Shown piece after piece: positions 1 through 64,000 of a stretch of DNA of 64,000 nucleotides. The position numbers were made by a program, and so were the translations under genes. The notes below the pieces were generated by a model, which was not told the DNA's origin, did no database searches, and saw nothing but the letters and a program-made list of their open reading frames with translations. Within the stretch, counting starts at the first letter, position 1. The number at the start of each line of letters is the position of its first letter. Origin of the DNA: Variovorax sp. MHTC-1 (lineage in GTDB: Bacteria > Pseudomonadota > Gammaproteobacteria > Burkholderiales > Burkholderiaceae_C); NCBI RefSeq assembly GCF_003984645.1, contig NZ_RWKI01000005.1, forward strand, positions 248,001 through 312,000, read 5' to 3'.

Positions 1-947
<947 letters not shown>

Positions 948-950
948 GCG

Positions 951-1000
951 CCGCCCGGCCGCCCCGAAGGCGCTCGCACCGAAGTGCGCAGCACGGAGGT
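951..1000 (-). repeat. degenerate copy of palindromic repeat family A between E1 alpha and E1 beta
   Basis: The block CGGCCGCCCCGAAGGCGCTCGC closely matches the same part of the copy at 41395-41467 and is followed by a short AAGTGCGCAGCAC stretch. It fills nearly all of the gap between two genes that are normally adjacent, and ends in a CGGAGG that can serve as ribosome-binding site for E1 beta. Confidence 0.5.
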
Positions 1001-1006
1001 TGCTGA

Positions 1007-2020
1007 ATGACCGCCATGACCATGATCCAGGCCCTGCGTTCGGCGATGGACGTGATGCTCGAGCGCGACGACAACGTCGTCATCTACGGCCAGGACGTCG
1101 GCTACTTCGGCGGCGTGTTCCGCTGCACCGAGGGCCTGCAGGCCAAGTACGGCCGCTCGCGCGTGTTCGACGCGCCGATCTCCGAAGGCGGCATCGTCGG
1201 CTCGGCCATCGGCATGGGCGCCTACGGCCTGCGCCCGGTGGTCGAGGTGCAGTTCGCCGACTACTTCTATCCCGCCTACGACCAGATCGTTTCCGAAGCG
1301 GCGCGGCTGCGCTTTCGCTCGGCCGGCGACTTCAGCGCGCCGATCACCATCCGCATGCCCTGCGGCGGCGGCATCTACGGCGGCCAGACGCACAGCCAGA
1401 GCCCGGAGGCGCTGTTCACGCACGTCTGCGGCGTGCGCACGGTGATGCCTTCCAATCCGCGCGACGCCAAGGGCCTCTTGATCGCCTCGATCGAGAACGA
1501 CGATCCGGTGATCTTCCTGGAGCCCAAGCGCCTCTACAACGGCCCCTTCGACGGCCACCACGACCGGCCGCTAATCTCCTGGTCGGCCCATCCGCTGGGC
1601 GAGGTGCCCGAGGGCTACTACACGGTGCCGCTCGAATCGGCCAAGGTGTTCCGCCCTGGCGCCGACCTCACGGTTATCAGCTACGGCACCATGGTCTTCG
1701 TCTCGGAAGCGGCCGCGCAGGAGACCGGCATCGACGCCGAGATCATCGACCTGCGCAGCCTGTGGCCGCTGGACCTGGAGACGCTCGTCGCCTCGGTCAG
1801 GAAGACCGGCCGCTGCGTGATCGTGCACGAGGCCACGCGCACCAGCGGCTTCGGCGCCGAGCTGACGGCGCTGGTGCAGGAGCACTGCTTCCATCACCTC
1901 GAGGCGCCGATCGAGCGCGTGACCGGCTGGGACACGCCCTATCCGCACGCGCAGGAGTGGGCCTACTTTCCGGGCCCGGCGCGCGTGGGCGCGGCCTTCC
2001 GGCGCGTCATGGAGAACTGA
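1007..2020 (+). CDS. bkdA2: 2-oxoisovalerate dehydrogenase E1 subunit beta
   Basis: 337 residues, the usual length for the family. It carries the transketolase pyrimidine-binding region (about residues 5-180: LERDDNVVIYGQDVG, GIVGSAIGMGAYGLRPVVE) and a C-terminal transketolase domain (DAEIIDLRSLWPLD, HEATRTSGFGAEL). It forms the heterotetrameric E1 with the upstream alpha chain. The start ATG follows an AGGTTGCTGA context. The stop codon is immediately followed by the E2 start codon, so the three genes are one operon. Confidence 0.92.
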   Translation: MTAMTMIQALRSAMDVMLERDDNVVIYGQDVGYFGGVFRCTEGLQAKYGRSRVFDAPISEGGIVGSAIGMGAYGLRPVVEVQFADYFYPAYDQIVSEAARLRFRSAGDFSAPITIRMPCGGGIYGGQTHSQSPEALFTHVCGVRTVMPSNPRDAKGLLIASIENDDPVIFLEPKRLYNGPFDGHHDRPLISWSAHPLGEVPEGYYTVPLESAKVFRPGADLTVISYGTMVFVSEAAAQETGIDAEIIDLRSLWPLDLETLVASVRKTGRCVIVHEATRTSGFGAELTALVQEHCFHHLEAPIERVTGWDTPYPHAQEWAYFPGPARVGAAFRRVMEN

Positions 2021-3277
2021 ATGGGCACGCATGCCATCAAGGTGCCGGACATCGGCGAAGGCATCGCCGAGGTGGAGCTGGTGGCATGGCGCGTGCAGCC
2101 CGGCGACTCGGTGGCCGAAGACCAGGTGCTGGCCGACGTGATGACCGACAAGGCGACGGTCGAGATCCCGTCGCCGGTCGCGGGCAAGGTGCTCGCGCTC
2201 GGCGGCGAGGTGGGGCAGCAGATCGCGGTGGGCGCGGAGCTGATCCGCATCGATGTGGGGGACGGCGGCGGCGAGGCGCAGGCGGTGTCGGCCGCGCCCG
2301 CACGCGCGGCGGCGCAGGTGGCGGCGCCTGCACCGACATCGGCACCGACGTCGACACCGGCACCGGCACCGGCACCGGCGGAGCACGCGCGCCCATCGGC
2401 CGGCAACAAGCCGCTCGCCTCGCCTGCGGTGCGCCATCGGGCCGCGGCCCTCGGCATCGATTTGCAGCAGGTGCCGGGCAGCGGCGCGGACGGCCGCATC
2501 CTGCACGAGGACCTCGACGCCTGGCTGGTCCGGCGGCCCGGTCCGCAGGCGCCTAGCGCGGCGCGCTACGCAGAGCGCAACGACGAGGAGGCCGTGCCCG
2601 TGACCGGCGTGCGCCGCCGCATCGCGCAACGCATGCAGGATGCGATGCGCCGCATCCCGCACTTCACCTACGTCGAGGAGATCGACGTGACCGACCTGGA
2701 GCTGCTGCGGGCGCGGCTCAACGAAAGCTGGGGCAGCGAGCGGGCGCACCTGACGCTGCTGCCGCTGCTGGTGCGTGCGGTCGTGCTGGCGGTGCCGCGC
2801 TTCCCGCAGATCAATGCCCGCTTCGACGACGAGGCTGGCGTGCTCACCCGTCACGGCGCGGTGCATGTCGGCATCGCGACCCAGACCGCGGCCGGCCTCA
2901 TGGTGCCGGTGCTGCGCCACGCGGAAGCGCGCGACCTCTGGTCCAGCGCGACAGAGATCGCGCGCCTGGCCGATGCCGCGCGCGCGGGCCGGGCCACGCG
3001 CGACGAACTGAGCGGCTCGACCATCACCGTCACCAGCCTCGGCGCGCTGGGCGGCATCGCCTCCACGCCGATCATCAACGCGCCCGAGGTGGCGATCGTC
3101 GGCGTCAACCGCATCGTGCAGCGTCCGGTGCTGCAGGGCGGCGCGGTGGTCGCGCGCCGCATGATGAACCTGTCCTCCTCCTTCGACCACCGCGTGGTCG
3201 ACGGCCAGCTCGCGGCCGAGTTCGTGCAGGCCCTGCGGGCTTCGCTCGAATGCCCGGCCCTGCTTTTCGTCGAGTAG
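2021..3277 (+). CDS. bkdB: dihydrolipoyl acyltransferase (E2) of the branched-chain 2-oxo acid dehydrogenase complex
   Basis: 418 residues. The N-terminal lipoyl domain (about 1-80) has the lipoylated lysine at K44 in the DKATVE motif. An Ala/Pro/Thr linker (about 88-125) follows, then a peripheral-subunit-binding domain (about 127-168, SPAVRHRAAALGI). The catalytic acyltransferase core has the HxxxDG signature (SFDHRVVDG) near the C-terminus. It transfers the branched-chain acyl group to CoA. No E3 (lipoamide dehydrogenase) gene is present in the window, so E3 is shared or encoded upstream. The linker DNA is a run of near-identical ACCGGC units, a likely site of length variation. Confidence 0.93.
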   Translation: MGTHAIKVPDIGEGIAEVELVAWRVQPGDSVAEDQVLADVMTDKATVEIPSPVAGKVLALGGEVGQQIAVGAELIRIDVGDGGGEAQAVSAAPARAAAQVAAPAPTSAPTSTPAPAPAPAEHARPSAGNKPLASPAVRHRAAALGIDLQQVPGSGADGRILHEDLDAWLVRRPGPQAPSAARYAERNDEEAVPVTGVRRRIAQRMQDAMRRIPHFTYVEEIDVTDLELLRARLNESWGSERAHLTLLPLLVRAVVLAVPRFPQINARFDDEAGVLTRHGAVHVGIATQTAAGLMVPVLRHAEARDLWSSATEIARLADAARAGRATRDELSGSTITVTSLGALGGIASTPIINAPEVAIVGVNRIVQRPVLQGGAVVARRMMNLSSSFDHRVVDGQLAAEFVQALRASLECPALLFVE

Positions 3278-3307
3278 CCCGTGTGTGACACGGACGCCCG
3301 CGACTCC

Positions 3308-3313
3308 TAGAAT
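3308..3313 (+). promoter_or_regulatory. -10-like TAGAAT before the NfeD gene
   Basis: TAGAAT lies 10 bases before the ATG at 3324. There is no purine-rich ribosome-binding site in between, so any transcript would have almost no leader. Confidence 0.45.
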
Positions 3314-3323
3314 CATCCGCATC

Positions 3324-4715
3324 ATGAGGTCCGCCGGAACATGGTTGATGGGACTGGTCCTCCTGGCTCATGCGGCAGCGGCGGCCAGCGCTGAAGCCGT
3401 GTCTGCCGCTGCACCCGCAAGCCCCGAGGCGCCCCGCATCGTGGTCCTCATGCAGATCGACGGCGCCATCGGGCCCGCTGCCGCAGACTATGTGCGCCGC
3501 GGCCTTGCACTGGCTGCCAAGAAGGAAGCGCGGCTCGCCGTGCTGCAGCTCGACACGCCCGGCGGGCTCGACGCCTCGATGCGCAACATCATCAAGGACA
3601 TCCTCGCTTCGCCCGTGCCGGTGGCGACCTTCGTGGCACCCAGCGGCGCCCGCGCCGCGAGTGCGGGTACCTACATCCTCTACGCGAGCCATATCGCCGC
3701 CATGGCGCCGGCCTCCAACCTCGGCGCAGCGACGCCGGTGGCCATCGGCATGCCGGCGCCCGGCCGGCCGGAGCCGAAACCGCCGCCCTCTTCCGGGAAG
3801 CCCTCCGAGAAGGGTGCGGAGTCCGCTCCCGATGCGATGAACGCCAAGCGGCTGGCTGATGCGTCGGCCTACATCCGCAGCCTGGCGCAGCTGCGCAGTC
3901 GCAATGCCGATTGGGCCGAGCAGGCGGTGCGCGAATCCGTGAGCCTGTCGGCGCAGGACGCGCTGCAGAAGCGGGTGATCGACCTGGTCGCGCGCGACGT
4001 GGCCGACCTGCTGATGCAGGTGAACGGACGCGAGGTGGCCATGGAGGGCGGCACCGTGCGGCTCGCCACCCAGCGCGCGCAGTTGCTCGCCTTCGACGCC
4101 GATTGGCGGACCCGGCTGCTGTCGGTGATCACCGAGCCCAGCCTGGCGCTGATCCTGCTGATGGTCGGCATCTACGGCTTGTTGTTCGAGTTCTCCAACC
4201 CCGGCTTCGTGCTGCCCGGCGTGGTAGGGGCCATCTGCCTGACGCTGGCGATGTTCGGCCTGCAGATGCTGCCGGTCAACTACGCGGGGCTGGCGCTGAT
4301 CCTGCTGGGCGTGGCTTTCCTCATCGCCGAGGCCTTTCTGCCGAGCTTCGGCGTGCTCGGGCTGGGCGGCATCGCGGCCTTCGCGATCGGCGCGGTGCTC
4401 CTGATCGACAACGACGCGCCGGGTTTCGGCGTGCCGCTGTGGGTGGTCGCAGCCACGAGCGCCGCCTCGGCCCTGTTCATCCTCGTGGTGGCCGGCATGG
4501 CCGCAAAGGCGCGCCGGCAGCCGGTGACCACCGGCATCTCGACCCTCGTGGGCACCACCGGCGAGCTGGTCGAGTTCGCAGACGGCGAGGGCTGGGCGCA
4601 AATCCAGGGCGACTACTGGCGCGTGACCGGCGTCGGCGACCTGCATGCGGGCCGCAAGGTCCGGGTGAGCGGCGTGCAAGGCGTCGTGCTGCAGGTGGCG
4701 CCGGACGGCCAGTGA
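3324..4715 (+). CDS. NfeD-family membrane-bound serine protease (ClpP-class)
   Basis: 463 residues from the ATG at 3324. A GTG 39 bases upstream would add 13 residues before a clear signal peptide ([17 protein letters not shown]), so the later start is preferred. The order is signal peptide, ClpP-like protease domain with [12 protein letters not shown] and candidate nucleophile serine in [12 protein letters not shown], four or so transmembrane helices (about residues 270-390), and a C-terminal OB-fold NfeD domain. It is the stomatin-operon protease and partners the slipin gene two bases downstream. The family cleaves hydrophobic segments of stomatin-like proteins at the membrane. Confidence 0.9.
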
Positions 4716-4717
4716 CC

Positions 4718-5488
4718 ATGTTCTTCAATTTCAGCGTCACGCTCGTGGGCCTCTTGGTCGTGCTGGCGGTGATGCTCGCCGCGGCATCGCTGCGCATCCT
4801 GCGCGAGTACGAGCGCGGGGTGGTGTTCCAGCTCGGGCGCTTCTGGAAGGTCAAGGGGCCGGGGCTGGTGATCCTGATCCCCGGCATCCAGCAGATGGTG
4901 CGCGTGGGGCTGCGCGTGATGGTGCTCGACATCCCGAGCCAGGACGTGATCACGCGCGACAACGTGTCGGTGAAGGTGAACGCGGTGCTCTACTTCCGCG
5001 TGATCGATGCGGAGAAAGCGATCATCCAGGTCGAGAAATACCTCGAGGCCACCAGCCAGCTCGCCCAGACCACGCTGCGCGCCGTGCTCGGCAAGCACGA
5101 GCTCGACGACCTCTTGGCCGAGCGCGAGCGCCTCAACCTCGACATCCAGAAGACGCTGGAAGCGCAGACCGACACCTGGGGCATCAAGGTGACCAACGTC
5201 GAGATCAAGCACGTGGACCTCAACGACAACATGGTGCGCGCCATCGCGCGCCAGGCCGAGGCCGAGCGCGAACGGCGCGCCAAGGTGATCCATGCCGAAG
5301 GCGAGCTGCAGGCTTCGGTCAAGCTGGCCGAGGCGGCCGAGATCCTCGGCAAGCAGCCGCAGGCGCTGCAACTGCGCTATCTGGAGACGCTAACCGTGAT
5401 TGCGGCCGACAAGAACTCGACCATCGTGTTTCCGCTGCCGCTGGACATCGTCGGGCCGCTGCTGCAGGCGCTGGGCAAGAAGCCCTGA
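4718..5488 (+). CDS. slipin / stomatin-like SPFH membrane protein
   Basis: 256 residues. One N-terminal transmembrane helix (about residues 5-27) is followed by the SPFH/PHB domain ([49 protein letters not shown]) and an Ala/Glu-rich coiled coil ([22 protein letters not shown]). It is a membrane scaffolding protein of the stomatin class, and its pairing with an NfeD protease two bases upstream is the conserved arrangement in bacteria and archaea. The start ATG follows directly on the protease stop, so the two are translationally coupled. Confidence 0.93.
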
Positions 5489-5573
5489 GCGTTTCCCTTG
5501 GAGGCTTCACGCGCTTGCGACGCCGGCTCCGCGTGGCAAGATGCCCCGTCTTCTCCACTGACCCGGCGCCCGC

Positions 5574-6548
5574 ATGCTCATCAACTGCGTTGTCTACGAA
5601 GACGGCACCAAGCTGGCCGACATTCCCGTTTCCGAGATCAGCGAGTACGCATCGCAGCCGCGTTGCTTCGTCTGGGTGGCGCTGCACGACGCCACGCCCC
5701 AGGAGCTGGCCGAAGTGCAGGCCGAGTTCGGCCTCCATCCGCTGGCCGTGGAGGATGCGCACAACGGCCATCAGCGGCCGAAGGTGGAGGAGTACGCCGA
5801 TTCGCTTTTCGTCGTCATGCATCTGCTCGAAGCGGGCGCCGACGGGATCGCCACGCTTACCGTCGGCGAGCTCGATGTCTTCGTCGGGCGCAATTACGTG
5901 GTGTCGGTGCGCAACCGCAGCGATCACGGCTTCACCGAAGTGCGCGAGCGCTGCGAGCGCGAGCCCGAACTGCTCAGGAACGGACCGGGCTTCGTGCTCT
6001 ACGCGCTGATGGATGCCGTGGTCGACCGCTACTTCCCCGTCATCGATGCCTTCGAGGTCGAGCTCGAAACCATCGAAGAGCGCATCTTCACCAAGGGCGC
6101 CGCGCGCGAGAGCATCAAGCGCCTCTACGAGCTGAAGCAGCGCCTGACGCTGCTCAAGCATGCCGTCGCACCCCTGCTCGAAGGCACCGGCAAGCTGCAC
6201 GGCGGCCGCGTGCCCCAGATGTGCGCCGGCACGCAGGACTACTTCCGCGACGTGGTCGACCACCTCGGCCGCATCAACAACACCATCGATTCGATCCGCG
6301 ACACCATCGGCACCGCGATCCACGTCAACCTCTCGATGGTCACGATCGAAGACGGCGAGGTGACCAAGCGCCTCGCGGCCTGGGCCGCCATCTTTGCGGT
6401 GTGCACCGCCTTCGCCGGCATCTGGGGCATGAACTTCGAGCACATGCCCGAGCTGAAATGGCGCTACGGCTATGCGGCCGCGCTGGCGCTCATCGCGAGC
6501 CTTTGCGCCTACCTGTACTACCGCTTCCGGCGCGCGGGCTGGGTGTGA
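5574..6548 (+). CDS. corA: CorA-type magnesium/cobalt (divalent cation) transporter
   Basis: 324 residues, family length. It has a large N-terminal cytoplasmic domain, a long stalk helix, and two C-terminal transmembrane helices. The signature GMN is seen as GMNFEHMPEL in the loop between the helices. The family forms homopentameric Mg2+ channels. The leader is short; CAAGAT about 30 bases upstream is a weak -10 candidate. The 3' end abuts a truncated solute-binding gene, suggesting a deletion junction just behind corA. Confidence 0.92.
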   Translation: MLINCVVYEDGTKLADIPVSEISEYASQPRCFVWVALHDATPQELAEVQAEFGLHPLAVEDAHNGHQRPKVEEYADSLFVVMHLLEAGADGIATLTVGELDVFVGRNYVVSVRNRSDHGFTEVRERCEREPELLRNGPGFVLYALMDAVVDRYFPVIDAFEVELETIEERIFTKGAARESIKRLYELKQRLTLLKHAVAPLLEGTGKLHGGRVPQMCAGTQDYFRDVVDHLGRINNTIDSIRDTIGTAIHVNLSMVTIEDGEVTKRLAAWAAIFAVCTAFAGIWGMNFEHMPELKWRYGYAAALALIASLCAYLYYRFRRAGWV

Positions 6549-7060
6549 GTGGAGCGGGTGCGAGCCCCACCGTGGGCCACCTGGGCATGGAACTGCTCAA
6601 GACCCGCACCAGCATCGGGCCGCAGCACGTGCCCTTCAACGGCAATCCGCAGGTCATCGCCGCCATGCTCGCGGGAAAGATCCAGATGGCGCTGCTGCCG
6701 CCAGGCCTCGCGAAGCCTCATGTGGCCTCGGGCAAGTTCAAGGCCCTCGGCGTCACCTCGCCCCTGCGCAGTCCGCTGTTCAGCGAGCTGCCCACGCTGC
6801 GCGAAGCCGACGTGCGCGGCGCCGACCTCGAGATCTGGACCGCGCTCGCCGCCCCGGCCAGCCTGCCGAAGCCGGCGGTGGCCAGGCTCAATGCGGCGCT
6901 GAGCGACGTGCTTCGTTCCGCCGAGGTGCAGCGGCAACTGCTGAAGGCGGGCTGGCAGGCGCAGGCCGGCACGCCGCAAGCGCTGGCCTATCGGATGCGC
7001 TCGGACACCTCGCAACTGGGTGGCGTCATCTTGATGCGGGGCATTCGTTCGGACGCTTAA
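6548..7060 (+). pseudogene. 5'-truncated Bug-family (TctC) tripartite tricarboxylate receptor
   Basis: An open frame of about 170 codons begins at the corA stop and aligns with the C-terminal half of Bug proteins. SGAGASPTVGHLGMELLK corresponds to SSGNGSSPHLAAELFDSM of the intact copy at 12138-13148. Further shared blocks are the HVPFNGNPQVIAAMLAGKIQ segment, SPLFSELPTLREA and PKPAVARLNAALSDVL. The signal peptide and the first lobe, about half the gene, are missing and no start codon with a ribosome-binding site is visible. This is a headless remnant rather than a gene, left by a deletion that ended at corA. Confidence 0.8.
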
Positions 7061-8036
7061 GCTCTCCCCAGGCGCGCCCACTTCGCGTGGCCGCCCATCC
7101 CCTCACCGGGGGCAACGCCGACGGCCCGGCAACGCCGCTCCCGTGGTGTTCCTGGAAGGGATCTTGAGGACGGGCCCGGTCGACGGCAGCCGGCGCTCGA
7201 GCGCCGACCATCCAGCAAGCAGCGGCGAAGCGGACTTCGGCTCCGTGCACATAGGGATCGAAGGCGGTGCGGACGGTGTCGATGACTCGCGCGCGCGTCT
7301 GCTCGTCCGCCTCCTGAAGGATCAGACCGACGGGACCGAGCCGGGTGAAGTAGCCGACCAACTCCTTCTCGGGCAGCGTGCATTCGACATCGATCGGCCG
7401 GATGTCGATCTCGGCCCAGCCGCTCTCTTCCAGGATGGACGAGACGCGGTTCCGGTCTGCGAAGGCGAACTGTCCCGGCGCGCCCGGCTGGCGCGCGGGC
7501 AGGTTCGCCAGCAGCGGTGCCGCCGCGCGCTCGGCGGTCGTCATGAACGGGTTTTCCGCCCCACTCCGCCAGGCGATGAAGCGGAGCCTGGCATCGTCCC
7601 GCGCGGCGCGCCGCAGGTTCGCGAAGGCCGCGACCGGGTGGTCGAAGAACATGACGCCGAAGCGCGACATGATCACATCGAAGCTGGCGGGCTCGAAGGC
7701 GTGGACCTGTGCGTCGGCACGGATGAAGCTGGCCGGCGCATCTTCCCCTTCGGCGCGCGCCCGGGCGGCGGCGATCAGCGGATCCGAGATGTCGACGCCG
7801 ACGCAGTGGCCCGTCGCGCCGAGCAGCCGCGCAACGGCGAGCGTCGTGCTCCCGGTGCCGCAGCCGACGTCGAGCACCCGCTGCCCAGGTCCGGCGCAGA
7901 CCGCTTCGACGAGCAGGTCCTGGAACGGCTCGAGCACCTGATCGATCACCTCCTGGGCCTCGATCCAGGCACGGCCGGCGCGGCCGTTCCAAAGCGCCGT
8001 CTGCTCGCTGTTGTCGGTGTGTTGCGTGACATCCAT
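7026..8036 (-). CDS. class I SAM-dependent methyltransferase with repeat-derived C-terminal tail
   Basis: 336 residues from the ATG at 8036, which is preceded by AAGGA at good spacing; an upstream in-frame ATG at 8081 lies inside the operator and is rejected. The SAM-binding motif VLDVGCGTGSTTL (about residues 55-67), VDISDPLI and the RADAQVHAFEPASFDVIMSRFGVMFF-type core are clear. The substrate is unknown. The recognisable domain ends near residue 282. The last 50 or so residues (Pro/Arg/Gly-rich) are encoded by family B repeat sequence read in antisense, so the natural stop was probably lost. It is divergent from a MerR regulator and likely controlled by it. Confidence 0.85.
   Translation of the reverse strand: MDVTQHTDNSEQTALWNGRAGRAWIEAQEVIDQVLEPFQDLLVEAVCAGPGQRVLDVGCGTGSTTLAVARLLGATGHCVGVDISDPLIAAARARAEGEDAPASFIRADAQVHAFEPASFDVIMSRFGVMFFDHPVAAFANLRRAARDDARLRFIAWRSGAENPFMTTAERAAAPLLANLPARQPGAPGQFAFADRNRVSSILEESGWAEIDIRPIDVECTLPEKELVGYFTRLGPVGLILQEADEQTRARVIDTVRTAFDPYVHGAEVRFAAACWMVGARAPAAVDRARPQDPFQEHHGSGVAGPSALPPVRGWAATRSGRAWGELKRPNECPASR
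7063..7158 (+). repeat. palindromic repeat family B, copy 1 (overlaps a methyltransferase 3' end)
   Basis: It shares the ordered blocks CACTTCG, a C5-loop-G5 hairpin (CCCCTCACCGGGGG), a GGCCCGGCAA/GCCG block and the tail GTGGTGTTCCTGGAAGG with the copies at 18391-18490 and 38814-38915. On the minus strand it is read through by the methyltransferase gene and encodes its C-terminal tail. Confidence 0.75.
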
Positions 8037-8075
8037 GGTCGTTTTCCTTGACTTGCCCTCATCTAGACTGTGCAA

Positions 8076-8097
8076 CTTCAAGTCGACTTGAGGTCAA
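8076..8097 (-). promoter_or_regulatory. MerR-type operator/promoter between methyltransferase and MerR genes
   Basis: A perfect 14-bp palindrome (TCAAGTCGACTTGA, 8078-8091) extends imperfectly to CTTCAAGT-CG-ACTTGAGG. Read on the minus strand, TTGACC (8092-8097) is a good -35, and a 19-base spacer containing the dyad leads to a weak -10 (CACAGT). The overlong spacer filled by a dyad is the hallmark of MerR-activated promoters, and the sequence resembles the SoxR box CCTCAAGTTAACTTGAGG. Confidence 0.75.
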
Positions 8098-8101
8098 GAG
8101 A

Positions 8102-8539
8102 ATGATGCACCTGGACATCGCCGAGGTGGCGCAGCGATCCGGCGTTCCCGCATCGACGCTGCGCTTCTATGACGAAAAGGGGCTGATCGCCTCCACCGGC
8201 AGGCGCGGCCTGCGCCGCCTGTTCGATCACGGCGTGCTGGAACGGCTGGCGCTGATCGCGCTCGGGCGCTCGGCTGGCTTCTCGCTCGACGAGATCGCGC
8301 TTCTGTTCACGCGCGAGGCGCAGCCGCGCATCGACCGGCAGATGCTCGCGGCCAAGGCGCAGGAGCTGGACAAGACGATCCGCAAACTGAGCGCCATGCG
8401 CGACGGCCTGCTGCACGCCGCTGCCTGCCCCGCACCGAGCCACATGGAATGCCCCACCTTCCGTCGCATCCTGCAGGCCGCCGCGACCGGCGCTGTTGGA
8501 GCACGAAGGAGGAGAGCTTCGAAGCCACCGCGGAGCTAG
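8102..8539 (+). CDS. MerR-family transcriptional regulator
   Basis: 145 residues from the ATG at 8102 (a second ATG follows directly). The N-terminal winged HTH is DIAEVAQRSGVPASTLRFYDEKGLI, then a coiled-coil dimerisation helix (about residues 75-110) and a short C-terminal segment with two cysteines (ACPAPSHMEC) that could sense a thiol-reactive signal or metal. It lacks the four-cysteine cluster of SoxR. It is divergent from the methyltransferase across a palindromic operator and probably regulates both. Its 3' end overlaps the convergent LysR gene by four bases. Confidence 0.85.
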   Translation: MMHLDIAEVAQRSGVPASTLRFYDEKGLIASTGRRGLRRLFDHGVLERLALIALGRSAGFSLDEIALLFTREAQPRIDRQMLAAKAQELDKTIRKLSAMRDGLLHAAACPAPSHMECPTFRRILQAAATGAVGARRRRASKPPRS

Positions 8540-9429
8540 GGCTCGTCATTCAGGCAACGCGCCAGGAACTCCACCGTCGCGCGCACGCCCGGGAGCTGGC
8601 CGCGGCGGTGCGGCATTAGGATCGTGGTGGTGACGCTGCCGGCATGCCAGTCCGGAAGCACCTGCGTCAACTGCTTCGCCTTCAGCGCGGCCCGGCAGAA
8701 GCGCTCGGGCAGGCAGGTGATGCCGAGGCCGGCGATCGCCGCGTTCAGCAGCACCATCGATTCGTTGGCCGTGAGCCGCGGAACGGGCGCGACCTCGGCC
8801 TTCTCGCCGGTCTTGCCGCAGAGCAGCCATGTTCTCGCCGCCATGCCGGTCAAGAGGCCGTCGTGGCGTTGCAGGGCCTCCGGCGACACCAGCGGACCGC
8901 GTTCTTTCAGGTAGCCGGGCGCGGCCACCAGGATGATCCGTTCGACCATGAGCTGCCGCTGGACCAACCCTGAATCGGGCAGGGGCGCGAAGTGGCTGCG
9001 CACGGCGATGTCGTAGCCCTCCTGGACCACGTCGACGAATCGATCGGATACGTCGAGCTGCACATGCAGCCGCGGATAGGTGCGCGCGAGCTCCGGCAGA
9101 TGCGCGGAGAGATACAGCTGGGCGGTCGGGACGGAGGCCGTCATCCGCACCGCGCCGCTGGGCTCGGCGACGCGCCGGCGCACCACTTGCTCGGCGGATT
9201 CGGCTTCGATCAGCGCCGCGTGCGCGTGCTCGTAGAAATCGCGCCCGACCTCGGTGAGCGCGAAGCTGCGCGAGCTGCGCTGGATGAGCCGCACGTCGAG
9301 CTGGTTCTCGAGTTCGGCGACGCGCTTGCTGATCGTCGACTTGGGAAGACCCAGCTGGCGCGAGGCGGCCGAGAAGCCGCCGTGCTCCACCGCTGCGGCG
9401 AAGAAATGAAGGTCGTTGAGATTGAGCAT
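8536..9429 (-). CDS. LysR-family transcriptional regulator
   Basis: 297 residues, normal length. The N-terminal HTH is DLHFFAAAVEHGGFSAASRQLGLPKSTISKRVAELE, with the periplasmic-binding-like effector domain from about residue 90. It is of the group that often flanks glutathione S-transferase or oxidoreductase genes. It is divergent from the GST gene, and a dyad with half-sites in the shared spacer is its probable operator. The effector cannot be inferred. Confidence 0.88.
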   Translation of the reverse strand: MLNLNDLHFFAAAVEHGGFSAASRQLGLPKSTISKRVAELENQLDVRLIQRSSRSFALTEVGRDFYEHAHAALIEAESAEQVVRRRVAEPSGAVRMTASVPTAQLYLSAHLPELARTYPRLHVQLDVSDRFVDVVQEGYDIAVRSHFAPLPDSGLVQRQLMVERIILVAAPGYLKERGPLVSPEALQRHDGLLTGMAARTWLLCGKTGEKAEVAPVPRLTANESMVLLNAAIAGLGITCLPERFCRAALKAKQLTQVLPDWHAGSVTTTILMPHRRGQLPGVRATVEFLARCLNDEP

Positions 9430-9454
9430 GGTTGGCCCCCAGCGTGCACAAGTG

Positions 9455-9498
9455 TGGACGATAAGTCCAAATCTTGCCGACTATTCAATCAAAGTCCA
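9455..9498. promoter_or_regulatory. probable LysR operator in the LysR/GST intergenic region
   Basis: TGGAC-GATAA-GTCCA (9455-9469) is a perfect 5-bp-arm dyad of LysR-box geometry. A further AGTCCA half-site occurs at 9493-9498, on a different helical face and closer to the GST -10. Confidence 0.55.
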
Positions 9499-9504
9499 CG
9501 CCGA

Positions 9505-9510
9505 TACATT
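9505..9510 (+). promoter_or_regulatory. -10-like TACATT six bases before the GST start
   Basis: TACATT is followed by six bases and the ATG at 9517 without any ribosome-binding site, so a leaderless mRNA is predicted. Confidence 0.45.
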
Positions 9511-9516
9511 GATCGC

Positions 9517-10230
9517 ATGGACAAACACATGAACCCCACCCCCATCCTTTTCTACGGCGTGCCCTCCGGCTGCTCCTTCGGCTCCATCGTTGCGCTCGAA
9601 TGGCTCGCGCAGCCCTACCGGCTCTGCCGCATCGAGATGCCGGCGGTCGTCTCGAGCGAGAGCTACAGGCGCATCAACCCGGTCGGCGAGACGCCGTCGC
9701 TGTTGACTGCCAAGGGCGAACTGCTCAGCGAGAGCATGGCCATCCTCAACCACCTCGGCGCCTTGGGCATCGACAGGAAGCTCGGCTTCACCCAGGGCAG
9801 CCGCGACTTCGACCGTCTGAACCAGATGCTGGGCTTTCTCAACACCACCTTCTTCAGCGCCTTCAGTCCGCTGTGGCACGCGCTGGAGCATGGCAGCGCG
9901 GGCGAGGAAAAAAAGGCGCTTACCGCTTTCGGCCGAGCCAATGTCCGGAAGGCGCATGCGCAGCTGGAGGCGCTGCTCGGCGGCCAGCCATGGCTGCTGG
10001 GCCAGGAGCGCAGCCTCGCGGACGCGTATTTCATCGGCATTGCGCGCTGGACGAAGTACCACGAGGTGGTCGACCGCCGCGACTATCCCGCGTTGCAGCG
10101 ACTCTTCGAGAAGCTGGAGGCCGACCCGGCGGTGAAGTTCGCGCACGCGATCGAGGCGCAGCAACCGGCCCTGGGTGCCGGCGGCTTCGTCGGCCACATC
10201 GCGCTGGAGGAGGTGCTGGCGCTCCCATAA
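9517..10230 (+). CDS. glutathione S-transferase family protein
   Basis: 237 residues from the ATG at 9517 (an ATG at 9529 is the alternative). The N-terminal thioredoxin-fold domain has YGVPSGCSFGSIVALEWL and the cis-proline/Ser-binding motif GETPSLLTAKGELLSES. The all-helical C-terminal domain is about residues 85-225 with WLLGQERSLADAYF. It likely conjugates glutathione to an electrophile or acts as a peroxidase or isomerase; the substrate is not predictable. It is divergent from a LysR gene that probably controls it. Confidence 0.88.
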   Translation: MDKHMNPTPILFYGVPSGCSFGSIVALEWLAQPYRLCRIEMPAVVSSESYRRINPVGETPSLLTAKGELLSESMAILNHLGALGIDRKLGFTQGSRDFDRLNQMLGFLNTTFFSAFSPLWHALEHGSAGEEKKALTAFGRANVRKAHAQLEALLGGQPWLLGQERSLADAYFIGIARWTKYHEVVDRRDYPALQRLFEKLEADPAVKFAHAIEAQQPALGAGGFVGHIALEEVLALP

Positions 10231-10292
10231 GTCGCGCTTATGTAAAAGCAACGCAGAACGGCGTTCTCTTCCGGACGGTGCGTGTCGATACT

Positions 10293-10314
10293 TGCCGCAG
10301 CAACGCTTGCGGCA
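10293..10314 (+). other. stem-loop downstream of the GST gene
   Basis: TGCCGCA and TGCGGCA (7 bp) flank an 8-base loop. There is no T-tract after it, so it is at best a weak or Rho-assisted terminator for the GST gene. Confidence 0.35.
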
Positions 10315-10343
10315 CCCTCACTACACGACCCGGAGACATCGCC

Positions 10344-10403
10344 ATGCATCTTTCTTCCCGACTCGTCCTGCTCGCCGGACTGGCCGCAAGGCCGCGGGCA
10401 TGA
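10344..10403 (+). pseudogene. signal-peptide-like 19-codon remnant, probably the start of a lost Bug gene
   Basis: The ATG is preceded by CGGAGACA (good ribosome-binding site) and encodes MHLSSRLVLLAGLAARPRA, a typical start of an exported solute-binding protein, but the frame stops after 19 codons. The next gene starts 8 bases later. It looks like a gene reduced to its first 60 bases by an internal deletion. A functional upstream coupling ORF cannot be excluded. Confidence 0.4.
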
Positions 10404-10410
10404 GGGACGA

Positions 10411-11283
10411 ATGAAGACGAACATGCACCCAGGTACCCTGCTGCGGCAGAGGGTCGAAGCCAGGCGCGGCCTGCTGGTGCCCGGCGCGGGCAATGCGCTG
10501 GCTGCCCGCGTGATCGAGGAGCTCGGCTTCGAGGCCGTGTACCTGAGCGGCGCCGGGCTCACCAACACCCTCTACGGCATGCCCGACCTCGGCTTCGTCC
10601 ATCTCGGCGATCTGGCGCAGCACACGGCCGCGTTGCGCGATGCGGTGAAGCTGCCCCTCATCGTCGACGCCGACACCGGCTTCGGCAGCGCGCTCAACGT
10701 GCAGCACACAGTCCGCACGCTGGAGCGCGCCGGCGCCAATGCGATCCAGCTCGAAGACCAGGTGAGCCCCAAGAAGTGCGGGCACTTCGAGGGCAAGGGC
10801 GTGATCGCGCGCGGCGAGATGCTGGGCAAGGTCAAGGCGGCGGTCGATGCCCGGCTGCATGCCGACTTCCTCGTGATCGCGCGCACCGACGCCGCCGCGG
10901 TCGAAGGCATCGATGCCGCGATCGCGCGCGCCGCGGCCTATGCCGAGGCCGGCGCCGACATCACCTTCGTCGAGGCGCCCGAGTCGCTGGAGGCGCTGCG
11001 CCGCATTCCGCGCGAGCTGGCCTGTCCGCAGGTGGTCAACGTGGTGATCGGCGGCAAGACGCCGACGCTCGACGCGGCCGACTTCGGCGCCATGGGCTTC
11101 GGCCTGGTGCTCTATGCCAACGCTGCGCTGCAGGGCGCGGTGCGCGGCATGACGCTGGCGCTGCAGGCCTTGCGCGACGGCGGCCGGCTGGACGAGGCAA
11201 GCGGCCTGGTCGCGACTTTTGCCGAGCGCCAGGCGCTGGTGCGCAAGAAGGAATTCGATGAGCTCGATGCGCGCTACGCCTGA
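10411..11283 (+). CDS. isocitrate lyase / PEP mutase superfamily lyase (oxaloacetate decarboxylase or methylisocitrate-lyase-like)
   Basis: 290 residues. The ATG at 10411 has GAGGGA upstream. This is the TIM-barrel C-C bond lyase family. Mg-binding and substrate residues are visible in DADTGFGSALNV, the IQLEDQVSPKKCGHF segment (the KKCGH active-site loop), and ARTDA. Such enzymes act on 2-oxo or 2-hydroxy dicarboxylates. It overlaps the next gene, an amidohydrolase, and is followed by a Bug binding protein, so the three probably serve uptake and breakdown of one carboxylic substrate. The exact reaction is uncertain. Confidence 0.85.
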   Translation: MKTNMHPGTLLRQRVEARRGLLVPGAGNALAARVIEELGFEAVYLSGAGLTNTLYGMPDLGFVHLGDLAQHTAALRDAVKLPLIVDADTGFGSALNVQHTVRTLERAGANAIQLEDQVSPKKCGHFEGKGVIARGEMLGKVKAAVDARLHADFLVIARTDAAAVEGIDAAIARAAAYAEAGADITFVEAPESLEALRRIPRELACPQVVNVVIGGKTPTLDAADFGAMGFGLVLYANAALQGAVRGMTLALQALRDGGRLDEASGLVATFAERQALVRKKEFDELDARYA

Positions 11284-12088
11284 GCCGATCACCGGGATCG
11301 ACGGGCACGCCCACGTGTTCCAATGCGGCCTGCCGCTGGCGCCGGTGCATCGCCATGCGCCCGACTACGACGCGCTGCTGGCCGACTACCTCGCGCTGCT
11401 CGACGCGCATGCGGTGTCGCATGCGGTGCTGGTGCAGCCGAGCTTCCTGGGTACCGACAACCACTTCCTGCTCGACGCGCTGCGCGCGTGTCCAGAGCGG
11501 CTGCGCGGGGTCGTGATGGCAGAGCCGAGCATCGGCGAAGACGAACTGGCGGCGCTGGACCGGCAGGGCGTCTGCGGCATCCGGCTCAACCTCGTCGGGC
11601 TGGTCATTCCCGAATTCGCGCATGCCGAATGGCAGCGCCTGTTCGCTCGTGTGCGCGCGCTCGACTGGCATGTAGAGCTGCATCGCGAATCGCGCGACCT
11701 GCCGCTGGCGGGTCAGGCGGTCCTCGATGCCGGCTGCAAGCTGGTGGTGGACCACTTCGGCCGGCCCGGCCCGGCGCCCGGCGACGACGAAGGCTTCGCC
11801 TGGCTGTTGCGCAGCGCTTCGACGGGGCGCGTGTGGGTCAAGCTCTCCGCGGCCTACCGCAGCTGGCCCGACCAGCACGGCGATGCGCCCCGCACCGCCG
11901 CGCAGGCCCTGCTGCAGGCGCTCGGCGCCGGCCGCCTGCTGTGGGGCAGCGACTGGCCGCACACGCAGCACCAGGATCTGGCCGACTACGGATCAACCCA
12001 GGCGGCGCTGGCCGAGTGGGTGCCCGATGCGTCGGCGCGCCGGCGCATCCTGGTCGACACGCCCGCAGCGCTGTTCCGTTTCGCCTGA
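11258..12088 (+). CDS. amidohydrolase family 2 (metal-dependent hydrolase, PDC-lactonase-like)
   Basis: 276 residues from the ATG at 11258 (an ATG at 11267 is also possible); it overlaps the lyase gene by 26 bases in another frame. The TIM-barrel amidohydrolase has the N-terminal metal motif GIDGHAHVF, a central VVDHFGRP and the C-terminal GSDWPHTQH with the catalytic aspartate. It resembles 2-pyrone-4,6-dicarboxylate hydrolases. With the lyase and Bug receptor it forms a small catabolic operon. Confidence 0.85.
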   Translation: MSSMRATPEPITGIDGHAHVFQCGLPLAPVHRHAPDYDALLADYLALLDAHAVSHAVLVQPSFLGTDNHFLLDALRACPERLRGVVMAEPSIGEDELAALDRQGVCGIRLNLVGLVIPEFAHAEWQRLFARVRALDWHVELHRESRDLPLAGQAVLDAGCKLVVDHFGRPGPAPGDDEGFAWLLRSASTGRVWVKLSAAYRSWPDQHGDAPRTAAQALLQALGAGRLLWGSDWPHTQHQDLADYGSTQAALAEWVPDASARRRILVDTPAALFRFA

Positions 12089-12105
12089 TTCATCCACGGA
12101 AAAGA

Positions 12106-12123
12106 GGCGCCGGCATCGGCGCC
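12106..12123 (+). other. intercistronic hairpin before the Bug gene
   Basis: GGCGCCG-GCAT-CGGCGCC is a perfect 7-bp GC stem with a 4-base loop, ending just before the AGAAGGAGA ribosome-binding site. It has no T-tract, so it is likely an mRNA-stabilising or processing structure rather than a terminator. Confidence 0.5.
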
Positions 12124-12137
12124 AGAAGGAGACAAAG

Positions 12138-13148
12138 ATGTTCCATCCCTCGCGCCTCGTGCGCGCCCTCATCCGTGCCGCCGGCGGCACGGCGCTGCTG
12201 CTCGCAGCCCTCGGCACCCAGGCGCAAGCCACTTCGACAGGCTCAGGACAGGCCTGGCCGGCCAAGCCCGTGCGCCTGGTCGTGACCTATCCGCCGGGCG
12301 GCACGGTCGATGCGGTGGCGCGCATCATCGCGCCCAAGCTCTCGGCCCGGCTCGGCCAGCCGGTGGTGATCGACAACCGCGGCGGCGCCGGCGGCGCGAT
12401 CGGCGGCGACATCGTCGCCAAGAGCGCGGCCGACGGCTACACCGTGATGCTCGACGCCTCCAACCATGCGCAGAACCCGGCGCTGCGCAGCAAGATGCCC
12501 TTCGACACGCTGCGCGACTTCGCGCCGGTCTCCTTGCTGGTCAAGGTGCCCAACATCCTCGTGGTGCATCCGGGTGCGCCGATCGCGAGCGTCAAGGACC
12601 TGATCGCGAAGGCCTCGGCGCGGCCGGGCGAGATCAATTACGCCTCTTCGGGCAACGGCTCCTCGCCGCATCTGGCGGCCGAGCTCTTCGACTCGATGGC
12701 GAAGACGCGCATGACGCACGTCGCCTACAAGGGCGGCGGCCCGGCGCTCACCGACGTCATGGCGGGCCAGGTGCCGGTGTTCTTCGCCAGCCTGGGCTCG
12801 GGCATGCCCTACATCCAGAGCGGCAAGTTGCGGCCGCTCGCGATCGGCGGCAAGGCGCGCTCGCCGCTGCTGCCCGAGGTGCCGACCCTCGCGGAATCGG
12901 GCCTGCCGGGCTATGAGATGTACGAGTGGAACGCGGTGTTCGTACCGACGGGCACGCCGTCCGCCGTGATCGCCCGGCTGTCGAAGGAGATCGCCGCCAC
13001 GCTCAAGGACGCGGAAGTGCGCCAGCGGCTGGAGGCCGTGGGCGCCGAGGTGATCGGCTCCGATCCGGTCGAGCTCGACGCGTTCCGCCGCGCCGAGCTC
13101 GCGAAGTGGAGCCGGATCGCGAAGGAGAACAAGCTTCAGCTCGATTGA
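12138..13148 (+). CDS. Bug-family (TctC) extracytoplasmic solute-binding protein
   Basis: 336 residues with an excellent ribosome-binding site (AGAAGGAGA). A Sec signal peptide (ALIRAAGGTALLLAALGTQAQA) is followed by a two-lobed binding fold: WPAKPVRLVVTYPPGGTVD, INYASSGNGSSPHLAAELF, PEVPTLAESGLPGYE. Bug proteins bind carboxylates in the periplasm. Between the signal cleavage site and the mature domain lie seven residues (TSTGSGQ) encoded by a CTTCGACAGGCTCAGGACAGG repeat. The 3' end overlaps the convergent LysR gene by 13 bases. No TctAB membrane genes are nearby. Confidence 0.9.
   Translation: MFHPSRLVRALIRAAGGTALLLAALGTQAQATSTGSGQAWPAKPVRLVVTYPPGGTVDAVARIIAPKLSARLGQPVVIDNRGGAGGAIGGDIVAKSAADGYTVMLDASNHAQNPALRSKMPFDTLRDFAPVSLLVKVPNILVVHPGAPIASVKDLIAKASARPGEINYASSGNGSSPHLAAELFDSMAKTRMTHVAYKGGGPALTDVMAGQVPVFFASLGSGMPYIQSGKLRPLAIGGKARSPLLPEVPTLAESGLPGYEMYEWNAVFVPTGTPSAVIARLSKEIAATLKDAEVRQRLEAVGAEVIGSDPVELDAFRRAELAKWSRIAKENKLQLD
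12231..12252 (+). repeat. short TTCGACAGGCTCAG-type dispersed repeat inside the Bug gene
   Basis: The sequence CACTTCGACAGGCTCAGGAC belongs to the common proteobacterial repeat of the form TTCGACAAGCTCAGCCCGAACGG; a second copy is at 48743-48773. Here it is in frame exactly at the junction of signal peptide and mature domain. Confidence 0.5.
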
Positions 13149-14032
13149 GGTACGGGCGCCAGCAATTCCGCGAACGCATCGGCAAAGGTTGGCCGCGAAC
13201 GCGCCAGCCACATCGCCGAGAGTTCGAAGGCGGGCAGGTCCGCGCCGTCGCGCACCTCGGCATAGCGCACGCCTTCATGGCGCAGCGCGCGCACCGAGTG
13301 CGGCAGCAGCGACCATCCCAGGCCGGCGGCCACGCAGGCCAGCACGGTCAGCGTGCGGTTGGCGTCCTGCACCACCTGCCCCTGGTGGCCGGCGCGGCGG
13401 ATCGCGCCCAGCAGCTGGCTGCGCAGCGCGGGAATCTGCTGCTCGGGAAACCAGACCAGCCCATGCTGCGCGATCTCGGCCAGCGATACGCGGCCGTCCT
13501 GCGCCACCTCGTAGGCGGCCGGCAGCGCGGCCACCATCGGCTCCTCGCCCAGGCGCAGCTCGTTCACCTTGGCATCGAGCGAGACCGGCGGATGCAAGAG
13601 CGCGATGTCGATGCGGCCGCCCGCGAGCGCATCGGCCTGCTCGGCATTGCTCATCTCGCGCAGCACCACGTCGAGCTGCGGATGCGCGGCGCGCAGCAGG
13701 CGCAGCGCGCGCGGCAGCACTTGGTAGATGGCATGCGTCACGAAGCCGATGGTGAGCCGGCCAGCGCGGCCCGCAGCCATGGCCTGCGCCCGATCGGCTG
13801 CTGCGTCGGCGTGGGCGAGGCTGGCGCGCACATCCTCCACGATCGCGAGGCCGGCCTCGGTCAGCGTCGCGCCGCGCCGCGTGCGCGCGAAGAGCGGCGT
13901 GCCGATCTCGCGCTCGAGCCGGTTCAGCGTCTGCGTGAGCGCCGGCTGCGCGAGGCCCAATTGCTCGGCCGCGCGCGTGAGGCTGCCGGCCTCGCTGATC
14001 GCGAGGATGCATCGCATCTGGCGGGTGTCCAT
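13136..14032 (-). CDS. LysR-family transcriptional regulator
   Basis: 298 residues. HTH: RQMRCILAISEAGSLTRAAEQLGLAQPALTQ; effector domain from about residue 90. The start codon overlaps the stop of the flavin monooxygenase (TGATG on the minus strand), so it is the second gene of that operon and a likely autoregulator of it. The 3' end overlaps the Bug gene tail-to-tail. Confidence 0.88.
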   Translation of the reverse strand: MDTRQMRCILAISEAGSLTRAAEQLGLAQPALTQTLNRLEREIGTPLFARTRRGATLTEAGLAIVEDVRASLAHADAAADRAQAMAAGRAGRLTIGFVTHAIYQVLPRALRLLRAAHPQLDVVLREMSNAEQADALAGGRIDIALLHPPVSLDAKVNELRLGEEPMVAALPAAYEVAQDGRVSLAEIAQHGLVWFPEQQIPALRSQLLGAIRRAGHQGQVVQDANRTLTVLACVAAGLGWSLLPHSVRALRHEGVRYAEVRDGADLPAFELSAMWLARSRPTFADAFAELLAPVPQSS

Positions 14033-15570
14033 CAGTCTCGCCGGTCCGGCGCGTACCAGCGGGTCGCGATCAGTTCCGGCTCCTCGTGCGCCAACAGCCG
14101 TGCCCAGTGGCGGTCGGCGTCTTCCACGAACAGGTCGCGCGCAATCGCGTGGGCCAGACGCGTCGCGCCGATCGCGAGGCCGGGGATGTCGCCGGCCAGC
14201 GCGCCGTGGCTCATGGTTGCGCCCCAGTTGAAGAGGCGCATGCGCGAGAGCGCCTCGGCCTCGGTGCTGCCCGCGACGCCCGCACGGCCGCGCAGCTCGA
14301 AGCCCGCGCCCAGATAGGGGAAGCGCGCGGGCTCGGGATAGCGCTGCGCCTCCTCGGGCATCACGTGTTGGGCCCAGGTGTCCACGAGCGGCGTGTAGCG
14401 CGCGATCTCGGGCCTGTCGAGCAGGTCGACGTCGAAGCCGGTGCCGAAGATGACGGCGTCGAAGCGTTCGCTGCCGCCGTTCGGCGTGCTGACCTCCACG
14501 CCTTCCGCGTCGGGCGCCACGTCCAGCCAGGGCGTGCCGAGGAACAGCGTGAAGGCCGCATGCGCATCGCAGCGGCGCACCGTTTCCCAGGGCGGCGGCA
14601 CCTGCTCGTCGAAGATGTAGGTGTAGACGCGCCACTTGCGGGCATCGTCCAGGCCCTCGAAACCGCGCAGGAAGCCGTGGCTCGACGCGGCCTTGCTCTT
14701 GTTGACCTGGGGCAGTTGCGGCCGGCGCGCAAACAGCACGACCTCCGCGGCGCCTGCCTCCAGCGCGCAGGCCGCGTTGTCGAAGGCCGAGGCCCCGGCG
14801 CCCAGCACGCCGATGCGCTTGCCCGCCAGCGCGGCGAAGTCGATGGCATCGGCCGAATGGAACACGCGGCCGGCCGCGTGCGGGTCGTCGCGCCGCAAGG
14901 ATGGAAAAGACGGCCAGCGCGGCGCGCCGCTGCCGTCGCGGCCCAGCGCCAGCACCAGCTGCCGCGTGCGCACGGTCTCGCGCCGGCCCTGCGGGTTCGT
15001 GAGTTCGACCACGAGCAGGCGCCCGTCGTCGCTGTGCGACACGGAGCGCAGCGCGACGCCGTTGTCCACCGGCAGGCCGACGGTGTCGCGCACCCACAGC
15101 AGGTAGTCGCGCCAGTCGATGCGGCCGATCTTGTGCAGGGCCTCCCAGCCAGCGCTGCCGTGCTGCGCCTCGTACCAGGCGCGGAAGGAGAGCGTGGGCA
15201 CGCCGAGTTCCGGGCCGCCGACCTGCTTGGGGCTGCGCAGCGTCAGCATGCGCGCATAGGTGCCCCACGGGCCTTCGTCGCCGCGCGCGGCGCGGTCGAT
15301 CACGCGGATGTTGGTAATGCCCTCGCGACGCAGGGCGAAGGCAGCGGTCTGGCCGCACATGCCGGCGCCGGCCACCAGCACGTCGAGCACCGGCATGCCG
15401 GCGCCGGCCGATTCGGCCGGCAGCACCCAGGCGGGTGGCGGCAGGTTGATGCGTTCGAGATCGGCGCGCGCTTGGCGCGCCAGCTTCTCGAGCGCTGCCG
15501 CGTCACGCGGGCTCGCGGTGAACTGATGCGGCACCGGCGGCAGGGTGTCGGAAGAGAGGTCGTCAGGCAT
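14032..15570 (-). CDS. flavin-containing monooxygenase / NAD(P)-FAD-dependent oxidoreductase
   Basis: 512 residues from the ATG at 15570. The FAD-binding Rossmann motif VLVAGAGMCGQTAAFAL is near residue 65, and a second nucleotide-binding motif GVLGAGASAFDNAA (about residue 240) with an ATG-type loop (FGTGFDVD) follows. About 60 extra N-terminal residues precede the FAD domain. The family inserts oxygen into heteroatoms or ketones (FMO/Baeyer-Villiger type); the substrate is unknown. It is co-transcribed with the LysR gene behind it. The start lies only 21 bases from the divergent isomerase start. Confidence 0.85.
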   Translation of the reverse strand: MPDDLSSDTLPPVPHQFTASPRDAAALEKLARQARADLERINLPPPAWVLPAESAGAGMPVLDVLVAGAGMCGQTAAFALRREGITNIRVIDRAARGDEGPWGTYARMLTLRSPKQVGGPELGVPTLSFRAWYEAQHGSAGWEALHKIGRIDWRDYLLWVRDTVGLPVDNGVALRSVSHSDDGRLLVVELTNPQGRRETVRTRQLVLALGRDGSGAPRWPSFPSLRRDDPHAAGRVFHSADAIDFAALAGKRIGVLGAGASAFDNAACALEAGAAEVVLFARRPQLPQVNKSKAASSHGFLRGFEGLDDARKWRVYTYIFDEQVPPPWETVRRCDAHAAFTLFLGTPWLDVAPDAEGVEVSTPNGGSERFDAVIFGTGFDVDLLDRPEIARYTPLVDTWAQHVMPEEAQRYPEPARFPYLGAGFELRGRAGVAGSTEAEALSRMRLFNWGATMSHGALAGDIPGLAIGATRLAHAIARDLFVEDADRHWARLLAHEEPELIATRWYAPDRRD

Positions 15571-15578
15571 CGTCTGAA

Positions 15579-15585
15579 GATAATC
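15579..15585. promoter_or_regulatory. shared, near-symmetric -10 between two divergent genes
   Basis: GATAATC read on the plus strand gives the -10 GATAAT, 7 bases before the isomerase ATG. Read on the minus strand, the overlapping bases give GATTAT, 9 bases before the monooxygenase ATG. The two start codons are just 21 bases apart, so no room exists for separate promoters. Confidence 0.55.
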
Positions 15586-15591
15586 CAGAAC

Positions 15592-16227
15592 ATGATCGAA
15601 CTCGACTGCTACTACAGCCTCTCTTCGCCTTGGGCGTATCTCGGCGGCCCGCAACTGCAGGACATCGTGCGCCGCCACCATGTGCGGCTCGTGCTCAAGC
15701 CCTACGATTTCCAGGCCGTGGTGCCGCAGACCGGCGGCATTCCGCTCAAGACGCGGCCCGAGCCGCGCCGCAGCTACCACGCGCTCGAACTCGCGCGTTG
15801 GTGCGAGTATCTGGGCATGCCGCTCAACCTGGAGCCGAAGCACTATCCCAAGGGTGCGCTGGGCGATCCGAACTGGAACAAGTACCCGGGCTGGATGGTG
15901 ATCGCCGCCCAGCTGCAGGGGCTCGACGCACAGCCGCTCTCGCATGCGCTCCTGCGCGCGCTGTGGGCCGAGGAGCGCGACACCTCGGATGCCGCGGTGC
16001 GCATCGCGGTCGCCGACGAGAACGGCTACGACGGCGCCACGCTGCAGGCGCTGGAGCAGGGGCCCGAAACCCAGGCGGTCTACCGCGCCAACAGCGCCGA
16101 AGCGGTGGAGAAGGGCGTGTTCGGCGCGCCGACCTTCATCTTGGAGGGCGAGCGTTTCTGGGGGCAGGACCGGCTGGCCTTCCTCGACAGGGCGCTCGAC
16201 CGGATCAGGACCGGCCGCGGCGGATAA
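15592..16227 (+). CDS. 2-hydroxychromene-2-carboxylate isomerase family (DsbA-like / GST kappa)
   Basis: 211 residues. A thioredoxin fold with helical insertion: N-terminal [13 protein letters not shown] (catalytic serine region replacing the CxxC), the [21 protein letters not shown] cis-proline segment near the C-terminus. It is a glutathione-dependent isomerase of aromatic degradation, or another kappa-class transferase. No ribosome-binding site is present; the -10 sits 7 bases before the ATG. The stop codon overlaps the dapF -10. Confidence 0.87.
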
Positions 16228-16228
16228 T
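16223..16228 (+). promoter_or_regulatory. -10 GATAAT of dapF overlapping the isomerase stop codon
   Basis: GATAAT is followed by six bases and the dapF ATG at 16235, with no ribosome-binding site. Confidence 0.5.
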
Positions 16229-16234
16229 CCCTCG

Positions 16235-17101
16235 ATGCGAATCCGCTTCACCAAGATGCAGGGGGCCGGCAACGACTTCGTCGTGCTGGACGAAACCCGC
16301 GGCGCGCTGGGCCTGAGTGCGGCGCAGTACCGCTTCCTGGCCGACCGCCACTTCGGCGTCGGCGCCGACCAGATCCTCACCGTGCGGCCCTCGCCGGCGG
16401 CGGGCATCGACTTCCAATACCTGATCCACAACGCCGACGGCGGCGAGGTCGAGCAGTGCGGCAACGGCGCGCGCTGCTTCATGCGCTTCGTGCGCGAGCA
16501 CGGCCTGACCGCGAAAGACAGCGTTCGCGTGGAGACGCTCTCGGGCGTGATCGAGCCGCGCATGGGCGCCGACGGCCGCGTGACGGTCGACATGGGCGCG
16601 CCGATCTTCGAGCCGCAGCGCGTGCCCTTCGATACCGCCGGCCTCGATCCGCAGCACGACAACGGCTGGCACACCTGGCATCTCACCCTGGGCACGCATG
16701 CCGACAGCGCCAAGGTGTCGGTGGCCGTGCTGTCGATGGGCAATCCGCACGCGGTGCAGATCGTGCCCGACGTCGATACGGCGCCGGTGGCCAGCCAGGG
16801 CCCGGCGATCGAGCACCATCCGCGCTTCCCGCAACGCGTGAACGCCGGCTTCATGCAGATCGTCGACCGCACGCAGGTGCGCCTGCGCGTGTTCGAGCGC
16901 GGCGCCGGCGAAACGCTGGCCTGCGGCACCGGCGCCTGCGCCGCGGTGGTCGCGGGCATCCGTCTGGGCCGGCTCGACGCGCGGGTCGACGTGCAGACCC
17001 GCGGCGGGCTGCTCACCATCGAATGGGCGGGCGACGGCGCTCCGGTGCTGATGACCGGACCCGCCGTGACCGTCTTCGAAGGCGAAATCGAAGTGCCATG
17101 A
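16235..17101 (+). CDS. dapF: diaminopimelate epimerase
   Basis: 288 residues. It interconverts LL- and meso-diaminopimelate for peptidoglycan and lysine. The two catalytic cysteines lie in the hallmark motifs EQCGNGARC and LACGTGACA. The N-terminus [13 protein letters not shown] is typical. It overlaps the next gene by ATGA. dapF-DUF484-xerC is a gene order also known from enterobacteria (dapF-yigA-xerC), interrupted here by one extra gene. Confidence 0.96.
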
Positions 17102-17787
17102 ACAAATTCAACTCCAATGCCATGAACCCGATCACCGAAGACGACATCGCCGACTACCTCTCGAACACGCCGGACTTCTTCGAACGCCATGCGCAGCTGC
17201 TGGGGCAGGTGCAGCTCACCAGCCCGCACGGCAACCGCGCCGTGAGCCTGCAGGAGCGCCAGGCCGAGATGCTGCGCGAGAAGATCAAGGCGCTGGAGCA
17301 CCGCGTGATGGACATGGTGCGTCACGGCACCGAGAACGTGGTCACGGCCGACCGGCTGCAGCGCTGGACGCGCGGTCTCCTGACCACGCGCGACCCGCGC
17401 GGGCTGCCGACCCAGATCGCGGAGCAGCTGCAAACGTTGTTCCTGGTGCCGCAGACCGCGATCAAGATCTGGGACTGCGACAGCAGCTACGTCAACGAGC
17501 CGTACGCGCAATGGGTCAGCGACGACGTGAAGGCGCTGGCCACCTCGCTGACGGCGCCTTACTGCGGCCTGAACGCCGGCTTCGAAGCCGCCAACTGGCT
17601 GGCCGAGCCGCGTGCCGCGGTGTCGATCGCGCTGATCCCGCTGCGGCCAGACGCCGAGGCGCCGGCCTTCGGCCTGCTGGTGCTGGCATCGCCCGACGCG
17701 CAGCGCTTCAACGCCGAAATGGGCACCGACTTCCTGGAGCGCATCGCCGAGCTGGCCTCGGGCGCGCTGTCGCGGTTGAGGCCTTGA
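17098..17787 (+). CDS. DUF484 family protein (YigA-like)
   Basis: 229 residues. The N-terminal segment is [23 protein letters not shown], then a coiled coil ([21 protein letters not shown]) and a GAF-like C-terminal domain (about 80-225). The function is unknown; it lies in the dapF-xerC operon as in many proteobacteria. It overlaps dapF by ATGA, and the next gene starts within its stop region. Confidence 0.88.
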
Positions 17788-18389
17788 TCAAGCGCACGGT
17801 GCTCGGCGCGCTGGGCGTTCTGCTGCTCGGCTACCTGGCCATCGCGATCACGATCTGGCTGCATGCACTCGACCTGCTGGGCCATCCGCCGCAGCGCGCG
17901 GCCGATGCGGCGCTGATCCTCGGCAACCGGGCGTATCGCGACGGCAAGCCCAATCCCTGCCTGACCGGCCGCGTCGACACCGGCATCTCGCTGGCGAAGG
18001 AGGGCGGCGTGCGTCAGCTCGTGCTGTCGGGCGGCATCGACCGCGAAGACGGGCGCGTCGAGGCCGAGGTGATGCAGCAGCATGCGCGCGACGCCGGCTA
18101 TACGGGCACGGTGCTGCTGGAGCCCGTGTCGTCGACGACACGCGAGAACCTCTCGATGTCGCTCGCCGTGCTGCAAACGGCGGGCGTGAAGAGCGTGATC
18201 ATCGTTTCCGAGCCCTACCACCTGTGGCGCGTGGAGCGGCTGGCGCGCGCCGCCGGCTTCGACCGGCTGTTCGACGTGCAGTACGCCGCGGCGCCGACCT
18301 CCTGCTGGCGCCGCTGGGGCATGCTCTTCAAGGGCGCATTGCGCGAGCCTCTGGCCATCGTGAACAATGCCGCCAATGGTTACTTCTAG
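17784..18389 (+). CDS. DUF218 / SanA-YdcF-like membrane-anchored protein
   Basis: 201 residues from a TTG at 17784 overlapping the DUF484 stop (TTGA); no ATG or GTG lies closer to the N-terminus. One transmembrane helix (LGALGVLLLGYLAIAITIWL) is followed by a DUF218 domain: AADAALILGNRAY, VLSGGIDREDGRVEAEVM, STTRENLSMS, IIVSEPYHLWRVERLA. The SanA/ElyC group affects envelope integrity and vancomycin exclusion in E. coli; a similar envelope role is inferred. It sits as an insert between DUF484 and xerC. Confidence 0.82.
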   Translation: MIKRTVLGALGVLLLGYLAIAITIWLHALDLLGHPPQRAADAALILGNRAYRDGKPNPCLTGRVDTGISLAKEGGVRQLVLSGGIDREDGRVEAEVMQQHARDAGYTGTVLLEPVSSTTRENLSMSLAVLQTAGVKSVIIVSEPYHLWRVERLARAAGFDRLFDVQYAAAPTSCWRRWGMLFKGALREPLAIVNNAANGYF

Positions 18390-18390
18390 G

Positions 18391-18490
18391 CCACCCCCAG
18401 GCTTCGCGCACTTCGTGTCGCTCCGCCAACCCCCTCGCCGGGGGCAACACCAGCGGCTCGGCAAAGCCGGTTCCGCGGTGTTCCTGGAAG
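18391..18490 (+). repeat. palindromic repeat family B, copy 2
   Basis: The order is CCCCCAGGCTTCG, CACTTCGTGTCGC, a CCCCCTCGCCGGGGG hairpin, CACCAGCGGCTCGGCA, CCGGTTCCGCGGTGTTCCTGGAAGG. It fills the gap before xerC, and its last bases (GGAAGGAG) provide the xerC ribosome-binding site. Confidence 0.8.
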
Positions 18491-18500
18491 GAGCGGCGCT

Positions 18501-19490
18501 TTGAACACGGATTGGATCGAAAGGTACCTCGAGCACGTGCGCGTGGAGCGCCGGCTCGCGGCGCGCACCGTCGAGCTCTACGCCATTCATTTGAAGACGC
18601 TGGCCGAGAAGGCCCATGCGGCCGGTCTCGCGCTCGACAAGGTCCAGGCCGCCCACGTGCGGCGCTGGATGGCGCAGCTGCACGGCGCCGGTCGCGAATC
18701 GCGCGGCATCGCGCTGGTGCTCTCGTGCTGGCGCAGCTTCTACCGCTGGCTCGGCAACGAGGGGCTGGTGGGCTCGAACCCGGTGCAGGACGTTCATGCG
18801 CCCAAGGCAGCCCGGCCCCTGCCGAAGGCGCTGGCGGTCGACGAGGCCGTGCAGCTGGCCGATCTGCACGACACCGATGCCGACCCTTGGGCCGAGGCGC
18901 GCGATAGGGCGATCGTCGAACTGCTCTACGGCTGCGGCCTGCGCGTCGGCGAACTGACCGGCCTGGACGTGCGCGCCAGCAACACGGCGCGGGGCTGGGT
19001 CGACCTCGATGCACAGGAAGCCAGCGTGCTCGGCAAGGGCAGCAAGCGCCGCATCGTGCCGGTGGGCGCCAAGGCCGCCGAGGCGCTCGCGGCTTGGCTC
19101 GCGGTGCGCGACGAGTGCAGCGCGCTGGAGGCAGCGCTCCTGCGCGATCCGGCGAGCGCCGCCGCGCTCTTCATCGGCCGCAACGGCCTGCGCTTCTCTT
19201 CTCAGTCGGTCTGGAAGCAGCTGCGTGCACGAAGCCTCAAGGCCGGCCTGGCCGCGCCGGTGCATCCGCACATGCTGCGCCATTCCTTCGCCAGCCACGT
19301 GCTGCAGTCCAGCAGCGACCTGCGCGCGGTGCAGGAATTGCTGGGCCACGCCAACATCACGACCACGCAGGTCTACACGCGGCTGGATTTCCAGCATCTG
19401 GCCAAGGCCTACGACGCGGCGCATCCGCGCGCCAAGGCGCGCGATGAGGGCGCAACGGCGCGCGCCCATAAAAGCAAGAACAAACCATGA
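18501..19490 (+). CDS. xerC: tyrosine recombinase XerC
   Basis: 329 residues from a TTG with a strong GGAAGGAG upstream; no ATG is available. An N-terminal SAM-like DNA-binding domain (about 1-95) precedes the catalytic domain with Arg in YGCGLRVGE, Lys in GKGSKRR, HxxR in HMLRHSFASHVL, His in LGHANITTTQ and nucleophile Y292 (QVYTRLDF). It resolves chromosome dimers at dif with XerD. It overlaps rlmI by ATGA. Confidence 0.94.
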   Translation: MNTDWIERYLEHVRVERRLAARTVELYAIHLKTLAEKAHAAGLALDKVQAAHVRRWMAQLHGAGRESRGIALVLSCWRSFYRWLGNEGLVGSNPVQDVHAPKAARPLPKALAVDEAVQLADLHDTDADPWAEARDRAIVELLYGCGLRVGELTGLDVRASNTARGWVDLDAQEASVLGKGSKRRIVPVGAKAAEALAAWLAVRDECSALEAALLRDPASAAALFIGRNGLRFSSQSVWKQLRARSLKAGLAAPVHPHMLRHSFASHVLQSSSDLRAVQELLGHANITTTQVYTRLDFQHLAKAYDAAHPRAKARDEGATARAHKSKNKP

Positions 19491-20689
19491 AACTTCTGCG
19501 TCTCCGACCGGGCAAGGAGCGTTCGCTGCAGCGCCGCCATCCATGGGTCTTCGAATCCGCGATCGCCAAGGGCGGCGGCGATGCCGGTGAAACGGTGCGC
19601 ATCGAATCGGACGAGGGCAAGTTCCTTGCCTGGGCCGCCTTCAGCCCGCATTCGAAGATTCGCGCCCGCGCCTGGAGCTTCGACGAGAAGCAGCGCATCG
19701 ACGCGGCCTTCTTCGCGGCGCGGGTTGCCAGCGCGGTGGCGGCGCGGCAACTCTTCGACCTGCAGAGTGACGGCGTGCGATTGATCCACGGCGAGGCCGA
19801 CGGCCTGCCGGGCCTGATCGTCGACCGCTACGGCGACACGCTGGTGGCGCAATTCCTGTCGGCCGGCGTGGAGCGCTGGAAAGAGGTGCTGGCCGATGCC
19901 TTGCTGGCGGCCACCGGTCTTGCAAAGCTTTACGAGCGCTCCGACGCGAGCGGGCGCGAGCGCGAGGGCCTCGCGCCGTTGACCGGCTGGCTGCGCGGCA
20001 GCGGCCCCACGGAGATCACGATCCGCGAGCACGATTGGCAGCTCACGCTCGACATCGCGGCCGGCCACAAGACCGGCTTCTACCTGGACCAGCGCGACAG
20101 CCGCCGGCGCTTTGCCGAACTCGCCCGTCACCGACGGTTTCAAAGCGTGCTCAACTGCTTCTGCTACACCGGCGGCTTCACGGTCGCGGCGCTCGCGGGC
20201 CTGAAGGCGGCCGGCGCGGTCGAGGGCGCCGAGCTGGTGTCCATCGATTCCTCGCTGCCGGCGCTGGAGCGTGCGCGCGCGCATGTCGCCTTGAACGGCT
20301 TCGAAGGCGCGCGCACCGAGTTCCTCGACGCCGACGTCAATGCCGCGCTGCGCCGCTTCATCGAGGAGGGCCGGGTGTTCGACGCCATCGTGCTCGATCC
20401 GCCCAAGTTCGCGCCCACCGTCGCCCACGCCGAGCGCGCCGCGCGGGCCTACAAGGACATCAACCGGCTGGCGCTCAAGCTGCTGGCGCCGGGCGGCGTG
20501 CTCTTGACCTTCTCGTGCTCGGGCGGCATCGGCGCCGACCTGTTCCACAAGATCGTGGCCGGCGCCGGCATCGATGCCGGGGTCGACGGCTACATCAGCG
20601 AGCGTCTGGGCGCCGCGCCGGACCATCCGATGACCATCGAGTTCCCCGAGGGCGAATACCTGAAGGGCCTGGTGGTGGTGCGCAAGTAG
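19487..20689 (+). CDS. rlmI: 23S rRNA (cytosine-C5)-methyltransferase RlmI-like
   Basis: 400 residues. N-terminal PUA domain (MKLLRLRPGKERSLQRRHPWVFESAI), central EEHEE-type region (LIHGEADGLPGLIVDRYGD), and a C-terminal Rossmann methyltransferase (LNCFCYTGGFTVAAL, SIDSSLPALERA, DPPKFAPT, FSCSGGIG). In E. coli the homologue methylates C1962 of 23S rRNA. It is translationally coupled to xerC by ATGA. Confidence 0.9.
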   Translation: MKLLRLRPGKERSLQRRHPWVFESAIAKGGGDAGETVRIESDEGKFLAWAAFSPHSKIRARAWSFDEKQRIDAAFFAARVASAVAARQLFDLQSDGVRLIHGEADGLPGLIVDRYGDTLVAQFLSAGVERWKEVLADALLAATGLAKLYERSDASGREREGLAPLTGWLRGSGPTEITIREHDWQLTLDIAAGHKTGFYLDQRDSRRRFAELARHRRFQSVLNCFCYTGGFTVAALAGLKAAGAVEGAELVSIDSSLPALERARAHVALNGFEGARTEFLDADVNAALRRFIEEGRVFDAIVLDPPKFAPTVAHAERAARAYKDINRLALKLLAPGGVLLTFSCSGGIGADLFHKIVAGAGIDAGVDGYISERLGAAPDHPMTIEFPEGEYLKGLVVVRK

Positions 20690-20770
20690 CTTTTGCCCTT
20701 GCCGGAGCGCGGCCCGGAAGGCGTCGCTAAACTTTCCGCCTTTCCCGATTCCATTCCCCTGGAGCACTTC

Positions 20771-21817
20771 ATGGCCCTCATTCCCGCCACCATCCTGACC
20801 GGCTTCCTCGGCTCGGGCAAGACGACCTTGCTCAAGCGCATCCTGAACGAAGCGCACGGGCAGAAGATCGCGGTGATCGAGAACGAATTCGGCGAAGAGA
20901 ACATCGACACCGACATCCTGGTCACCGAGTCGAAGGAGCAGATCGTGCAGATGAGCAACGGCTGCATCTGCTGCACCATCCGCGAGGACCTGCGCGAGGC
21001 GCTGCAGCTGCTGGCGGCCAAGAAGCGCAAGGGGCTGCTAGATTTCGACCGCGTGGTGATCGAGACCACCGGCCTGGCCGACCCCGGCCCCGTGGCCCAG
21101 ACCTTCTTCATGGACGACGAGATCGCCGAGAGCTACCTGCTCGACTCGATCCTCACCCTGGTGGACGCCAAGCACGCGCCGCAGCAGCTCAACGACCGCC
21201 AGGAGGCGCGCCGCCAGGTCGGCTTTGCCGACCAGATCTTCATCAGCAAGAGCGACCTGGTCGCTGCCGACGAGACCGAGGCGCTGATCCACCGGCTGAA
21301 GCACATGAACCCGCGCGCGCCGCAGCAGAAGGTGCATTTCGGCGAGGTACCGCTGAAAGACGTGTTCGACCTGCGCGGCTTCAACCTCAACGCCAAGCTG
21401 GACATCGACCCGGACTTTCTCAAGGAAGACGAGCACGAGCACCACGACCACGAACACGGCGAGGATTGCGATCATCCCTCGCACGCGCACGACGGCCACG
21501 GCCACCACCATCACCATGACGACGACGTGAAAAGCTTCGTCTACCGCGCCGACCGGCCCTTCGACCCGGCGCGGCTGGAGGACTTCCTGGGCGCCATCGT
21601 CAACATCTACGGCCCGCGCATGCTGCGCTACAAGGGCGTGCTCCACATGCAGGGCACCGAGCGCAAGGTGATCTTCCAGGGCGTGCACCAGCTGATGGGA
21701 AGCGACCTCGGTCCCGCCTGGGGCGCGGACGAAAAACGCAACAGCCGCATGGTGTTCATCGGCATCGATCTGCCACGTGAAATCCTGGAGCAGGGCCTGG
21801 AGCAGTGCCTGGTCTGA
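20771..21817 (+). CDS. CobW/YjiA-family GTP-binding zinc metallochaperone
   Basis: 348 residues from the ATG at 20771 with GGAG upstream. G-domain: P-loop GFLGSGKTTLLKR, metal-binding CxCC motif in NGCICCTIREDL, SKSD base-specificity motif. A His/Asp/Glu-rich loop (about residues 219-254, with HHHHHDDD) and a CobW C-terminal domain follow. COG0523 GTPases of this type supply Zn to client enzymes or buffer it. No obvious Zur box was recognised upstream. Confidence 0.9.
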   Translation: MALIPATILTGFLGSGKTTLLKRILNEAHGQKIAVIENEFGEENIDTDILVTESKEQIVQMSNGCICCTIREDLREALQLLAAKKRKGLLDFDRVVIETTGLADPGPVAQTFFMDDEIAESYLLDSILTLVDAKHAPQQLNDRQEARRQVGFADQIFISKSDLVAADETEALIHRLKHMNPRAPQQKVHFGEVPLKDVFDLRGFNLNAKLDIDPDFLKEDEHEHHDHEHGEDCDHPSHAHDGHGHHHHHDDDVKSFVYRADRPFDPARLEDFLGAIVNIYGPRMLRYKGVLHMQGTERKVIFQGVHQLMGSDLGPAWGADEKRNSRMVFIGIDLPREILEQGLEQCLV

Positions 21818-21838
21818 TCCGGGACGGCGAGGGCGGCC

Positions 21839-21922
21839 ACCGCCGGGCCGCCCCAAGGCGGCCGCGCCGCCCCCTCGGGGGTGGAGTTACACGCAGCGAA
21901 GCGAAGTGAAAAGCCAGGGGGC
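21839..21922 (-). repeat. palindromic repeat family A in the cobW-dksA gap
   Basis: In minus-strand orientation: GGGCCGCCCCAAGGCGG, GCCGCCCCCTCGGGGGTGG hairpin, TTACACGCAGCGAAGCGAAG, AAGCCAGGGGGC. It is closest to the copy at 24739-24831, with which it shares the CGCTGCACTGCGTGTAA variant. Confidence 0.8.
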
Positions 21923-21935
21923 AACATTCTTTCTC

Positions 21936-22100
21936 TATACAATCGCGCGCCTGTTCCGGGACCGCGCGCTCGTCTTCTTTGGGCGATGTGTGACTTTCGG
22001 CATAGGACTGCGCACGTTTCTGGCCTGCTTTCGGGGGTATAACCCCGGGGTTCGCCACCGGCGAGCACCCTGACAACGTTCGTCGAAGGAGCCAGTCACC
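21936..22100 (+). promoter_or_regulatory. dksA promoter and structured leader
   Basis: TATACAAT (21936-21943) gives a good extended -10 with no convincing -35. Transcription near 21950 would leave a leader of about 150 bases. The leader contains GGGG-TATAA-CCCC and, overlapping it, the 12-bp palindrome AACCCCGGGGTT (22041-22052), two mutually exclusive hairpins. A GAAGGAG ribosome-binding site precedes the start at 22101. Confidence 0.5.
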
Positions 22101-23027
22101 GTGAAGAAACCTGTCGCCAAAGCCAAGCCCGTGACCAAGCCGGCGGTCAAGAAGACACCGGCTGCCAAGAAGGCTGTGCCCGCGGCGAAGAAGGTCTCCC
22201 CGGTCAAGCCAGTCAAGTCTGCCGCGCCGTCGAAGGCCCCTGCCAAGAGCAAGACCACGACGGCAAGCGCAGGCGCTTCGTCAACCAAGGCGGCCGGCTC
22301 TCGTGCCACCGCACATGCTGCATCACCGACTCCCGTGAAAAAAGCGGCTGCCGCCTCCACCCCCGCCACGGCGACACCTTCCATGACCACTCCGACCACC
22401 CCCCCCAACACCCCTGCCGCCACGCCTGCCCCCGCACGCGGCGGACGCGTTTCGCGGCTGTCGCAGCTGACCGTGCCCTCCATGCCCCAGTCGGTGGCTT
22501 CCACCGCAGCCAAATCGAGCTTCGTCCAGATCACGACGAACCCGCTGGTGCCGCCGCCGCCCATCGCCGTCAAGAAGGATCCGAAGCTGGCCAACAACTG
22601 GAAGGCCAAGGCGGCCGACGAACTCACCGATGCCGAGGTGATCGCGATGCCGGATTCGGAGTACATGAACGAGAAGCAGATGGCGTTCTTCCGCCTCAAG
22701 CTGCAGGAGCTCAAGCGCGGCATTCTCGAAAATGCCGGCGAGACGACAGAGCATCTGCGCGAGGACACGGTGGTCGTGCCCGACCCGGCCGACCGCGCCA
22801 CCATCGAGGAAGAGCATGCGCTCGAGCTGCGCACCCGCGACCGCGAGCGCAAGCTGCTCAAGAAGATCGAGCAGTCGATCCAGCGCATCGACGCAGGCGA
22901 CTACGGCTATTGCGACGAGACCGGCGAGCCGATCGGCGTCGGCCGCCTGCTGGCCCGCCCCACCGCGACGCTGTCGCTGGAGGCGCAGCAGCGCCGTGAA
23001 CTGAAGCAGAAGATGTTCGGCGACTGA
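22101..23027 (+). CDS. dksA: RNA polymerase-binding transcription factor DksA with long Lys/Ala/Pro-rich N-terminal extension
   Basis: 308 residues from a GTG with GAAGGAG upstream; canonical DksA has about 150. Residues 1 to about 165 are low-complexity (PAAKK/PVKP units, then Ser/Thr/Pro-rich). The DksA core follows from about residue 175: LTDAEVIAMPDSEYMNEKQMAFFRLKL, the coiled coil with DPADRATIEEEHALELRTRDRERKLL, and the globular tail YGYCDETGEPIGVGRL. Only one of the four zinc-finger cysteines is present, as in single-cysteine alpha/beta-proteobacterial DksA. With ppGpp it tunes rRNA and biosynthetic promoters through the RNAP secondary channel. Confidence 0.9.
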   Translation: MKKPVAKAKPVTKPAVKKTPAAKKAVPAAKKVSPVKPVKSAAPSKAPAKSKTTTASAGASSTKAAGSRATAHAASPTPVKKAAAASTPATATPSMTTPTTPPNTPAATPAPARGGRVSRLSQLTVPSMPQSVASTAAKSSFVQITTNPLVPPPPIAVKKDPKLANNWKAKAADELTDAEVIAMPDSEYMNEKQMAFFRLKLQELKRGILENAGETTEHLREDTVVVPDPADRATIEEEHALELRTRDRERKLLKKIEQSIQRIDAGDYGYCDETGEPIGVGRLLARPTATLSLEAQQRRELKQKMFGD

Positions 23028-23032
23028 CATGG

Positions 23033-23115
23033 CCCCCCGGCTTGCCACTTCGTGTGCTTCGCCACCCCCCGAGGGGGAGGCGCGGCCGCCTTGGCGGCCC
23101 GGCGGCGGCCGCATT
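23033..23115 (+). repeat. palindromic repeat family A between dksA and the STAS gene
   Basis: CCCCCCGGCTTGCCACTTCG, TGTGCTTCGCCACCCCCCGA, GGGGGAGGCGCGGCCGCC, TTGGCGGCCCGGCGGCGG in order. The central CCCCCCGAGGGGG forms a GC-only hairpin without T-tract. Confidence 0.85.
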
Positions 23116-23152
23116 CCCTTGGTAAGTTGATTTGCTGTTGTGATCTAGAGAT

Positions 23153-24730
23153 ATGGCCAAGGAAGATTCCGGTCGCTTGCTGTCGAAGGTCGCGAAGTTC
23201 GTTCGCAATCCGCTCAAGGATTGGTCCGAGCTCGATGCGGAGGAGTCGTCGCAGCTCGAGAACGGCTACAGCCGCGAAATGCTCAAGGAGATGATCGAGC
23301 GGCGCCAGCGCAACGACTTCGTGCGTCGCCGCGAGTTCGACATGCTGCGCAAGCTGCGCCAGCGCGAGGCGGCCGGCGGCCATGCCGCGGCCACGCCGTC
23401 CTCCTTCAACGTCAGCAGCACCTCGGGCAAGACCGAGGGCCGGGCGCTCACGCTCAAGAAGATCGACGAGATCGAAGAGCAGATGTCGCAGCAATGGTGG
23501 AAGAACCGCGGGCCCGGCGGCGCAGCCGGTGCCAACGGCGCGGCTTCCCCCGATATGGCCGCCCAGCATGCGCGCGCCTATGCCGACACCGAGCCCGGCG
23601 TGCCGCCGCCCCCTGGGGCGGCAGGGCAGCAGGGCGCACGCTCCCTTTACGACGGCAGCATCGAGGAAGCCGCCATCCGCTTCGCCCACGGCGACGATGC
23701 CGGTGCCGAAGCCATCCTGCTGCAGACGCTCGCGCCGGACAGCCCGAGCGTCGGACACGACGACACCTGGCTCGCCTTGCTCGACCTCTATCGAGCCACC
23801 GGCGATGCCGACAAGTTCGCGGCTGCCGGCGTTCGCTATGCGCAGCACATGATGCGCCCTGCGCCCGAATGGATTTCGCTGCAGGCACTGGCGCGCAATG
23901 TCCAGGCTTCGGCGGCTGCCGAAAGCGAATCGGCACCGAGGGCGGCTCCGGTCGGCGGCGCCGACTGGGCGAGTCCGCCCACGCTGACGCGCGAAAGCCT
24001 GCTCGGCCTCACCCGTGCGCTCGCCGCGGCCGGCGCGTCGTGGAAGCTCGACTGGAATGCGCTCGACGCCATCGAAGCCGATGCGGCCGGACCGCTGCGC
24101 GCATTGTTCAACCATTGGGCCGACTCGGCGGTGCAACTGCGCTTTGCCGGCAGTGATCGCCTGCTGATCGTGCTCACCGAGGCCACGCCCGTCAACGACC
24201 GCCAGGTCGATGCGGTCTGGTGGCAGCTGCACATGGCCGCCTTGCGGGTCATGCACCGGGCCGACGAATTCGAACTTCTGGCGCTCAACTACTGCATCAC
24301 CTACGAGGTGTCGCCGCCGCCCTGGGAAGACCCGAAGGGCGATTTCGGCGAGCTCGAGGCACAGCCGCAAGGGCCGGGCCCGGAGGCCTCCGGATTCGCG
24401 ATCTCGGCCATCGACGACGAGCCCGGCGACGACCTGCCGCCAGCCGACCCCGTTGGGCACGCTGCGCTGGCGGGGGAGCTCGTGGGCGAGTCGCTTTCGA
24501 CCTGGGAGCGACTCGATGCGGAACTGGCTGGCGCGCCGACCTTGTCGGTGTCATGCGCGGCGCTGGTGCGCATCGATTTCGTGGCGGCCGGGACACTCCT
24601 GAACTGGGTCACGGCCCGCGATGCGCGCGAACAGCGCGTAGCCTTCGTGGATGCACACCGCCTGATCGCGGCCTTCTTCGGCGTGATCGGCATTGCCGAC
24701 CACGCGGAAGTTGCAGTCAGAACTAGCTGA
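23153..24730 (+). CDS. STAS-domain-containing protein of unknown function
   Basis: 525 residues. The N-terminal 120 residues are highly charged and helical (DWSELDAEESSQ, EMIERRQRNDFVRRREFDMLRKLR). A Gly/Ala/Pro linker leads to a FimV/tetratricopeptide-like stretch with AAIRFAHGDDAGAEAILLQT (about 165-250). The C-terminus carries a STAS-like domain (about 440-520: LSVSCAALVRIDFVAAGTLLNWV, VAFVDAHRLIAAFFGVIGI). There are no membrane segments. The position between dksA and hslVU is suggestive of a regulatory or stress role, but no function is established. Confidence 0.75.
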   Translation: MAKEDSGRLLSKVAKFVRNPLKDWSELDAEESSQLENGYSREMLKEMIERRQRNDFVRRREFDMLRKLRQREAAGGHAAATPSSFNVSSTSGKTEGRALTLKKIDEIEEQMSQQWWKNRGPGGAAGANGAASPDMAAQHARAYADTEPGVPPPPGAAGQQGARSLYDGSIEEAAIRFAHGDDAGAEAILLQTLAPDSPSVGHDDTWLALLDLYRATGDADKFAAAGVRYAQHMMRPAPEWISLQALARNVQASAAAESESAPRAAPVGGADWASPPTLTRESLLGLTRALAAAGASWKLDWNALDAIEADAAGPLRALFNHWADSAVQLRFAGSDRLLIVLTEATPVNDRQVDAVWWQLHMAALRVMHRADEFELLALNYCITYEVSPPPWEDPKGDFGELEAQPQGPGPEASGFAISAIDDEPGDDLPPADPVGHAALAGELVGESLSTWERLDAELAGAPTLSVSCAALVRIDFVAAGTLLNWVTARDAREQRVAFVDAHRLIAAFFGVIGIADHAEVAVRTS

Positions 24731-24738
24731 CGGACTGA

Positions 24739-24831
24739 GCCCCCCGGCTTTTCACTTCGCTGCACTGCGTGTAATTCGCCACCCCCCGAGGGGGAGGCGT
24801 GGACCGCTTTGGGGCGTCCGCCAGCGGCGCT
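24739..24831 (+). repeat. palindromic repeat family A between the STAS gene and hslV
   Basis: GCCCCCCGGCTTTTCACTTCG, CTGCACTGCGTGTAATTCGCC, ACCCCCCGAGGGGGAGGCGTGG, CCGCTTTGGGGCGTCCGCCAGC (all blocks recur in other copies). Confidence 0.85.
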
Positions 24832-24845
24832 ATCCTCACGTAAGG

Positions 24846-24873
24846 CTTGCATTCGCGCGAGCTGTCGCCATAT
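24846..24873 (+). promoter_or_regulatory. candidate heat-shock (sigma-32) promoter of hslVU
   Basis: CTTGCAT (24846-24852), a 13-base spacer and CGCCATAT (24866-24873) match the RpoH pattern CTTGAAA-N13-17-CCCCATNT. The ATG of hslV lies 7 bases after the -10, so the heat-shock transcript would start at or next to the start codon. Confidence 0.5.
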
Positions 24874-24880
24874 TGCTTCG

Positions 24881-25426
24881 ATGGAACAATTTCACGGAAC
24901 CACGATCATCAGCGTGCGCCGCAAGGCCCCGAACGGCGACCAGGTCGCGATCGGCGGCGACGGCCAAGTCACTCTCGGCAACATCGTCATCAAGGGCAGT
25001 GCGCGCAAGGTGCGCCGGCTTTATCACGGCAAGGTGCTCGCCGGTTTCGCCGGCGCGACCGCCGATGCCTTCACCCTCTTCGAGCGCTTCGAGGCCAAGC
25101 TCGAAAAGCATCAGGGCCACCTGGCGCGCGCCGCCATCGAACTCACCAAGGACTGGCGCACCGACCGCGTGCTGCGCCGCCTCGAGGCGATGCTGGCGGT
25201 GGCCGACGCCACCACCTCGCTGATCATCACCGGCAACGGCGACGTGCTGGAGCCCGAGAACGGCATCATCGCGATCGGCTCCGGCGGCGCGTACGCGCAG
25301 GCAGCGGCCAAGGCGCTGGTCGACCACACCGAGATGGGTGCCGCCGACATCGTCAAGAAATCGCTCGAAATCGCGGGCGAACTCTGCATCTACACCAACA
25401 TGCATCACACGGTCGAAAGCCTGTGA
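24881..25426 (+). CDS. hslV: ATP-dependent protease subunit HslV
   Basis: 181 residues from the ATG at 24881. After a six-residue propeptide (MEQFHG) the N-terminal nucleophile threonine begins the mature chain (TTIISVRR). [16 protein letters not shown] and [14 protein letters not shown] are hallmark proteasome-like motifs. It forms the double hexameric peptidase chamber capped by HslU. Confidence 0.96.
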
Positions 25427-25445
25427 AGCCGCGCCGAGTCCATCC

Positions 25446-26771
25446 ATGTCCATGACCCCCCAGGAAATCGTTTCCGAGCTCGACCACCACATCGTCGGCC
25501 AGCCCGACGCCAAGCGCGCGGTGGCGATCGCGCTGCGCAACCGCTGGCGCCGTCAGCAGGTCGAGGAGAAGCTGCGCGCCGAGATCACGCCCAAGAACAT
25601 CCTCATGATCGGCCCCACCGGCGTGGGCAAGACCGAGATCGCGCGCCGGCTGGCGCGCCTGGCGGATGCGCCCTTCATCAAGGTCGAGGCGACCAAGTTC
25701 ACCGAGGTCGGCTACGTCGGCAAGGACGTCGATTCGATCATCCGCGACCTGGCCGAAATCGCCGTCAAGCAGACGCGCGAGAGCGAGAGCGCCAAGGTAC
25801 GCATGCGCGCCGAAGACGGCGCCGAAGAGCGCATCCTCGACGTACTGCTGCCGCCGGCGCGCGCGCCCGAAGGCGTCGCCCCGGACAACAGCGGCAACGC
25901 CACGCGGCAAGCCTTCCGCAAGAAGCTGCGCGAGCACCAGCTCGACGACAAGGAGATCGAGATCGACTTGGCCGAGCAGCGCGCGCCGCTCGAGATCATG
26001 GGCCCCGCGGGCATGGAGGATATGACCGAGCAGCTGCGCGGCATGTTCGGCCAGCTGAGCCAGGGCAAGCGCAAGACGCGCAAGCTCAAGGTTGGCGAGG
26101 CGATGCGTTTGCTGATTGACGAGGAGGCGGCCAAGCTGGTCAACGAGGACGAGATCCGCACGCAGGCGATCCACAACGCCGAGCAGAACGGCATCGTCTT
26201 CATCGACGAGATCGACAAGGTCGCCACGCGTACCGATGCCCAGGGCGCCGACGTCTCGCGCCAGGGCGTGCAGCGCGACCTGCTGCCGCTGGTCGAAGGC
26301 ACGACGGTGAGCACCAAGTACGGCGTAGTGCGCACCGACCACATCCTGTTCATCGCCAGCGGCGCCTTCCACCTGAGCAAGCCCAGCGACCTGATCCCCG
26401 AACTGCAGGGCCGCTTCCCGATCCGCGTCGAGCTGCAGTCGCTGTCGGTGTCGGATTTCGAGAGCATCCTGACCCAGACCCAGGCTTCACTGGTGAAGCA
26501 GTACCAGGCGCTGCTGGCGACCGAGGGCGTGACGCTGGAGTTCGCGCCCGACAGCATCACGCGGCTGGCGAGCATCGCCTACGACGTCAACGAGCGCACC
26601 GAAAACATCGGCGCGCGGCGCCTGGCGACCGTCATGGAGCGGCTGCTCGACGAAGTGAGCTTCGACGCCACCAAGCTCGAAGGCCAGTCGATCCGGATCG
26701 ACGCCGCCTACGTGGACGCGCGCCTTGCGGCACTAAGTCACGACGAAGACCTCTCTCGATTCATCCTCTGA
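25446..26771 (+). CDS. hslU: HslU, AAA+ ATPase subunit of the HslVU protease
   Basis: 441 residues. Walker [16 protein letters not shown] (about residues 56-70), the pore motif [14 protein letters not shown], the I-domain (about 110-240), Walker [11 protein letters not shown], and C-terminal RFIL tail that docks into HslV. It unfolds substrates for HslV. It lies 19 bases behind hslV in one operon. Confidence 0.96.
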
Positions 26772-26795
26772 TCGGCGCTTTTCAGTTGTACGGTT

Positions 26796-26819
26796 CACGC
26801 ATCACATTCATTGCGTGAG
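26796..26819 (+). terminator. stem-loop after hslU, possible terminator
   Basis: TCACGCA and TGCGTGA (7 bp) flank a 10-base loop 25 bases after the hslU stop. There is no T-tract, so termination here would be weak or Rho-assisted. Confidence 0.35.
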
Positions 26820-26833
26820 CTAAGTGCTTCATC

Positions 26834-26873
26834 TGCAACGAAAATCGGTGTCTTTGAAGTTGCAAAAACACCG
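26834..26873 (+). other. interleaved inverted repeats (pseudoknot-like) between hslU and mraZ
   Basis: TGCAAC (26834-26839) pairs with GTTGCA (26859-26864), and CGGTGT (26846-26851) pairs with ACACCG (26868-26873). The two pairs are interlocked, as in an H-type pseudoknot or two mutually exclusive hairpins. The region is markedly more AT-rich than its surroundings. Confidence 0.4.
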
Positions 26874-26916
26874 CTAAGTCGTTGATTCCATTACAAAAAA
26901 TACCAGCGACCGCCCG

Positions 26917-26944
26917 TTGCGCGCTAAGCGTTTCCTGCTACAGT
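26917..26944 (+). promoter_or_regulatory. candidate mraZ (dcw cluster) promoter
   Basis: TTGCGC (26917-26922), 16 bases, TACAGT (26939-26944). The predicted start near 26951 falls inside the phased AGTG boxes, fitting repression by MraZ. Confidence 0.5.
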
Positions 26945-26976
26945 GCAAAAAAGTGCAGTTAAGTGGGAAAAAGTGT
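26941..26976 (+). promoter_or_regulatory. MraZ operator: four AGTG boxes at 10-bp spacing
   Basis: CAGTGC (26941), AAGTGC (26951), AAGTGG (26961) and AAGTGT (26971) are direct repeats spaced exactly one helical turn. Known MraZ sites are tandem direct repeats with a 10-bp period (TGGGA-N5 in E. coli, AAAGTG-type in mycoplasmas). The position over the transcription start supports autorepression of the division cluster. Confidence 0.8.
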
Positions 26977-27030
26977 CGAGCGATGCCTCTTTCAGGTGCG
27001 CGACGCCTCCCACCACAGGGGTTCGTGGTC

Positions 27031-27459
27031 GTGTTTCAAGGCGCTTCATCGCTCAGTCTGGATGCCAAGGGGCGGCTCTCCGTGCCGACCCGGCATCGTG
27101 ACGTCCTGAGCGCGACCGCCGCCGGCCAGCTCACGATCACCAAGCATCCGCACGGATGCCTGATGCTGTTCCCTCGTCCCGAGTGGGAGAAATTCCGCGA
27201 GCGCATCGCTGCGCTGCCGATGTCGGCACAGTGGTGGAAGCGAGTCTTCCTGGGCAATGCGATGGACGTCGAAATGGATGGCACCGGCCGCGTGCTGATC
27301 TCGCCCGAGCTGCGCTCGGCTGCCGGCATCACGCGCGACGTCCTGCTGCTCGGGATGGGCAACAACTTCGAGCTCTGGGACAAGGCCACCTACGACGCCA
27401 AGGAGGCCGAAGCCACCCAGGGCGAGATGCCCGATGTTTTCCAGGACTTTTCGTTCTGA
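27031..27459 (+). CDS. mraZ: transcriptional regulator MraZ
   Basis: 142 residues from a GTG at 27031 (V-F-Q-G-A-S-S), the family N-terminus, with ACAGGGG upstream; an ATG 114 bases earlier would add a non-family extension running through the operator. Two SpoVT/AbrB-like half domains: [18 protein letters not shown] and [16 protein letters not shown] ring-shaped DNA-binding protein, first gene of the dcw cluster and its autorepressor. Confidence 0.94.
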
Positions 27460-27467
27460 GGCCGGCA

Positions 27468-28388
27468 GTGGAACAGGCATGGACCCATACGACCGTGTTG
27501 TTGAAGGAGGCGGTGGAAGCCCTCCTTCCCGATGCGTCGCGGGCCTCCGGCACCTACGTGGATGCCACCTTCGGGCGCGGCGGCCATTCGCGCGCCATCC
27601 TCGAGAGGCTGGCGCCGGCCGGCCGGCTGATCGCGTACGACAAGGACGCGGAAGCGGTGGCGGAAGCAGCGCGCATCGAGGATGCGCGTTTTTCCATCAG
27701 GCACCAGGGTTTCAAGGACGTGGGGGAACTGCCGCCGGCGAGTGTGGCCGGCCTGCTGATGGACCTCGGCATCAGCTCCCCCCAGATCGACAACCCCGCA
27801 CGGGGTTTTTCTTTTCGTTTCGACGGCCCGCTCGACATGCGCATGGACACCACGCGCGGCGAGAGCGTGGCCGAATGGCTGGCAACGGCCGAACCACAGC
27901 AGATTGCGGAGGTGATTCGTGACTATGGCGAGGAACGGTTTGCTGTTCAGATTGCAAAGGCGATTGCAGCTCGCCGACAAGAACGGGGCCCAATTTCAAC
28001 CACCGCCGAGCTGGCCGAGCTCGTGGCTGGCGCGGTCAAAACCCGCGAGCCGGGCCAGAACCCTGCAACGCGCACATTTCAGGCTCTTCGGATTTTCATC
28101 AACGCCGAGCTTGAAGAGCTGCAACAGGCGCTAGAAGCGAGCCTTAGCGTGCTGCAACCCCAAGGCCGGCTTGCGGTGATCAGCTTCCACTCGCTGGAAG
28201 ACCGCATCGTGAAGCAGTTCATCGCCAAGCATTCGCGCGAGGTCTACGACCGCCGCGCGCCCTTTGCTGCACCGAAGGCGATGAAGCTCAAGGCCCTGGG
28301 GCGCGTCAAGCCGTCGAAGGCCGAGGTGGACGGCAATCCGCGCGCCCGCAGCGCGATCCTGCGCGTCGCCGAGCGCACGCAAGCGTGA
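27468..28388 (+). CDS. rsmH: 16S rRNA (cytosine(1402)-N(4))-methyltransferase RsmH
   Basis: 306 residues from a GTG with GAGG upstream, giving [15 protein letters not shown] near the N-terminus as in the family. SAM motif [16 protein letters not shown], then [24 protein letters not shown] and C-terminal [14 protein letters not shown]. It methylates C1402 in the ribosomal P site. It follows mraZ by 8 bases. Confidence 0.95.
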
Positions 28389-28396
28389 AATGAACA

Positions 28397-28472
28397 GCCC
28401 CCACGCTCATCACTTCGTGTATCGCTGCCCCCCGAGGGGGCGCTCAGTGCCCTTCGGGCGGCCGGGCGGGCA
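28397..28472 (+). repeat. palindromic repeat family A between rsmH and ftsL
   Basis: GCCCCCACGCTCATCACTTCG, TGTATCGCTGCCCCCCGAGG, GGGCGCTCAGTGCCCTTCGG, GCGGCCGGGCGG. It is inserted in the middle of the essential division operon, so it cannot be a strong terminator. Confidence 0.85.
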
Positions 28473-28477
28473 CTGAC

Positions 28478-28825
28478 ATGACGCGCCTCAACCTGCTCCT
28501 GCTCATGGCCGTGCTGGCCTCGGCGATCTACCTGGTGCACACGCAGTACCTGTCGCGCCAGCTGTTCACCGAGCTGCATCGCACGCAGAGCGAGGCGCGC
28601 CGGCTCGAGCTCGAGCACGACCGGCTGCAGGTCGAGAAGCGTGCGCAGGCGACGCCGCTGCGGGTCGAGAAGCTGGCCAAGGAGCAGCTCAAGATGCGCA
28701 CCACGACGCCGGCCATCACGCAGTACGTGCGGCAGGACGGCACGGTGATCCCGGCGGTCGTTGCACCGGAACCTGCGCCGGCCGCATCGCCGCCGCGCGC
28801 GGCTGCCCGCAGGAGCGCCCAATGA
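28478..28825 (+). CDS. ftsL: cell division protein FtsL
   Basis: 115 residues. One N-terminal transmembrane helix (LNLLLLMAVLASAIYLVHT) and a periplasmic coiled coil (FTELHRTQSEARRLELEHDRLQVEKR). With FtsB and FtsQ it activates septal synthesis by FtsWI. The C-terminal Ala/Pro tail is variable. It overlaps ftsI by ATGA. Confidence 0.92.
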   Translation: MTRLNLLLLMAVLASAIYLVHTQYLSRQLFTELHRTQSEARRLELEHDRLQVEKRAQATPLRVEKLAKEQLKMRTTTPAITQYVRQDGTVIPAVVAPEPAPAASPPRAAARRSAQ

Positions 28826-30570
28826 GCCGGCGCAGCGTGCAATACACGACCAGCCCGCTGCTTGCGAGCAAGACCCCGGTCTGGCGCAGCAAGTTCATCG
28901 TGGCCGGCATCGCCCTCGGCTTTCTGGTGCTGGCTGGCCGCGCGGCCTACGTTCAGGTGATCGGCAACGACTTCTTCCGGCGCCAGGGCGAGGTGCGCTT
29001 CACGCGTACGCTGGAGCTGCCGGCCAACCGCGGCCGCATTCTCGATCGCAACGGGCTGTTGCTCGCCTCCAGCGTGGTGGCGCCCAGCATCTGGGCGATT
29101 CCCGAAGACGTCGAGCGCGACGACCCCGAAGTCAAGGCCAAGCTCAGGCAGGTTGCGAAGCTGCTCGAGATGACGCAGAAGGACTTCGACAAGAAGCTGG
29201 AGGACGAGGACAAGACCTTCGTCTGGATCAAGCGCCAGGTCGACGAGCCCATCGCCAAGCGCATCGCCGAGCTCGACATCAAGGGCATCTACCAGCGCAA
29301 GGAATACAAGCGCCAGTACCCCGAGGGCGAGGCTGCCGCGCACGTGGTCGGCTTCACCAACGTCGAGGACAACGGACAGGAAGGCATCGAGCTGGCGTTC
29401 AACAAGGAGCTGGCCGGCAAGGCGGGCGCGCGCCGCGTGATCAAGGACCGGCTCGGCCGCGTGGTCGAGGGCGTGGGCGAGCAGATCCCGCCGGTCGACG
29501 GCCGCGACATCCAGCTCAGCGTCGACAGCAAGGTGCAGTTCTTCGCCTACCAGAAGCTGCGCGACGCGGTGACGGCCAACAAGGCAAAGGCCGGCAGCGT
29601 GGTGGTGCTCGACGCCATCACCGGCGAAGTGCTGGCGCTGGCCAACTACCCGAGCTACGTGCCCGACAAGCGGCAGAACCTCACCGGCGAGCAGCTGCGC
29701 AATCGCGCGCTCACCGACACCTTCGAGCCCGGCTCGACGATGAAGCCGATCACCGTGGCGATGGCGCTCGAGGCCGGCCGCATCAAGCCGCAGACGCTGA
29801 TCGAAACCGGGCCCGGGCGCTTCAGCATCGGCGGCTTCACCATCAGCGACACCCACAACTACGGCACGCTCACGGTCGAAGGCGTGATTCAGAAGTCGAG
29901 CAACGTCGGCGCGCTCAAGATTGCGCAGAAGATGAGCCCGCACGAGATGTGGGACACCTACACGGCGCTCGGCTACGGCCAGAAGCCGCAGTTGCAGTTT
30001 CCTGGCGCGGTGACGGGGCGGCTGCGTCCGTGGAAGAGCTGGAAGCCGGTCGAGCAGGCCACCATGTCCTACGGCTACGGGCTGTCGGCTTCGCTGTTCC
30101 AGATGGCGCATTCGTACACCTCATTCGCGCACGACGGACAGCTCATCCCGGCGACGATCCTCAAGAGCCCCGATCCGGCAGTTGGCGTGAAGGTGTTCTC
30201 GCCGCAGAACGCGCTCGCGGTGCGCAAGATGCTGCAGATGGCGGCCGGCCCCGGCGGCACCGGCCAGCGCGCGCAGACCATCGGCTACTCGGTGGGCGGC
30301 AAGTCCGGCACCGCGCACAAGCAGGTCGGCAAGGGCTATGCAAGCAACAAGTACCGCTCGTGGTTCACCGGTATGGCGCCGATCGAGAAGCCGCGCATCA
30401 TCGTGGCGGTGATGATCGACGAGCCGAGCGCCGGCCAGTATTTCGGCGGCCTGGTGGCGGCGCCGGTGTTCAGCGAGGTGGTGCAGCAGACGCTGCGCAT
30501 GATGAACGTCCCGCCCGACATGGCAGTCAAACCACTGGTCGTGACCAACGGCGTGGAAGAGAGCTTCTGA
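28822..30570 (+). CDS. ftsI: penicillin-binding protein 3, septal transpeptidase FtsI
   Basis: 582 residues. One transmembrane helix (IVAGIALGFLVLAGRAAYV), a pedestal domain with ELPANRGRILDRNG, and a transpeptidase domain with SxxK as STMK (about residue 305), SxN as SSN in QKSSNVGALK, and KSG as GGKSGTAHK (about 494). It crosslinks septal peptidoglycan with FtsW. The stop overlaps the murE start (TGATG). Confidence 0.96.
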   Translation: MSRRSVQYTTSPLLASKTPVWRSKFIVAGIALGFLVLAGRAAYVQVIGNDFFRRQGEVRFTRTLELPANRGRILDRNGLLLASSVVAPSIWAIPEDVERDDPEVKAKLRQVAKLLEMTQKDFDKKLEDEDKTFVWIKRQVDEPIAKRIAELDIKGIYQRKEYKRQYPEGEAAAHVVGFTNVEDNGQEGIELAFNKELAGKAGARRVIKDRLGRVVEGVGEQIPPVDGRDIQLSVDSKVQFFAYQKLRDAVTANKAKAGSVVVLDAITGEVLALANYPSYVPDKRQNLTGEQLRNRALTDTFEPGSTMKPITVAMALEAGRIKPQTLIETGPGRFSIGGFTISDTHNYGTLTVEGVIQKSSNVGALKIAQKMSPHEMWDTYTALGYGQKPQLQFPGAVTGRLRPWKSWKPVEQATMSYGYGLSASLFQMAHSYTSFAHDGQLIPATILKSPDPAVGVKVFSPQNALAVRKMLQMAAGPGGTGQRAQTIGYSVGGKSGTAHKQVGKGYASNKYRSWFTGMAPIEKPRIIVAVMIDEPSAGQYFGGLVAAPVFSEVVQQTLRMMNVPPDMAVKPLVVTNGVEESF

Positions 30571-32054
30571 TGCTGACGCTCCACACCCCCCTCGAAGCAG
30601 CGGGCTGGCTCAAGGCCCGCGTGCGCGGCGTGCTGCATGCCGACAGCCGGCCGGTGGGCGCGGGCGACGGTTTCGTGGCCTGGCCCGGCGCGGCCACCGA
30701 CGGCCGGGGCCATGTCGCGGCCGCGCTGGCACAGGGCGCCGCGGCCTGCCTGGTCGAGGCCGACGGCGTCGAGGCCTTCGGCTTCGAGGGCGATGCCATC
30801 GCGTGCTACGCCGGCCTCAAGGCAGCGACCGGACCGATCGCTGCGGCCTATTACGACGATCCTTCCAACCGGCTCGATGTGCTCGCAGTCACCGGCACCA
30901 ACGGCAAGACCTCCACCGCTTGGTGGCTGGCGCAGGCGCTCGCAGGGCGCTCGCCCTGCGCCGTGATGGGAACCCTCGGCATCGGCGTGCCGCCGGACCT
31001 GAGCTACACCGGCCTGACCACGCCGGACCCGGTGATGCTGCAACGCGAACTGCGCGGCTATGCGGACCGCGGCTTCGGCGCCTGCGCGATCGAGGCCTCC
31101 TCGATCGGCATCGCGGAACGCCGGCTCGACGGCACGCGAATCGCGGTCGCGGTGTTCACCAACTTCACGCAAGACCATCTCGACTACCACCGCAGCATGG
31201 ATGCCTACTGGCAGGCCAAGGCCGAGCTGTTCCGCTGGCCGGGCCTGCGCTCCGCGGTGGTCAACATCGACGACGTGCACGGCGCCAGCCTGGTCGCGAA
31301 CCTGGTCGAGCGCGGCGTCGGCGCGCTCGATGTGTGGACCGTGTCGGCCGCCGGCGCGCCGGCCCGCCTGCGGGCCACGGAGATCGGCTACGACGCGCAG
31401 GGCCTGCAATTCTCGGTGCTCGAGCAAGGCGTGCCGGCCGAGCACCTCAAGACGCAGCTGATCGGCCAGTACAACGTCGCGAACCTGCTGGGCGTGCTGG
31501 GCACGCTGCGCGCGCTCGGCCTGTCGCTGAAGGATGCAGTGGCGGCCTGTAGCAGGCTCGACAGCGTGCCGGGCCGCATGGAGCGCGTCGCAGTCGCCGG
31601 CCAGCCGCTGGCGGTGGTCGACTACGCCCACACGCCCGATGCGCTCGACAAGGCGCTCGCCGGCCTGCGTCCGCTGGCGCGCCAGCGCGGCGGGCAGCTC
31701 TGGTGCATGTTCGGCTGCGGCGGCGATCGCGACACCGCCAAGCGGCCCATGATGGCCGCGGTGGCCGAGAAGCAGGCCGACCGCCTGGTCGTGACCAGCG
31801 ACAACCCGCGCAGCGAGAAGCCCAGCGCCATCATCAGCCAGATCCTCCTGGGCCTGGCGCGTCCCGAGGCGGCGCAGGTCGAACCCGACCGCGCGAAGGC
31901 GATCCGCGAGACGCTGGCCCAGGCCGCGCCCGAGGACGTGGTGCTCTTGGCCGGCCGCGGCCACGAAGCCTGGCAGGAGATCGCAGGCGAGCGCATCGCG
32001 TTTTCCGATCGAACGCATGCGATCGAGGCCTTGACGTTGAGGAGTGGCGCATGA
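30570..32054 (+). CDS. murE: UDP-N-acetylmuramoyl-L-alanyl-D-glutamate--2,6-diaminopimelate ligase
   Basis: 494 residues. ATP site [18 protein letters not shown]; the meso-DAP selection motif DNPR is at residue 411 (TSDNPRSEKP). LDYHRSMDAYWQAK marks the central domain. It adds meso-diaminopimelate to the stem peptide. It overlaps ftsI and murF at both ends. Confidence 0.96.
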   Translation: MLTLHTPLEAAGWLKARVRGVLHADSRPVGAGDGFVAWPGAATDGRGHVAAALAQGAAACLVEADGVEAFGFEGDAIACYAGLKAATGPIAAAYYDDPSNRLDVLAVTGTNGKTSTAWWLAQALAGRSPCAVMGTLGIGVPPDLSYTGLTTPDPVMLQRELRGYADRGFGACAIEASSIGIAERRLDGTRIAVAVFTNFTQDHLDYHRSMDAYWQAKAELFRWPGLRSAVVNIDDVHGASLVANLVERGVGALDVWTVSAAGAPARLRATEIGYDAQGLQFSVLEQGVPAEHLKTQLIGQYNVANLLGVLGTLRALGLSLKDAVAACSRLDSVPGRMERVAVAGQPLAVVDYAHTPDALDKALAGLRPLARQRGGQLWCMFGCGGDRDTAKRPMMAAVAEKQADRLVVTSDNPRSEKPSAIISQILLGLARPEAAQVEPDRAKAIRETLAQAAPEDVVLLAGRGHEAWQEIAGERIAFSDRTHAIEALTLRSGA

Positions 32055-33499
32055 GCGAGTCTCATCGGCCGGGAGCACCCATGATGACCCTGGGCCAGGC
32101 GCTGGCCTGGATTCCGGGCGCGCGCCTGGTCGGCGATCCCGCCACGCCCATCTCGCGCGTGCACACCGACACGCGCACGCTCGCGGCCGGCGATCTGTTC
32201 GTGGCCCTGAAAGGCGAACGCTTCGATGCCAACGACTTCTTGACCGATGCGCGCGCGCGCGGCGCTGTCGCCGCGATCGCGCACCGCGGGCTCGCAGCCG
32301 CGGGGCTTCCAGGGCTCGAAGTGCCCGACACGCTGGCCGCGCTGGGCACCCTGGCTGCGGGCTGGCGCGCGCAGTTCGAGCTGCCGCTGGTCGCCGTCAC
32401 AGGCAGCAACGGCAAGACCACCGTCACGCAGATGATCGCGTCGATCATGCGCGCCACCGGCGAAGGGCGCGCGCTCGCTACCGCCGGCAACTACAACAAC
32501 GAGATCGGCGTGCCGCTGACGCTGCTGCGCCTGCGCGAACGGCACCAGCTCGCGGTGGTCGAGCTGGGCATGAACCACCCGGGCGAGATCGCTCGGCTGG
32601 CCGCGATCGCGCGCCCCACCATCGCGCTGGTCAACAACGCACAGCGCGAGCACCTGGAATTCATGTCCAGCGTCGACGCGGTGGCGCACGAGAACGGCGC
32701 CGCGATCAGCGCGCTGCCGGACAGCGGTACCGCCGTGTTCCCCTATGGCGACGCCTTCACTGCGCTGTGGAACGAAATGGCGCACGAGGGCGCATCGCGC
32801 CGCTGCCTGACCTTCGGCGAGCGCCCCGATGCGGACATCGCGCTGGCCGACGCGCAATGGCAGGGCGGGGCCTGGCGCTTCGAGGCGCGCACGCCGCTCG
32901 GCGACATCAAGTCCACGCTGCGGATCGCCGGCCGGCACAACGTGGTCAATGCGCTCGCGGCCGTGGCCTGCTCGCTCGCCAGCGGCGTGTCGCTCGAGAA
33001 GATCGCCGAGGGGCTGGCCGCGTTCGAGCCGGTCAAGGGGCGCTCGAAGGCCGCCGAACTGCGCTTCGCGGGCCGGCACGCGCTCACGCTGGTCGACGAC
33101 AGCTACAACGCCAACCCCGACTCGGTGCGCGCCGCGATCGATGTGCTCGGCGGCCTGCCGGGCCCGCGCCTGCTGGTGCTGGGCGACATGGGCGAGGTGG
33201 GCGACCAGGGACCGGAGTTCCACGCCGAGGTCGGTGCCTGGGCGAGCCGGCGCGGCATCGAGACCCTTTTTGCGCTCGGCCGCGAATCGGCGCACGGCGT
33301 CGCGGCCTTCAAGGCGGCCGGCGGCGCCGAGGCCCGGCATTTCGAGGACATCGCGGCACTCAACACGGCGGTGCTCGCGCAGTTGCCGCACACGGCCAGC
33401 ATGCTGGTCAAAGGCTCGCGCTTCATGCAGATGGAGCGCGTGGTGCAGGCCGTCTCGGCGGCTGCCGAAGAACAACAAGACAAGGAGGGCAGCCAATGA
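32051..33499 (+). CDS. murF: UDP-N-acetylmuramoyl-tripeptide--D-alanyl-D-alanine ligase
   Basis: 482 residues from the ATG overlapping the murE stop; an internal ATG at residue 14 is an alternative. ATP site [52 protein letters not shown]. It adds D-Ala-D-Ala to the UDP-MurNAc tripeptide. The 3' end carries a strong AAGGAGG (33483-33489) placed for an ATG at the stop codon, not for mraY itself. Confidence 0.96.
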
Positions 33500-33522
33500 A
33501 CGCGGCCTGCGCATCATGCTAG
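33496..33522 (+). other. 8-codon mini-ORF bridging murF and mraY
   Basis: The ATG overlaps the murF stop (ATGA), has AAGGAGG 7 bases upstream, encodes MNAACASC, and stops at TAG four bases past the mraY ATG (33516). mraY has no ribosome-binding site of its own. Ribosomes ending on this mini-ORF would sit exactly on the mraY start, suggesting translational coupling. Confidence 0.5.
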
Positions 33523-34694
33523 TGAGCCTCGCCCTGTGGCTGCAGACGCTCTCGCCGGAGTTCGGCTTCCTGCGCGTCTTCCAGTACCTGACCTTCCGCG
33601 CGCTGATGGCGGCACTGACTGCGCTGCTGGTCGGCCTCCTGGCCGGGCCCTACGTGATCCGCCGCCTTGCCGCGCTCAAGATCGGCCAGCCGGTGCGCGG
33701 CTACGGCATGGAGACGCACCTGAGCAAGAGCGGCACGCCCACCATGGGCGGCGTGCTGGTGCTGTTCTCGATCGCCTTCGCGACGCTGATGTGGTTCGAT
33801 CTGTCGAACCGCTTCGTCTGGATCGTGCTGTGGGTCACGCTGGGCTTCGGCGCCATCGGCTGGGTCGACGATTGGCGCAAGGTGGTGCGCAAGGACCCGG
33901 AAGGCATGCGCTCGCGCGAGAAGTACTTCTGGCAATCCGTGGTCGGGCTGGTGGCGGGCGTCTACCTGCTGTTCAGCATCTCCGAAAGCTCGAACTGGCG
34001 CGTGCTCGAGCTGTTTTACAGTTGGGTCGGTTCGGGCTTCGACCTCGACTTCCCGCCCAAGATCAACCTGCTGGTGCCCTTCTTCAAGGAAGTGAGCTAT
34101 CCGCTCGGCGGCATCGGCTTCGTGATCCTGACCTACCTGGTGATCGTCGGCGCCAGCAACGCGGTGAACCTGACCGACGGCCTCGACGGCCTGGCGATCA
34201 TGCCGGTGGTGATGGTCGGCTCCGCCCTGGGCGTGTTCGCCTACGTGACCGGCAGCGCCGTCTATTCCAAGTACCTGCTGTTCCCGCACATTCCGGGCTC
34301 GGGTGAACTGCTGGTGTTCTGCTCGGCCATGGCCGGCGCGGGGCTCGCCTTCCTCTGGTTCAACACCCACCCGGCGCAGGTCTTCATGGGCGACGTGGGC
34401 GCGCTCGCGCTGGGCGGCGCGCTCGGCACCATCGCGGTCATCGTGCGCCAGGAGATCGTGTTCTTCGTCATGGGCGGCATCTTCGTGGTCGAGGCGATCT
34501 CGGTGATGGCGCAGGTGACCTACTTCAAGTACACCAAGAAGCGCTTCGGCGAAGGCCGCCGCGTGCTCAAGATGGCGCCCTTGCACCACCACTTCGAGAA
34601 GAGCGGCTGGCGCGAGACGCAGGTCGTGGTGCGTTTCTGGATCATCACCATGCTGTTGTGCCTGGTGGGCCTTTCCACCTTGAAGCTGCGGTAG
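33516..34694 (+). CDS. mraY: phospho-N-acetylmuramoyl-pentapeptide-transferase MraY
   Basis: 392 residues, about ten transmembrane helices. Catalytic motifs: [19 protein letters not shown] (Asp-Asp), [25 protein letters not shown], and the HHHFEKSGW loop. It makes lipid I from UDP-MurNAc-pentapeptide and undecaprenyl phosphate. The start ATG lies inside the mini-ORF following murF. Confidence 0.96.
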
Positions 34695-34699
34695 GACAC

Positions 34700-36466
34700 A
34701 TGCGGCATCTTCAAGACCAACACGTTCTGATCCTGGGCCTCGGCGCCTCGGGCCTGGCGATGGCGCGCTGGTGCGCGCGCCACGGCGCCACGCTGACCGT
34801 GGCCGACACGCGCGAGGCGCCGCCGCGGCTCGAGGCGCTGCGCGCGGAGCTGCCCGAAGCGGTCTTCGTCGGCGGGCCGTTCTCGGCCGCACTGGTCGAA
34901 GGCACCTCGGTGCGTGCGGTCTATCGCTCGCCCGGACTGTCGCCGGCTTCGATCGCGGTGGTGGTCGATGCGGCGCGTGCCATGGGCCTGCCGGTGGGTG
35001 GCGAGCTCGATCTGTTCGCACGTGCGCTGGCGGACCTGCGCACGGTCGAGACCGCTGAAGAAGTCGTCGACGTGCCGGTCGAGGCGGCGGCGCCGCGGCA
35101 GGATGTCCAGCCCGTCGAGGAAGCCCCGCCTGCTCCCGTCGAGGAGGAGGACGACGACGACGCCGAAGCGCCGACCCCGATCCTCGTGCCCGTTCCGCCG
35201 GCGCCCAAGGGCTACACCCCGGCCCTGCTGGCCGTGACCGGCACCAACGGCAAGACCACGGTCACCGCGCTCGCGGGCCAGCTGGTGGAGCGCGCCGGCA
35301 AGACGGTCGCGGTGGCCGGCAACATCGGCCCCACCTTGCTCGACACGCTGGCCGCGCACATCGATGCCGGCACGCTGCCCGAGGTGTGGGTGCTCGAGCT
35401 CTCGAGCTTCCAGCTCGACGGCGTGCAGGGCTTCGAGCCGACCGCGGCCGCGGTGCTCAACGTGTCGCAGGACCACCTCGACTGGCACGGCGACATGGCT
35501 TCTTACGCCGCGGCCAAGGCGCGCATCTTCGGCGCCAACGGCACGATGGTGCTCAACCGCGAGGACGACGCCGTGATGGCGATGAGCGGCGCCGGGCCGT
35601 CCCAAGCCGCGAAGGCCCCCTCGGGGGGCAGCGACGATGCGCCAGCGCGGAGCGTGGGGGCACGTCGCCCGGCGCCGGTCAAGCTGGCGAAGGGCCAGGC
35701 GCCGCGCAGCATCGTCACCTTCGGCGCCGGCATGCCGCTGCGTCCCGGAGACTACGGGCTCGAGCTGCTGAATGGCATGGCCTGGCTGGTGCGCGCGCTG
35801 GAAGCCGACGAGACGCAGAAGCGCAAGCGCGGCGCCGCGGCCGAAGAGGAAGAGATCCACATCCAGCGCCTGATGCCGGCCAACGCGCTGCGCATCCGAG
35901 GCCGGCACAACGCCCTCAACGCGCTGGCGGCGCTCGCGCTCGCCACCGCGGCGGGTTGCCAGCTCGCGCCCATGCTCTACGGCCTGCGCGAATACCGCGG
36001 CGAGCCGCACCGGGTCGAGCCGGTCGCGATCGTCGATGAGGTCGAGTACTTCGACGACAGCAAGGGCACCAACGTGGGCGCGACGGTCGCAGCCCTGATC
36101 GGGCTGGGCGAAGAGCGCCGTCTGGTCGTGATCCTCGGCGGCGAGGGCAAGGGCCAGGACTTCACGCCGCTGGCGGCGCCGGTGCGCCAGTACGCGCGCG
36201 CCGTGGTGCTGATCGGCCGCGACGCGCCGCTGATCGAGGCCGCGCTGGCATCGACCGGCGTGCCGCTGCTCGCGGCCGCCTCGCTGCCCGAGGCCGTGAA
36301 GCTGGCCGCCGGCCGCGCGCATCCCGGCGATGCGGTGCTGCTGTCGCCGGCCTGCGCGAGCTTCGACATGTTCAAGGACTACGCGCACCGCGCGGCGGTG
36401 TTCTGCGACGCGGTGCAGGAACTCGCCGAGTCGCCGCGCGGCACGGATGGCGGGGAGCCGGTATGA
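34700..36466 (+). CDS. murD: UDP-N-acetylmuramoyl-L-alanine--D-glutamate ligase with three inserts
   Basis: 588 residues against about 440-500 usually. Ligase motifs are intact: [26 protein letters not shown] (from about residue 180), [40 protein letters not shown]. Extra material is (1) an acidic/proline-rich stretch at about 114-170 ahead of the ATP site, (2) about 35 residues at 297-330 encoded by an inverted family A repeat, placed in the loop before ITFGAG-type strand, and (3) a charged loop with [12 protein letters not shown]. All fall in surface-loop positions by comparison with E. coli MurD, so activity is probably retained. Confidence 0.94.
35590..35665 (-). repeat. palindromic repeat family A in frame inside murD
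   Basis: The minus strand reads TGCCCCCACGCTCCGCGCTGG, CGCATCGTCGCTGCCCCCCG, AGGGGGCCTTCGCGGCTTGG, GACGGCCCGG, matching the intergenic copy at 28397-28472 block by block. The murD frame stays open through it. Confidence 0.85.
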
Positions 36467-37755
36467 GCACGTCCGCTGCAGCCACGCCCAACAAGACCAG
36501 CCGCTTCGCCGGCTGGTTCGGCCGCGCCAGGAGCGGCATCGACGCGCTGCCCATGCACCTGCCGGTGCGCCTCGGCAATGCCGGCATGACCCAGACCAAG
36601 GCGGCGCCGGTGCGCGTGCTGGGCTTCGACCAGGCGCTGGTCTGGGTCACGGTCGCCTTGCTGGCCTGGGGCCTCGTGATGGTCTATTCGGCCTCCATTG
36701 CGTTGCCGGACAACCCGCGCTTCGCGCGCCAGGGTTACGGCCCCGCCTTCTTCCTCACGCGCCACGCGGCCTCGGTGGCGATTGCCTTCATCGCCGCGCT
36801 GCTGGCCTTCCAGATCCCGATGGCGACCTGGGAGCGCGCGGCGCCCTGGCTCTTCGTGGCCTCGCTGCTGCTGCTCGTCGCGGTGCTGATTCCGCACATC
36901 GGCATCAGCGTCAACGGCGCGCGCCGCTGGCTGCCGATGGGCTTCATGCGCTTCCAGCCTTCGGAACTGGCCAAGCTCGCGATGATCCTCTACGCCGCCA
37001 GCTACATGGTGCGCAAGATGGAGATCAAGGAACGCTTCTTCCGCGCCGTGCTGCCGATGGGCATCGCGGTGGTGGTGGTCGGCATGCTGGTAATGGCGGA
37101 GCCCGACATGGGCGCCTTCATGGTGATCGCGGTGATCGCGATGGGCATCCTGTTCCTCGGCGGCGTCAATGCGCGCATGTTCTTCGTGATCGCCGCGCTG
37201 GTGGTCGTCGCCTTCGGCGCCATCGTGGCCACCAGCCCGTGGCGGCGCGAGCGCATCTTCGCCTATCTCGATCCGTGGAGCGAAGAGCACGCGCTGGGCA
37301 AGGGCTACCAGCTGTCGCACTCGCTGATCGCGATCGGCCGCGGCGAGATCTTCGGCGTCGGCCTGGGCGGCAGCGTCGAGAAGCTGCACTGGCTGCCCGA
37401 GGCGCACACCGACTTCCTGCTCGCGGTGATCGGCGAGGAGTTCGGCCTGGTCGGCGTGCTGCTGGCGATCGGGCTCTTCCTCTGGCTCACGCGCCGCATC
37501 ATGCACATCGGCCGCCAGGCGATCGCGCTCGACCGCGTGTTCTCCGGCCTGGTGGCGCAGGGCGTCGGCATCTGGATCGGCTTCCAGGCCTTCATCAACA
37601 TGGGCGTGAACCTGGGCGCGCTGCCGACCAAGGGACTGACCTTGCCGCTGATGAGCTTCGGCGGCTCGGCCATCCTGATGAACGTGGTGGCGCTCGCGAT
37701 CGTGCTGCGCATCGACTACGAGAACCGTGTGCTGATGCGGGGAGGGCGGGTATGA
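36463..37755 (+). CDS. ftsW: lipid II glycosyltransferase FtsW (septal SEDS protein)
   Basis: 430 residues, ten transmembrane helices after a charged N-terminal tail of about 45 residues. SEDS motifs: [77 protein letters not shown]. It polymerises septal glycan with FtsI. It overlaps murD and murG by ATGA. Confidence 0.95.
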
Positions 37756-38813
37756 GCCGCACCGCATTGGTCATGGCCGGCGGCACGGGCGGTCATATCT
37801 TCCCCGGCCTGGCCGTGGCCGAGGCCCTCCGCGAGCGCGGCTGGCGCGTGCACTGGCTGGGCGCGCCCGGCAGCATGGAAGAGAAGCTGGTGCCGCCGCG
37901 CGGCTTCGCTTTCGAGCCGGTGCAGTTCGGCGGCGTGCGCGGCAAGGGCCCGATCACGCTGTTCCTGCTGCCGCTGCGCCTCCTGCGCGCCTTCCTGCAA
38001 AGCATCGCCGTCGTTCGCCGCGTCAAGCCCGATGTGGTCGTCGGCCTCGGCGGCTACATCACCTTTCCCGGCGGCATGATGAGCGTGCTGCTCAACAAGC
38101 CGCTGGTGCTGCACGAACAGAACTCGGTCGCCGGGCTGGCCAACAAGGTGCTTGCCAGCGTCGCGGATCGCGTCTTCACCGCTTTCCCGAACGTGATGAA
38201 GAAGGCCCAGTGGATCGGCAACCCGCTGCGCGCGGCGTTCACCTCGCAGCCGGATCCGGCCGTGCGTTTCAACGGCCGCAGCGGTCCGCTCAAGCTGCTG
38301 GTCGTGGGCGGCAGCCTGGGCGCGAAGGCGCTCAACGCCGTGGTGCCGAAGGCGCTCGCGCGCATCGCACCCGAGCAGCGTCCGACGGTCACGCACCAGA
38401 GCGGCGCCAAGCAGATCGACGAGCTGCGCGCCAACTATGCGGCGGCCGGCGTCGAAGGCGAGCTCACGCCGTTCATCGAAGACACCGCCAGCGCCTATGC
38501 CGATGCCGACCTCATCGTCGCGCGCGCCGGTGCGAGCACCGTCACCGAAATCGCGGCCGTCGGCGCGGCTGCGCTGTTCGTGCCTTTTCCATCCGCCGTG
38601 GACGACCATCAGACCACCAATGCCCGCTTCCTGGTCGACGCGGGCGGCGGCTGGCTCGTTCAACAAACCGAACTGACTCCCGAATTGCTGGCCGATTTGC
38701 TACAGAAAACCGGGCGCTCTGCGCTCATGGAACGCGCCGTGAAGGCCAAAGCGATGCAGAAGACCGAAGCCGTCGACCTGGTTGTCCGCGCCTGCGAGGA
38801 GCTTGCCAAATGA
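37752..38813 (+). CDS. murG: UDP-N-acetylglucosamine--MurNAc-(pentapeptide) pyrophosphoryl-undecaprenol GlcNAc transferase
   Basis: 353 residues, a GT28 two-domain fold. G-loop [82 protein letters not shown]. It converts lipid I to lipid II at the inner membrane. It overlaps ftsW by ATGA. Confidence 0.96.
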
Positions 38814-38915
38814 GGCCCACCCCCGTTGCTTGCTCACTTCGTGTAGCCGCCTCCCCCCTCGAGGGGGCGACACCAGCGGCCCGGCAGAGCCGGTTCCGCG
38901 GTGTCTCCCGAACGG
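38814..38915 (+). repeat. palindromic repeat family B, copy 3, between murG and murC
   Basis: CACCCCCGTTGCTTGCTCACTTCG, CTCCCCCCTCGAGGGGGCG hairpin, ACACCAGCGGCCCGGCAGAG, CCGGTTCCGCGGTGTCTCCCG. It is closely related to the copy at 18391-18490; about 50 further bases with no recognised feature lead to the murC ribosome-binding site (AAGGAGG). Confidence 0.8.
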
Positions 38916-38967
38916 GCTTCGCTCTGCTCGCCGAAGGCATCAAATCGTTGGCGAAGGAGGGCTGCGC

Positions 38968-40425
38968 ATGAAGCACGCAATCCGTCATATCCACTTCGTC
39001 GGCATCGGCGGCTCGGGCATGAGCGGCATCGCCGAGGTGCTGTTCAACCTGGGCTACAGCATCACCGGCTCCGACCTGGCCGACAGCGCGACGCTCAAGC
39101 GGCTCGCCGGGCTGGGCATCGCCACCTTCGTGGGCCACGACGCGGCGAACATCGGAGGCGCCGACGCGGTCGTGACTTCCACCGCCGTGCATGCCGACAA
39201 CCCCGAGGTCGTCGCCGCGCGCGAGAAACGCATCCCGGTCGTGCCGCGCGCGCTGATGCTGGCCGAGCTGATGCGGCTCAAGCAGGGCATCGCGATCGCC
39301 GGCACGCACGGCAAGACCACGACGACCAGCCTGGTCGCGAGCGTTCTCGCGGCGGCCGGGCTCGATCCCACCTTCGTCATCGGCGGCCGGCTCAACAGCG
39401 CGGGCGCCAATGCGCAGCTCGGCAGCGGCGACTACATCGTGGTCGAGGCCGACGAGTCGGACGCCTCCTTCCTGAACCTGCTGCCGGTGATGGCGGTGGT
39501 CACGAACATCGATGCCGACCACATGGAGACATACGGGCACGATTTCGCGAGGCTCAAGAAGGCTTTCGTCGATTTCCTGCACCGCATGCCTTTCTACGGC
39601 ACGGCGATCCTCTGCACCGACGATCCCGCAGTGCGCGAGATCGTGACTGAGGTGTCCTGCCCGGTCACCAGCTACGGCTTCGGCGAGGACGCCCAGGTGC
39701 GCGCGGTCAACGTGCGAGCGGTCGGCGCGCAGATGCACTTCACCGCGCAGCGGCGCAACGGCGTCACGCTGCCGGACCTGGACATCGTGCTGAACCTGCC
39801 CGGCGAGCACAACGTGCGCAATGCGCTCGCGGTGATCGCGGTCGCGGTCGAGCTCAACGTGCCCGACGAGGCGGTGAAGCGAGGCCTGGCCGACTTCAAG
39901 GGCGTGGGCCGGCGCTTCCAGCGCTATGGCGATGTCAAGCTGCCGCGCGCGCACGGGCCCGGCAGCTTCACGCTGATCGACGACTACGGCCACCATCCGG
40001 TAGAGATGGCGGCCACCATCGCGGCCGCTCGCGGCGCCTTCCCGGGGCGGCGCCTGGTGCTGGCTTTCCAGCCGCACCGCTTCACCCGCACGCGCGATTG
40101 CTTCGAGGATTTCATCAAGGTCATCGGTGCGGCCGACGCGGTGCTGCTGAGCGAGGTCTATGCGGCCGGCGAAGCGCCGATCGTGGCCGCCGACGGCCGC
40201 TCGCTGACACGCGCCCTGCGCGTGGCTGGCAAGGTGGAGCCGGTGTTCGTCGACGAGATCGCAGCGATGCCGCAGGCGATCCTCGACAACGCGCACGAGG
40301 GCGACGTGGTGATCTGCATGGGTGCGGGCTCGATCGGCGCCGTGCCCGCCAAGGTGGTCGAGCTCGGCGGCGCGGCCTCTTCCAAGAAATCGGAGCGCTT
40401 CACGCGCGAAGGGAGGGCACTGTGA
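38968..40425 (+). CDS. murC: UDP-N-acetylmuramate--L-alanine ligase
   Basis: 485 residues with AAGGAGG upstream. N-terminal [20 protein letters not shown] site [65 protein letters not shown]. It starts stem-peptide assembly by adding L-Ala. It overlaps ddl. Confidence 0.96.
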
Positions 40426-41381
40426 ACCCGCAAGACTTCGGCAAGGTGGCCGTGCTCTATGGTGGCACGTCGGCCGAACGTGAAATTTCCATCATGTCGG
40501 GCACCGGTGTGCTCGAGGCGCTGCGCTCGCGCGGCGTCGACGCCCATGCCTTCGACCCGGCCGAGCGCGAGCTGGTCGAGCTCAAGCACGAAGGCTTCGC
40601 GCGCTGCTTCGTCGTCCTGCATGGCCGACATGGCGAGGACGGCACGGTGCAGGGCGCGCTGGAACTGCTGGGCATTCCCTACACCGGCTCCGGCGTCATG
40701 GCCTCGAGCGTGGCGATGGACAAGGTCATGACCAAACGCATCTGGCAGGCCGACGGTCTGCCGACGCCGCGCTACGTGCGTCTTGCCTTCGACCAGCAGA
40801 GCCGCGAGCAGGTGATGGCCGTGCCCGACGTGCTGGGCCTGCCGCTGATCGTGAAGCCGCCGCGCGAGGGCTCCTCGATCGGCGTGACCAAGGTCGAGGG
40901 TTACTCGCAGATGCAGGACGCGGTGACGCTGGCGGTCGGCTACGACACCGACGTGCTCTGCGAGGAGTTCATCGAAGGCGAGGAAGTCACCTGCGCCGTG
41001 CTCGGCGGCGGCCTTGGCGCCGAGGCGCTGCCGGTGGTGCGCATCGCCGCGCCCGAGGGCGCCTACGACTACCAGAACAAGTACTTCACCGACGACGTGA
41101 AGTACCACTGCCCGAGCGGCCTGCCCGACGCGGAAGAGCAGGAGATCCGGCGCATCACGCTGGCGGCCTACCACCAGCTCGGCTGCCGCGGCTGGGGCCG
41201 CGCCGACCTGATGATCCGCGCCAGCGACCGCAAGCCCTTCCTGCTCGAGATGAACACCTCGCCCGGCATGACCACCCATTCGCTGGTGCCCATGTCGGCA
41301 CGCGCGGCCGGCATCTCCTACGAAGACCTGTGCCTGCGCGTGCTGGCATCGGCCACCCTCGACTCGAAAGCGGAGATGTGA
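40422..41381 (+). CDS. ddl: D-alanine--D-alanine ligase
   Basis: 319 residues from a GTG overlapping the murC stop (GTGA) with GGGAGG upstream. ATP-grasp: [61 protein letters not shown]. It makes the D-Ala-D-Ala dipeptide used by MurF. Confidence 0.96.
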
Positions 41382-41394
41382 TGAGCACTGCACG

Positions 41395-41467
41395 GCCGCC
41401 CGAAAGTGCTCGCCCCCTCGCTTGCGAGGGGGGTGGCGGAGCCGCGCTGCGGCGCAGCCTGGGGGAG
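41395..41467 (-). repeat. palindromic repeat family A between ddl and ftsQ
   Basis: CGGCCGCCCGAAAGTGCTCG, CCCCCTCGCTTGCGAGGGGGG (9-bp GC-rich hairpin CCCCCTCGC/GCGAGGGGG), TGGCGGAGCCGCGCTGCGGC, GCAGCCTGGGGG. Confidence 0.75.
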
Positions 41468-41473
41468 ATCTGA

Positions 41474-42256
41474 ATGGCCTCCAGCATTCCCGTGCCCTTC
41501 GACGTCAAGCTCATGAACGTGACCGCGACCCTGGTGTACGCGTTGTTCGCGCTCGTGCTGCTGGCGGCGGGCGCATGGTGGGTGCTGCGCCAACCCTTCT
41601 TCCCGCTGGCCGGCATCAAGGTCGACGGCGAGGTCACGCACAACAACGCGGTCACGCTGCGCGCCAACGTGGCGCCGCAGCTGGCCGGCAATTTCTTCAC
41701 GGTCGACCTGGCGCGGGCTCGCGCCGCCTTCGAGACCGTGCCCTGGGTGCGCAAGGCGGTGGTGCGGCGCGAGTTCCCGAACAAGCTGCGCGCCACGCTC
41801 ACGGAGCATGTGCCGGTGGCGCATTGGGGCGACGAGGCGCAATCGCGCCTCATCAATGGCTTCGGCGAAGTGTTCGAGGCCAACGTGGCCGAGGTCGACG
41901 ACAGCCTGCCGCGGTTGGACGGCCCGACCCAGCAGGCCGGCCAGGTGCTGGGCATGTACCGCGTGCTGCAGCCGCTGTTTGCGCCCTACGAGCTGTCGCT
42001 CGAGGCGCTGACGCTGTCGAGACGCGGCAGCTGGCGGGCGGTGCTGGACACCGGCGCCGCGATCGAGCTCGGCCGCGGGCAGAGCGAGGAAGTGGCGGCG
42101 CGCACTCAGCGCTTTCTGGTTACGGTGGCGCCGGTCGCACGGCAGTACGGGCGCACCCTCGCTTCGGTCGAAGGTGCCGACCTGCGGCACAACGAGGGCT
42201 ACGCGCTGCGCTTGCGTGGTGTCACCACGGTCGTCACCGACCCCAAGAAGAAATAG
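41474..42256 (+). CDS. ftsQ: cell division protein FtsQ (DivIB)
   Basis: 260 residues. A short cytoplasmic tail, one transmembrane helix (TLVYALFALVLLAAGAWWVL), a POTRA domain (FFPLAGIKVDGEVTHNNAVTLRANVAP) and a beta domain (VRKAVVRREFPNKLRATLTEH). It recruits FtsBL to the divisome. It is followed after 16 bases by ftsA. Confidence 0.93.
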   Translation: MASSIPVPFDVKLMNVTATLVYALFALVLLAAGAWWVLRQPFFPLAGIKVDGEVTHNNAVTLRANVAPQLAGNFFTVDLARARAAFETVPWVRKAVVRREFPNKLRATLTEHVPVAHWGDEAQSRLINGFGEVFEANVAEVDDSLPRLDGPTQQAGQVLGMYRVLQPLFAPYELSLEALTLSRRGSWRAVLDTGAAIELGRGQSEEVAARTQRFLVTVAPVARQYGRTLASVEGADLRHNEGYALRLRGVTTVVTDPKKK

Positions 42257-42272
42257 GAACTGAGGAAACTTC

Positions 42273-43502
42273 ATGTCCAAGGAATACAAAGACCTGGTCG
42301 TCGGACTCGACATCGGCACCGCCAAGGTGATGGCGGTGGTGGCCGAGGTGCTGTCCAACGGCGAGCTCAAGCTGGCCGGGCTCGGCATCGCGCCGAGCAA
42401 CGGGCTCAAGCGCGGCGTGGTGGTGAACATCGACGCCACCGTGCAAAGCATCCAGCAGGCGCTCAAGGAAGCCGAGCTGATGGCCGACTGCAAGATCAGC
42501 CGCGTCTACACCGGCATCACCGGCAGCCACATCCGCGGCATCAACTCGAGCGGCATGGTCGCGGTCAAGGACAAGGAAGTCACGCAGGCAGACGTGGCCC
42601 GCGTGGTAGAGACAGCGCGCGCGATCAACATCTCGAGCGACCAGCGCCTGCTCCTGGTGGAGCCGCAGGAGTTCGTGATCGACGGCCAGGACGTGAAGGA
42701 GCCGATCGGCATGAGCGGCATGCGCCTCGAAGCCAAGGTGCACATCGTCACCGGCGCCCAGAGCGCGGCCGAGAACATCATCAAGTGCGTGCGCCGCTGC
42801 GGACTGGAGGTCGACCAGCTGATGCTGAATCCGCTGGCCTCCAGCCAGGCGGTGCTGACCGAGGACGAGCGCGAGCTCGGCGTGGTGCTGGTCGATATCG
42901 GCGCCGGCACCACCGACGTCGCGATCTTCACCAACGGCGCGATCCGCCATACGGCGGTGATCCCGATCGCCGGCGACCTGATCACGAGCGACATCGCGAT
43001 GGCGCTGCGCACGCCGACCAAGGACGCCGAGGACATCAAGGTCGAGAACGGCTACGCCAAGCAGCTGCTGGCCGATCCGGACACGCAGGTCGAGGTGCCC
43101 GGCCTCGGCGATCGCGGGCCGCGCATGCTGAGCAAGCAGGCGCTGGCCGGCGTGATCGAGCCGCGGGTGGAAGAGATCTTCTCGCTGGTACAGCAGGTGG
43201 TGCGCGAATCGGGCTACGAAGAGGTGCTCTCCTCGGGCGTGGTGCTGACCGGCGGCAGCGCCGTGATGCCCGGCATGGTCGAGCTCGGCGAAGACATCTT
43301 CCTGAAGCCGGTGCGGCGCGGCATCCCGAAGTATTCGAGTGCGCTGTCCGACATGGTCGCGCAGCCGCGCGCAGCGACCGTCATGGGCCTGCTCGAAGAG
43401 GCGCGCTATGCGCGGCTGCGCGGCTTCAAGGTGGCGCAGAAGAACGGCTCCGTCAAGACGGCCTTCGGACGCTTCAAGGACTTCATCGTGGGGAACTTCT
43501 GA
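42273..43502 (+). CDS. ftsA: cell division protein FtsA (actin-like)
   Basis: 409 residues with GAGGAAA upstream. Actin-fold nucleotide motifs VGLDIGTAKVMAVV, VLVDIGAGTTDVAIF, GVVLTGGSAVMPGM. The C-terminus ends in an amphipathic membrane-targeting segment (TAFGRFKDFIVGNF). It tethers FtsZ to the membrane. Confidence 0.96.
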   Translation: MSKEYKDLVVGLDIGTAKVMAVVAEVLSNGELKLAGLGIAPSNGLKRGVVVNIDATVQSIQQALKEAELMADCKISRVYTGITGSHIRGINSSGMVAVKDKEVTQADVARVVETARAINISSDQRLLLVEPQEFVIDGQDVKEPIGMSGMRLEAKVHIVTGAQSAAENIIKCVRRCGLEVDQLMLNPLASSQAVLTEDERELGVVLVDIGAGTTDVAIFTNGAIRHTAVIPIAGDLITSDIAMALRTPTKDAEDIKVENGYAKQLLADPDTQVEVPGLGDRGPRMLSKQALAGVIEPRVEEIFSLVQQVVRESGYEEVLSSGVVLTGGSAVMPGMVELGEDIFLKPVRRGIPKYSSALSDMVAQPRAATVMGLLEEARYARLRGFKVAQKNGSVKTAFGRFKDFIVGNF

Positions 43503-43661
43503 TCATGAACGCCACACCACTCTGGCTTGCGCGCGGAAGTCCACCTCGGCATTTCAACGAGCGATGGCGACGAACCGGCCCACCGCTCGACCGCTGCTGA
43601 CGGTTCCCATAAAAAAATCCATTCATACACACGGCAACTGCAAATATTCAAGGAGTCAGAA
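43503..43661 (+). other. ftsA-ftsZ spacer
   Basis: 159 bases without a supported gene. The last 60 bases are AT-rich (A7 run at about 43612) and end with the ftsZ ribosome-binding site AAGGAGTC (43650). An extra ftsZ promoter is likely here by analogy, but no clear -35/-10 pair was found. Confidence 0.35.
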
Positions 43662-44870
43662 ATGGCCATCGAAATGATCGAAATCGAAGAGTTCAACCAA
43701 GGCACGCAGATCAAGGTGATCGGCGTCGGCGGCGGCGGCGGCAATGCGGTCGCCCACATGATGGAGCGCGGCGTGCAGGGCGTTCAGTTCGTCTGCGCCA
43801 ACACCGATGCGCAGGCGCTCTCGCGCAGCAACGCGCACAAGACCATCCAGCTGGGCACCAACGGCCTGGGCGCCGGCAGCAAGCCCGAGAAGGGACGCGA
43901 CGCCGCCGAGGCCGCGATCGACGACATCCGCGAAGCCATCGCCGGCGCGCACATGCTGTTCATTACGGCCGGCATGGGCGGCGGCACCGGCACCGGCGCA
44001 GCGCCGGTGATCGCGCGCGTGGCCAAGGAGATGGGCATTCTCACGGTCGGGGTGGTGACGAAGCCCTTCGACTGGGAAGGCGGCCGCCGCATGACCAACG
44101 CCGATGCCGGCCTGGCCGAGCTCGAGGCGAATGTCGATTCGCTGATCGTGGTGCTGAACGAGAAGCTGCTCGACGTGCTGGGCGAGGACGTCACGCAGGA
44201 CGAGGCCTTCGCGCATGCCAACGACGTGCTGAAGAACGCGGTCGGCGGCATCTCGGAAATCATCAACGAGTACGGCGGCGTGAACGTCGACTTCGAGGAC
44301 GTGCGCACCGTGATGGGCGAGCCGGGCAAGGCCATGATGGGCACCGCCGCGGCCGCCGGCCCGGACCGCGCGCGCATCGCCGCCGAACAGGCCGTGGCCT
44401 GCCCGCTGCTCGAAGGCATCGACCTCTCGGGCGCCAAGGGCGTGCTGGTGCTGGTGACGGCGTCGAAGTCCTCGCTCAAGCTCTCCGAATCGAAGCTCGC
44501 GATGAACACCATCCGCGCCTACGCTTCGCCGGACGCGCATGTGATCTACGGCGCCGCCTACGACGACAACCTGGGCGACGAGATGCGCGTGACCGTGGTC
44601 GCGACCGGCCTGTCGCGCGCGGATGCGCGCCGCCAGGCGCCGACGCTGGAAGTGATCCGCACCGGCACCGACAACATCCCGTTCAATGTGCCGACGCTCG
44701 GCGGCGCGGGCCACGGGCATGCGAGCGGCCAGCCCAACTACGACGGCATGGCGGTTCCCAGCGTGTGGCGCACCAACCGTACGATGGCCGCGGCCAAGGT
44801 GGATGCGCTGTCGTCTGGCGGGATGGACGACTTCGAAATCCCGGCCTTCCTGCGCCGCCAGGCGGATTGA
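43662..44870 (+). CDS. ftsZ: cell division protein FtsZ
   Basis: 402 residues; the ATG at 43662 has AAGGAGTC upstream, and an in-frame ATG 135 bases earlier is not family-like. GTPase motifs [15 protein letters not shown], tubulin signature [13 protein letters not shown] (about residue 106), and [11 protein letters not shown]7 region. Conserved C-terminal peptide [12 protein letters not shown] binds FtsA. It forms the Z ring. Confidence 0.97.
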
Positions 44871-44984
44871 TGGTGCGCAAAGCTACTGCGCGGCCCGATC
44901 TTGCGACTGCGGTGCTCGCCGTACCTGGGTACGGCTGCGCTCCTCCTCGCAACCTCGGGCCGCTCGCTACGCTTTTCGCACCAT
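44870..44984. repeat. long imperfect inverted repeat overlapping the ftsZ stop codon
   Basis: The outer arms ATGGTGCGCAAAG and CTTTTCGCACCAT, a middle CGGCCCGA/TCGGGCCG pair with TTGCGA/TCGCAA, and the core GCCGTACC-TG-GGTACGGC (44918-44935) form one large hairpin of about 115 bases with bulges. It starts at the last base of the ftsZ stop. It may terminate or stabilise the ftsZ mRNA, or be a mobile palindrome. Confidence 0.7.
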
Positions 44985-45024
44985 CGATCGAGTCTGCCCA
45001 AAAATGACAGCTATTGCAGACATA

Positions 45025-45054
45025 GCGAGGCGCACGGCACGCCGGGCGCCTCGC
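45025..45054 (+). other. 9-bp stem-loop upstream of lpxC
   Basis: GCGAGGCGC (45025-45033) and GCGCCTCGC (45046-45054) form a perfect 9-bp stem with a 12-base loop, followed by CCTCCT and then the lpxC -10, with no T-tract. It may be a terminator for upstream transcription or an operator-like dyad between -35 and -10 positions. Confidence 0.45.
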
Positions 45055-45059
45055 CCTCC

Positions 45060-45065
45060 TAAAAT
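45060..45065 (+). promoter_or_regulatory. -10 TAAAAT seven bases before the lpxC start
   Basis: TAAAAT, seven bases, then GTG at 45073. There is no ribosome-binding site, so a leaderless lpxC transcript is predicted. Confidence 0.5.
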
Positions 45066-45072
45066 CGCTGCC

Positions 45073-45996
45073 GTGCTCCAACAACGTACCCTCAAATCCA
45101 TCACCCGCGCCGTCGGCGTGGGGCTGCACAGCGGGCAGCGCGTGGAACTCACGCTCAGGCCGGCGCCCATCGATGCCGGCATCGTGTTCCGCCGTGTCGA
45201 TCTGCCGGAGCCGGTCGAGATCGCGATGACGGCCGAGGCCGTGACCGACACGCGGCTCGCATCCACCGTGTCGTCCAAGGGCGCCAAGGTCCAGACCGTC
45301 GAGCACCTGATGTCGGCCTGCGCCGGCCTGGGCATCGACAACCTCCTGATCGACATCACGGCCGACGAGGTGCCGATCCTCGATGGTTCGGCATCGTCCT
45401 TCGTGTTCCTGCTGCAAAGCGCGGGCATCGAACTGCAGAAGGCGCCGCGCCGCTTCATCCGCGTCACCCGACCGGTCGAGGTGCGCGAGGGCGAGGGAGC
45501 CGAGACCAAGTGGGCGCGGCTTTCGCCGTACCACGGCTACAAGCTCAGCTTCGAGATCGACTTCGATCACCGCGTGGTCAATTCGACCGGGCAACGCGTC
45601 GAGTTCGACCTGGGCTCGGGCTCGTACAGCCGCGACATCGCGCGCGCGCGCACCTTCGGCTTTACCAAGGAGGTCGAATACATGCGCTCCAAGGGCCTGG
45701 CGCTCGGCGGCGGGCTAGACAACGCGATCGTGATGGACGACACCAAGGTGCTCAATGCGGGCGGCCTGCGCTACGACGACGAGTTCGTCAAGCACAAGAT
45801 CCTCGACGCCATGGGCGACCTCTACGTCATCGGCCGGCCGCTGCTCGCGGCCTACAGCGCCTTCCGTTCGGGCCATGCGCTCAACAACAAGCTGCTGCGC
45901 GAACTGCTCGCGCACGAGGACGCCTACGAGATCGTCACTTTCGACGACCAGAGCCACGCGCCGGCCGGCTTCGCCGAAGTCGCCCGCGCCTGGTAG
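45073..45996 (+). CDS. lpxC: UDP-3-O-acyl-N-acetylglucosamine deacetylase
   Basis: 307 residues from a GTG giving [20 protein letters not shown], the family N-terminus. Zn ligands: [12 protein letters not shown] histidine and [11 protein letters not shown] His/Asp; catalytic EVPILDGSA region and C-terminal [13 protein letters not shown]. Committed step of lipid A synthesis. It follows the dcw cluster in this lineage as in many proteobacteria. Confidence 0.96.
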
Positions 45997-46014
45997 CCCC
46001 GAGCGCCCGAACCG

Positions 46015-46191
46015 ATGCTGTTGTTCCGCTGGGCCATCCTGCTGCTCCTGCTGGTAGCCGGCGTCTCCTTCGCCTTCTATGCCGCCACCGGCCAGCCCAA
46101 GTACAAGCACTTCGGGTGGATCGTGCTCAAGTGGACGCTGCTGGCGGCCTTCGGGTTCTTTGCGGTGCTGATCGCCGAGCGCGTGGTTTGA
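46015..46191 (+). CDS. small two-helix membrane protein of unknown function
   Basis: 58 residues, starting with MLLFRWAILLLLLVAGVSFA and containing a second hydrophobic helix (LLAAFGFFAVLIAERVV), with GQPKYKHFGWIVLKW between them. The ATG is 18 bases after lpxC. Codon use and the hairpin-like two-TM design look genuine. Function unknown; a co-transcribed lpxC neighbour. Confidence 0.65.
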   Translation: MLLFRWAILLLLLVAGVSFAFYAATGQPKYKHFGWIVLKWTLLAAFGFFAVLIAERVV

Positions 46192-46232
46192 CTCCCGCCG
46201 CCTTGGGGCGGCCCGCCGACGGCCGACGACGG
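46192..46232. repeat. fragment of palindromic repeat family A between convergent genes
   Basis: CCGCCTTGGGGCGGCCCGCC matches the CTTGGGGCGGCCCGGCG end of family A; followed by GACGGCCGACGACGGCC. Probably a remnant that fills the gap between the small ORF and ruvC. Confidence 0.45.
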
Positions 46233-46233
46233 C

Positions 46234-46782
46234 CTAGCGCGTCCGCCCCTGCCGATACATCCCGCTCGTACTGCGCGCGAGCACCGCGGCCTGGCCGAGC
46301 CGGGCCATCGAGCTGCCGACATGGGCATGCGTGATCGCGATGCCGAGCGCATCGGCCGCGTCGCTGCCGGGTAAGCCGGGAAGATGCAGCAGGCGCTTGA
46401 CCATCTCCTGCACCTGCGCCTTCGCGGCCTTGCCATGGCCCGCGACGGCCTGCTTCATCTGCAGCGCGGTGTACTCGGCGACCGACAAGTTGCTGGTGAC
46501 CAGCGCCGTGAGGCACGCGCCGCGCGCCTGCCCGAGCAGCAGCGTCGATTGTGGATTGACGTTGACGAACACGATCTCCACCGCCGCCGCATCGGGCTTG
46601 TAGCGCTCGACGACTTCGCCGATGCCGTCGAACAGCACCTTGAGTCGGGCCGGCAGCTCGCCCTGCGTCACGCGCTTGGTGCTGATGGTGCCGCTCGCGA
46701 CGTAGCGCAGCACATGGCCGTCCATGTCCACCACGCCGAAGCCGGTGGTCTGCAGGCCGGGGTCGATGCCGAGGATTCTCAT
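46234..46782 (-). CDS. ruvC: Holliday junction resolvase RuvC
   Basis: 182 residues from the ATG at 46782; the open frame extends 50 codons upstream through repeat DNA, but the family starts at [17 protein letters not shown]. Catalytic acids: D7 (GIDPG), the VEIVFVN glutamate, and [12 protein letters not shown] aspartates. It cleaves Holliday junctions with RuvAB. The start is embedded next to a family A repeat, and no clear ribosome-binding site is visible. Confidence 0.94.
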
Positions 46783-46789
46783 GAGTCGG

Positions 46790-46869
46790 CCGCCGCCGCG
46801 CCGCCCCATGGCGGCCGAGTCTCTACCTCGGCGTGTGGCGAAGCCCACGAAGTGGCAAGCCGGGGGACT
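46790..46869 (-). repeat. palindromic repeat family A upstream of ruvC
   Basis: GCGCCGCCCCATGGCGGCCGAG, TCTCTACCTCGGCGTGTGGCG, AAGCCCACGAAGTGGCAAGCCG, GGGGA. The hairpin centre is altered compared with other copies. Confidence 0.65.
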
Positions 46870-46870
46870 G

Positions 46871-47941
46871 TCATAGATTGAAGTACCAGCGGACGGAATG
46901 GAAAAACACCGGTGCCGCGAAGCACAGCGCATCGACGCGGTCCAGCAGCCCGTTGGCGCCGGTCACGCCGACGCCGCGCTGGCCCCAGTTGGGAATGCCG
47001 CGGTCGCGCTTGAGCGCCTTCATCACGAGATGGCCCATCGAGCCGGCGACGCAGGCGATCAGCGACACCGCGAGCGCCTGGCCGAACTTGAAGGGCGTGA
47101 TGAAGGAGAACAGCGCGCCGACCAGGCTCGCGATGGCCATGCCGATCGCCCAGCTCGTCCAGTTGAAGCTGCGGCTCACATGCGGCGCGACCGGCTCCTG
47201 CCGGAACAGCCAGCGCCCGAGCTTGCCGAGCCAGCCCGTGGGCTGCTCTTCGGATGCCGGCGCTGAGGCATCCGCGGGCATGGTGCTGCGCCGCGAGATC
47301 AGGTGCTGCGTCAGCACGCAGGTCTGCACCACGAACACCAGGAAGAACACGAGGAAGGCGCTCTTGCCCTCGTAGCCGGGAAAGGAAAGCAGCAACAGCG
47401 CCGGCACGTGGCTCATGCCGTAGACGCAGACCATGATGCCCCACTGCAGCTTGGCGTTGCGTTCCAGGAAATGATGGGGATCGTCGGCCAGCGCGCTCAC
47501 CACGGGAATCGCGATGAACACGTAGACCGGAATGAACACGGTGAACAGGTCGAAGTGCGCGGTCGCGACCAGCCAGAACTGGATCGGCAGCACGACGAAG
47601 AAGGCCAGGATCAGGCTGCGGTGGTCGCCGCGCCGCGTCGGCGACAGCGTGATGAACTCGCGCAGCGCGAAGAATGAGATCAGCGCGAACAGCACGGTGG
47701 CCATCGTCTCGCCCAGTGCCCAGCTGATCCAGAAGACCACCGCCATGATCCAGGTGGTGCGCAGCAGGGCGAGGAAGTGCAGCAGCTCGCGCTGCCAGGT
47801 TTCGTCGTGCACCGGGTTGCGGCGCTCCCTGAAGGTGAGCAGGAAGGCCACCGTGCTCACGATGACGAGCAGCCCGAAGACGATCAGGAACAGGGCCGCG
47901 ACTTGGTGGTTCGGCGCGAGATGGCGGAGGTATTCGTTCAT
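46871..47941 (-). CDS. cdsA: phosphatidate cytidylyltransferase
   Basis: 356 residues, multiple transmembrane helices. N-terminal region with [19 protein letters not shown], then the CTP-transferase signature near the C-terminus: [21 protein letters not shown] ... [20 protein letters not shown]. It makes CDP-diacylglycerol for phospholipids. The start overlaps the plsC stop by ATGA, giving a phosphatidate-synthesis pair. Confidence 0.9.
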
Positions 47942-48699
47942 ACGTAGCGCAGCGCGACGACCGCCTCGCGCGCCCGGTCGAGGAAAGGCCGGCGCTCTTC
48001 GCCTTCCTCGAGGCGAACCGGCTCGCCGAAGGTGACCGAACAAAGAATGGGCACCGGCACGACCTCGCCCTTGGGCATCACGCGCTGCACGTTGTCGATC
48101 CAGGCCGGCACCAGCACCACCTCGGGGAACATCTGGGCCAGCGTGAAGAGGCCCGACTTGAACTTCTGCGGCTCGCCCGTGTGGCCGCGCGTGCCCTCGG
48201 GGAAGATGATGATCGAATCGCCGCTTTGCAGCGCCTCGATCAGGGGCTGGAGCGGCGCCAGGGCTTCGGCGCTGCCGGGCACCACCGGCGCTGTTGGTTC
48301 CATGGTTTCGACCACGGGCGGCGAAAGCGGCAATTCGGTTTGCACGACGGCGTCGAACGAGGGCTCGATGCGCTCCTCGGACGGTGCGGGCGCCGCTGCG
48401 GGCGGTGGAACCGGCGCACTGCCGCCACGCTCCACGTAGATCGCGTTGAACACCTCGGTCGTGATCCAGCGCTTGAAGGGCGACGTGGCCCAGTAGTCGC
48501 GCGCCGCGATCGGCCGCGTGATGCTGCGCAGTTCCTCGGGCAGCGCGGCCCAGATCATCACCAGGTCGAGATGGCTCTGGTGGTTGGCGAAATAGATGCG
48601 CTGCTCGGCCTTGGGCGGGCAGCCCCACCAGCGCGCCTGGGCGCCGGTGAGGAGCCGGATCACGACCAGTAGGGCCCACCCCGTGAACTTTGCAAGCAT
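47938..48699 (-). CDS. plsC: 1-acyl-sn-glycerol-3-phosphate acyltransferase family protein (PlsC) with proline-rich insert
   Basis: 253 residues. N-terminal membrane helix, catalytic NHQSHLD (HX4D), and FPEGTRG motif. Between residues about 93 and 152 lies a Pro/Ala/Glu-rich stretch (PVPPPAAAPAPSEE, LPLSPPVVETMEP) not typical of the family, separating the first and third acyltransferase blocks. It acylates lysophosphatidate to phosphatidate for CdsA encoded next. The -10 TATCAT lies 7 bases before the ATG. Confidence 0.88.
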   Translation of the reverse strand: MLAKFTGWALLVVIRLLTGAQARWWGCPPKAEQRIYFANHQSHLDLVMIWAALPEELRSITRPIAARDYWATSPFKRWITTEVFNAIYVERGGSAPVPPPAAAPAPSEERIEPSFDAVVQTELPLSPPVVETMEPTAPVVPGSAEALAPLQPLIEALQSGDSIIIFPEGTRGHTGEPQKFKSGLFTLAQMFPEVVLVPAWIDNVQRVMPKGEVVPVPILCSVTFGEPVRLEEGEERRPFLDRAREAVVALRYV

Positions 48700-48706
48700 G
48701 GCGGCG

Positions 48707-48712
48707 ATGATA
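48707..48712 (-). promoter_or_regulatory. -10 TATCAT before plsC
   Basis: On the minus strand TATCAT is followed by CGCCGCC and the plsC ATG (48699); no ribosome-binding site. Confidence 0.45.
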
Positions 48713-48742
48713 CGGGCCCGAGTCGAAGAGTCGAATGGCTGC

Positions 48743-48773
48743 GAGGCTTCGACGAGCTCAGCCCGAACGGTGT
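48743..48773. repeat. TTCGACGAGCTCAGCCCGAACGG dispersed repeat between plsC and mtgA
   Basis: This is a clear copy of the common proteobacterial TTCGACAAGCTCAGCCCGAACGG element; a partial copy lies inside the Bug gene at 12231-12252. Confidence 0.7.
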
Positions 48774-48780
48774 GGGGAAC

Positions 48781-49530
48781 TCAGGGCAGTTCCGCCGACT
48801 GCATGCGCGCCGCGATCGTGGCCGCGCGGCCTGTGAGGTAGGCCGAGCCGGCCCGGCGTTCGTAGAGCTTGGGGCTGGGCAGCATCACCGCGAGCCGCGC
48901 CGCTTCGCCGGCGCCGAGCCGCGAGGCCGGTTTCCTGAAGTAGTGCTGCGCGGCCGCCTCGGCGCCGAACACGCCTTCACCCCATTCCACGCTGTTGAGG
49001 TAGATCTCGAGGATGCGCTCCTTGTCGAGCAGCAGCTCCAGCGCGGTGGCCAGCACCAGCTCCTGGCCCTTGCGCAGCAGCGTGCGCTCGCCGGAGAGGA
49101 GCAGGTTCTTCGCGAGCTGCTGTGTGATGGTCGAGCCGCCGCGCAGCTGGGGCGGTCGCGGCTCCTTGCCGCGCGCGCGCATCTTGGCCGCGCGCCGGGC
49201 GGCGAGCTGCTCGGCCTTGGCATTGCGCTGCCACGCACGCTCGATGGCCTCCCACTCGACGCCCTGGTGGTAGATGAACTGATCGTCCTCGCTCGCGATC
49301 ACGGCGCGCTTGAGCGTGTCGGAGATCTGGGAGTACGGCACCCAGCGCTGCTTCCAGTCCCGTTCCCCGTTTCTGCGCCCCGCGGTCGCGAGCTGCCAGG
49401 CCTCGGAGCGCTGGAAGGCGGTGGACTGCGGATCGATCGCTGCCATCGCGGCGATGCGCGCGACGAAGAAGACTTCGAGCGCGAAGCCCGCGACGATCAG
49501 GCACAACGCCCAGCGCAGAATCGCCTTCAC
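48781..49530 (-). CDS. mtgA: monofunctional biosynthetic peptidoglycan transglycosylase
   Basis: 249 residues from a GTG overlapping the aroE stop (GTGA). One transmembrane helix, GT51 domain: AVIASEDDQFIYHQGVEWEAIE (catalytic Glu), RGGSTITQQLAKNLLLSGERT, KERILEIYLNSVEWGEGVFG, AARLAVMLPSPKLYE. It polymerises lipid II without crosslinking. Last gene of the rnb-tonB-aroE-mtgA operon. Confidence 0.94.
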   Translation of the reverse strand: MKAILRWALCLIVAGFALEVFFVARIAAMAAIDPQSTAFQRSEAWQLATAGRRNGERDWKQRWVPYSQISDTLKRAVIASEDDQFIYHQGVEWEAIERAWQRNAKAEQLAARRAAKMRARGKEPRPPQLRGGSTITQQLAKNLLLSGERTLLRKGQELVLATALELLLDKERILEIYLNSVEWGEGVFGAEAAAQHYFRKPASRLGAGEAARLAVMLPSPKLYERRAGSAYLTGRAATIAARMQSAELP

Positions 49531-50369
49531 GTCCGGTCGACGATGGCGCGCAGCTCGGCCAGCACCTGTGCCGCCGGCGGGCGCACGCCGCGCCAGAGAG
49601 CGAAGGCCTCGGCCGCCTGTTCGACCAGCATGCCGAGGCCGTCGCGCGCAACAGCGCCGTGGTCGTGCGCCCAGTTCATGAAGCCCGCCGCAGCCGGGCC
49701 GTACATCATGTCGATCGCCAAAGCGCCGGGCTTCAGCACGCTCGCCGCGACCGGCACCTCGCCGCCCGCCAGGCTCGAGGCCGTGGCGTTCACCACGATG
49801 TCGAAGTTGCCGGGCACCGCATGCAGCTCCTGCGCTTCCAGCGTGACGTGGTGCGCCAACGCGAGCGCCGCATGGCGCTGCACCAGCGCGATCGCCTTGG
49901 CCAGCGTGCGATTGGCCACCACCACGCGGCGCGGGCCGGCTTCCAGCAGCGGGCCCAGCACGCCGGCCGCGGCGCCGCCGGCGCCGAGCAGCAGCAGCTC
50001 GCTGCCGGCGATCGCCACGCCCGCATGCACCGTGATGTCGTTCACGAGGCCGGCGCCGTCGCTGTTGTCGCCATGAATGCCGTCCTCCTCGAAGCGGAGC
50101 ACATTGACGGCGCGCGCCAGCGCGGCGCGTGGGCTCAGGTGCTGGGCCAGCGCCGCAGCGTCGAACTTGAAGGGCACGGTGATGTTGCAGCCGCGCGCGG
50201 TGCCGGCCGGGTCGGCGCGAAAGGCCGCCACCGCTTCGTCGAAGCCGTCGATCGGCACCAGCCGGCGGCCGTAGTCCAGCGTCTGGCCGGTCAGTTCGGC
50301 AAAGCGCGCATGGATCCACGGTGAGCGGCTGTGCTCGACCGGATTGCCCATCACGCAGTACAGGTCCAT
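49527..50369 (-). CDS. aroE: shikimate dehydrogenase
   Basis: 280 residues from the ATG at 50369, chosen because GAGG lies 8 bases upstream; an ATG two codons earlier is too close. YCVMGNPVEHSRSPWIH, catalytic Lys in CNITVPFKFDA, GDNSDGAGLVNDI, NADP motif LLGAGGAAAGV and ANRT. It reduces 3-dehydroshikimate to shikimate. It overlaps mtgA; aroE-mtgA adjacency is common in Burkholderiales. Confidence 0.95.
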   Translation of the reverse strand: MDLYCVMGNPVEHSRSPWIHARFAELTGQTLDYGRRLVPIDGFDEAVAAFRADPAGTARGCNITVPFKFDAAALAQHLSPRAALARAVNVLRFEEDGIHGDNSDGAGLVNDITVHAGVAIAGSELLLLGAGGAAAGVLGPLLEAGPRRVVVANRTLAKAIALVQRHAALALAHHVTLEAQELHAVPGNFDIVVNATASSLAGGEVPVAASVLKPGALAIDMMYGPAAAGFMNWAHDHGAVARDGLGMLVEQAAEAFALWRGVRPPAAQVLAELRAIVDRT

Positions 50370-50371
50370 GC

Positions 50372-51235
50372 TCATTGCCTCGATGAGGAAGACATCTGGG
50401 TTTCGAGCGTCTCGTCGCGGGTGAACTTGAAGCGCGAGGGCAGCACGATCTGGTCGGTCTGCCGGCGCATCGCGTCGGTGAACTTGCCGAAGCTGCCGAT
50501 GCTGCGCACGATCGCCTGCGCGCGCCGGTCCAGGGTCTGGTTGCCCGAACCTTCGATGACCTCGGTGCCGAGGATCGAGCCGTCGAAGTTGACGGTCACC
50601 ATCATCGTGAGCTCGCCGTACAGCTTCTTGCCGGCGAGCTCGGGGAAGTTCTCGGTGCCGCGCTGCTCGATGCGCCGGCGCAGCGCGTCGACGTAGACGG
50701 CATAGGTGGCTTCGCGGGTCGCCGGACTCAGATAGCGCTTCTTGGGCCGCGCGTTCTCTTCGTTCACGCGGCGTTCGATCTCCGCCAGCATCTTGATCAA
50801 CTGGCGGCGCTTTTCCTCGCGTGCCGCGTTCTCGCTCGGGCTGCCCTGGTTGCGCGGGTCGGGCATCGGCATGGCGGCGAGCTGCTGCTTGATCTGCGCC
50901 AAAAGCAGCATCTGCTGCGCCTGCATCGCCTCCACCTGGCGCTGCGCGTCTTCCATCGAGTCGCCGACGGCGGTGAAGGTTGAGGGCGGCAGCGGGCTGG
51001 TGGCGCGGCCGCGTTCGAGATCGCCGCCGCCGGCCAGCGAGGTCTGGGCGATGGCCCGGGCCTTGTCGGGGCGCTCGTTGGTCTTGGCGTTGACCAGGAT
51101 GACTTCGAGCGGCGTTTCGGTGAACACGCGGTTGAAAGTCTCGGGGTCGGCAAAGCGCAGCCCGAGCAGCAACGCGTGCGCCGCGACCGACAGGCCGAGC
51201 GCGATCTGCAGGCTGCTCAGGTCGCGCAGGTTCAT
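50372..51235 (-). CDS. TonB-family energy transducer-like protein
   Basis: 287 residues. One N-terminal transmembrane helix (LQIALGLSVAAHALLLGLRF), a charged Gln-rich coiled coil (AQRQVEAMQAQQMLLLAQIKQ; EEKRRQLIKMLAEIERRVN) and a C-terminal TonB/TolA-like domain (AVYVDALRRRIEQRG, GELTMMVTVNFDGSILGTEVIEGSG). No ExbBD genes are near. It overlaps rnb by ATGA and may serve an envelope role rather than iron uptake. Confidence 0.8.
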   Translation of the reverse strand: MNLRDLSSLQIALGLSVAAHALLLGLRFADPETFNRVFTETPLEVILVNAKTNERPDKARAIAQTSLAGGGDLERGRATSPLPPSTFTAVGDSMEDAQRQVEAMQAQQMLLLAQIKQQLAAMPMPDPRNQGSPSENAAREEKRRQLIKMLAEIERRVNEENARPKKRYLSPATREATYAVYVDALRRRIEQRGTENFPELAGKKLYGELTMMVTVNFDGSILGTEVIEGSGNQTLDRRAQAIVRSIGSFGKFTDAMRRQTDQIVLPSRFKFTRDETLETQMSSSSRQ

Positions 51236-53292
51236 ACTGGCACGTTCTCCGGGGCGGCTTCGCTGTCCGCGAGGTCGACCGCAATGGCGATCGGCCCGGC
51301 CACTTCTTCCTCGTCTTCGCCGCTCTCCTCTTCCGCGGCGGCTTCGGCCGGCGCCGCATCGAGGCGCTCGATGACGGTGCCGTGCACGTCGAGCGCAATC
51401 TCGTCGATCTCACCGAGCCTGACGCGCACGCGCGCGCCGCGCATCAAGCCTTGCGTGCCGGTAACCTGGAACACCAGCGGCAACGTGTCGGCGCGCACCA
51501 AGGCGCCGTTGCCCACGTCTTTGATCAGGGTCGCGTCGAGTTCGGCGATGCCCTGCTGCTGAAGGTGCTTGAGCGTCCAGAAGCGTTCCATGCCGCCCTG
51601 GTGCGCGTTGTAGGCGGCGTAGGCCGCGTCGAAACCCGAGAGGATCGAGAACAGGTCGGCGTCCTTCGGCTTGAAGGGAGCCGCAAGCGCCGCGGTCTTG
51701 CCGTGGCGCGCGGCCGCGATGATCTGCCACTGGTTCACGAGGTCGGTGTAGCGGCGCAGCGGCGAGGTGCTCCAGGCGTAGCTCTTCACGCCCAGGCCGG
51801 CATGCGGCAGGGCTCGCGTGCCCATGCGCACCTTGATGCCGGGCGCCAGGCTGGCCTGGCTGCGGTAGAGGCCGGGCACGCCGAGCTCGCCGAGCCAGCC
51901 GCCCCAGCTGCTGTTGGCCAGGATCATGGCCTCGGAGACGATCAGGTCGAGCGGCGCGCCGCGCTGGCGGGTGCCGATCTGCACCTGCTCGTTGCCGGTG
52001 GGCTCTCCGTCGTTGCCGATCAGGCGGAAGTTGTAGTCGGGCCGGTTGAAGCTCTCGGGCTTGCCGCGCACCACTTCGCGCTGCGCCTTCAGCTGCTTCG
52101 CGAGGCGGAACAGGAAGGACAGCGGCGCCCGCGCGCGTTTCGCGACCTCGGGCGTGTTTTCGCCGTCCACCGAGGCATCTTCGAGCCAGGTCTGCGTGAC
52201 GACGCCGTCGAGCTGGTCATGGCGCAGGTTGGCGACGATCGGCACGCGTTCGAGCTTGGTCTCGGTGCCTTTCAGTTCCAGCGTCGCTTCATCGAAGCTG
52301 GCATAGAGCGAGACGGCCGGGCAGTCGCGCCCTTCCTGCAGCGTGTAGGCCTCCACCACGTCGTCGGGCAGCATGGTGATCTTGTGGCCCGGCATGTAGA
52401 CGGTCGACATGCGGGCGCGCGCCACCTGGTCGATCGGGCTGCCCGGCACAAGGGCCAGGCCGGGCGCCGCGATGTGGATACCGACCTGCACCGTGCCGCT
52501 GCCGAGGCCCGCGACCGAGAGCGCGTCGTCGATCTCGGTGGTCTGCGAATCGTCGATCGAGAAAGCCTGCACGTCCGCGAGCGGCAGTTCGTCGGTGATG
52601 GCGGGCGCTTGCAGCGCCGGGAAGCCGGTGCCCTTGGGAAAGTTCTCGAATAGAAAGCGGCGCCAGTGGAACTGGTAGGGCGAATCGATGGCGCCGGCCC
52701 CTTTGAGCAGTTCGAGCGGCGGCCGTTGCGTGGCGCGCGCGGCTTCGACCACGGCCTTGTACTCCGGCGCGTTCTTGTCGGGCCGGAAGAGGATCTTGAA
52801 AAGCTGCTCGCGCACCGGCGCCGGGCAAACGCCTTCGGCCAGCTGCGTGGACCATTCGGCGATCTGCGCCTGCACTGCCTTCTTTTTCTCGATGGCGGCC
52901 AGCGCCTGCTGCACGATCTCGGCCGGCGCCTTCTTGAAGCGGCCCTTGCCCGCGCGGCGGAAATAGTGCGGCGCCTCGAACAGCGCCAACAGCGCGGCGG
53001 CCTGCTGCGCCAACGTCGGATGCGCCTGGAAGTAATCGACAGCGAGCTCGGTGAAGGCGAACTCGCCCTCGGGCGCGAATTCCCAGGCCAGGTCGAGGTC
53101 CATGCCGGCGGCCAGGGTGCGCGCCTCGGCCAGCAATTCGGGCGGGGCCGGCTTCTCGAAGCGCAGCACGATGTTGGCGCCTTTGACCTTGACGCGCTTG
53201 CCGGACTCGAGCTCGACCTGCGCCGAGGCCTCGGCCTCCGACAACACACGGCCGCCGAGGTACTTGCCGGCTTCTTCGAACAAAACAAACAT
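51232..53292 (-). CDS. rnb: RNB-domain exoribonuclease (RNase II/R family)
   Basis: 686 residues. An N-terminal small beta-barrel region, the RNB catalytic domain from about residue 230 with the aspartate motif AFSIDDSQTTEIDDALSV and MYMPGHKITMLPDDVVEAY-type loop, YAWSTSPLRRYTDLVNQW near 500, and a C-terminal S1-like domain with an acidic tail (EEESGEDEEEV). It degrades RNA 3' to 5'. The -10 GACAAT lies 7 bases before the ATG. First gene of the minus-strand operon ending in mtgA. Confidence 0.88.
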   Translation of the reverse strand: MFVLFEEAGKYLGGRVLSEAEASAQVELESGKRVKVKGANIVLRFEKPAPPELLAEARTLAAGMDLDLAWEFAPEGEFAFTELAVDYFQAHPTLAQQAAALLALFEAPHYFRRAGKGRFKKAPAEIVQQALAAIEKKKAVQAQIAEWSTQLAEGVCPAPVREQLFKILFRPDKNAPEYKAVVEAARATQRPPLELLKGAGAIDSPYQFHWRRFLFENFPKGTGFPALQAPAITDELPLADVQAFSIDDSQTTEIDDALSVAGLGSGTVQVGIHIAAPGLALVPGSPIDQVARARMSTVYMPGHKITMLPDDVVEAYTLQEGRDCPAVSLYASFDEATLELKGTETKLERVPIVANLRHDQLDGVVTQTWLEDASVDGENTPEVAKRARAPLSFLFRLAKQLKAQREVVRGKPESFNRPDYNFRLIGNDGEPTGNEQVQIGTRQRGAPLDLIVSEAMILANSSWGGWLGELGVPGLYRSQASLAPGIKVRMGTRALPHAGLGVKSYAWSTSPLRRYTDLVNQWQIIAAARHGKTAALAAPFKPKDADLFSILSGFDAAYAAYNAHQGGMERFWTLKHLQQQGIAELDATLIKDVGNGALVRADTLPLVFQVTGTQGLMRGARVRVRLGEIDEIALDVHGTVIERLDAAPAEAAAEEESGEDEEEVAGPIAIAVDLADSEAAPENVPV

Positions 53293-53299
53293 GGCGCGG

Positions 53300-53305
53300 A
53301 TTGTC
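53300..53305 (-). promoter_or_regulatory. -10 GACAAT before rnb
   Basis: On the minus strand GACAAT, then CCGCGCC, then the rnb ATG (53292). No ribosome-binding site. Confidence 0.45.
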
Positions 53306-53341
53306 CCATGCGCGGCGATGAACGCCGGCCGCGGACTGCGT

Positions 53342-53938
53342 TCAGGCCGGGTCGATGAAGGCCATCACCTCGTCCAGGTGATGGCGCTCGAAATCGGACA
53401 GCGCATGGTCCCCGTCCTCCATCAGCTTGATGCGGCTTCCGGGGTAGCGGGCCGACATCTCGCGCCAGTCCAGGAGCTCGTCGCCCTTGGCGATGATGGC
53501 GAAGATCTGCTCGGGCCGCGCCGGCGGCCCGAGTTCGAGTGCACGCAGCTCGTCGATGTACTCGGGCCGGAAATAGAAGTGCTCGGCCGGGTCGTGCCAG
53601 GCGGTCTGCTCGCCGATGTAGTTCGAAAGGTCGCGTGCCGGATGGACTGCGGGATTCAGCAGCACGGCGCGGCAGCCCGTCATGCCGGTCACATGGGTGG
53701 CATAGAAGCCGCCGAGCGAAGAACCCACCACCGCCATCGAACTGCGCGGCCATTGCGCGATGCCGTTCATCACGAACTCGATGGCCTCGCGCGGGGAGGG
53801 CGGCAGCTGCGGGCACCACCACTGCAATTGCGGATGCCGCTCGGCCACCCGCTGCGCCATCTGCCGCGCCTTGGTCGACTGCGGCGAGGAGCGAAAGCCA
53901 TGGAGATACAACAAATGGGTGGTGGGCAGCGGATTCAT
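53342..53938 (-). CDS. YqiA-like alpha/beta-hydrolase (esterase)
   Basis: 198 residues. LLYLHGFRSSPQSTKA at the N-terminus, nucleophile serine in VVGSSLGGFYATH, DELLDW aspartate region and a C-terminal GDHALSDFE histidine. The UPF0227/YqiA family has esterase activity on short acyl esters; the natural substrate is unknown. It is divergent from rodA with 48 bases between the starts. Confidence 0.88.
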   Translation of the reverse strand: MNPLPTTHLLYLHGFRSSPQSTKARQMAQRVAERHPQLQWWCPQLPPSPREAIEFVMNGIAQWPRSSMAVVGSSLGGFYATHVTGMTGCRAVLLNPAVHPARDLSNYIGEQTAWHDPAEHFYFRPEYIDELRALELGPPARPEQIFAIIAKGDELLDWREMSARYPGSRIKLMEDGDHALSDFERHHLDEVMAFIDPA

Positions 53939-53972
53939 GCTGCTGGATTGTTACGGAAGCGCGCCGGGCGCG

Positions 53973-53978
53973 GATAAT
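53973..53978 (+). promoter_or_regulatory. -10 GATAAT of rodA
   Basis: GATAAT is 8 bases before the rodA ATG with a TTGTTA (53948-53953) 19 bases further upstream as a possible -35. On the other strand AACAAT lies 8 bases before the esterase ATG. Confidence 0.5.
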
Positions 53979-53986
53979 CCGCGCCC

Positions 53987-55141
53987 ATGTCCGCCGTGTT
54001 CCACCAGCCGTCGCTCGCGCGCCGCATCGCCCCCGTGTTCCAGGGCTTCGACGGCTTTCTCGCTTTCGCCGTGCTGCTGCTGGCTTGCGCCGGCATGCTG
54101 ACCATGTATTCCTCGGGCTTCGACCACGGCACACGGTTCGCGGACCACGGCCGCAACATGCTCCTGGCGGGCTTCATCATGTTCGTGGTGGCGCAGGTGC
54201 CGCCGCAGCGCCTGATGTTCTTTGCCGTGCCGCTTTACGCCTTGGGCGTGGGGCTGCTGATCGCGGTGGCGCTGTTCGGCATCACCAAGAAGGGCGCCAC
54301 GCGCTGGATCAACGTCGGCATGGTGATCCAACCGAGCGAAATCCTGAAGATCGCGACGCCGCTGATGCTGGCCTGGTGGTTCCAGCGCCGCGAGGGCCAG
54401 TTGCGCACGCTCGACTTCGTGGTTGCCACCGTGCTCTTGGCGGTACCGGTCGGCCTGATCATGAAGCAGCCCGACCTCGGCACCTCGCTGCTGGTGCTCG
54501 CGGCCGGCCTGTCGGTGATCTTCTTCGCCGGTCTCTCGTGGAAGCTGATCATCCCGCCGGTGGTGATCGGTGTGATCGCGGTGGCGATGATCGTGGGATT
54601 CGAATCGCAGCTGTGCGCCGACGGCGTCGACTGGCGCGTGCTGCACAACTACCAGAAGCAGCGCGTCTGCACGCTGCTCGACCCCACCAAGGACCCGCTG
54701 GGCAAAGGCTTCCACATCATCCAGGGCATGATTGCGATCGGCTCCGGCGGCGTCGGCGGCAAGGGTTTCATGCAGGGCACGCAGACGCACCTGGAGTTCA
54801 TTCCCGAGCGCACCACCGACTTCATCTTCGCGGCCTATTCCGAGGAATTCGGCCTGGTGGGCAACCTGGCGCTGATCGCGGCCTTCATCTTCCTGATTTT
54901 CCGCGGCCTCGCGATCGCTCTGGATGCGCCGACGCTCTTCTCGCGCCTGTTGGCCGGCGCGATGACGATGATCTTCTTCACCTACGCCTTCGTGAATATG
55001 GGCATGGTGAGCGGCATCCTGCCCGTGGTCGGCGTGCCTTTGCCCTTCATCAGCTATGGCGGCACCGCGATGGTGACGCTGGGCCTGGGGCTGGGCATCC
55101 TGATGTCCATTTCGCGCGCCAAGCGGCTGATGCAGTCCTGA
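53987..55141 (+). CDS. rodA: rod-shape glycosyltransferase RodA (SEDS family)
   Basis: 384 residues, about ten transmembrane helices. SEDS motifs: GATRWINVGMVIQPSEILKIA, KQPDLGTSLLVLAAG, GSGGVGGKGFMQGTQTHLEFIPERTTDF-region, [27 protein letters not shown]. It is shorter than the FtsW at 36463 and lacks its N-terminal tail. It polymerises lateral-wall glycan with PBP2; no mrdA or mreBCD gene lies within the window. Confidence 0.94.
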   Translation: MSAVFHQPSLARRIAPVFQGFDGFLAFAVLLLACAGMLTMYSSGFDHGTRFADHGRNMLLAGFIMFVVAQVPPQRLMFFAVPLYALGVGLLIAVALFGITKKGATRWINVGMVIQPSEILKIATPLMLAWWFQRREGQLRTLDFVVATVLLAVPVGLIMKQPDLGTSLLVLAAGLSVIFFAGLSWKLIIPPVVIGVIAVAMIVGFESQLCADGVDWRVLHNYQKQRVCTLLDPTKDPLGKGFHIIQGMIAIGSGGVGGKGFMQGTQTHLEFIPERTTDFIFAAYSEEFGLVGNLALIAAFIFLIFRGLAIALDAPTLFSRLLAGAMTMIFFTYAFVNMGMVSGILPVVGVPLPFISYGGTAMVTLGLGLGILMSISRAKRLMQS

Positions 55142-55162
55142 GCGCCATTCGAGGTGCGAGCC

Positions 55163-55168
55163 TAGAAT
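55163..55168 (+). promoter_or_regulatory. -10 TAGAAT six bases before tldD
   Basis: TAGAAT, CCCTTG, ATG (55175). No ribosome-binding site. Confidence 0.5.
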
Positions 55169-55174
55169 CCCTTG

Positions 55175-56635
55175 ATGATTTCACGCGAACCCACCATCGA
55201 GCGCCTCGCCACGGCGCAGCAGCTCCTGCTCACGCCCTTCGGCCTCGACGAGTCGCACCTGTCGCGTGCCCTGGCCGAAATCACCGCCCACAAGGTGGAC
55301 GACGCCGATCTCTACTTCCAGTACACGCGCAGCGAGGGCTGGAGCCTGGAGGAAGGCATCGTCAAGACCGGCAGCTTCAGCATCGACCAGGGTGTCGGCG
55401 TTCGCGCGGTCAGCGGCGAGAAGACCGCGTTCGCCTATTCGGACGACATCTCCGAAGCCTCGCTGCTCGATGCGGCCCGCACGGTGCGCACCATTTCAGC
55501 CGCCGGGCGCAATGGACGAGTGAAGGCCCCGGTGCGCAAGGTCGCGACCAGCCGTTCGCTCTACGGAGGCGTGGACCCGATCTCGACGCTCGACAGCACT
55601 GCCAAGGTCGAGCTGCTCGGCAAGGTCGAGAAGCTGGCGCGTTCGAGGGATCCGCGGGTGGCGCAGGTCATGGCCGGCCTCGCGAGCGAGTACGACGTGG
55701 TGCTGGTCGCGCGCGCCGACGGCACGCTGGCGGCCGACGTGCGGCCGCTGGTGCGGCTGTCGGTCACGGTGATCGCCGAGCAGAACGGCCGACGCGAGAT
55801 GGGCTCTGGCGGCGGCGGCGGCCGCTTCGGCCTCGCCTACTTCGACGATGCGCAGATTGCCGAGTACGTCGACCAGGCCGTCCAGCAGGCGCTCACCAAT
55901 CTGGAATCGCGTCCCGCGCCGGCCGGCGAGATGACCGTGGTGCTCGGCCCGGGCTGGCCCGGCATCCTGTTGCACGAGGCCATCGGCCACGGACTTGAAG
56001 GCGACTTCAACCGCAAGGGCTCGAGCGCCTTCTCGGGCCGCATCGGCGAGCGCGTGGCGGCCAAGGGCGTGACCGTGCTGGACGACGGCACCATCGCCGA
56101 TCGCCGCGGCTCGCTCAACGTCGACGACGAAGGCAACGCGACGCAGCGCAACGTGCTGATCGAAGACGGCATCCTGAAAGGCTACATCCAGGACTCGCTC
56201 AACGCGCGCCTGATGAAGGTTCCGCCCACCGGCAACGGCCGCCGCGAGAGCTACGCGCATGTGCCGATGCCGCGCATGACCAATACCTACATGTTGGGCG
56301 GCGACCGGGTACCGGAAGAAATCGTCGCCAGCATCAAGAAGGGCCTCTATGCCACCAACTTCGGCGGCGGCCAGGTCGACATCACGAGCGGCAAGTTCGT
56401 GTTCTCGGCCAGCGAGGCCTACTGGGTGGAGAACGGCAAGATCCAGTATCCGGTGAAGGGCGCGACCCTGGTCGGCAACGGCCCCGATGCGCTGACGCGC
56501 GTGACGATGATCGGCAACGACATGGCGCTCGATTCGGGCGTCGGCACCTGCGGCAAGGAAGGCCAGAGCGTGCCGGTCGGCGTGGGCCAGCCCACGCTGC
56601 GCATCGACGGCCTGACAGTCGGCGGCACCGCCTGA
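55175..56635 (+). CDS. tldD: metalloprotease TldD
   Basis: 486 residues from the ATG at 55175 (a TTG immediately before is also in frame). Zinc site HEAIGHGLEGD (about residue 267), DDADLYFQYTRSEGW at the N-terminus, and GVTVLDDGTIADRRGSLNVDDEG, TNTYMLGGD. With TldE (PmbA, not in the window) it degrades unfolded peptides and matures microcin-like peptides and CcdA antitoxin in E. coli. Confidence 0.95.
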   Translation: MISREPTIERLATAQQLLLTPFGLDESHLSRALAEITAHKVDDADLYFQYTRSEGWSLEEGIVKTGSFSIDQGVGVRAVSGEKTAFAYSDDISEASLLDAARTVRTISAAGRNGRVKAPVRKVATSRSLYGGVDPISTLDSTAKVELLGKVEKLARSRDPRVAQVMAGLASEYDVVLVARADGTLAADVRPLVRLSVTVIAEQNGRREMGSGGGGGRFGLAYFDDAQIAEYVDQAVQQALTNLESRPAPAGEMTVVLGPGWPGILLHEAIGHGLEGDFNRKGSSAFSGRIGERVAAKGVTVLDDGTIADRRGSLNVDDEGNATQRNVLIEDGILKGYIQDSLNARLMKVPPTGNGRRESYAHVPMPRMTNTYMLGGDRVPEEIVASIKKGLYATNFGGGQVDITSGKFVFSASEAYWVENGKIQYPVKGATLVGNGPDALTRVTMIGNDMALDSGVGTCGKEGQSVPVGVGQPTLRIDGLTVGGTA

Positions 56636-56671
56636 CGCCCGCAAACAACAGCCCGGCCCAAAACCCTGTGC

Positions 56672-56677
56672 TACATT
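56672..56677 (+). promoter_or_regulatory. -10 TACATT before the aroG leader peptide
   Basis: TACATT lies 8 bases before the leader-peptide ATG (56686), so transcription should begin at or just before that ATG. Confidence 0.5.
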
Positions 56678-56685
56678 CGGCCCCT

Positions 56686-56760
56686 ATGTCTTCGCGCGTC
56701 GCGTTTTTCTTTTCGTACTTTTGGTTCCCGGTTTCCGGCGGACGAGAGGCGAGCGCGTAA
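56686..56760 (+). CDS. 24-residue aromatic-rich leader peptide of the aroG attenuator
   Basis: ATG to TAA encodes 24 residues: MSSRVA, then the stretch FFFSYFWF, then PVSGGREASA. Seven of eight consecutive codons (56704-56727) specify Phe (five), Tyr (one) or Trp (one). The peptide lies between the tldD stop and aroG and is directly followed by a strong intrinsic terminator. A stalled ribosome at the aromatic codons would leave the CCGGCGG segment (56735-56741) free. It is analogous to PheL/TrpL leaders; regulation by Phe supply is inferred. Confidence 0.85.
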   Translation: MSSRVAFFFSYFWFPVSGGREASA

Positions 56761-56792
56761 AGCACACAGAAACACCCTCCCAAAACCGCCGG
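56735..56792 (+). promoter_or_regulatory. antiterminator pairing of the aroG attenuator
   Basis: CCGGCGG at 56735-56741 (within the leader codons for VSGG) is fully complementary to CCGCCGG at 56786-56792, the 5' arm of the terminator. Formation of this alternative hairpin would prevent termination. A ribosome reaching the TAA at 56760 would cover the upstream arm. Confidence 0.65.
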
Positions 56793-56817
56793 CGCCTCGA
56801 GCCCCGGCGGTTTTTTT
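56782..56817 (+). terminator. intrinsic terminator of the aroG attenuator
   Basis: AAAACCGCCGG and CCGGCGGTTTT flank an 11-base loop and run into seven T residues (56811-56817). It is the clearest Rho-independent terminator in the window, placed after the leader peptide and 36 bases before the aroG start. Confidence 0.9.
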
Positions 56818-56852
56818 ATGCCCCGATGATTTTCAAAGTGAAGGAAGAAGCG

Positions 56853-57971
56853 ATGAGCACGAGCACTGCCCCGGCCACCGAGAACTGGTATGCGAGCGTC
56901 GAGAAAACCAGCCGAACCGACGACGAACGCATCAAGGACATCACCGTGCTGCCCCCTCCCGAACATCTGATCCGCTTCTTCCCGATCCGCGGCACGCCGG
57001 TCGAATCGCTGATCACGGGTACCCGCCGCACCATCCACAACATCATGGCTGGCAAGGATGACCGGCTGCTGGTCGTGATGGGGCCGTGCTCCATCCACGA
57101 CCCGGCTGCCGCGCTCGACTACGCACGGCGCCTGAAGGCCGAGCGCGAAAAATACGCCGGCACGCTGGAGATCGTGATGCGGGTCTACTTCGAGAAGCCG
57201 CGCACGACGGTCGGCTGGAAGGGGCTCATCAACGACCCCTACCTCGACGAGAGCTTCCGCATCGACGAAGGCCTGCGCATCGCGCGTCAGCTGCTCATCG
57301 ACATCAACCGGCTGGGGCTGCCGGCGGGCAGCGAATTCCTCGACGTGATCTCGCCGCAGTACATCGGCGACCTGATTTCCTGGGGCGCGATCGGCGCCCG
57401 CACCACCGAGAGCCAGGTGCATCGCGAGCTGGCTTCGGGCCTGTCGGCTCCGATCGGCTTCAAGAACGGCACCGATGGCAACATCCGCATCGCGACCGAC
57501 GCCATCCAGGCGGCGGCGCGCGGCCACCACTTCCTCTCGGTGCACAAGAACGGGCAGGTGGCGATCGTGCAGACCAACGGCAACAAGGACTGCCACGTGA
57601 TCCTGCGCGGCGGCAAGGCGCCCAACTACGACGCCGCGAGCGTGGCCGCCGCCTGCCAGGACCTCGAAGCCGCCAAGCTGCCGCCGACGCTGATGATCGA
57701 CTGCAGCCATGCCAACAGCAGCAAGCAGCACCAGAAGCAGATCGACGTCGCCATGGACATCGCCGCGCAGATCACGGGCGGCGGCAAGAGCGTGTTCGGC
57801 GTCATGGTCGAGAGCCACCTGAGCGCGGGCGCCCAGAAGTTCAGCGCCGGCAAGGACCGCGTGGTCGATCTGGAATATGGCAAGAGCATCACCGATGCCT
57901 GCCTGGGCTGGGACGATTCAGTCCGGGTGCTGGAGCTGCTGTCGCGGGCCGTCAAGCACCGCCGGGGTTGA
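56853..57971 (+). CDS. aroG: 3-deoxy-7-phosphoheptulonate (DAHP) synthase, class I, AroG type
   Basis: 372 residues from the ATG at 56853 with AAGGAA upstream; an in-frame ATG 27 bases earlier lacks a ribosome-binding site. TIM barrel: IMAGKDDRLLVVMGPCSIHDP, MRVYFEKPRTTVGWKG, GAIGARTTESQVHRE, KNGTDGNI, DCSHANSSKQ, MVESHL. It condenses PEP and erythrose 4-phosphate, the first step of aromatic amino acid synthesis. Placement behind a Phe-rich attenuator supports the Phe-responsive isozyme. The 3' end is 3 bases from the convergent cupin gene. Confidence 0.94.
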   Translation: MSTSTAPATENWYASVEKTSRTDDERIKDITVLPPPEHLIRFFPIRGTPVESLITGTRRTIHNIMAGKDDRLLVVMGPCSIHDPAAALDYARRLKAEREKYAGTLEIVMRVYFEKPRTTVGWKGLINDPYLDESFRIDEGLRIARQLLIDINRLGLPAGSEFLDVISPQYIGDLISWGAIGARTTESQVHRELASGLSAPIGFKNGTDGNIRIATDAIQAAARGHHFLSVHKNGQVAIVQTNGNKDCHVILRGGKAPNYDAASVAAACQDLEAAKLPPTLMIDCSHANSSKQHQKQIDVAMDIAAQITGGGKSVFGVMVESHLSAGAQKFSAGKDRVVDLEYGKSITDACLGWDDSVRVLELLSRAVKHRRG

Positions 57972-57974
57972 AGC

Positions 57975-58475
57975 TCAGATCAGCTTCGCCAGCTCCGGCC
58001 AGTGATGGCGCATCTGCGAAGCTTCGTCGCCGTCGGGCTGCATGAACGAGAAATCGTTGAAGTCGAAGCCGGGCCCCACGGTGCAGTTGACCAGGGTGTA
58101 GTCGGCGCTCCCTGGGCTCACCAGGGGCCTTGCCGCCTGCCAGCGGCCTGCCGTGACGGTGTGCTGGGGATGCGTGCCATGCACGTCGACGGGGCCGAGC
58201 CGGATGTAAGCGGGCGGTGTTCGCAAGGCCGCGTCGCTGGTCCATAGCGCCAGCGGTGCGCCTTCGAGATGGACCCAGACTTCGTCGGACAGCACGCGGT
58301 GCCAGCGCGAATGCTGATGCGCCTGGAGCAGGAAATAGATGGTGGTGAGCGCTCGCCGGGCAGGCCGCCCGTCGGCCGGCGCCACCTGCGCGCTCGAGCG
58401 GAACACCTCGCGAAACCAGCCGCCCTCGGGATGAGGCTGCAGATTCAGGGTGTCGATGAGCTCCTGTGCGCGCAT
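57975..58475 (-). CDS. DUF985 cupin-fold protein
   Basis: 166 residues from the ATG at 58475; the frame runs 13 codons further upstream but through the promoter. QPHPEGGWFREVFRS, TIYFLLQAHQHSRWHRV, DEVWVHLEGAPL, GPGFDFNDFSFMQ match the RmlC-like DUF985 family of unknown function. -10 CAAAAT lies six bases before the ATG. Confidence 0.87.
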   Translation of the reverse strand: MRAQELIDTLNLQPHPEGGWFREVFRSSAQVAPADGRPARRALTTIYFLLQAHQHSRWHRVLSDEVWVHLEGAPLALWTSDAALRTPPAYIRLGPVDVHGTHPQHTVTAGRWQAARPLVSPGSADYTLVNCTVGPGFDFNDFSFMQPDGDEASQMRHHWPELAKLI

Positions 58476-58479
58476 GGGC

Positions 58480-59973
58480 CTATTTTGCCGCGCCTGTCGC
58501 GCGCAAGGCGGCAAGAAGCTTCTCGTGGACGCCGCCGAAACCGCCGTTGCTCATGCAGACGATGTGATCGCCCGGCCGCGCTGCTGCAGCGATCTGCGCC
58601 ACCAGCGGCTCGACCGCGCCGGCCACCTGCGCCCGGGCGCCCATCGGCGCGAGCGCGGCAGCAGCGTCCCATTCCAGCCCGCCGCTGTGGCAGAAGGCGA
58701 GGTCGGCCGCTTCCAGGCACCACGGCAGCTGGGCTGCCATGGTGCCCAGCTTCATGGTGTTGCTGCGCGGCTCGAAGGCGGCCAGGATGCGCTCGCCCTG
58801 GTGACCGTCGGCGTCGAGCTTCTTCCGCAGGCCGTCGAGCGTGGTGCGGATCGCCGTCGGGTGGTGCGCGAAGTCGTCGTAGACCGTGATCGCTGCGCCG
58901 TCGCGCGTGATTGTGCCGCGCAGCTCCATGCGGCGGCGCACATTGCGGAAGCTCGCCAGGAAGCCGGCCGCTTCGGCGGGCGCAACGCCCACGTGCTCCG
59001 CGGCGGCGATCGCTGCGAGCGCATTCATCTGGTTGTGCAGGCCGGACAGCGCCCATTCGACGCGCCCGACCCCCTCGCCTTGGCGCAGCACGTCGAAAGC
59101 GTCGTGCGGCCCATGGGCCTGCCATTCGCCGCCGGCGCCGAAGCGGGCCAGCTCGCTCCAGCAGCCCTGGGCCAGCACGCGCTGCAGGCTCTCTTCGGTC
59201 GCGTTGACTACCACCCGTCCCGTCCCCGGCACGGTGCGAACGAGGTGGTGGAACTGCCGTTCGATCGCCGCCAAGTCGTCGAAGATATCGGCGTGGTCGA
59301 ATTCCAGATTGTTAAGGATCGCTGTGCGCGGGCGGTAATGGACGAACTTGCTGCGCTTGTCGAAGAAGGCGGTGTCGTATTCGTCCGCTTCGATCACGAA
59401 TGTGGCCCCCACGCTTGCCACTTCGTGTGCTGCGCTGCCCCTCGAGGGCGCGCTCGCTTGCTTGAGGCGGCCCGGCGCTGCGCTCGGGCGCCCCATGCTT
59501 CCCAGCCGGGCCGAGACGCCGAAGTCGAGCGGCACCCCACCCACCAGGAAACCTGGGGCCAGGCCGGCCCGTTCGAGGATCCAGGCCAGCATCGAAGTGG
59601 TGGTGGTCTTGCCGTGCGTGCCGGCGACGGCCATCACGTGGCGGCCCTGAAGCACGTGCTCTGCCAGCCATTGCGGCCCGCTGGTGTAGTTGGCGCCGGC
59701 CTCGAGGATGGCTTCCATCAGCGAGAACTTGGGCGTGCCGTCGGCGAGCCGCGCGCGGGACACCACGTTGCCGATCACGAAAATATCGGGCCGCAGCGCC
59801 ATCTGGTCGGCGCCGTAGCCCTCGATCAGCTCGATGCCGAGCGAACGCAGCTGGTCGCTCATCGGCGGGTAGACGCCGGCATCGCAGCCGGTCACCCGAT
59901 GGCCGGCTTCGCGCGCCAATGCAGCGACACCGCCCATGAAGGTGCCGCAGATGCCGAGGATGTGAATATGCAT
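58480..59973 (-). CDS. mpl: UDP-N-acetylmuramate:L-alanyl-gamma-D-glutamyl-meso-DAP ligase with repeat-derived insert
   Basis: 497 residues against about 455 in E. coli. HILGICGTFMGGVAALAREAGH, ATP site [76 protein letters not shown]. About 31 residues (158-190) between ARLG and FVIEADEYD come from a family A repeat. It recycles the murein tripeptide onto UDP-MurNAc. -10 TAGAAT lies six bases before the ATG. Confidence 0.93.
   Translation of the reverse strand: MHIHILGICGTFMGGVAALAREAGHRVTGCDAGVYPPMSDQLRSLGIELIEGYGADQMALRPDIFVIGNVVSRARLADGTPKFSLMEAILEAGANYTSGPQWLAEHVLQGRHVMAVAGTHGKTTTTSMLAWILERAGLAPGFLVGGVPLDFGVSARLGSMGRPSAAPGRLKQASAPSRGSAAHEVASVGATFVIEADEYDTAFFDKRSKFVHYRPRTAILNNLEFDHADIFDDLAAIERQFHHLVRTVPGTGRVVVNATEESLQRVLAQGCWSELARFGAGGEWQAHGPHDAFDVLRQGEGVGRVEWALSGLHNQMNALAAIAAAEHVGVAPAEAAGFLASFRNVRRRMELRGTITRDGAAITVYDDFAHHPTAIRTTLDGLRKKLDADGHQGERILAAFEPRSNTMKLGTMAAQLPWCLEAADLAFCHSGGLEWDAAAALAPMGARAQVAGAVEPLVAQIAAAARPGDHIVCMSNGGFGGVHEKLLAALRATGAAK
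58482..58487 (-). promoter_or_regulatory. -10 CAAAAT before the cupin gene
   Basis: On the minus strand CAAAAT, AGGCCC, ATG (58475). It lies inside the 3' end of mpl. Confidence 0.45.
59405..59497 (+). repeat. palindromic repeat family A in frame inside mpl
   Basis: GGCCCCCACGCTTGCCACTTCG, TGTGCTGCGCTGCCCCTCGAG, GGCGCGCTCGCTTGCTTGAGG, CGGCCCGGCGCTGCGCTCGG. It reads as the intergenic copy at 28397-28472 and runs antisense to mpl without breaking its frame. Confidence 0.85.
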
Positions 59974-59979
59974 CGGTCG

Positions 59980-59985
59980 ATTCTA
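59980..59985 (-). promoter_or_regulatory. -10 TAGAAT before mpl
   Basis: On the minus strand TAGAAT, CGACCG, ATG (59973); no ribosome-binding site. Confidence 0.5.
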
Positions 59986-60028
59986 GGGATGCAAGGCGGC
60001 CGGTCTTCTGCCGGTGCCTTACTGCGGG

Positions 60029-60034
60029 CAAAAT
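60029..60034 (+). promoter_or_regulatory. -10 CAAAAT before the 60041 gene
   Basis: CAAAAT, GGGCCG, ATG (60041); the same arrangement on the opposite strand precedes the divergent mpl gene. Confidence 0.45.
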
Positions 60035-60040
60035 GGGCCG

Positions 60041-60634
60041 ATGGACACGTCCAAGCAGGAAATTGCCGCCGCTGCGGCCCGCCTCGTCGTCGAGGAAGGG
60101 CTCGAGTACGGCCCCGCCAAGCGCCGCGCGCTGCGCGACCTGGGTCTGCCTGTGCGCACGCCGCTGCCGAACAACGACGAGATCGAGGCCGAGGTGCGGG
60201 ATTACATCCAGCTCTTTTGCGCGGACACCCAGCCCAAGGAGCTCCATGCGCTGCGCCTGCTGGCGCTCGAATGGATGGAGCGGATGGCGCAGTTCCGGCC
60301 TCACATCGGCGGCGCCGTGTGGCACGGCACGGCGACGCGCCTGTCGGACGTCTACATCCAGCTCTTCTGCGATGACCCGAAGTCCGCCGAGATCGCTCTC
60401 ATCGACCACCATGTCGACTATGAGCCGCGCATGGTTACCGGCTTCCATGGCGAGCAGGTCGAAGCCCTCAGCGTTCATGTGGCGAGCCGGGCGTTGGGCG
60501 AAGAGATCGGCGTGCATCTGCTGGTGTACGACCTCGACGATTTGCGCGGCGCACTCAAGCCCGATGCGCAGGGCCGCGTCCCGCGCGGCAACCTGGCCGC
60601 GCTCAGGCGGCTGATAGAAAAGGACAGCGGATGA
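60041..60634 (+). CDS. conserved protein of unknown function adjacent to mpl
   Basis: 197 residues. Blocks QEIAAAAARLVVEEGLEYGPAKRRALRDLG, RDYIQLFCADTQPKELHALR, GGAVWHGTATRLSDVYIQLFCDDPKSAEIALID, VEALSVHVASRALGE. It resembles Burkholderiales proteins often labelled UDP-N-acetylmuramate-alanine ligase, but no Mur-ligase motif is present, so that name is not supported. A nucleotidyltransferase-like fold is possible. It overlaps the TlpA gene by ATGA. Confidence 0.7.
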   Translation: MDTSKQEIAAAAARLVVEEGLEYGPAKRRALRDLGLPVRTPLPNNDEIEAEVRDYIQLFCADTQPKELHALRLLALEWMERMAQFRPHIGGAVWHGTATRLSDVYIQLFCDDPKSAEIALIDHHVDYEPRMVTGFHGEQVEALSVHVASRALGEEIGVHLLVYDLDDLRGALKPDAQGRVPRGNLAALRRLIEKDSG

Positions 60635-61164
60635 CTTCGAGCCCCACGCGCCGGGCCTGGCTTTATGGCGGCGTGGCCGCGGTGGCGGCCGTTGCAGGTC
60701 TGGGCGGTGCGCTATGGCATCGCGGGGGCGGGGCGCCCGGCGGAGAGCAATTGGACGCCGCATTCTGGGGGCAGCGATTCGATCGGCCGGAAGGGGGCGA
60801 GCTGATGTTCGAGAGCTTGCGCGGAAAGCCGTTGTTGCTCAACTTCTGGGCCACCTGGTGTCCGCCCTGCGTCGAAGAAATGCCCATGCTCGACGCCTTC
60901 TTTCGCGAAAATGGCGGCAACGGCTGGCAAGTTGTCGGCTTGGCAATCGATCAACCCAGCGCAGTGCGCAAGTTCCTGACCAAGACGCCGGTCAGCTATC
61001 CAATCGGCCTGGCCGGCTTGCAAGGCACGGAACTCGTCAAGAATCTGGGCAACACAGCGGGCGGCCTGCCCTTCACTTTGGTTCTCGATGCCGGTGGCGC
61101 AGTTACCGCGCGTAAAATAGGCAAGCTCGAGCTACGTGATCTCCAGGCATGGCGACGGGCCTAG
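60631..61164 (+). CDS. TlpA/ResA-family thiol-disulfide oxidoreductase
   Basis: 177 residues. A twin-arginine-like start (PTRRAWLYGGVAAVAAVAGL) serving as signal anchor, a thioredoxin fold with the WCPPC active site (C77, C80) and the cis-proline segment GGLPFTLVLD. A periplasmic or membrane-tethered reductant, for example in cytochrome c maturation. Codon use and AT content are ordinary. Start overlaps the upstream stop by ATGA. Confidence 0.88.
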   Translation: MTSSPTRRAWLYGGVAAVAAVAGLGGALWHRGGGAPGGEQLDAAFWGQRFDRPEGGELMFESLRGKPLLLNFWATWCPPCVEEMPMLDAFFRENGGNGWQVVGLAIDQPSAVRKFLTKTPVSYPIGLAGLQGTELVKNLGNTAGGLPFTLVLDAGGAVTARKIGKLELRDLQAWRRA

Positions 61165-61172
61165 TTCAAGGC

Positions 61173-61289
61173 TAGAATGCGCTCCCTCAATCGGGAGGTT
61201 GAAGGCGGAACGCCGAAGTACATCGATTTTCACCGATTTTCAGGCGAGTTAAATCCCAAATAAGCCGGTAAAGCCGGCGCTGGAGTCCC
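61173..61289 (+). promoter_or_regulatory. accBC promoter and leader
   Basis: TAGAAT (61173-61178) gives a leader of about 105 bases. It holds CTCCC-TCAATC-GGGAG, GGCG-GAA-CGCC and GCCGG-TAAA-GCCGGC small hairpins and the direct repeat CGATTTTCA twice at 10-bp spacing (61224-61232, 61234-61242). GGAG precedes the accB ATG. Confidence 0.5.
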
Positions 61290-61760
61290 ATGGATCTGCG
61301 CAAGCTCAAGACACTGATCGATCTGGTGTCCGAATCGAATATTTCCGAGCTGGAAATCACCGAGACCGAAGGCAAGGTCCGCATCGTCAAGGGCGGCGTG
61401 GCCGCCCCCGTTCAATATGTTCAAACCGTCGCCGCCCCGGCCGCCCCGGCCGTCGGCACTGCGGCACCGGCAGGCGCGATCGCCGCGCCCGCCGCCCCGG
61501 CGCCGGCCGTCGAAGCCGCACCGGTCGGCCACGCCATCAAGTCGCCGATGGTCGGCACCTTCTATCGTTCCTCGAGCCCCGGGGCGCCGGCATTCGTCGA
61601 GATCGGCAGCCAGGTCAAGGAAGGCGACACGGTCTGCATCATCGAGGCGATGAAGATCCTCAACGAGATCGAGGCCGACAAGGCCGGCACCATCACACAG
61701 ATCCTCGGCGAAAACGGTCAGGCGGTCGAATACGGCCAGCCGCTGTTCATCATCGAGTGA
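61290..61760 (+). CDS. accB: biotin carboxyl carrier protein of acetyl-CoA carboxylase
   Basis: 156 residues. The N-terminal region is [20 protein letters not shown], an Ala/Pro hinge (about 45-80), and the biotinyl domain with biotinylated K122 in [12 protein letters not shown]. It carries carboxybiotin between AccC and AccAD in fatty acid initiation. accC follows after 2 bases. Confidence 0.96.
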
Positions 61761-61762
61761 CC

Positions 61763-63112
61763 ATGTTCAAGAAGATACTGGTCGCCAACCGCGGCGAAAT
61801 CGCGCTGCGCATCCAGCGCGCTTGCAGCGAGTTGGGTATCAAGGCCGTGATGGTCTATTCCGAGGCCGATCGCGATGCCAAATATGTGAAGCTGGCCGAG
61901 GAGGCGGTTTGCATCGGCCCGGCCCCTTCCTCGCAAAGCTATCTGAACATGCCGGCGATCATCTCGGCGGCCGAAGTGACAGACTCCGAGGCGATCCATC
62001 CGGGCTACGGCTTCCTGAGCGAAAACGCCAACTTCGCCGAGCGCGTGGAACAAAGCGGTTTTCAGTTCATCGGTCCCACGCCCGAGTCGATCCGCATCAT
62101 GGGCGACAAGGTGTCGGCCAAGCAGGCGATGATCAAGGCCGGCGTGCCGTGCGTGCCCGGCTCGGAGGGCGAACTGTCGGACGACCCCGCCACCAACAAG
62201 CGCATCGCCCGGGCGATCGGCTATCCGGTCATCATCAAGGCCGCAGGCGGTGGCGGCGGGCGCGGCATGCGCGTGGTGCACACCGAGGCGGCGCTGGTCA
62301 ATGCGATCCAGATGACCAAGGCGGAAGCCGGCGCGGCCTTCAACAATCCGTCGGTCTATATGGAGAAGTTTCTCCAGAACCCGCGCCACATCGAGATCCA
62401 GATCCTCGCCGACAAGCACAAGAACGCGGTCTACCTGGGCGAGCGCGACTGCTCGATGCAGCGGCGCCACCAGAAGGTGATCGAGGAATCGCCCGCACCG
62501 GGCGTCCCGCGCAAGTTGATCGAGAAGATCGGCGAGCGCTGCGCGGCCGCCTGCAAGAAGATCGGCTACCGCGGCGCCGGAACCTTCGAATTCCTCTACG
62601 AGAACGGCGAGTTCTATTTCATCGAGATGAACACGCGCGTGCAGGTGGAGCATCCGGTCACCGAATTCACGACCGGCATCGACATCGTGAAGACGCAGAT
62701 CATGGTCGCCGCCGGCGAGAAGCTGCCGTTCACGCAGCGCCAGATCGAGATGCGCGGCCACTCGATCGAGTGCCGCATCAACGCCGAAGACGCCTACAAG
62801 TTCACGCCCTCGCCGGGCCGCATCACGATGTGGCATCCGCCGGGCGGGCCGGGGGTGCGCGTGGATTCGCACGTCTACACCAACTACTTCGTGCCGCCGA
62901 ACTACGACTCGATGGTCGGCAAGATCATCGTGCACGGCGATACCCGCGACCAGGCCTTGGCGCGCATGCGCACTGCGTTGAGCGAAACGGTGATCGAGGG
63001 TATTCAAACCAACATCCCGCTGCACCGCGAGTTGATGGTCGATGCCAAGTTCATGAGCGGCGGCACCAATATCCACTACCTCGAAGAGTGGCTCGCGGCC
63101 CACAAGCGCTGA
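61763..63112 (+). CDS. accC: biotin carboxylase subunit of acetyl-CoA carboxylase
   Basis: 449 residues from the ATG at 61763; a GTG two codons earlier overlaps the accB stop but the family starts [45 protein letters not shown] glycine-rich loop, [38 protein letters not shown]-grasp carboxylation of biotin on AccB. Confidence 0.97.
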
Positions 63113-63128
63113 GCGGGACCGCAGCACC

Positions 63129-64000
63129 GTGTTCGAACTCCGCCTGCTCGCGCCGGAAGATCGCGTCGAAACCGTCGGCGATGCGCTCGAGGCGCTCGAC
63201 GCGCTGAGCGTTTCGGTCGAGGACGCGGATGCCCAGACCGATGCCGAGCAGGCCCTGTTCGGCGAGCCGGGCATGCCACCGCCCAAGGAAGGCTGGCAGC
63301 GCTCCCGCGTGATTGCATTGTTCGTCACCGAGGCCCAGGCGCGGGAAGCCGCGGCGGTGCTGGCTGCACAGGACTTCTTCGCGGACTGCCAGGTGCTCGG
63401 TCTGGCCGATGTGCCCGAGCAGGACTGGGTGCGGCTGACCCAGTCCCAGTTTGCGCCGGTCGAAATCACCCCTGAGTTCTGGATCGTGCCCACCTGGCAC
63501 GAGCCGCCGGCGCAGGCGCGCCAGGTGATTCGCCTCGATCCGGGCCTGGCCTTCGGCACCGGCACCCACCCGACCACGCGCATGTGCCTGCGCTGGATCG
63601 CATCGCGCGCAAAACCGGCCGGCAAGCGGGTGCTGGACTACGGCTGCGGCTCCGGCATCCTGGCGATCGGCGCGGCCAAGTTCGGCGCAACGGACATCGA
63701 CGCCGTCGATATCGACGAAGCCGCGGTGGATTCGACGCGGCTCAACGCCGAGGCGAACAAGGTGCAGTTGAAGGCCGGGCTGTCCGACCTGGCGACCGGC
63801 CGCTACGACATCGTGCTCGCCAACATCCTCGCCACGCCGCTGAAGGTGCTGGCGCCTTTGCTGTGCGAGCACGTCGCAGCGAACGGTTCGCTGGTGCTGG
63901 CCGGAATCCTCGAGCGCCAGGCCGACGAACTGAAGCTCGCCTATGCGCCCTATGCCGCGCTGGAAGTGAGCGACAGCGAGGATGGCTGGATTCTGATGAC
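63129..64000 (+). CDS. prmA: ribosomal protein L11 methyltransferase, 3'-truncated by the window end
   Basis: The GTG at 63129 opens a frame of about 290 codons still open at 64000. N-terminus FELRLLAPEDRVETV; SAM site LDYGCGSGILAIGAAKFGA after LAFGTGTHPTTRMCLRW, then LANILATPLKVLAPLL. It trimethylates ribosomal protein L11. accC-prmA adjacency is typical of proteobacteria. Confidence 0.94.
   Translation, partial: MFELRLLAPEDRVETVGDALEALDALSVSVEDADAQTDAEQALFGEPGMPPPKEGWQRSRVIALFVTEAQAREAAAVLAAQDFFADCQVLGLADVPEQDWVRLTQSQFAPVEITPEFWIVPTWHEPPAQARQVIRLDPGLAFGTGTHPTTRMCLRWIASRAKPAGKRVLDYGCGSGILAIGAAKFGATDIDAVDIDEAAVDSTRLNAEANKVQLKAGLSDLATGRYDIVLANILATPLKVLAPLLCEHVAANGSLVLAGILERQADELKLAYAPYAALEVSDSEDGWILM

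Follow-up and report, generated by a model that had tools for sequence, protein, structure and literature searches.

A candidate ribosome-mediated transcription attenuator with a Phe/Tyr/Trp-rich leader peptide upstream of aroG, conserved across its bacterial family

The DNA directly upstream of aroG in the analyzed window, a 64,000-nucleotide stretch of Variovorax sp. MHTC-1, carries a short leader ORF rich in aromatic codons followed by an intrinsic terminator. With a probability of about 90%, we read this arrangement as an attenuator through which a translating ribosome would couple aroG transcription to the supply of charged aromatic tRNAs. Attenuation of this type had been proposed from the single sequence (hereafter the original prediction), and sequence comparison supports it through the presence of leader and terminator in all 116 orthologues read in the window's family and through the co-variation of the competing stems.

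The features are arranged in the order tldD, extended -10 box, leader ORF, terminator and aroG, with tldD ending at 56635, directly upstream of the leader region:

56667..56677, + strand: extended -10 promoter TGTGC-TACATT (TGTG extension 56667-56670; -10 box TACATT 56672-56677, 8 nt before the ATG); TGTG and TANANT strongly conserved in 111 aligned family members
56686..56760, + strand: leader ORF MSSRVAFFFSYFWFPVSGGREASA, 24 aa (ATG 56686, TAA 56758-56760), probably leaderless; an aromatic-run ORF in 116/116 orthologues
56716..56727, + strand: putative sensor codons Tyr-Phe-Trp-Phe (YFWF), the last four aromatic codons, based on footprint arithmetic; YFWF in 71/116 leaders
56724..56734, + strand: segment 1, 5' arm of the predicted protector hairpin 1:2 (fold -11.7 kcal/mol; swap tests)
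56735..56749, + strand: segment 2, 5' arm of the predicted antiterminator, within the ORF (CCGGCGG 56735-56741 and GAGAGG 56744-56749)
56775..56792, + strand: segment 3, able to pair with segment 2 or segment 4 (CCCUC 56775-56779 and CCGCCGG 56786-56792)
56782..56817, + strand: intrinsic terminator 3:4 (stem 56782-56792/56804-56814, T run 56811-56817)
56804-56810, + strand: segment 4, CCGGCGG, inside terminator 3:4
56853..57971, + strand: aroG, 3-deoxy-7-phosphoheptulonate (DAHP) synthase, 372 aa (NCBIfam TIGR00034 above cut-off, Pfam PF00793)

The NCBIfam and Pfam profiles identify AroG as a type I DAHP synthase, and the gene has its own Shine-Dalgarno (SD) site (AAGGAAG near 56841-56847). 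The 5.88 Mb genome encodes a second DAHP synthase, 57% identical and without a leader. In a 14-sequence aroG tree, the closest named relative was Variovorax paradoxus ISL-3 (95% identity over 748 columns).

Codons 7-14 of the leader read FFFSYFWF, i.e. five Phe, one Tyr, one Trp and one Ser, and rereading left the original description of a 24-codon ORF with this aromatic run unchanged. With seven aromatic codons in nine, it was the sole ORF of 12-45 aa in the window to reach at least five, and 20/20 shuffled windows lacked any ORF having seven in nine. The terminator stem comprises 11 bp (7 G-C, 4 A-U) plus two inner pairs, has seven T on its 3' side, and folds at -21.3 kcal/mol; none of 200 shuffles was as stable. 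The predicted terminator and its T run therefore stand, while the G-C core measures 7 bp instead of the 8-bp GC stem first described. A simple promoter/terminator scanner listed neither a promoter nor a terminator at the leader, probably owing to an apparent loop of 11 nt (scanner limit 8) and the absence of a -35 box. Folding of the whole leader in the single window was not unusual (z -0.51, 54/200 shuffles as good), and the single-window folds of protector (z -1.41) and antiterminator (z -1.25) were no better than shuffles. The evidence for these two helices comes from the comparison of species and not from single-window folds.

The family sample comprised 120 genomes from 119 genera, 119 of which gave an AroG match. 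Three genomes (G061, G067, G102), whose best AroG match was weak or resembled the second copy, were left out, and the upstream DNA of the remaining 116 orthologues was read (30 loci and 86 regions). All 116 carried an aromatic-run leader ORF and a terminator before aroG, with a GGCGG- or AGCGG-type 3' arm and a T run; judged from these sequences, such conservation goes far beyond chance. Comparison of the tldD-aroG interval in relatives, suggested at the outset as a check, found the aromatic run and terminator kept in all 116, with co-varying competing stems. Leader and terminator were found in none of 15 regions examined upstream of second DAHP synthase copies (L002, L118-L131; many more such copies exist). 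A search of the window's own genome with a covariance model built from the 116 leaders (R1) returned the element at E 1.9e-22 followed by six weak matches (best E 0.05), and so gave no sign of a second copy.

At least seven Phe, Tyr or Trp in nine codons occur in 80/116 leaders and at least four in all of them, with a mean content per leader of 4.52 Phe, 1.56 Tyr and 0.96 Trp (n=116). All three residues are present in 106/116 leaders, and at least one is missing in the other ten. The codon counts (TTT 320, TTC 204, TAC 128, TAT 53) show that third bases vary while the residue stays. The Phe codon bias is opposite in the two reading frames, with TTT:TTC at 320:204 in the leaders and TTC:TTT at 371:75 in aroG coding stretches of the same loci; the preference for TTT perhaps keeps the sensor stretch unfolded or slow.

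When the named genomes were scanned with a degenerate DNA pattern for the core of the leader, at least 120 stretches matched. Among the 120 matches listed, 115 were followed by a same-strand aroG no more than 900 nt away, three were cut by contig ends, and two (L317, L324) look like chance. Carriers among the matches listed included Variovorax, Hydrogenophaga, Comamonas, Delftia, Ottowia, Limnohabitans, Polaromonas, Rhizobacter, Piscinibacter and Rubrivivax. One of the stretches with the pattern (L271) lies in a contig labelled as a Desulfovibrionaceae MAG, probably a binning or labelling error.

The comparison of these leaders supports three mutually exclusive helices: a protector (1:2), an antiterminator (2:3) and the terminator (3:4). 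Segments 2 (CCGGCGG...GAGAG), 3 (CUC...CCGCCGG) and 4 (CCGGCGGUUUU) could be placed in all 116 sequences. The outer 2:3 helix forms 7/7 pairs in 80 sequences, six in 27 and five in nine, and 3:4 forms seven pairs in 84, six in 31 and five in one. The complementarity of CCGGCGG to the 5' arm of the terminator, from which a possible antiterminator had been predicted, is borne out by pairing and co-variation across relatives. The antiterminator is longer than the 7-bp match originally noted, extending through GAGAGG/CCCUC pairing and an inner part. The original prediction had missed the protector hairpin, in which the final Phe/Ser codons would pair with a stretch further along the ORF; its core, UUCUC with GAGAG, occurs in nearly all members of the two largest groups. 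The antiterminator region folded at -24.2 kcal/mol on average and the terminator at -19.0 kcal/mol (n=116), and the former was at least as stable as the latter in 96/116.

Pairing with a sequence's own partner was compared with pairing after partner swaps, which keep kinship and therefore overstate independence. Across the family (n=116), own and swapped values were -13.43 and -12.69 (sd 0.17) for 1:2, and -11.19 and -9.77 (sd 0.21) for the inner 2:3 helix (22 nt after segment 2 against 22 nt before segment 3); for these two helices and the outer 2:3 helix alike, 0/200 swaps were as good. The outer helix was retested with segment 2 placed by GAGAG only (n=105), because that segment had first been chosen for its pairing with segment 3, and the result held (own -15.76, swapped -14.59, sd 0.14, 0/300 swaps as good). 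In 35 loci outside the family, the three helix tests gave own values of -12.79, -13.51 and -10.19 against swapped values of -11.02, -12.24 and -8.84, again with 0/200 swaps as good in each. No signal emerged when the entire 5' part of the ORF was paired with segment 2 (own -7.94, swapped -7.98), or when the 1:2 test was narrowed to the 10 nt preceding segment 2 (own -6.15, swapped -6.05, sd 0.13). With segment 1 placed at the final aromatic codon, own pairing was -9.55 against swapped -8.96 (sd 0.16) and shuffled -7.11 (sd 0.20), and a two-state switch lacking the protector hairpin was dropped once this placing had been made.

At the level of single pairs, segments 2, 3 and 4 change together, with CCGGCGG/CCGCCGG/CCGGCGG in some sequences and CUGGCGG/CCGCCAG/CUGGCGG in others. 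The underlying replacement of C-G-C by U-A-U across the three segments was seen in 16 of 36 loci, namely the 35 read outside the family plus L135, also of another family. Pair 4 of 2:3 is A-U for G-C in six sequences, in which segment 4 keeps G (G-U), and G-U in two; pair 3 is A-U for G-C in two sequences (L106, L117). Under these compensations in 2:3, the pairing of segment 4 is kept by G-U or the segment is changed. Mapped on a crude tree of about 100 AroG residues, U-A-U requires approximately six changes and the A-U at pair 4 about two. Single mismatches are occasional and fall mostly on pairs 1 and 2 of 2:3. The phase in which the ORF reads segment 2 varies (93, 22 and 1 sequences), and since the segment is kept in all of them, the tail of the ORF is held as RNA and not as peptide.

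For the footprint arithmetic, the ribosome edge was assumed to lie 15 nt from the first P-site base. For a ribosome whose A site holds the final aromatic codon, this edge would fall no more than 3 nt from where segment 2 begins in 105/116 leaders. When the A site is on one of the last four aromatic codons, at least 4 nt of segment 1 would be covered, compared to fewer than 4 nt for earlier codons; a ribosome at the stop codon would cover on average 17.2 of the 23 nt of segment 2. By this geometry, only the last four aromatic codons can block 1:2, a limit that had been missed by the original prediction. Phe, Tyr and Trp are all found among these four codons in 82/116 leaders, with one missing in 34/116. 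Together with the frequency of YFWF, this limit makes it probable that Phe, Tyr and Trp are all sensed.

The -10 box noted eight bases before the leader ATG was found there in the window, and the distance from the end of the box to the start codon is 5-10 nt in 111/116 relatives (7 or 8 nt in 96); five leaders have no close -10. Nothing was conserved at -35 across the 111 aligned family members. SD-like motifs precede 0/116 leaders versus 93/116 aroG genes, and a TANNNT box at the corresponding distance precedes 111/116 leaders versus 0/116 aroG genes, with the leader starts chosen partly with the -10 in view. Based on the close -10 and the lack of SD-like motifs, leader translation in the window's family probably needs no Shine-Dalgarno site and begins on an mRNA whose 5' end is at the leader AUG or close to it. 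Among carriers as a whole, the sequences indicate that this leaderless arrangement is not universal: a close -10 box was found in 17/35 loci outside the family, a few of them poor matches, and in 0/11 loci of family f31, taken to be the Burkholderia family. Read by eye, these f31 loci (L353-L363) have no close -10 and a 5' UTR, yet no obvious SD, and several show a -10-like TAAAG(T) about 35-40 nt upstream of the ATG.

Outside the family, R1 matched 60/200 genomes of the order at E<=0.01, the weaker matches often covering the terminator only; the 30 loci returned from this search all lie before aroG. In an order census of 110 genomes, AroG was matched in 87, and 84 of these fall outside the window's family. 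Of the 84, 73 were read (13 previously matched by R1 and 60 fetched); leader and terminator were present in 23 (13 + 10) and absent in 50. In f31, R1 matched 28/41 genomes, and all 11 loci read lie before aroG. Two f31 genomes of 1.7-1.9 Mb (L173, L174) have no leader, and their AroG is about 75-77% identical to that of the window and closer to it than those of other f31 members; aroG may have been transferred, or small genomes may have lost the element. A class-wide search matched 15/232 genomes at E<=0.01. Three of them belong to the window's family, two (G460 and G324, both family f60) gave full-length matches before aroG, and ten matched parts of R1 only, mostly the terminator end.

These data bear on other explanations of the locus. 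The hairpin could serve only as the terminator of tldD, with the aromatic ORF being incidental, as tldD ends directly upstream and TldD was found upstream in 24/30 long loci. However, the leader persists in the 6/30 loci without detected TldD in about 1.3 kb of upstream DNA, which indicates that the element goes with aroG; the same holds for 34/86 regions, a less telling count with only about 0.2-0.35 kb upstream. The interval from tldD to the ORF contains a -10 box in 111/116, and ORF, segment 2 and 1:2 are conserved. The simple tldD-terminator reading is refuted by the promoter and by the conservation of ORF and segment 2, and we consider this explanation highly improbable.

A riboswitch or protein-binding leader for an aromatic ligand would share the terminator/antiterminator architecture while operating independently of translation, so that the ORF would be fortuitous. 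The strongest upstream conservation of primary sequence is, however, a coding pattern with synonymous third-base variation right after an in-frame ATG, and the Rfam search gave no match at E<=1 save one unrelated match below threshold, which leaves very little weight on such a sensor. The strong conservation of the aromatic peptide block and of its register to the RNA helices would also be expected if, as in TnaC, the nascent peptide arrested the ribosome on a free aromatic amino acid or metabolite and not on tRNA shortage. Yet the block begins at about codon 5-8 of a peptide of 18-29 aa, which is short for arrest in the tunnel, and the residues after the block vary with the reading frame; arrest of this kind is hardly to be expected here.

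From the anatomy, conservation and alternative-helix co-variation observed, we infer the start site, stalling, termination and physiological response of the attenuator as follows. Transcription would start at or a few bases from the leader AUG, as judged from the -10, and 70S ribosomes would translate the leader without a Shine-Dalgarno site. With ample charged Phe-, Tyr- and Trp-tRNAs, the ribosome would reach the stop codon and cover segment 2, which would fold back on segment 1 after ribosome departure. In either state, segment 2 would be withheld from segment 3 and the 3:4 terminator would form, releasing an RNA of ~132 nt. If one charged tRNA is short, the ribosome would presumably stall on YFWF, covering segment 1 and leaving segment 2 free; 2:3 would form in place of the terminator, and aroG would be transcribed.

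DAHP synthase controls carbon entry into every aromatic amino acid, and the E. coli isoenzymes are controlled by the TyrR and TrpR repressors. In the window, one isoenzyme gene appears to be under a single RNA switch reading Phe, Tyr and Trp tRNAs, and the model makes the sharp prediction that only the last four aromatic codons count. Since the element is so widely kept in the family, it offers natural variants for testing, which could also address whether a ribosome start without SD sets the timing of attenuation. In Ralstonia solanacearum, fusions of aroG1 and aroG2 were up ~10-20 fold when the other gene was deleted and 2-3 fold down with 1 mM Phe (PMC6379268); attenuation and a leader are unmentioned for these genes in the accessible parts of that paper. 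As far as those parts go, the lacZ data may fit a sensor needing more than Phe, if the leader is present there.

Searching 54000-59000 against Rfam 15 at E<=1 returned only a DnaX frameshift element at 58411-58447 on the - strand (19.9 bits, below the gathering score of 35), probably a chance match. Pfam and NCBIfam profiles assigned the 24-aa peptide to 0 families, short peptides being hard for profiles. In open papers, we came across neither an attenuator nor a leader peptide described for the DNA in front of aroG in these bacteria. The comparative attenuator studies of Vitreschak (2004), Lopatovskaya (2010) and Merino may already contain a bare prediction of the site. An aroG leader is unmentioned in the accessible parts of PMC2965389, PMC4833913, PMC1183508 (which names the pheA attenuator) and PMC3110155, and likewise in those of PMC1173090, which lists predicted tyrA-operon attenuators.

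Compared with known systems, the element would count among the classical four-segment ribosome-mediated attenuators, and within the reach of the open literature it is new for this gene and lineage, and in the window's family a probably leaderless one with a three-amino-acid sensor. The pheA (pheL) and pheST (pheM) attenuators of enteric bacteria combine a Phe-rich leader, a terminator and an antiterminator. The aroG element resembles them in its Phe-rich leader ORF, terminator, competing antiterminator and presumed use of the ribosome as sensor, but differs in the gene controlled, which encodes the DAHP synthase that opens the shikimate pathway, in the addition of Tyr and Trp to the sensor block, and in the lack of a Shine-Dalgarno site before the leader. 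In E. coli, trpL forms the four-segment switch 1:2, 2:3 and 3:4, with sensor codons near segment 1. The aroG leader shares this switch and sensor codons overlapping the approach to segment 1, whereas its segment 1 lies directly at the last sensor codon and its sensor codons specify three amino acids. Several sensor amino acids are also found in the ilv (branched-chain) and thr (Thr/Ile) attenuators; here too, one leader would sense several end products, with Phe/Tyr/Trp instead. Finally, the trp leader RNA rnTrpL of Sinorhizobium meliloti has its 5' end at the leader ORF ATG and is leaderless, and this leader RNA and its peptide peTrpL were shown to act in trans (PMC7298713, as far as its accessible parts go). 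By analogy, the terminated ~132-nt RNA, which would accumulate at ample aromatic supply and be both a leaderless mRNA and a small RNA, or the aromatic peptide could act in trans on other genes, which we consider unlikely; if true, one element would report aromatic supply beyond aroG across the family. The predicted leaderless leader peptide is the feature that the aroG element shares with the S. meliloti trp attenuator, while gene and amino acids are different.
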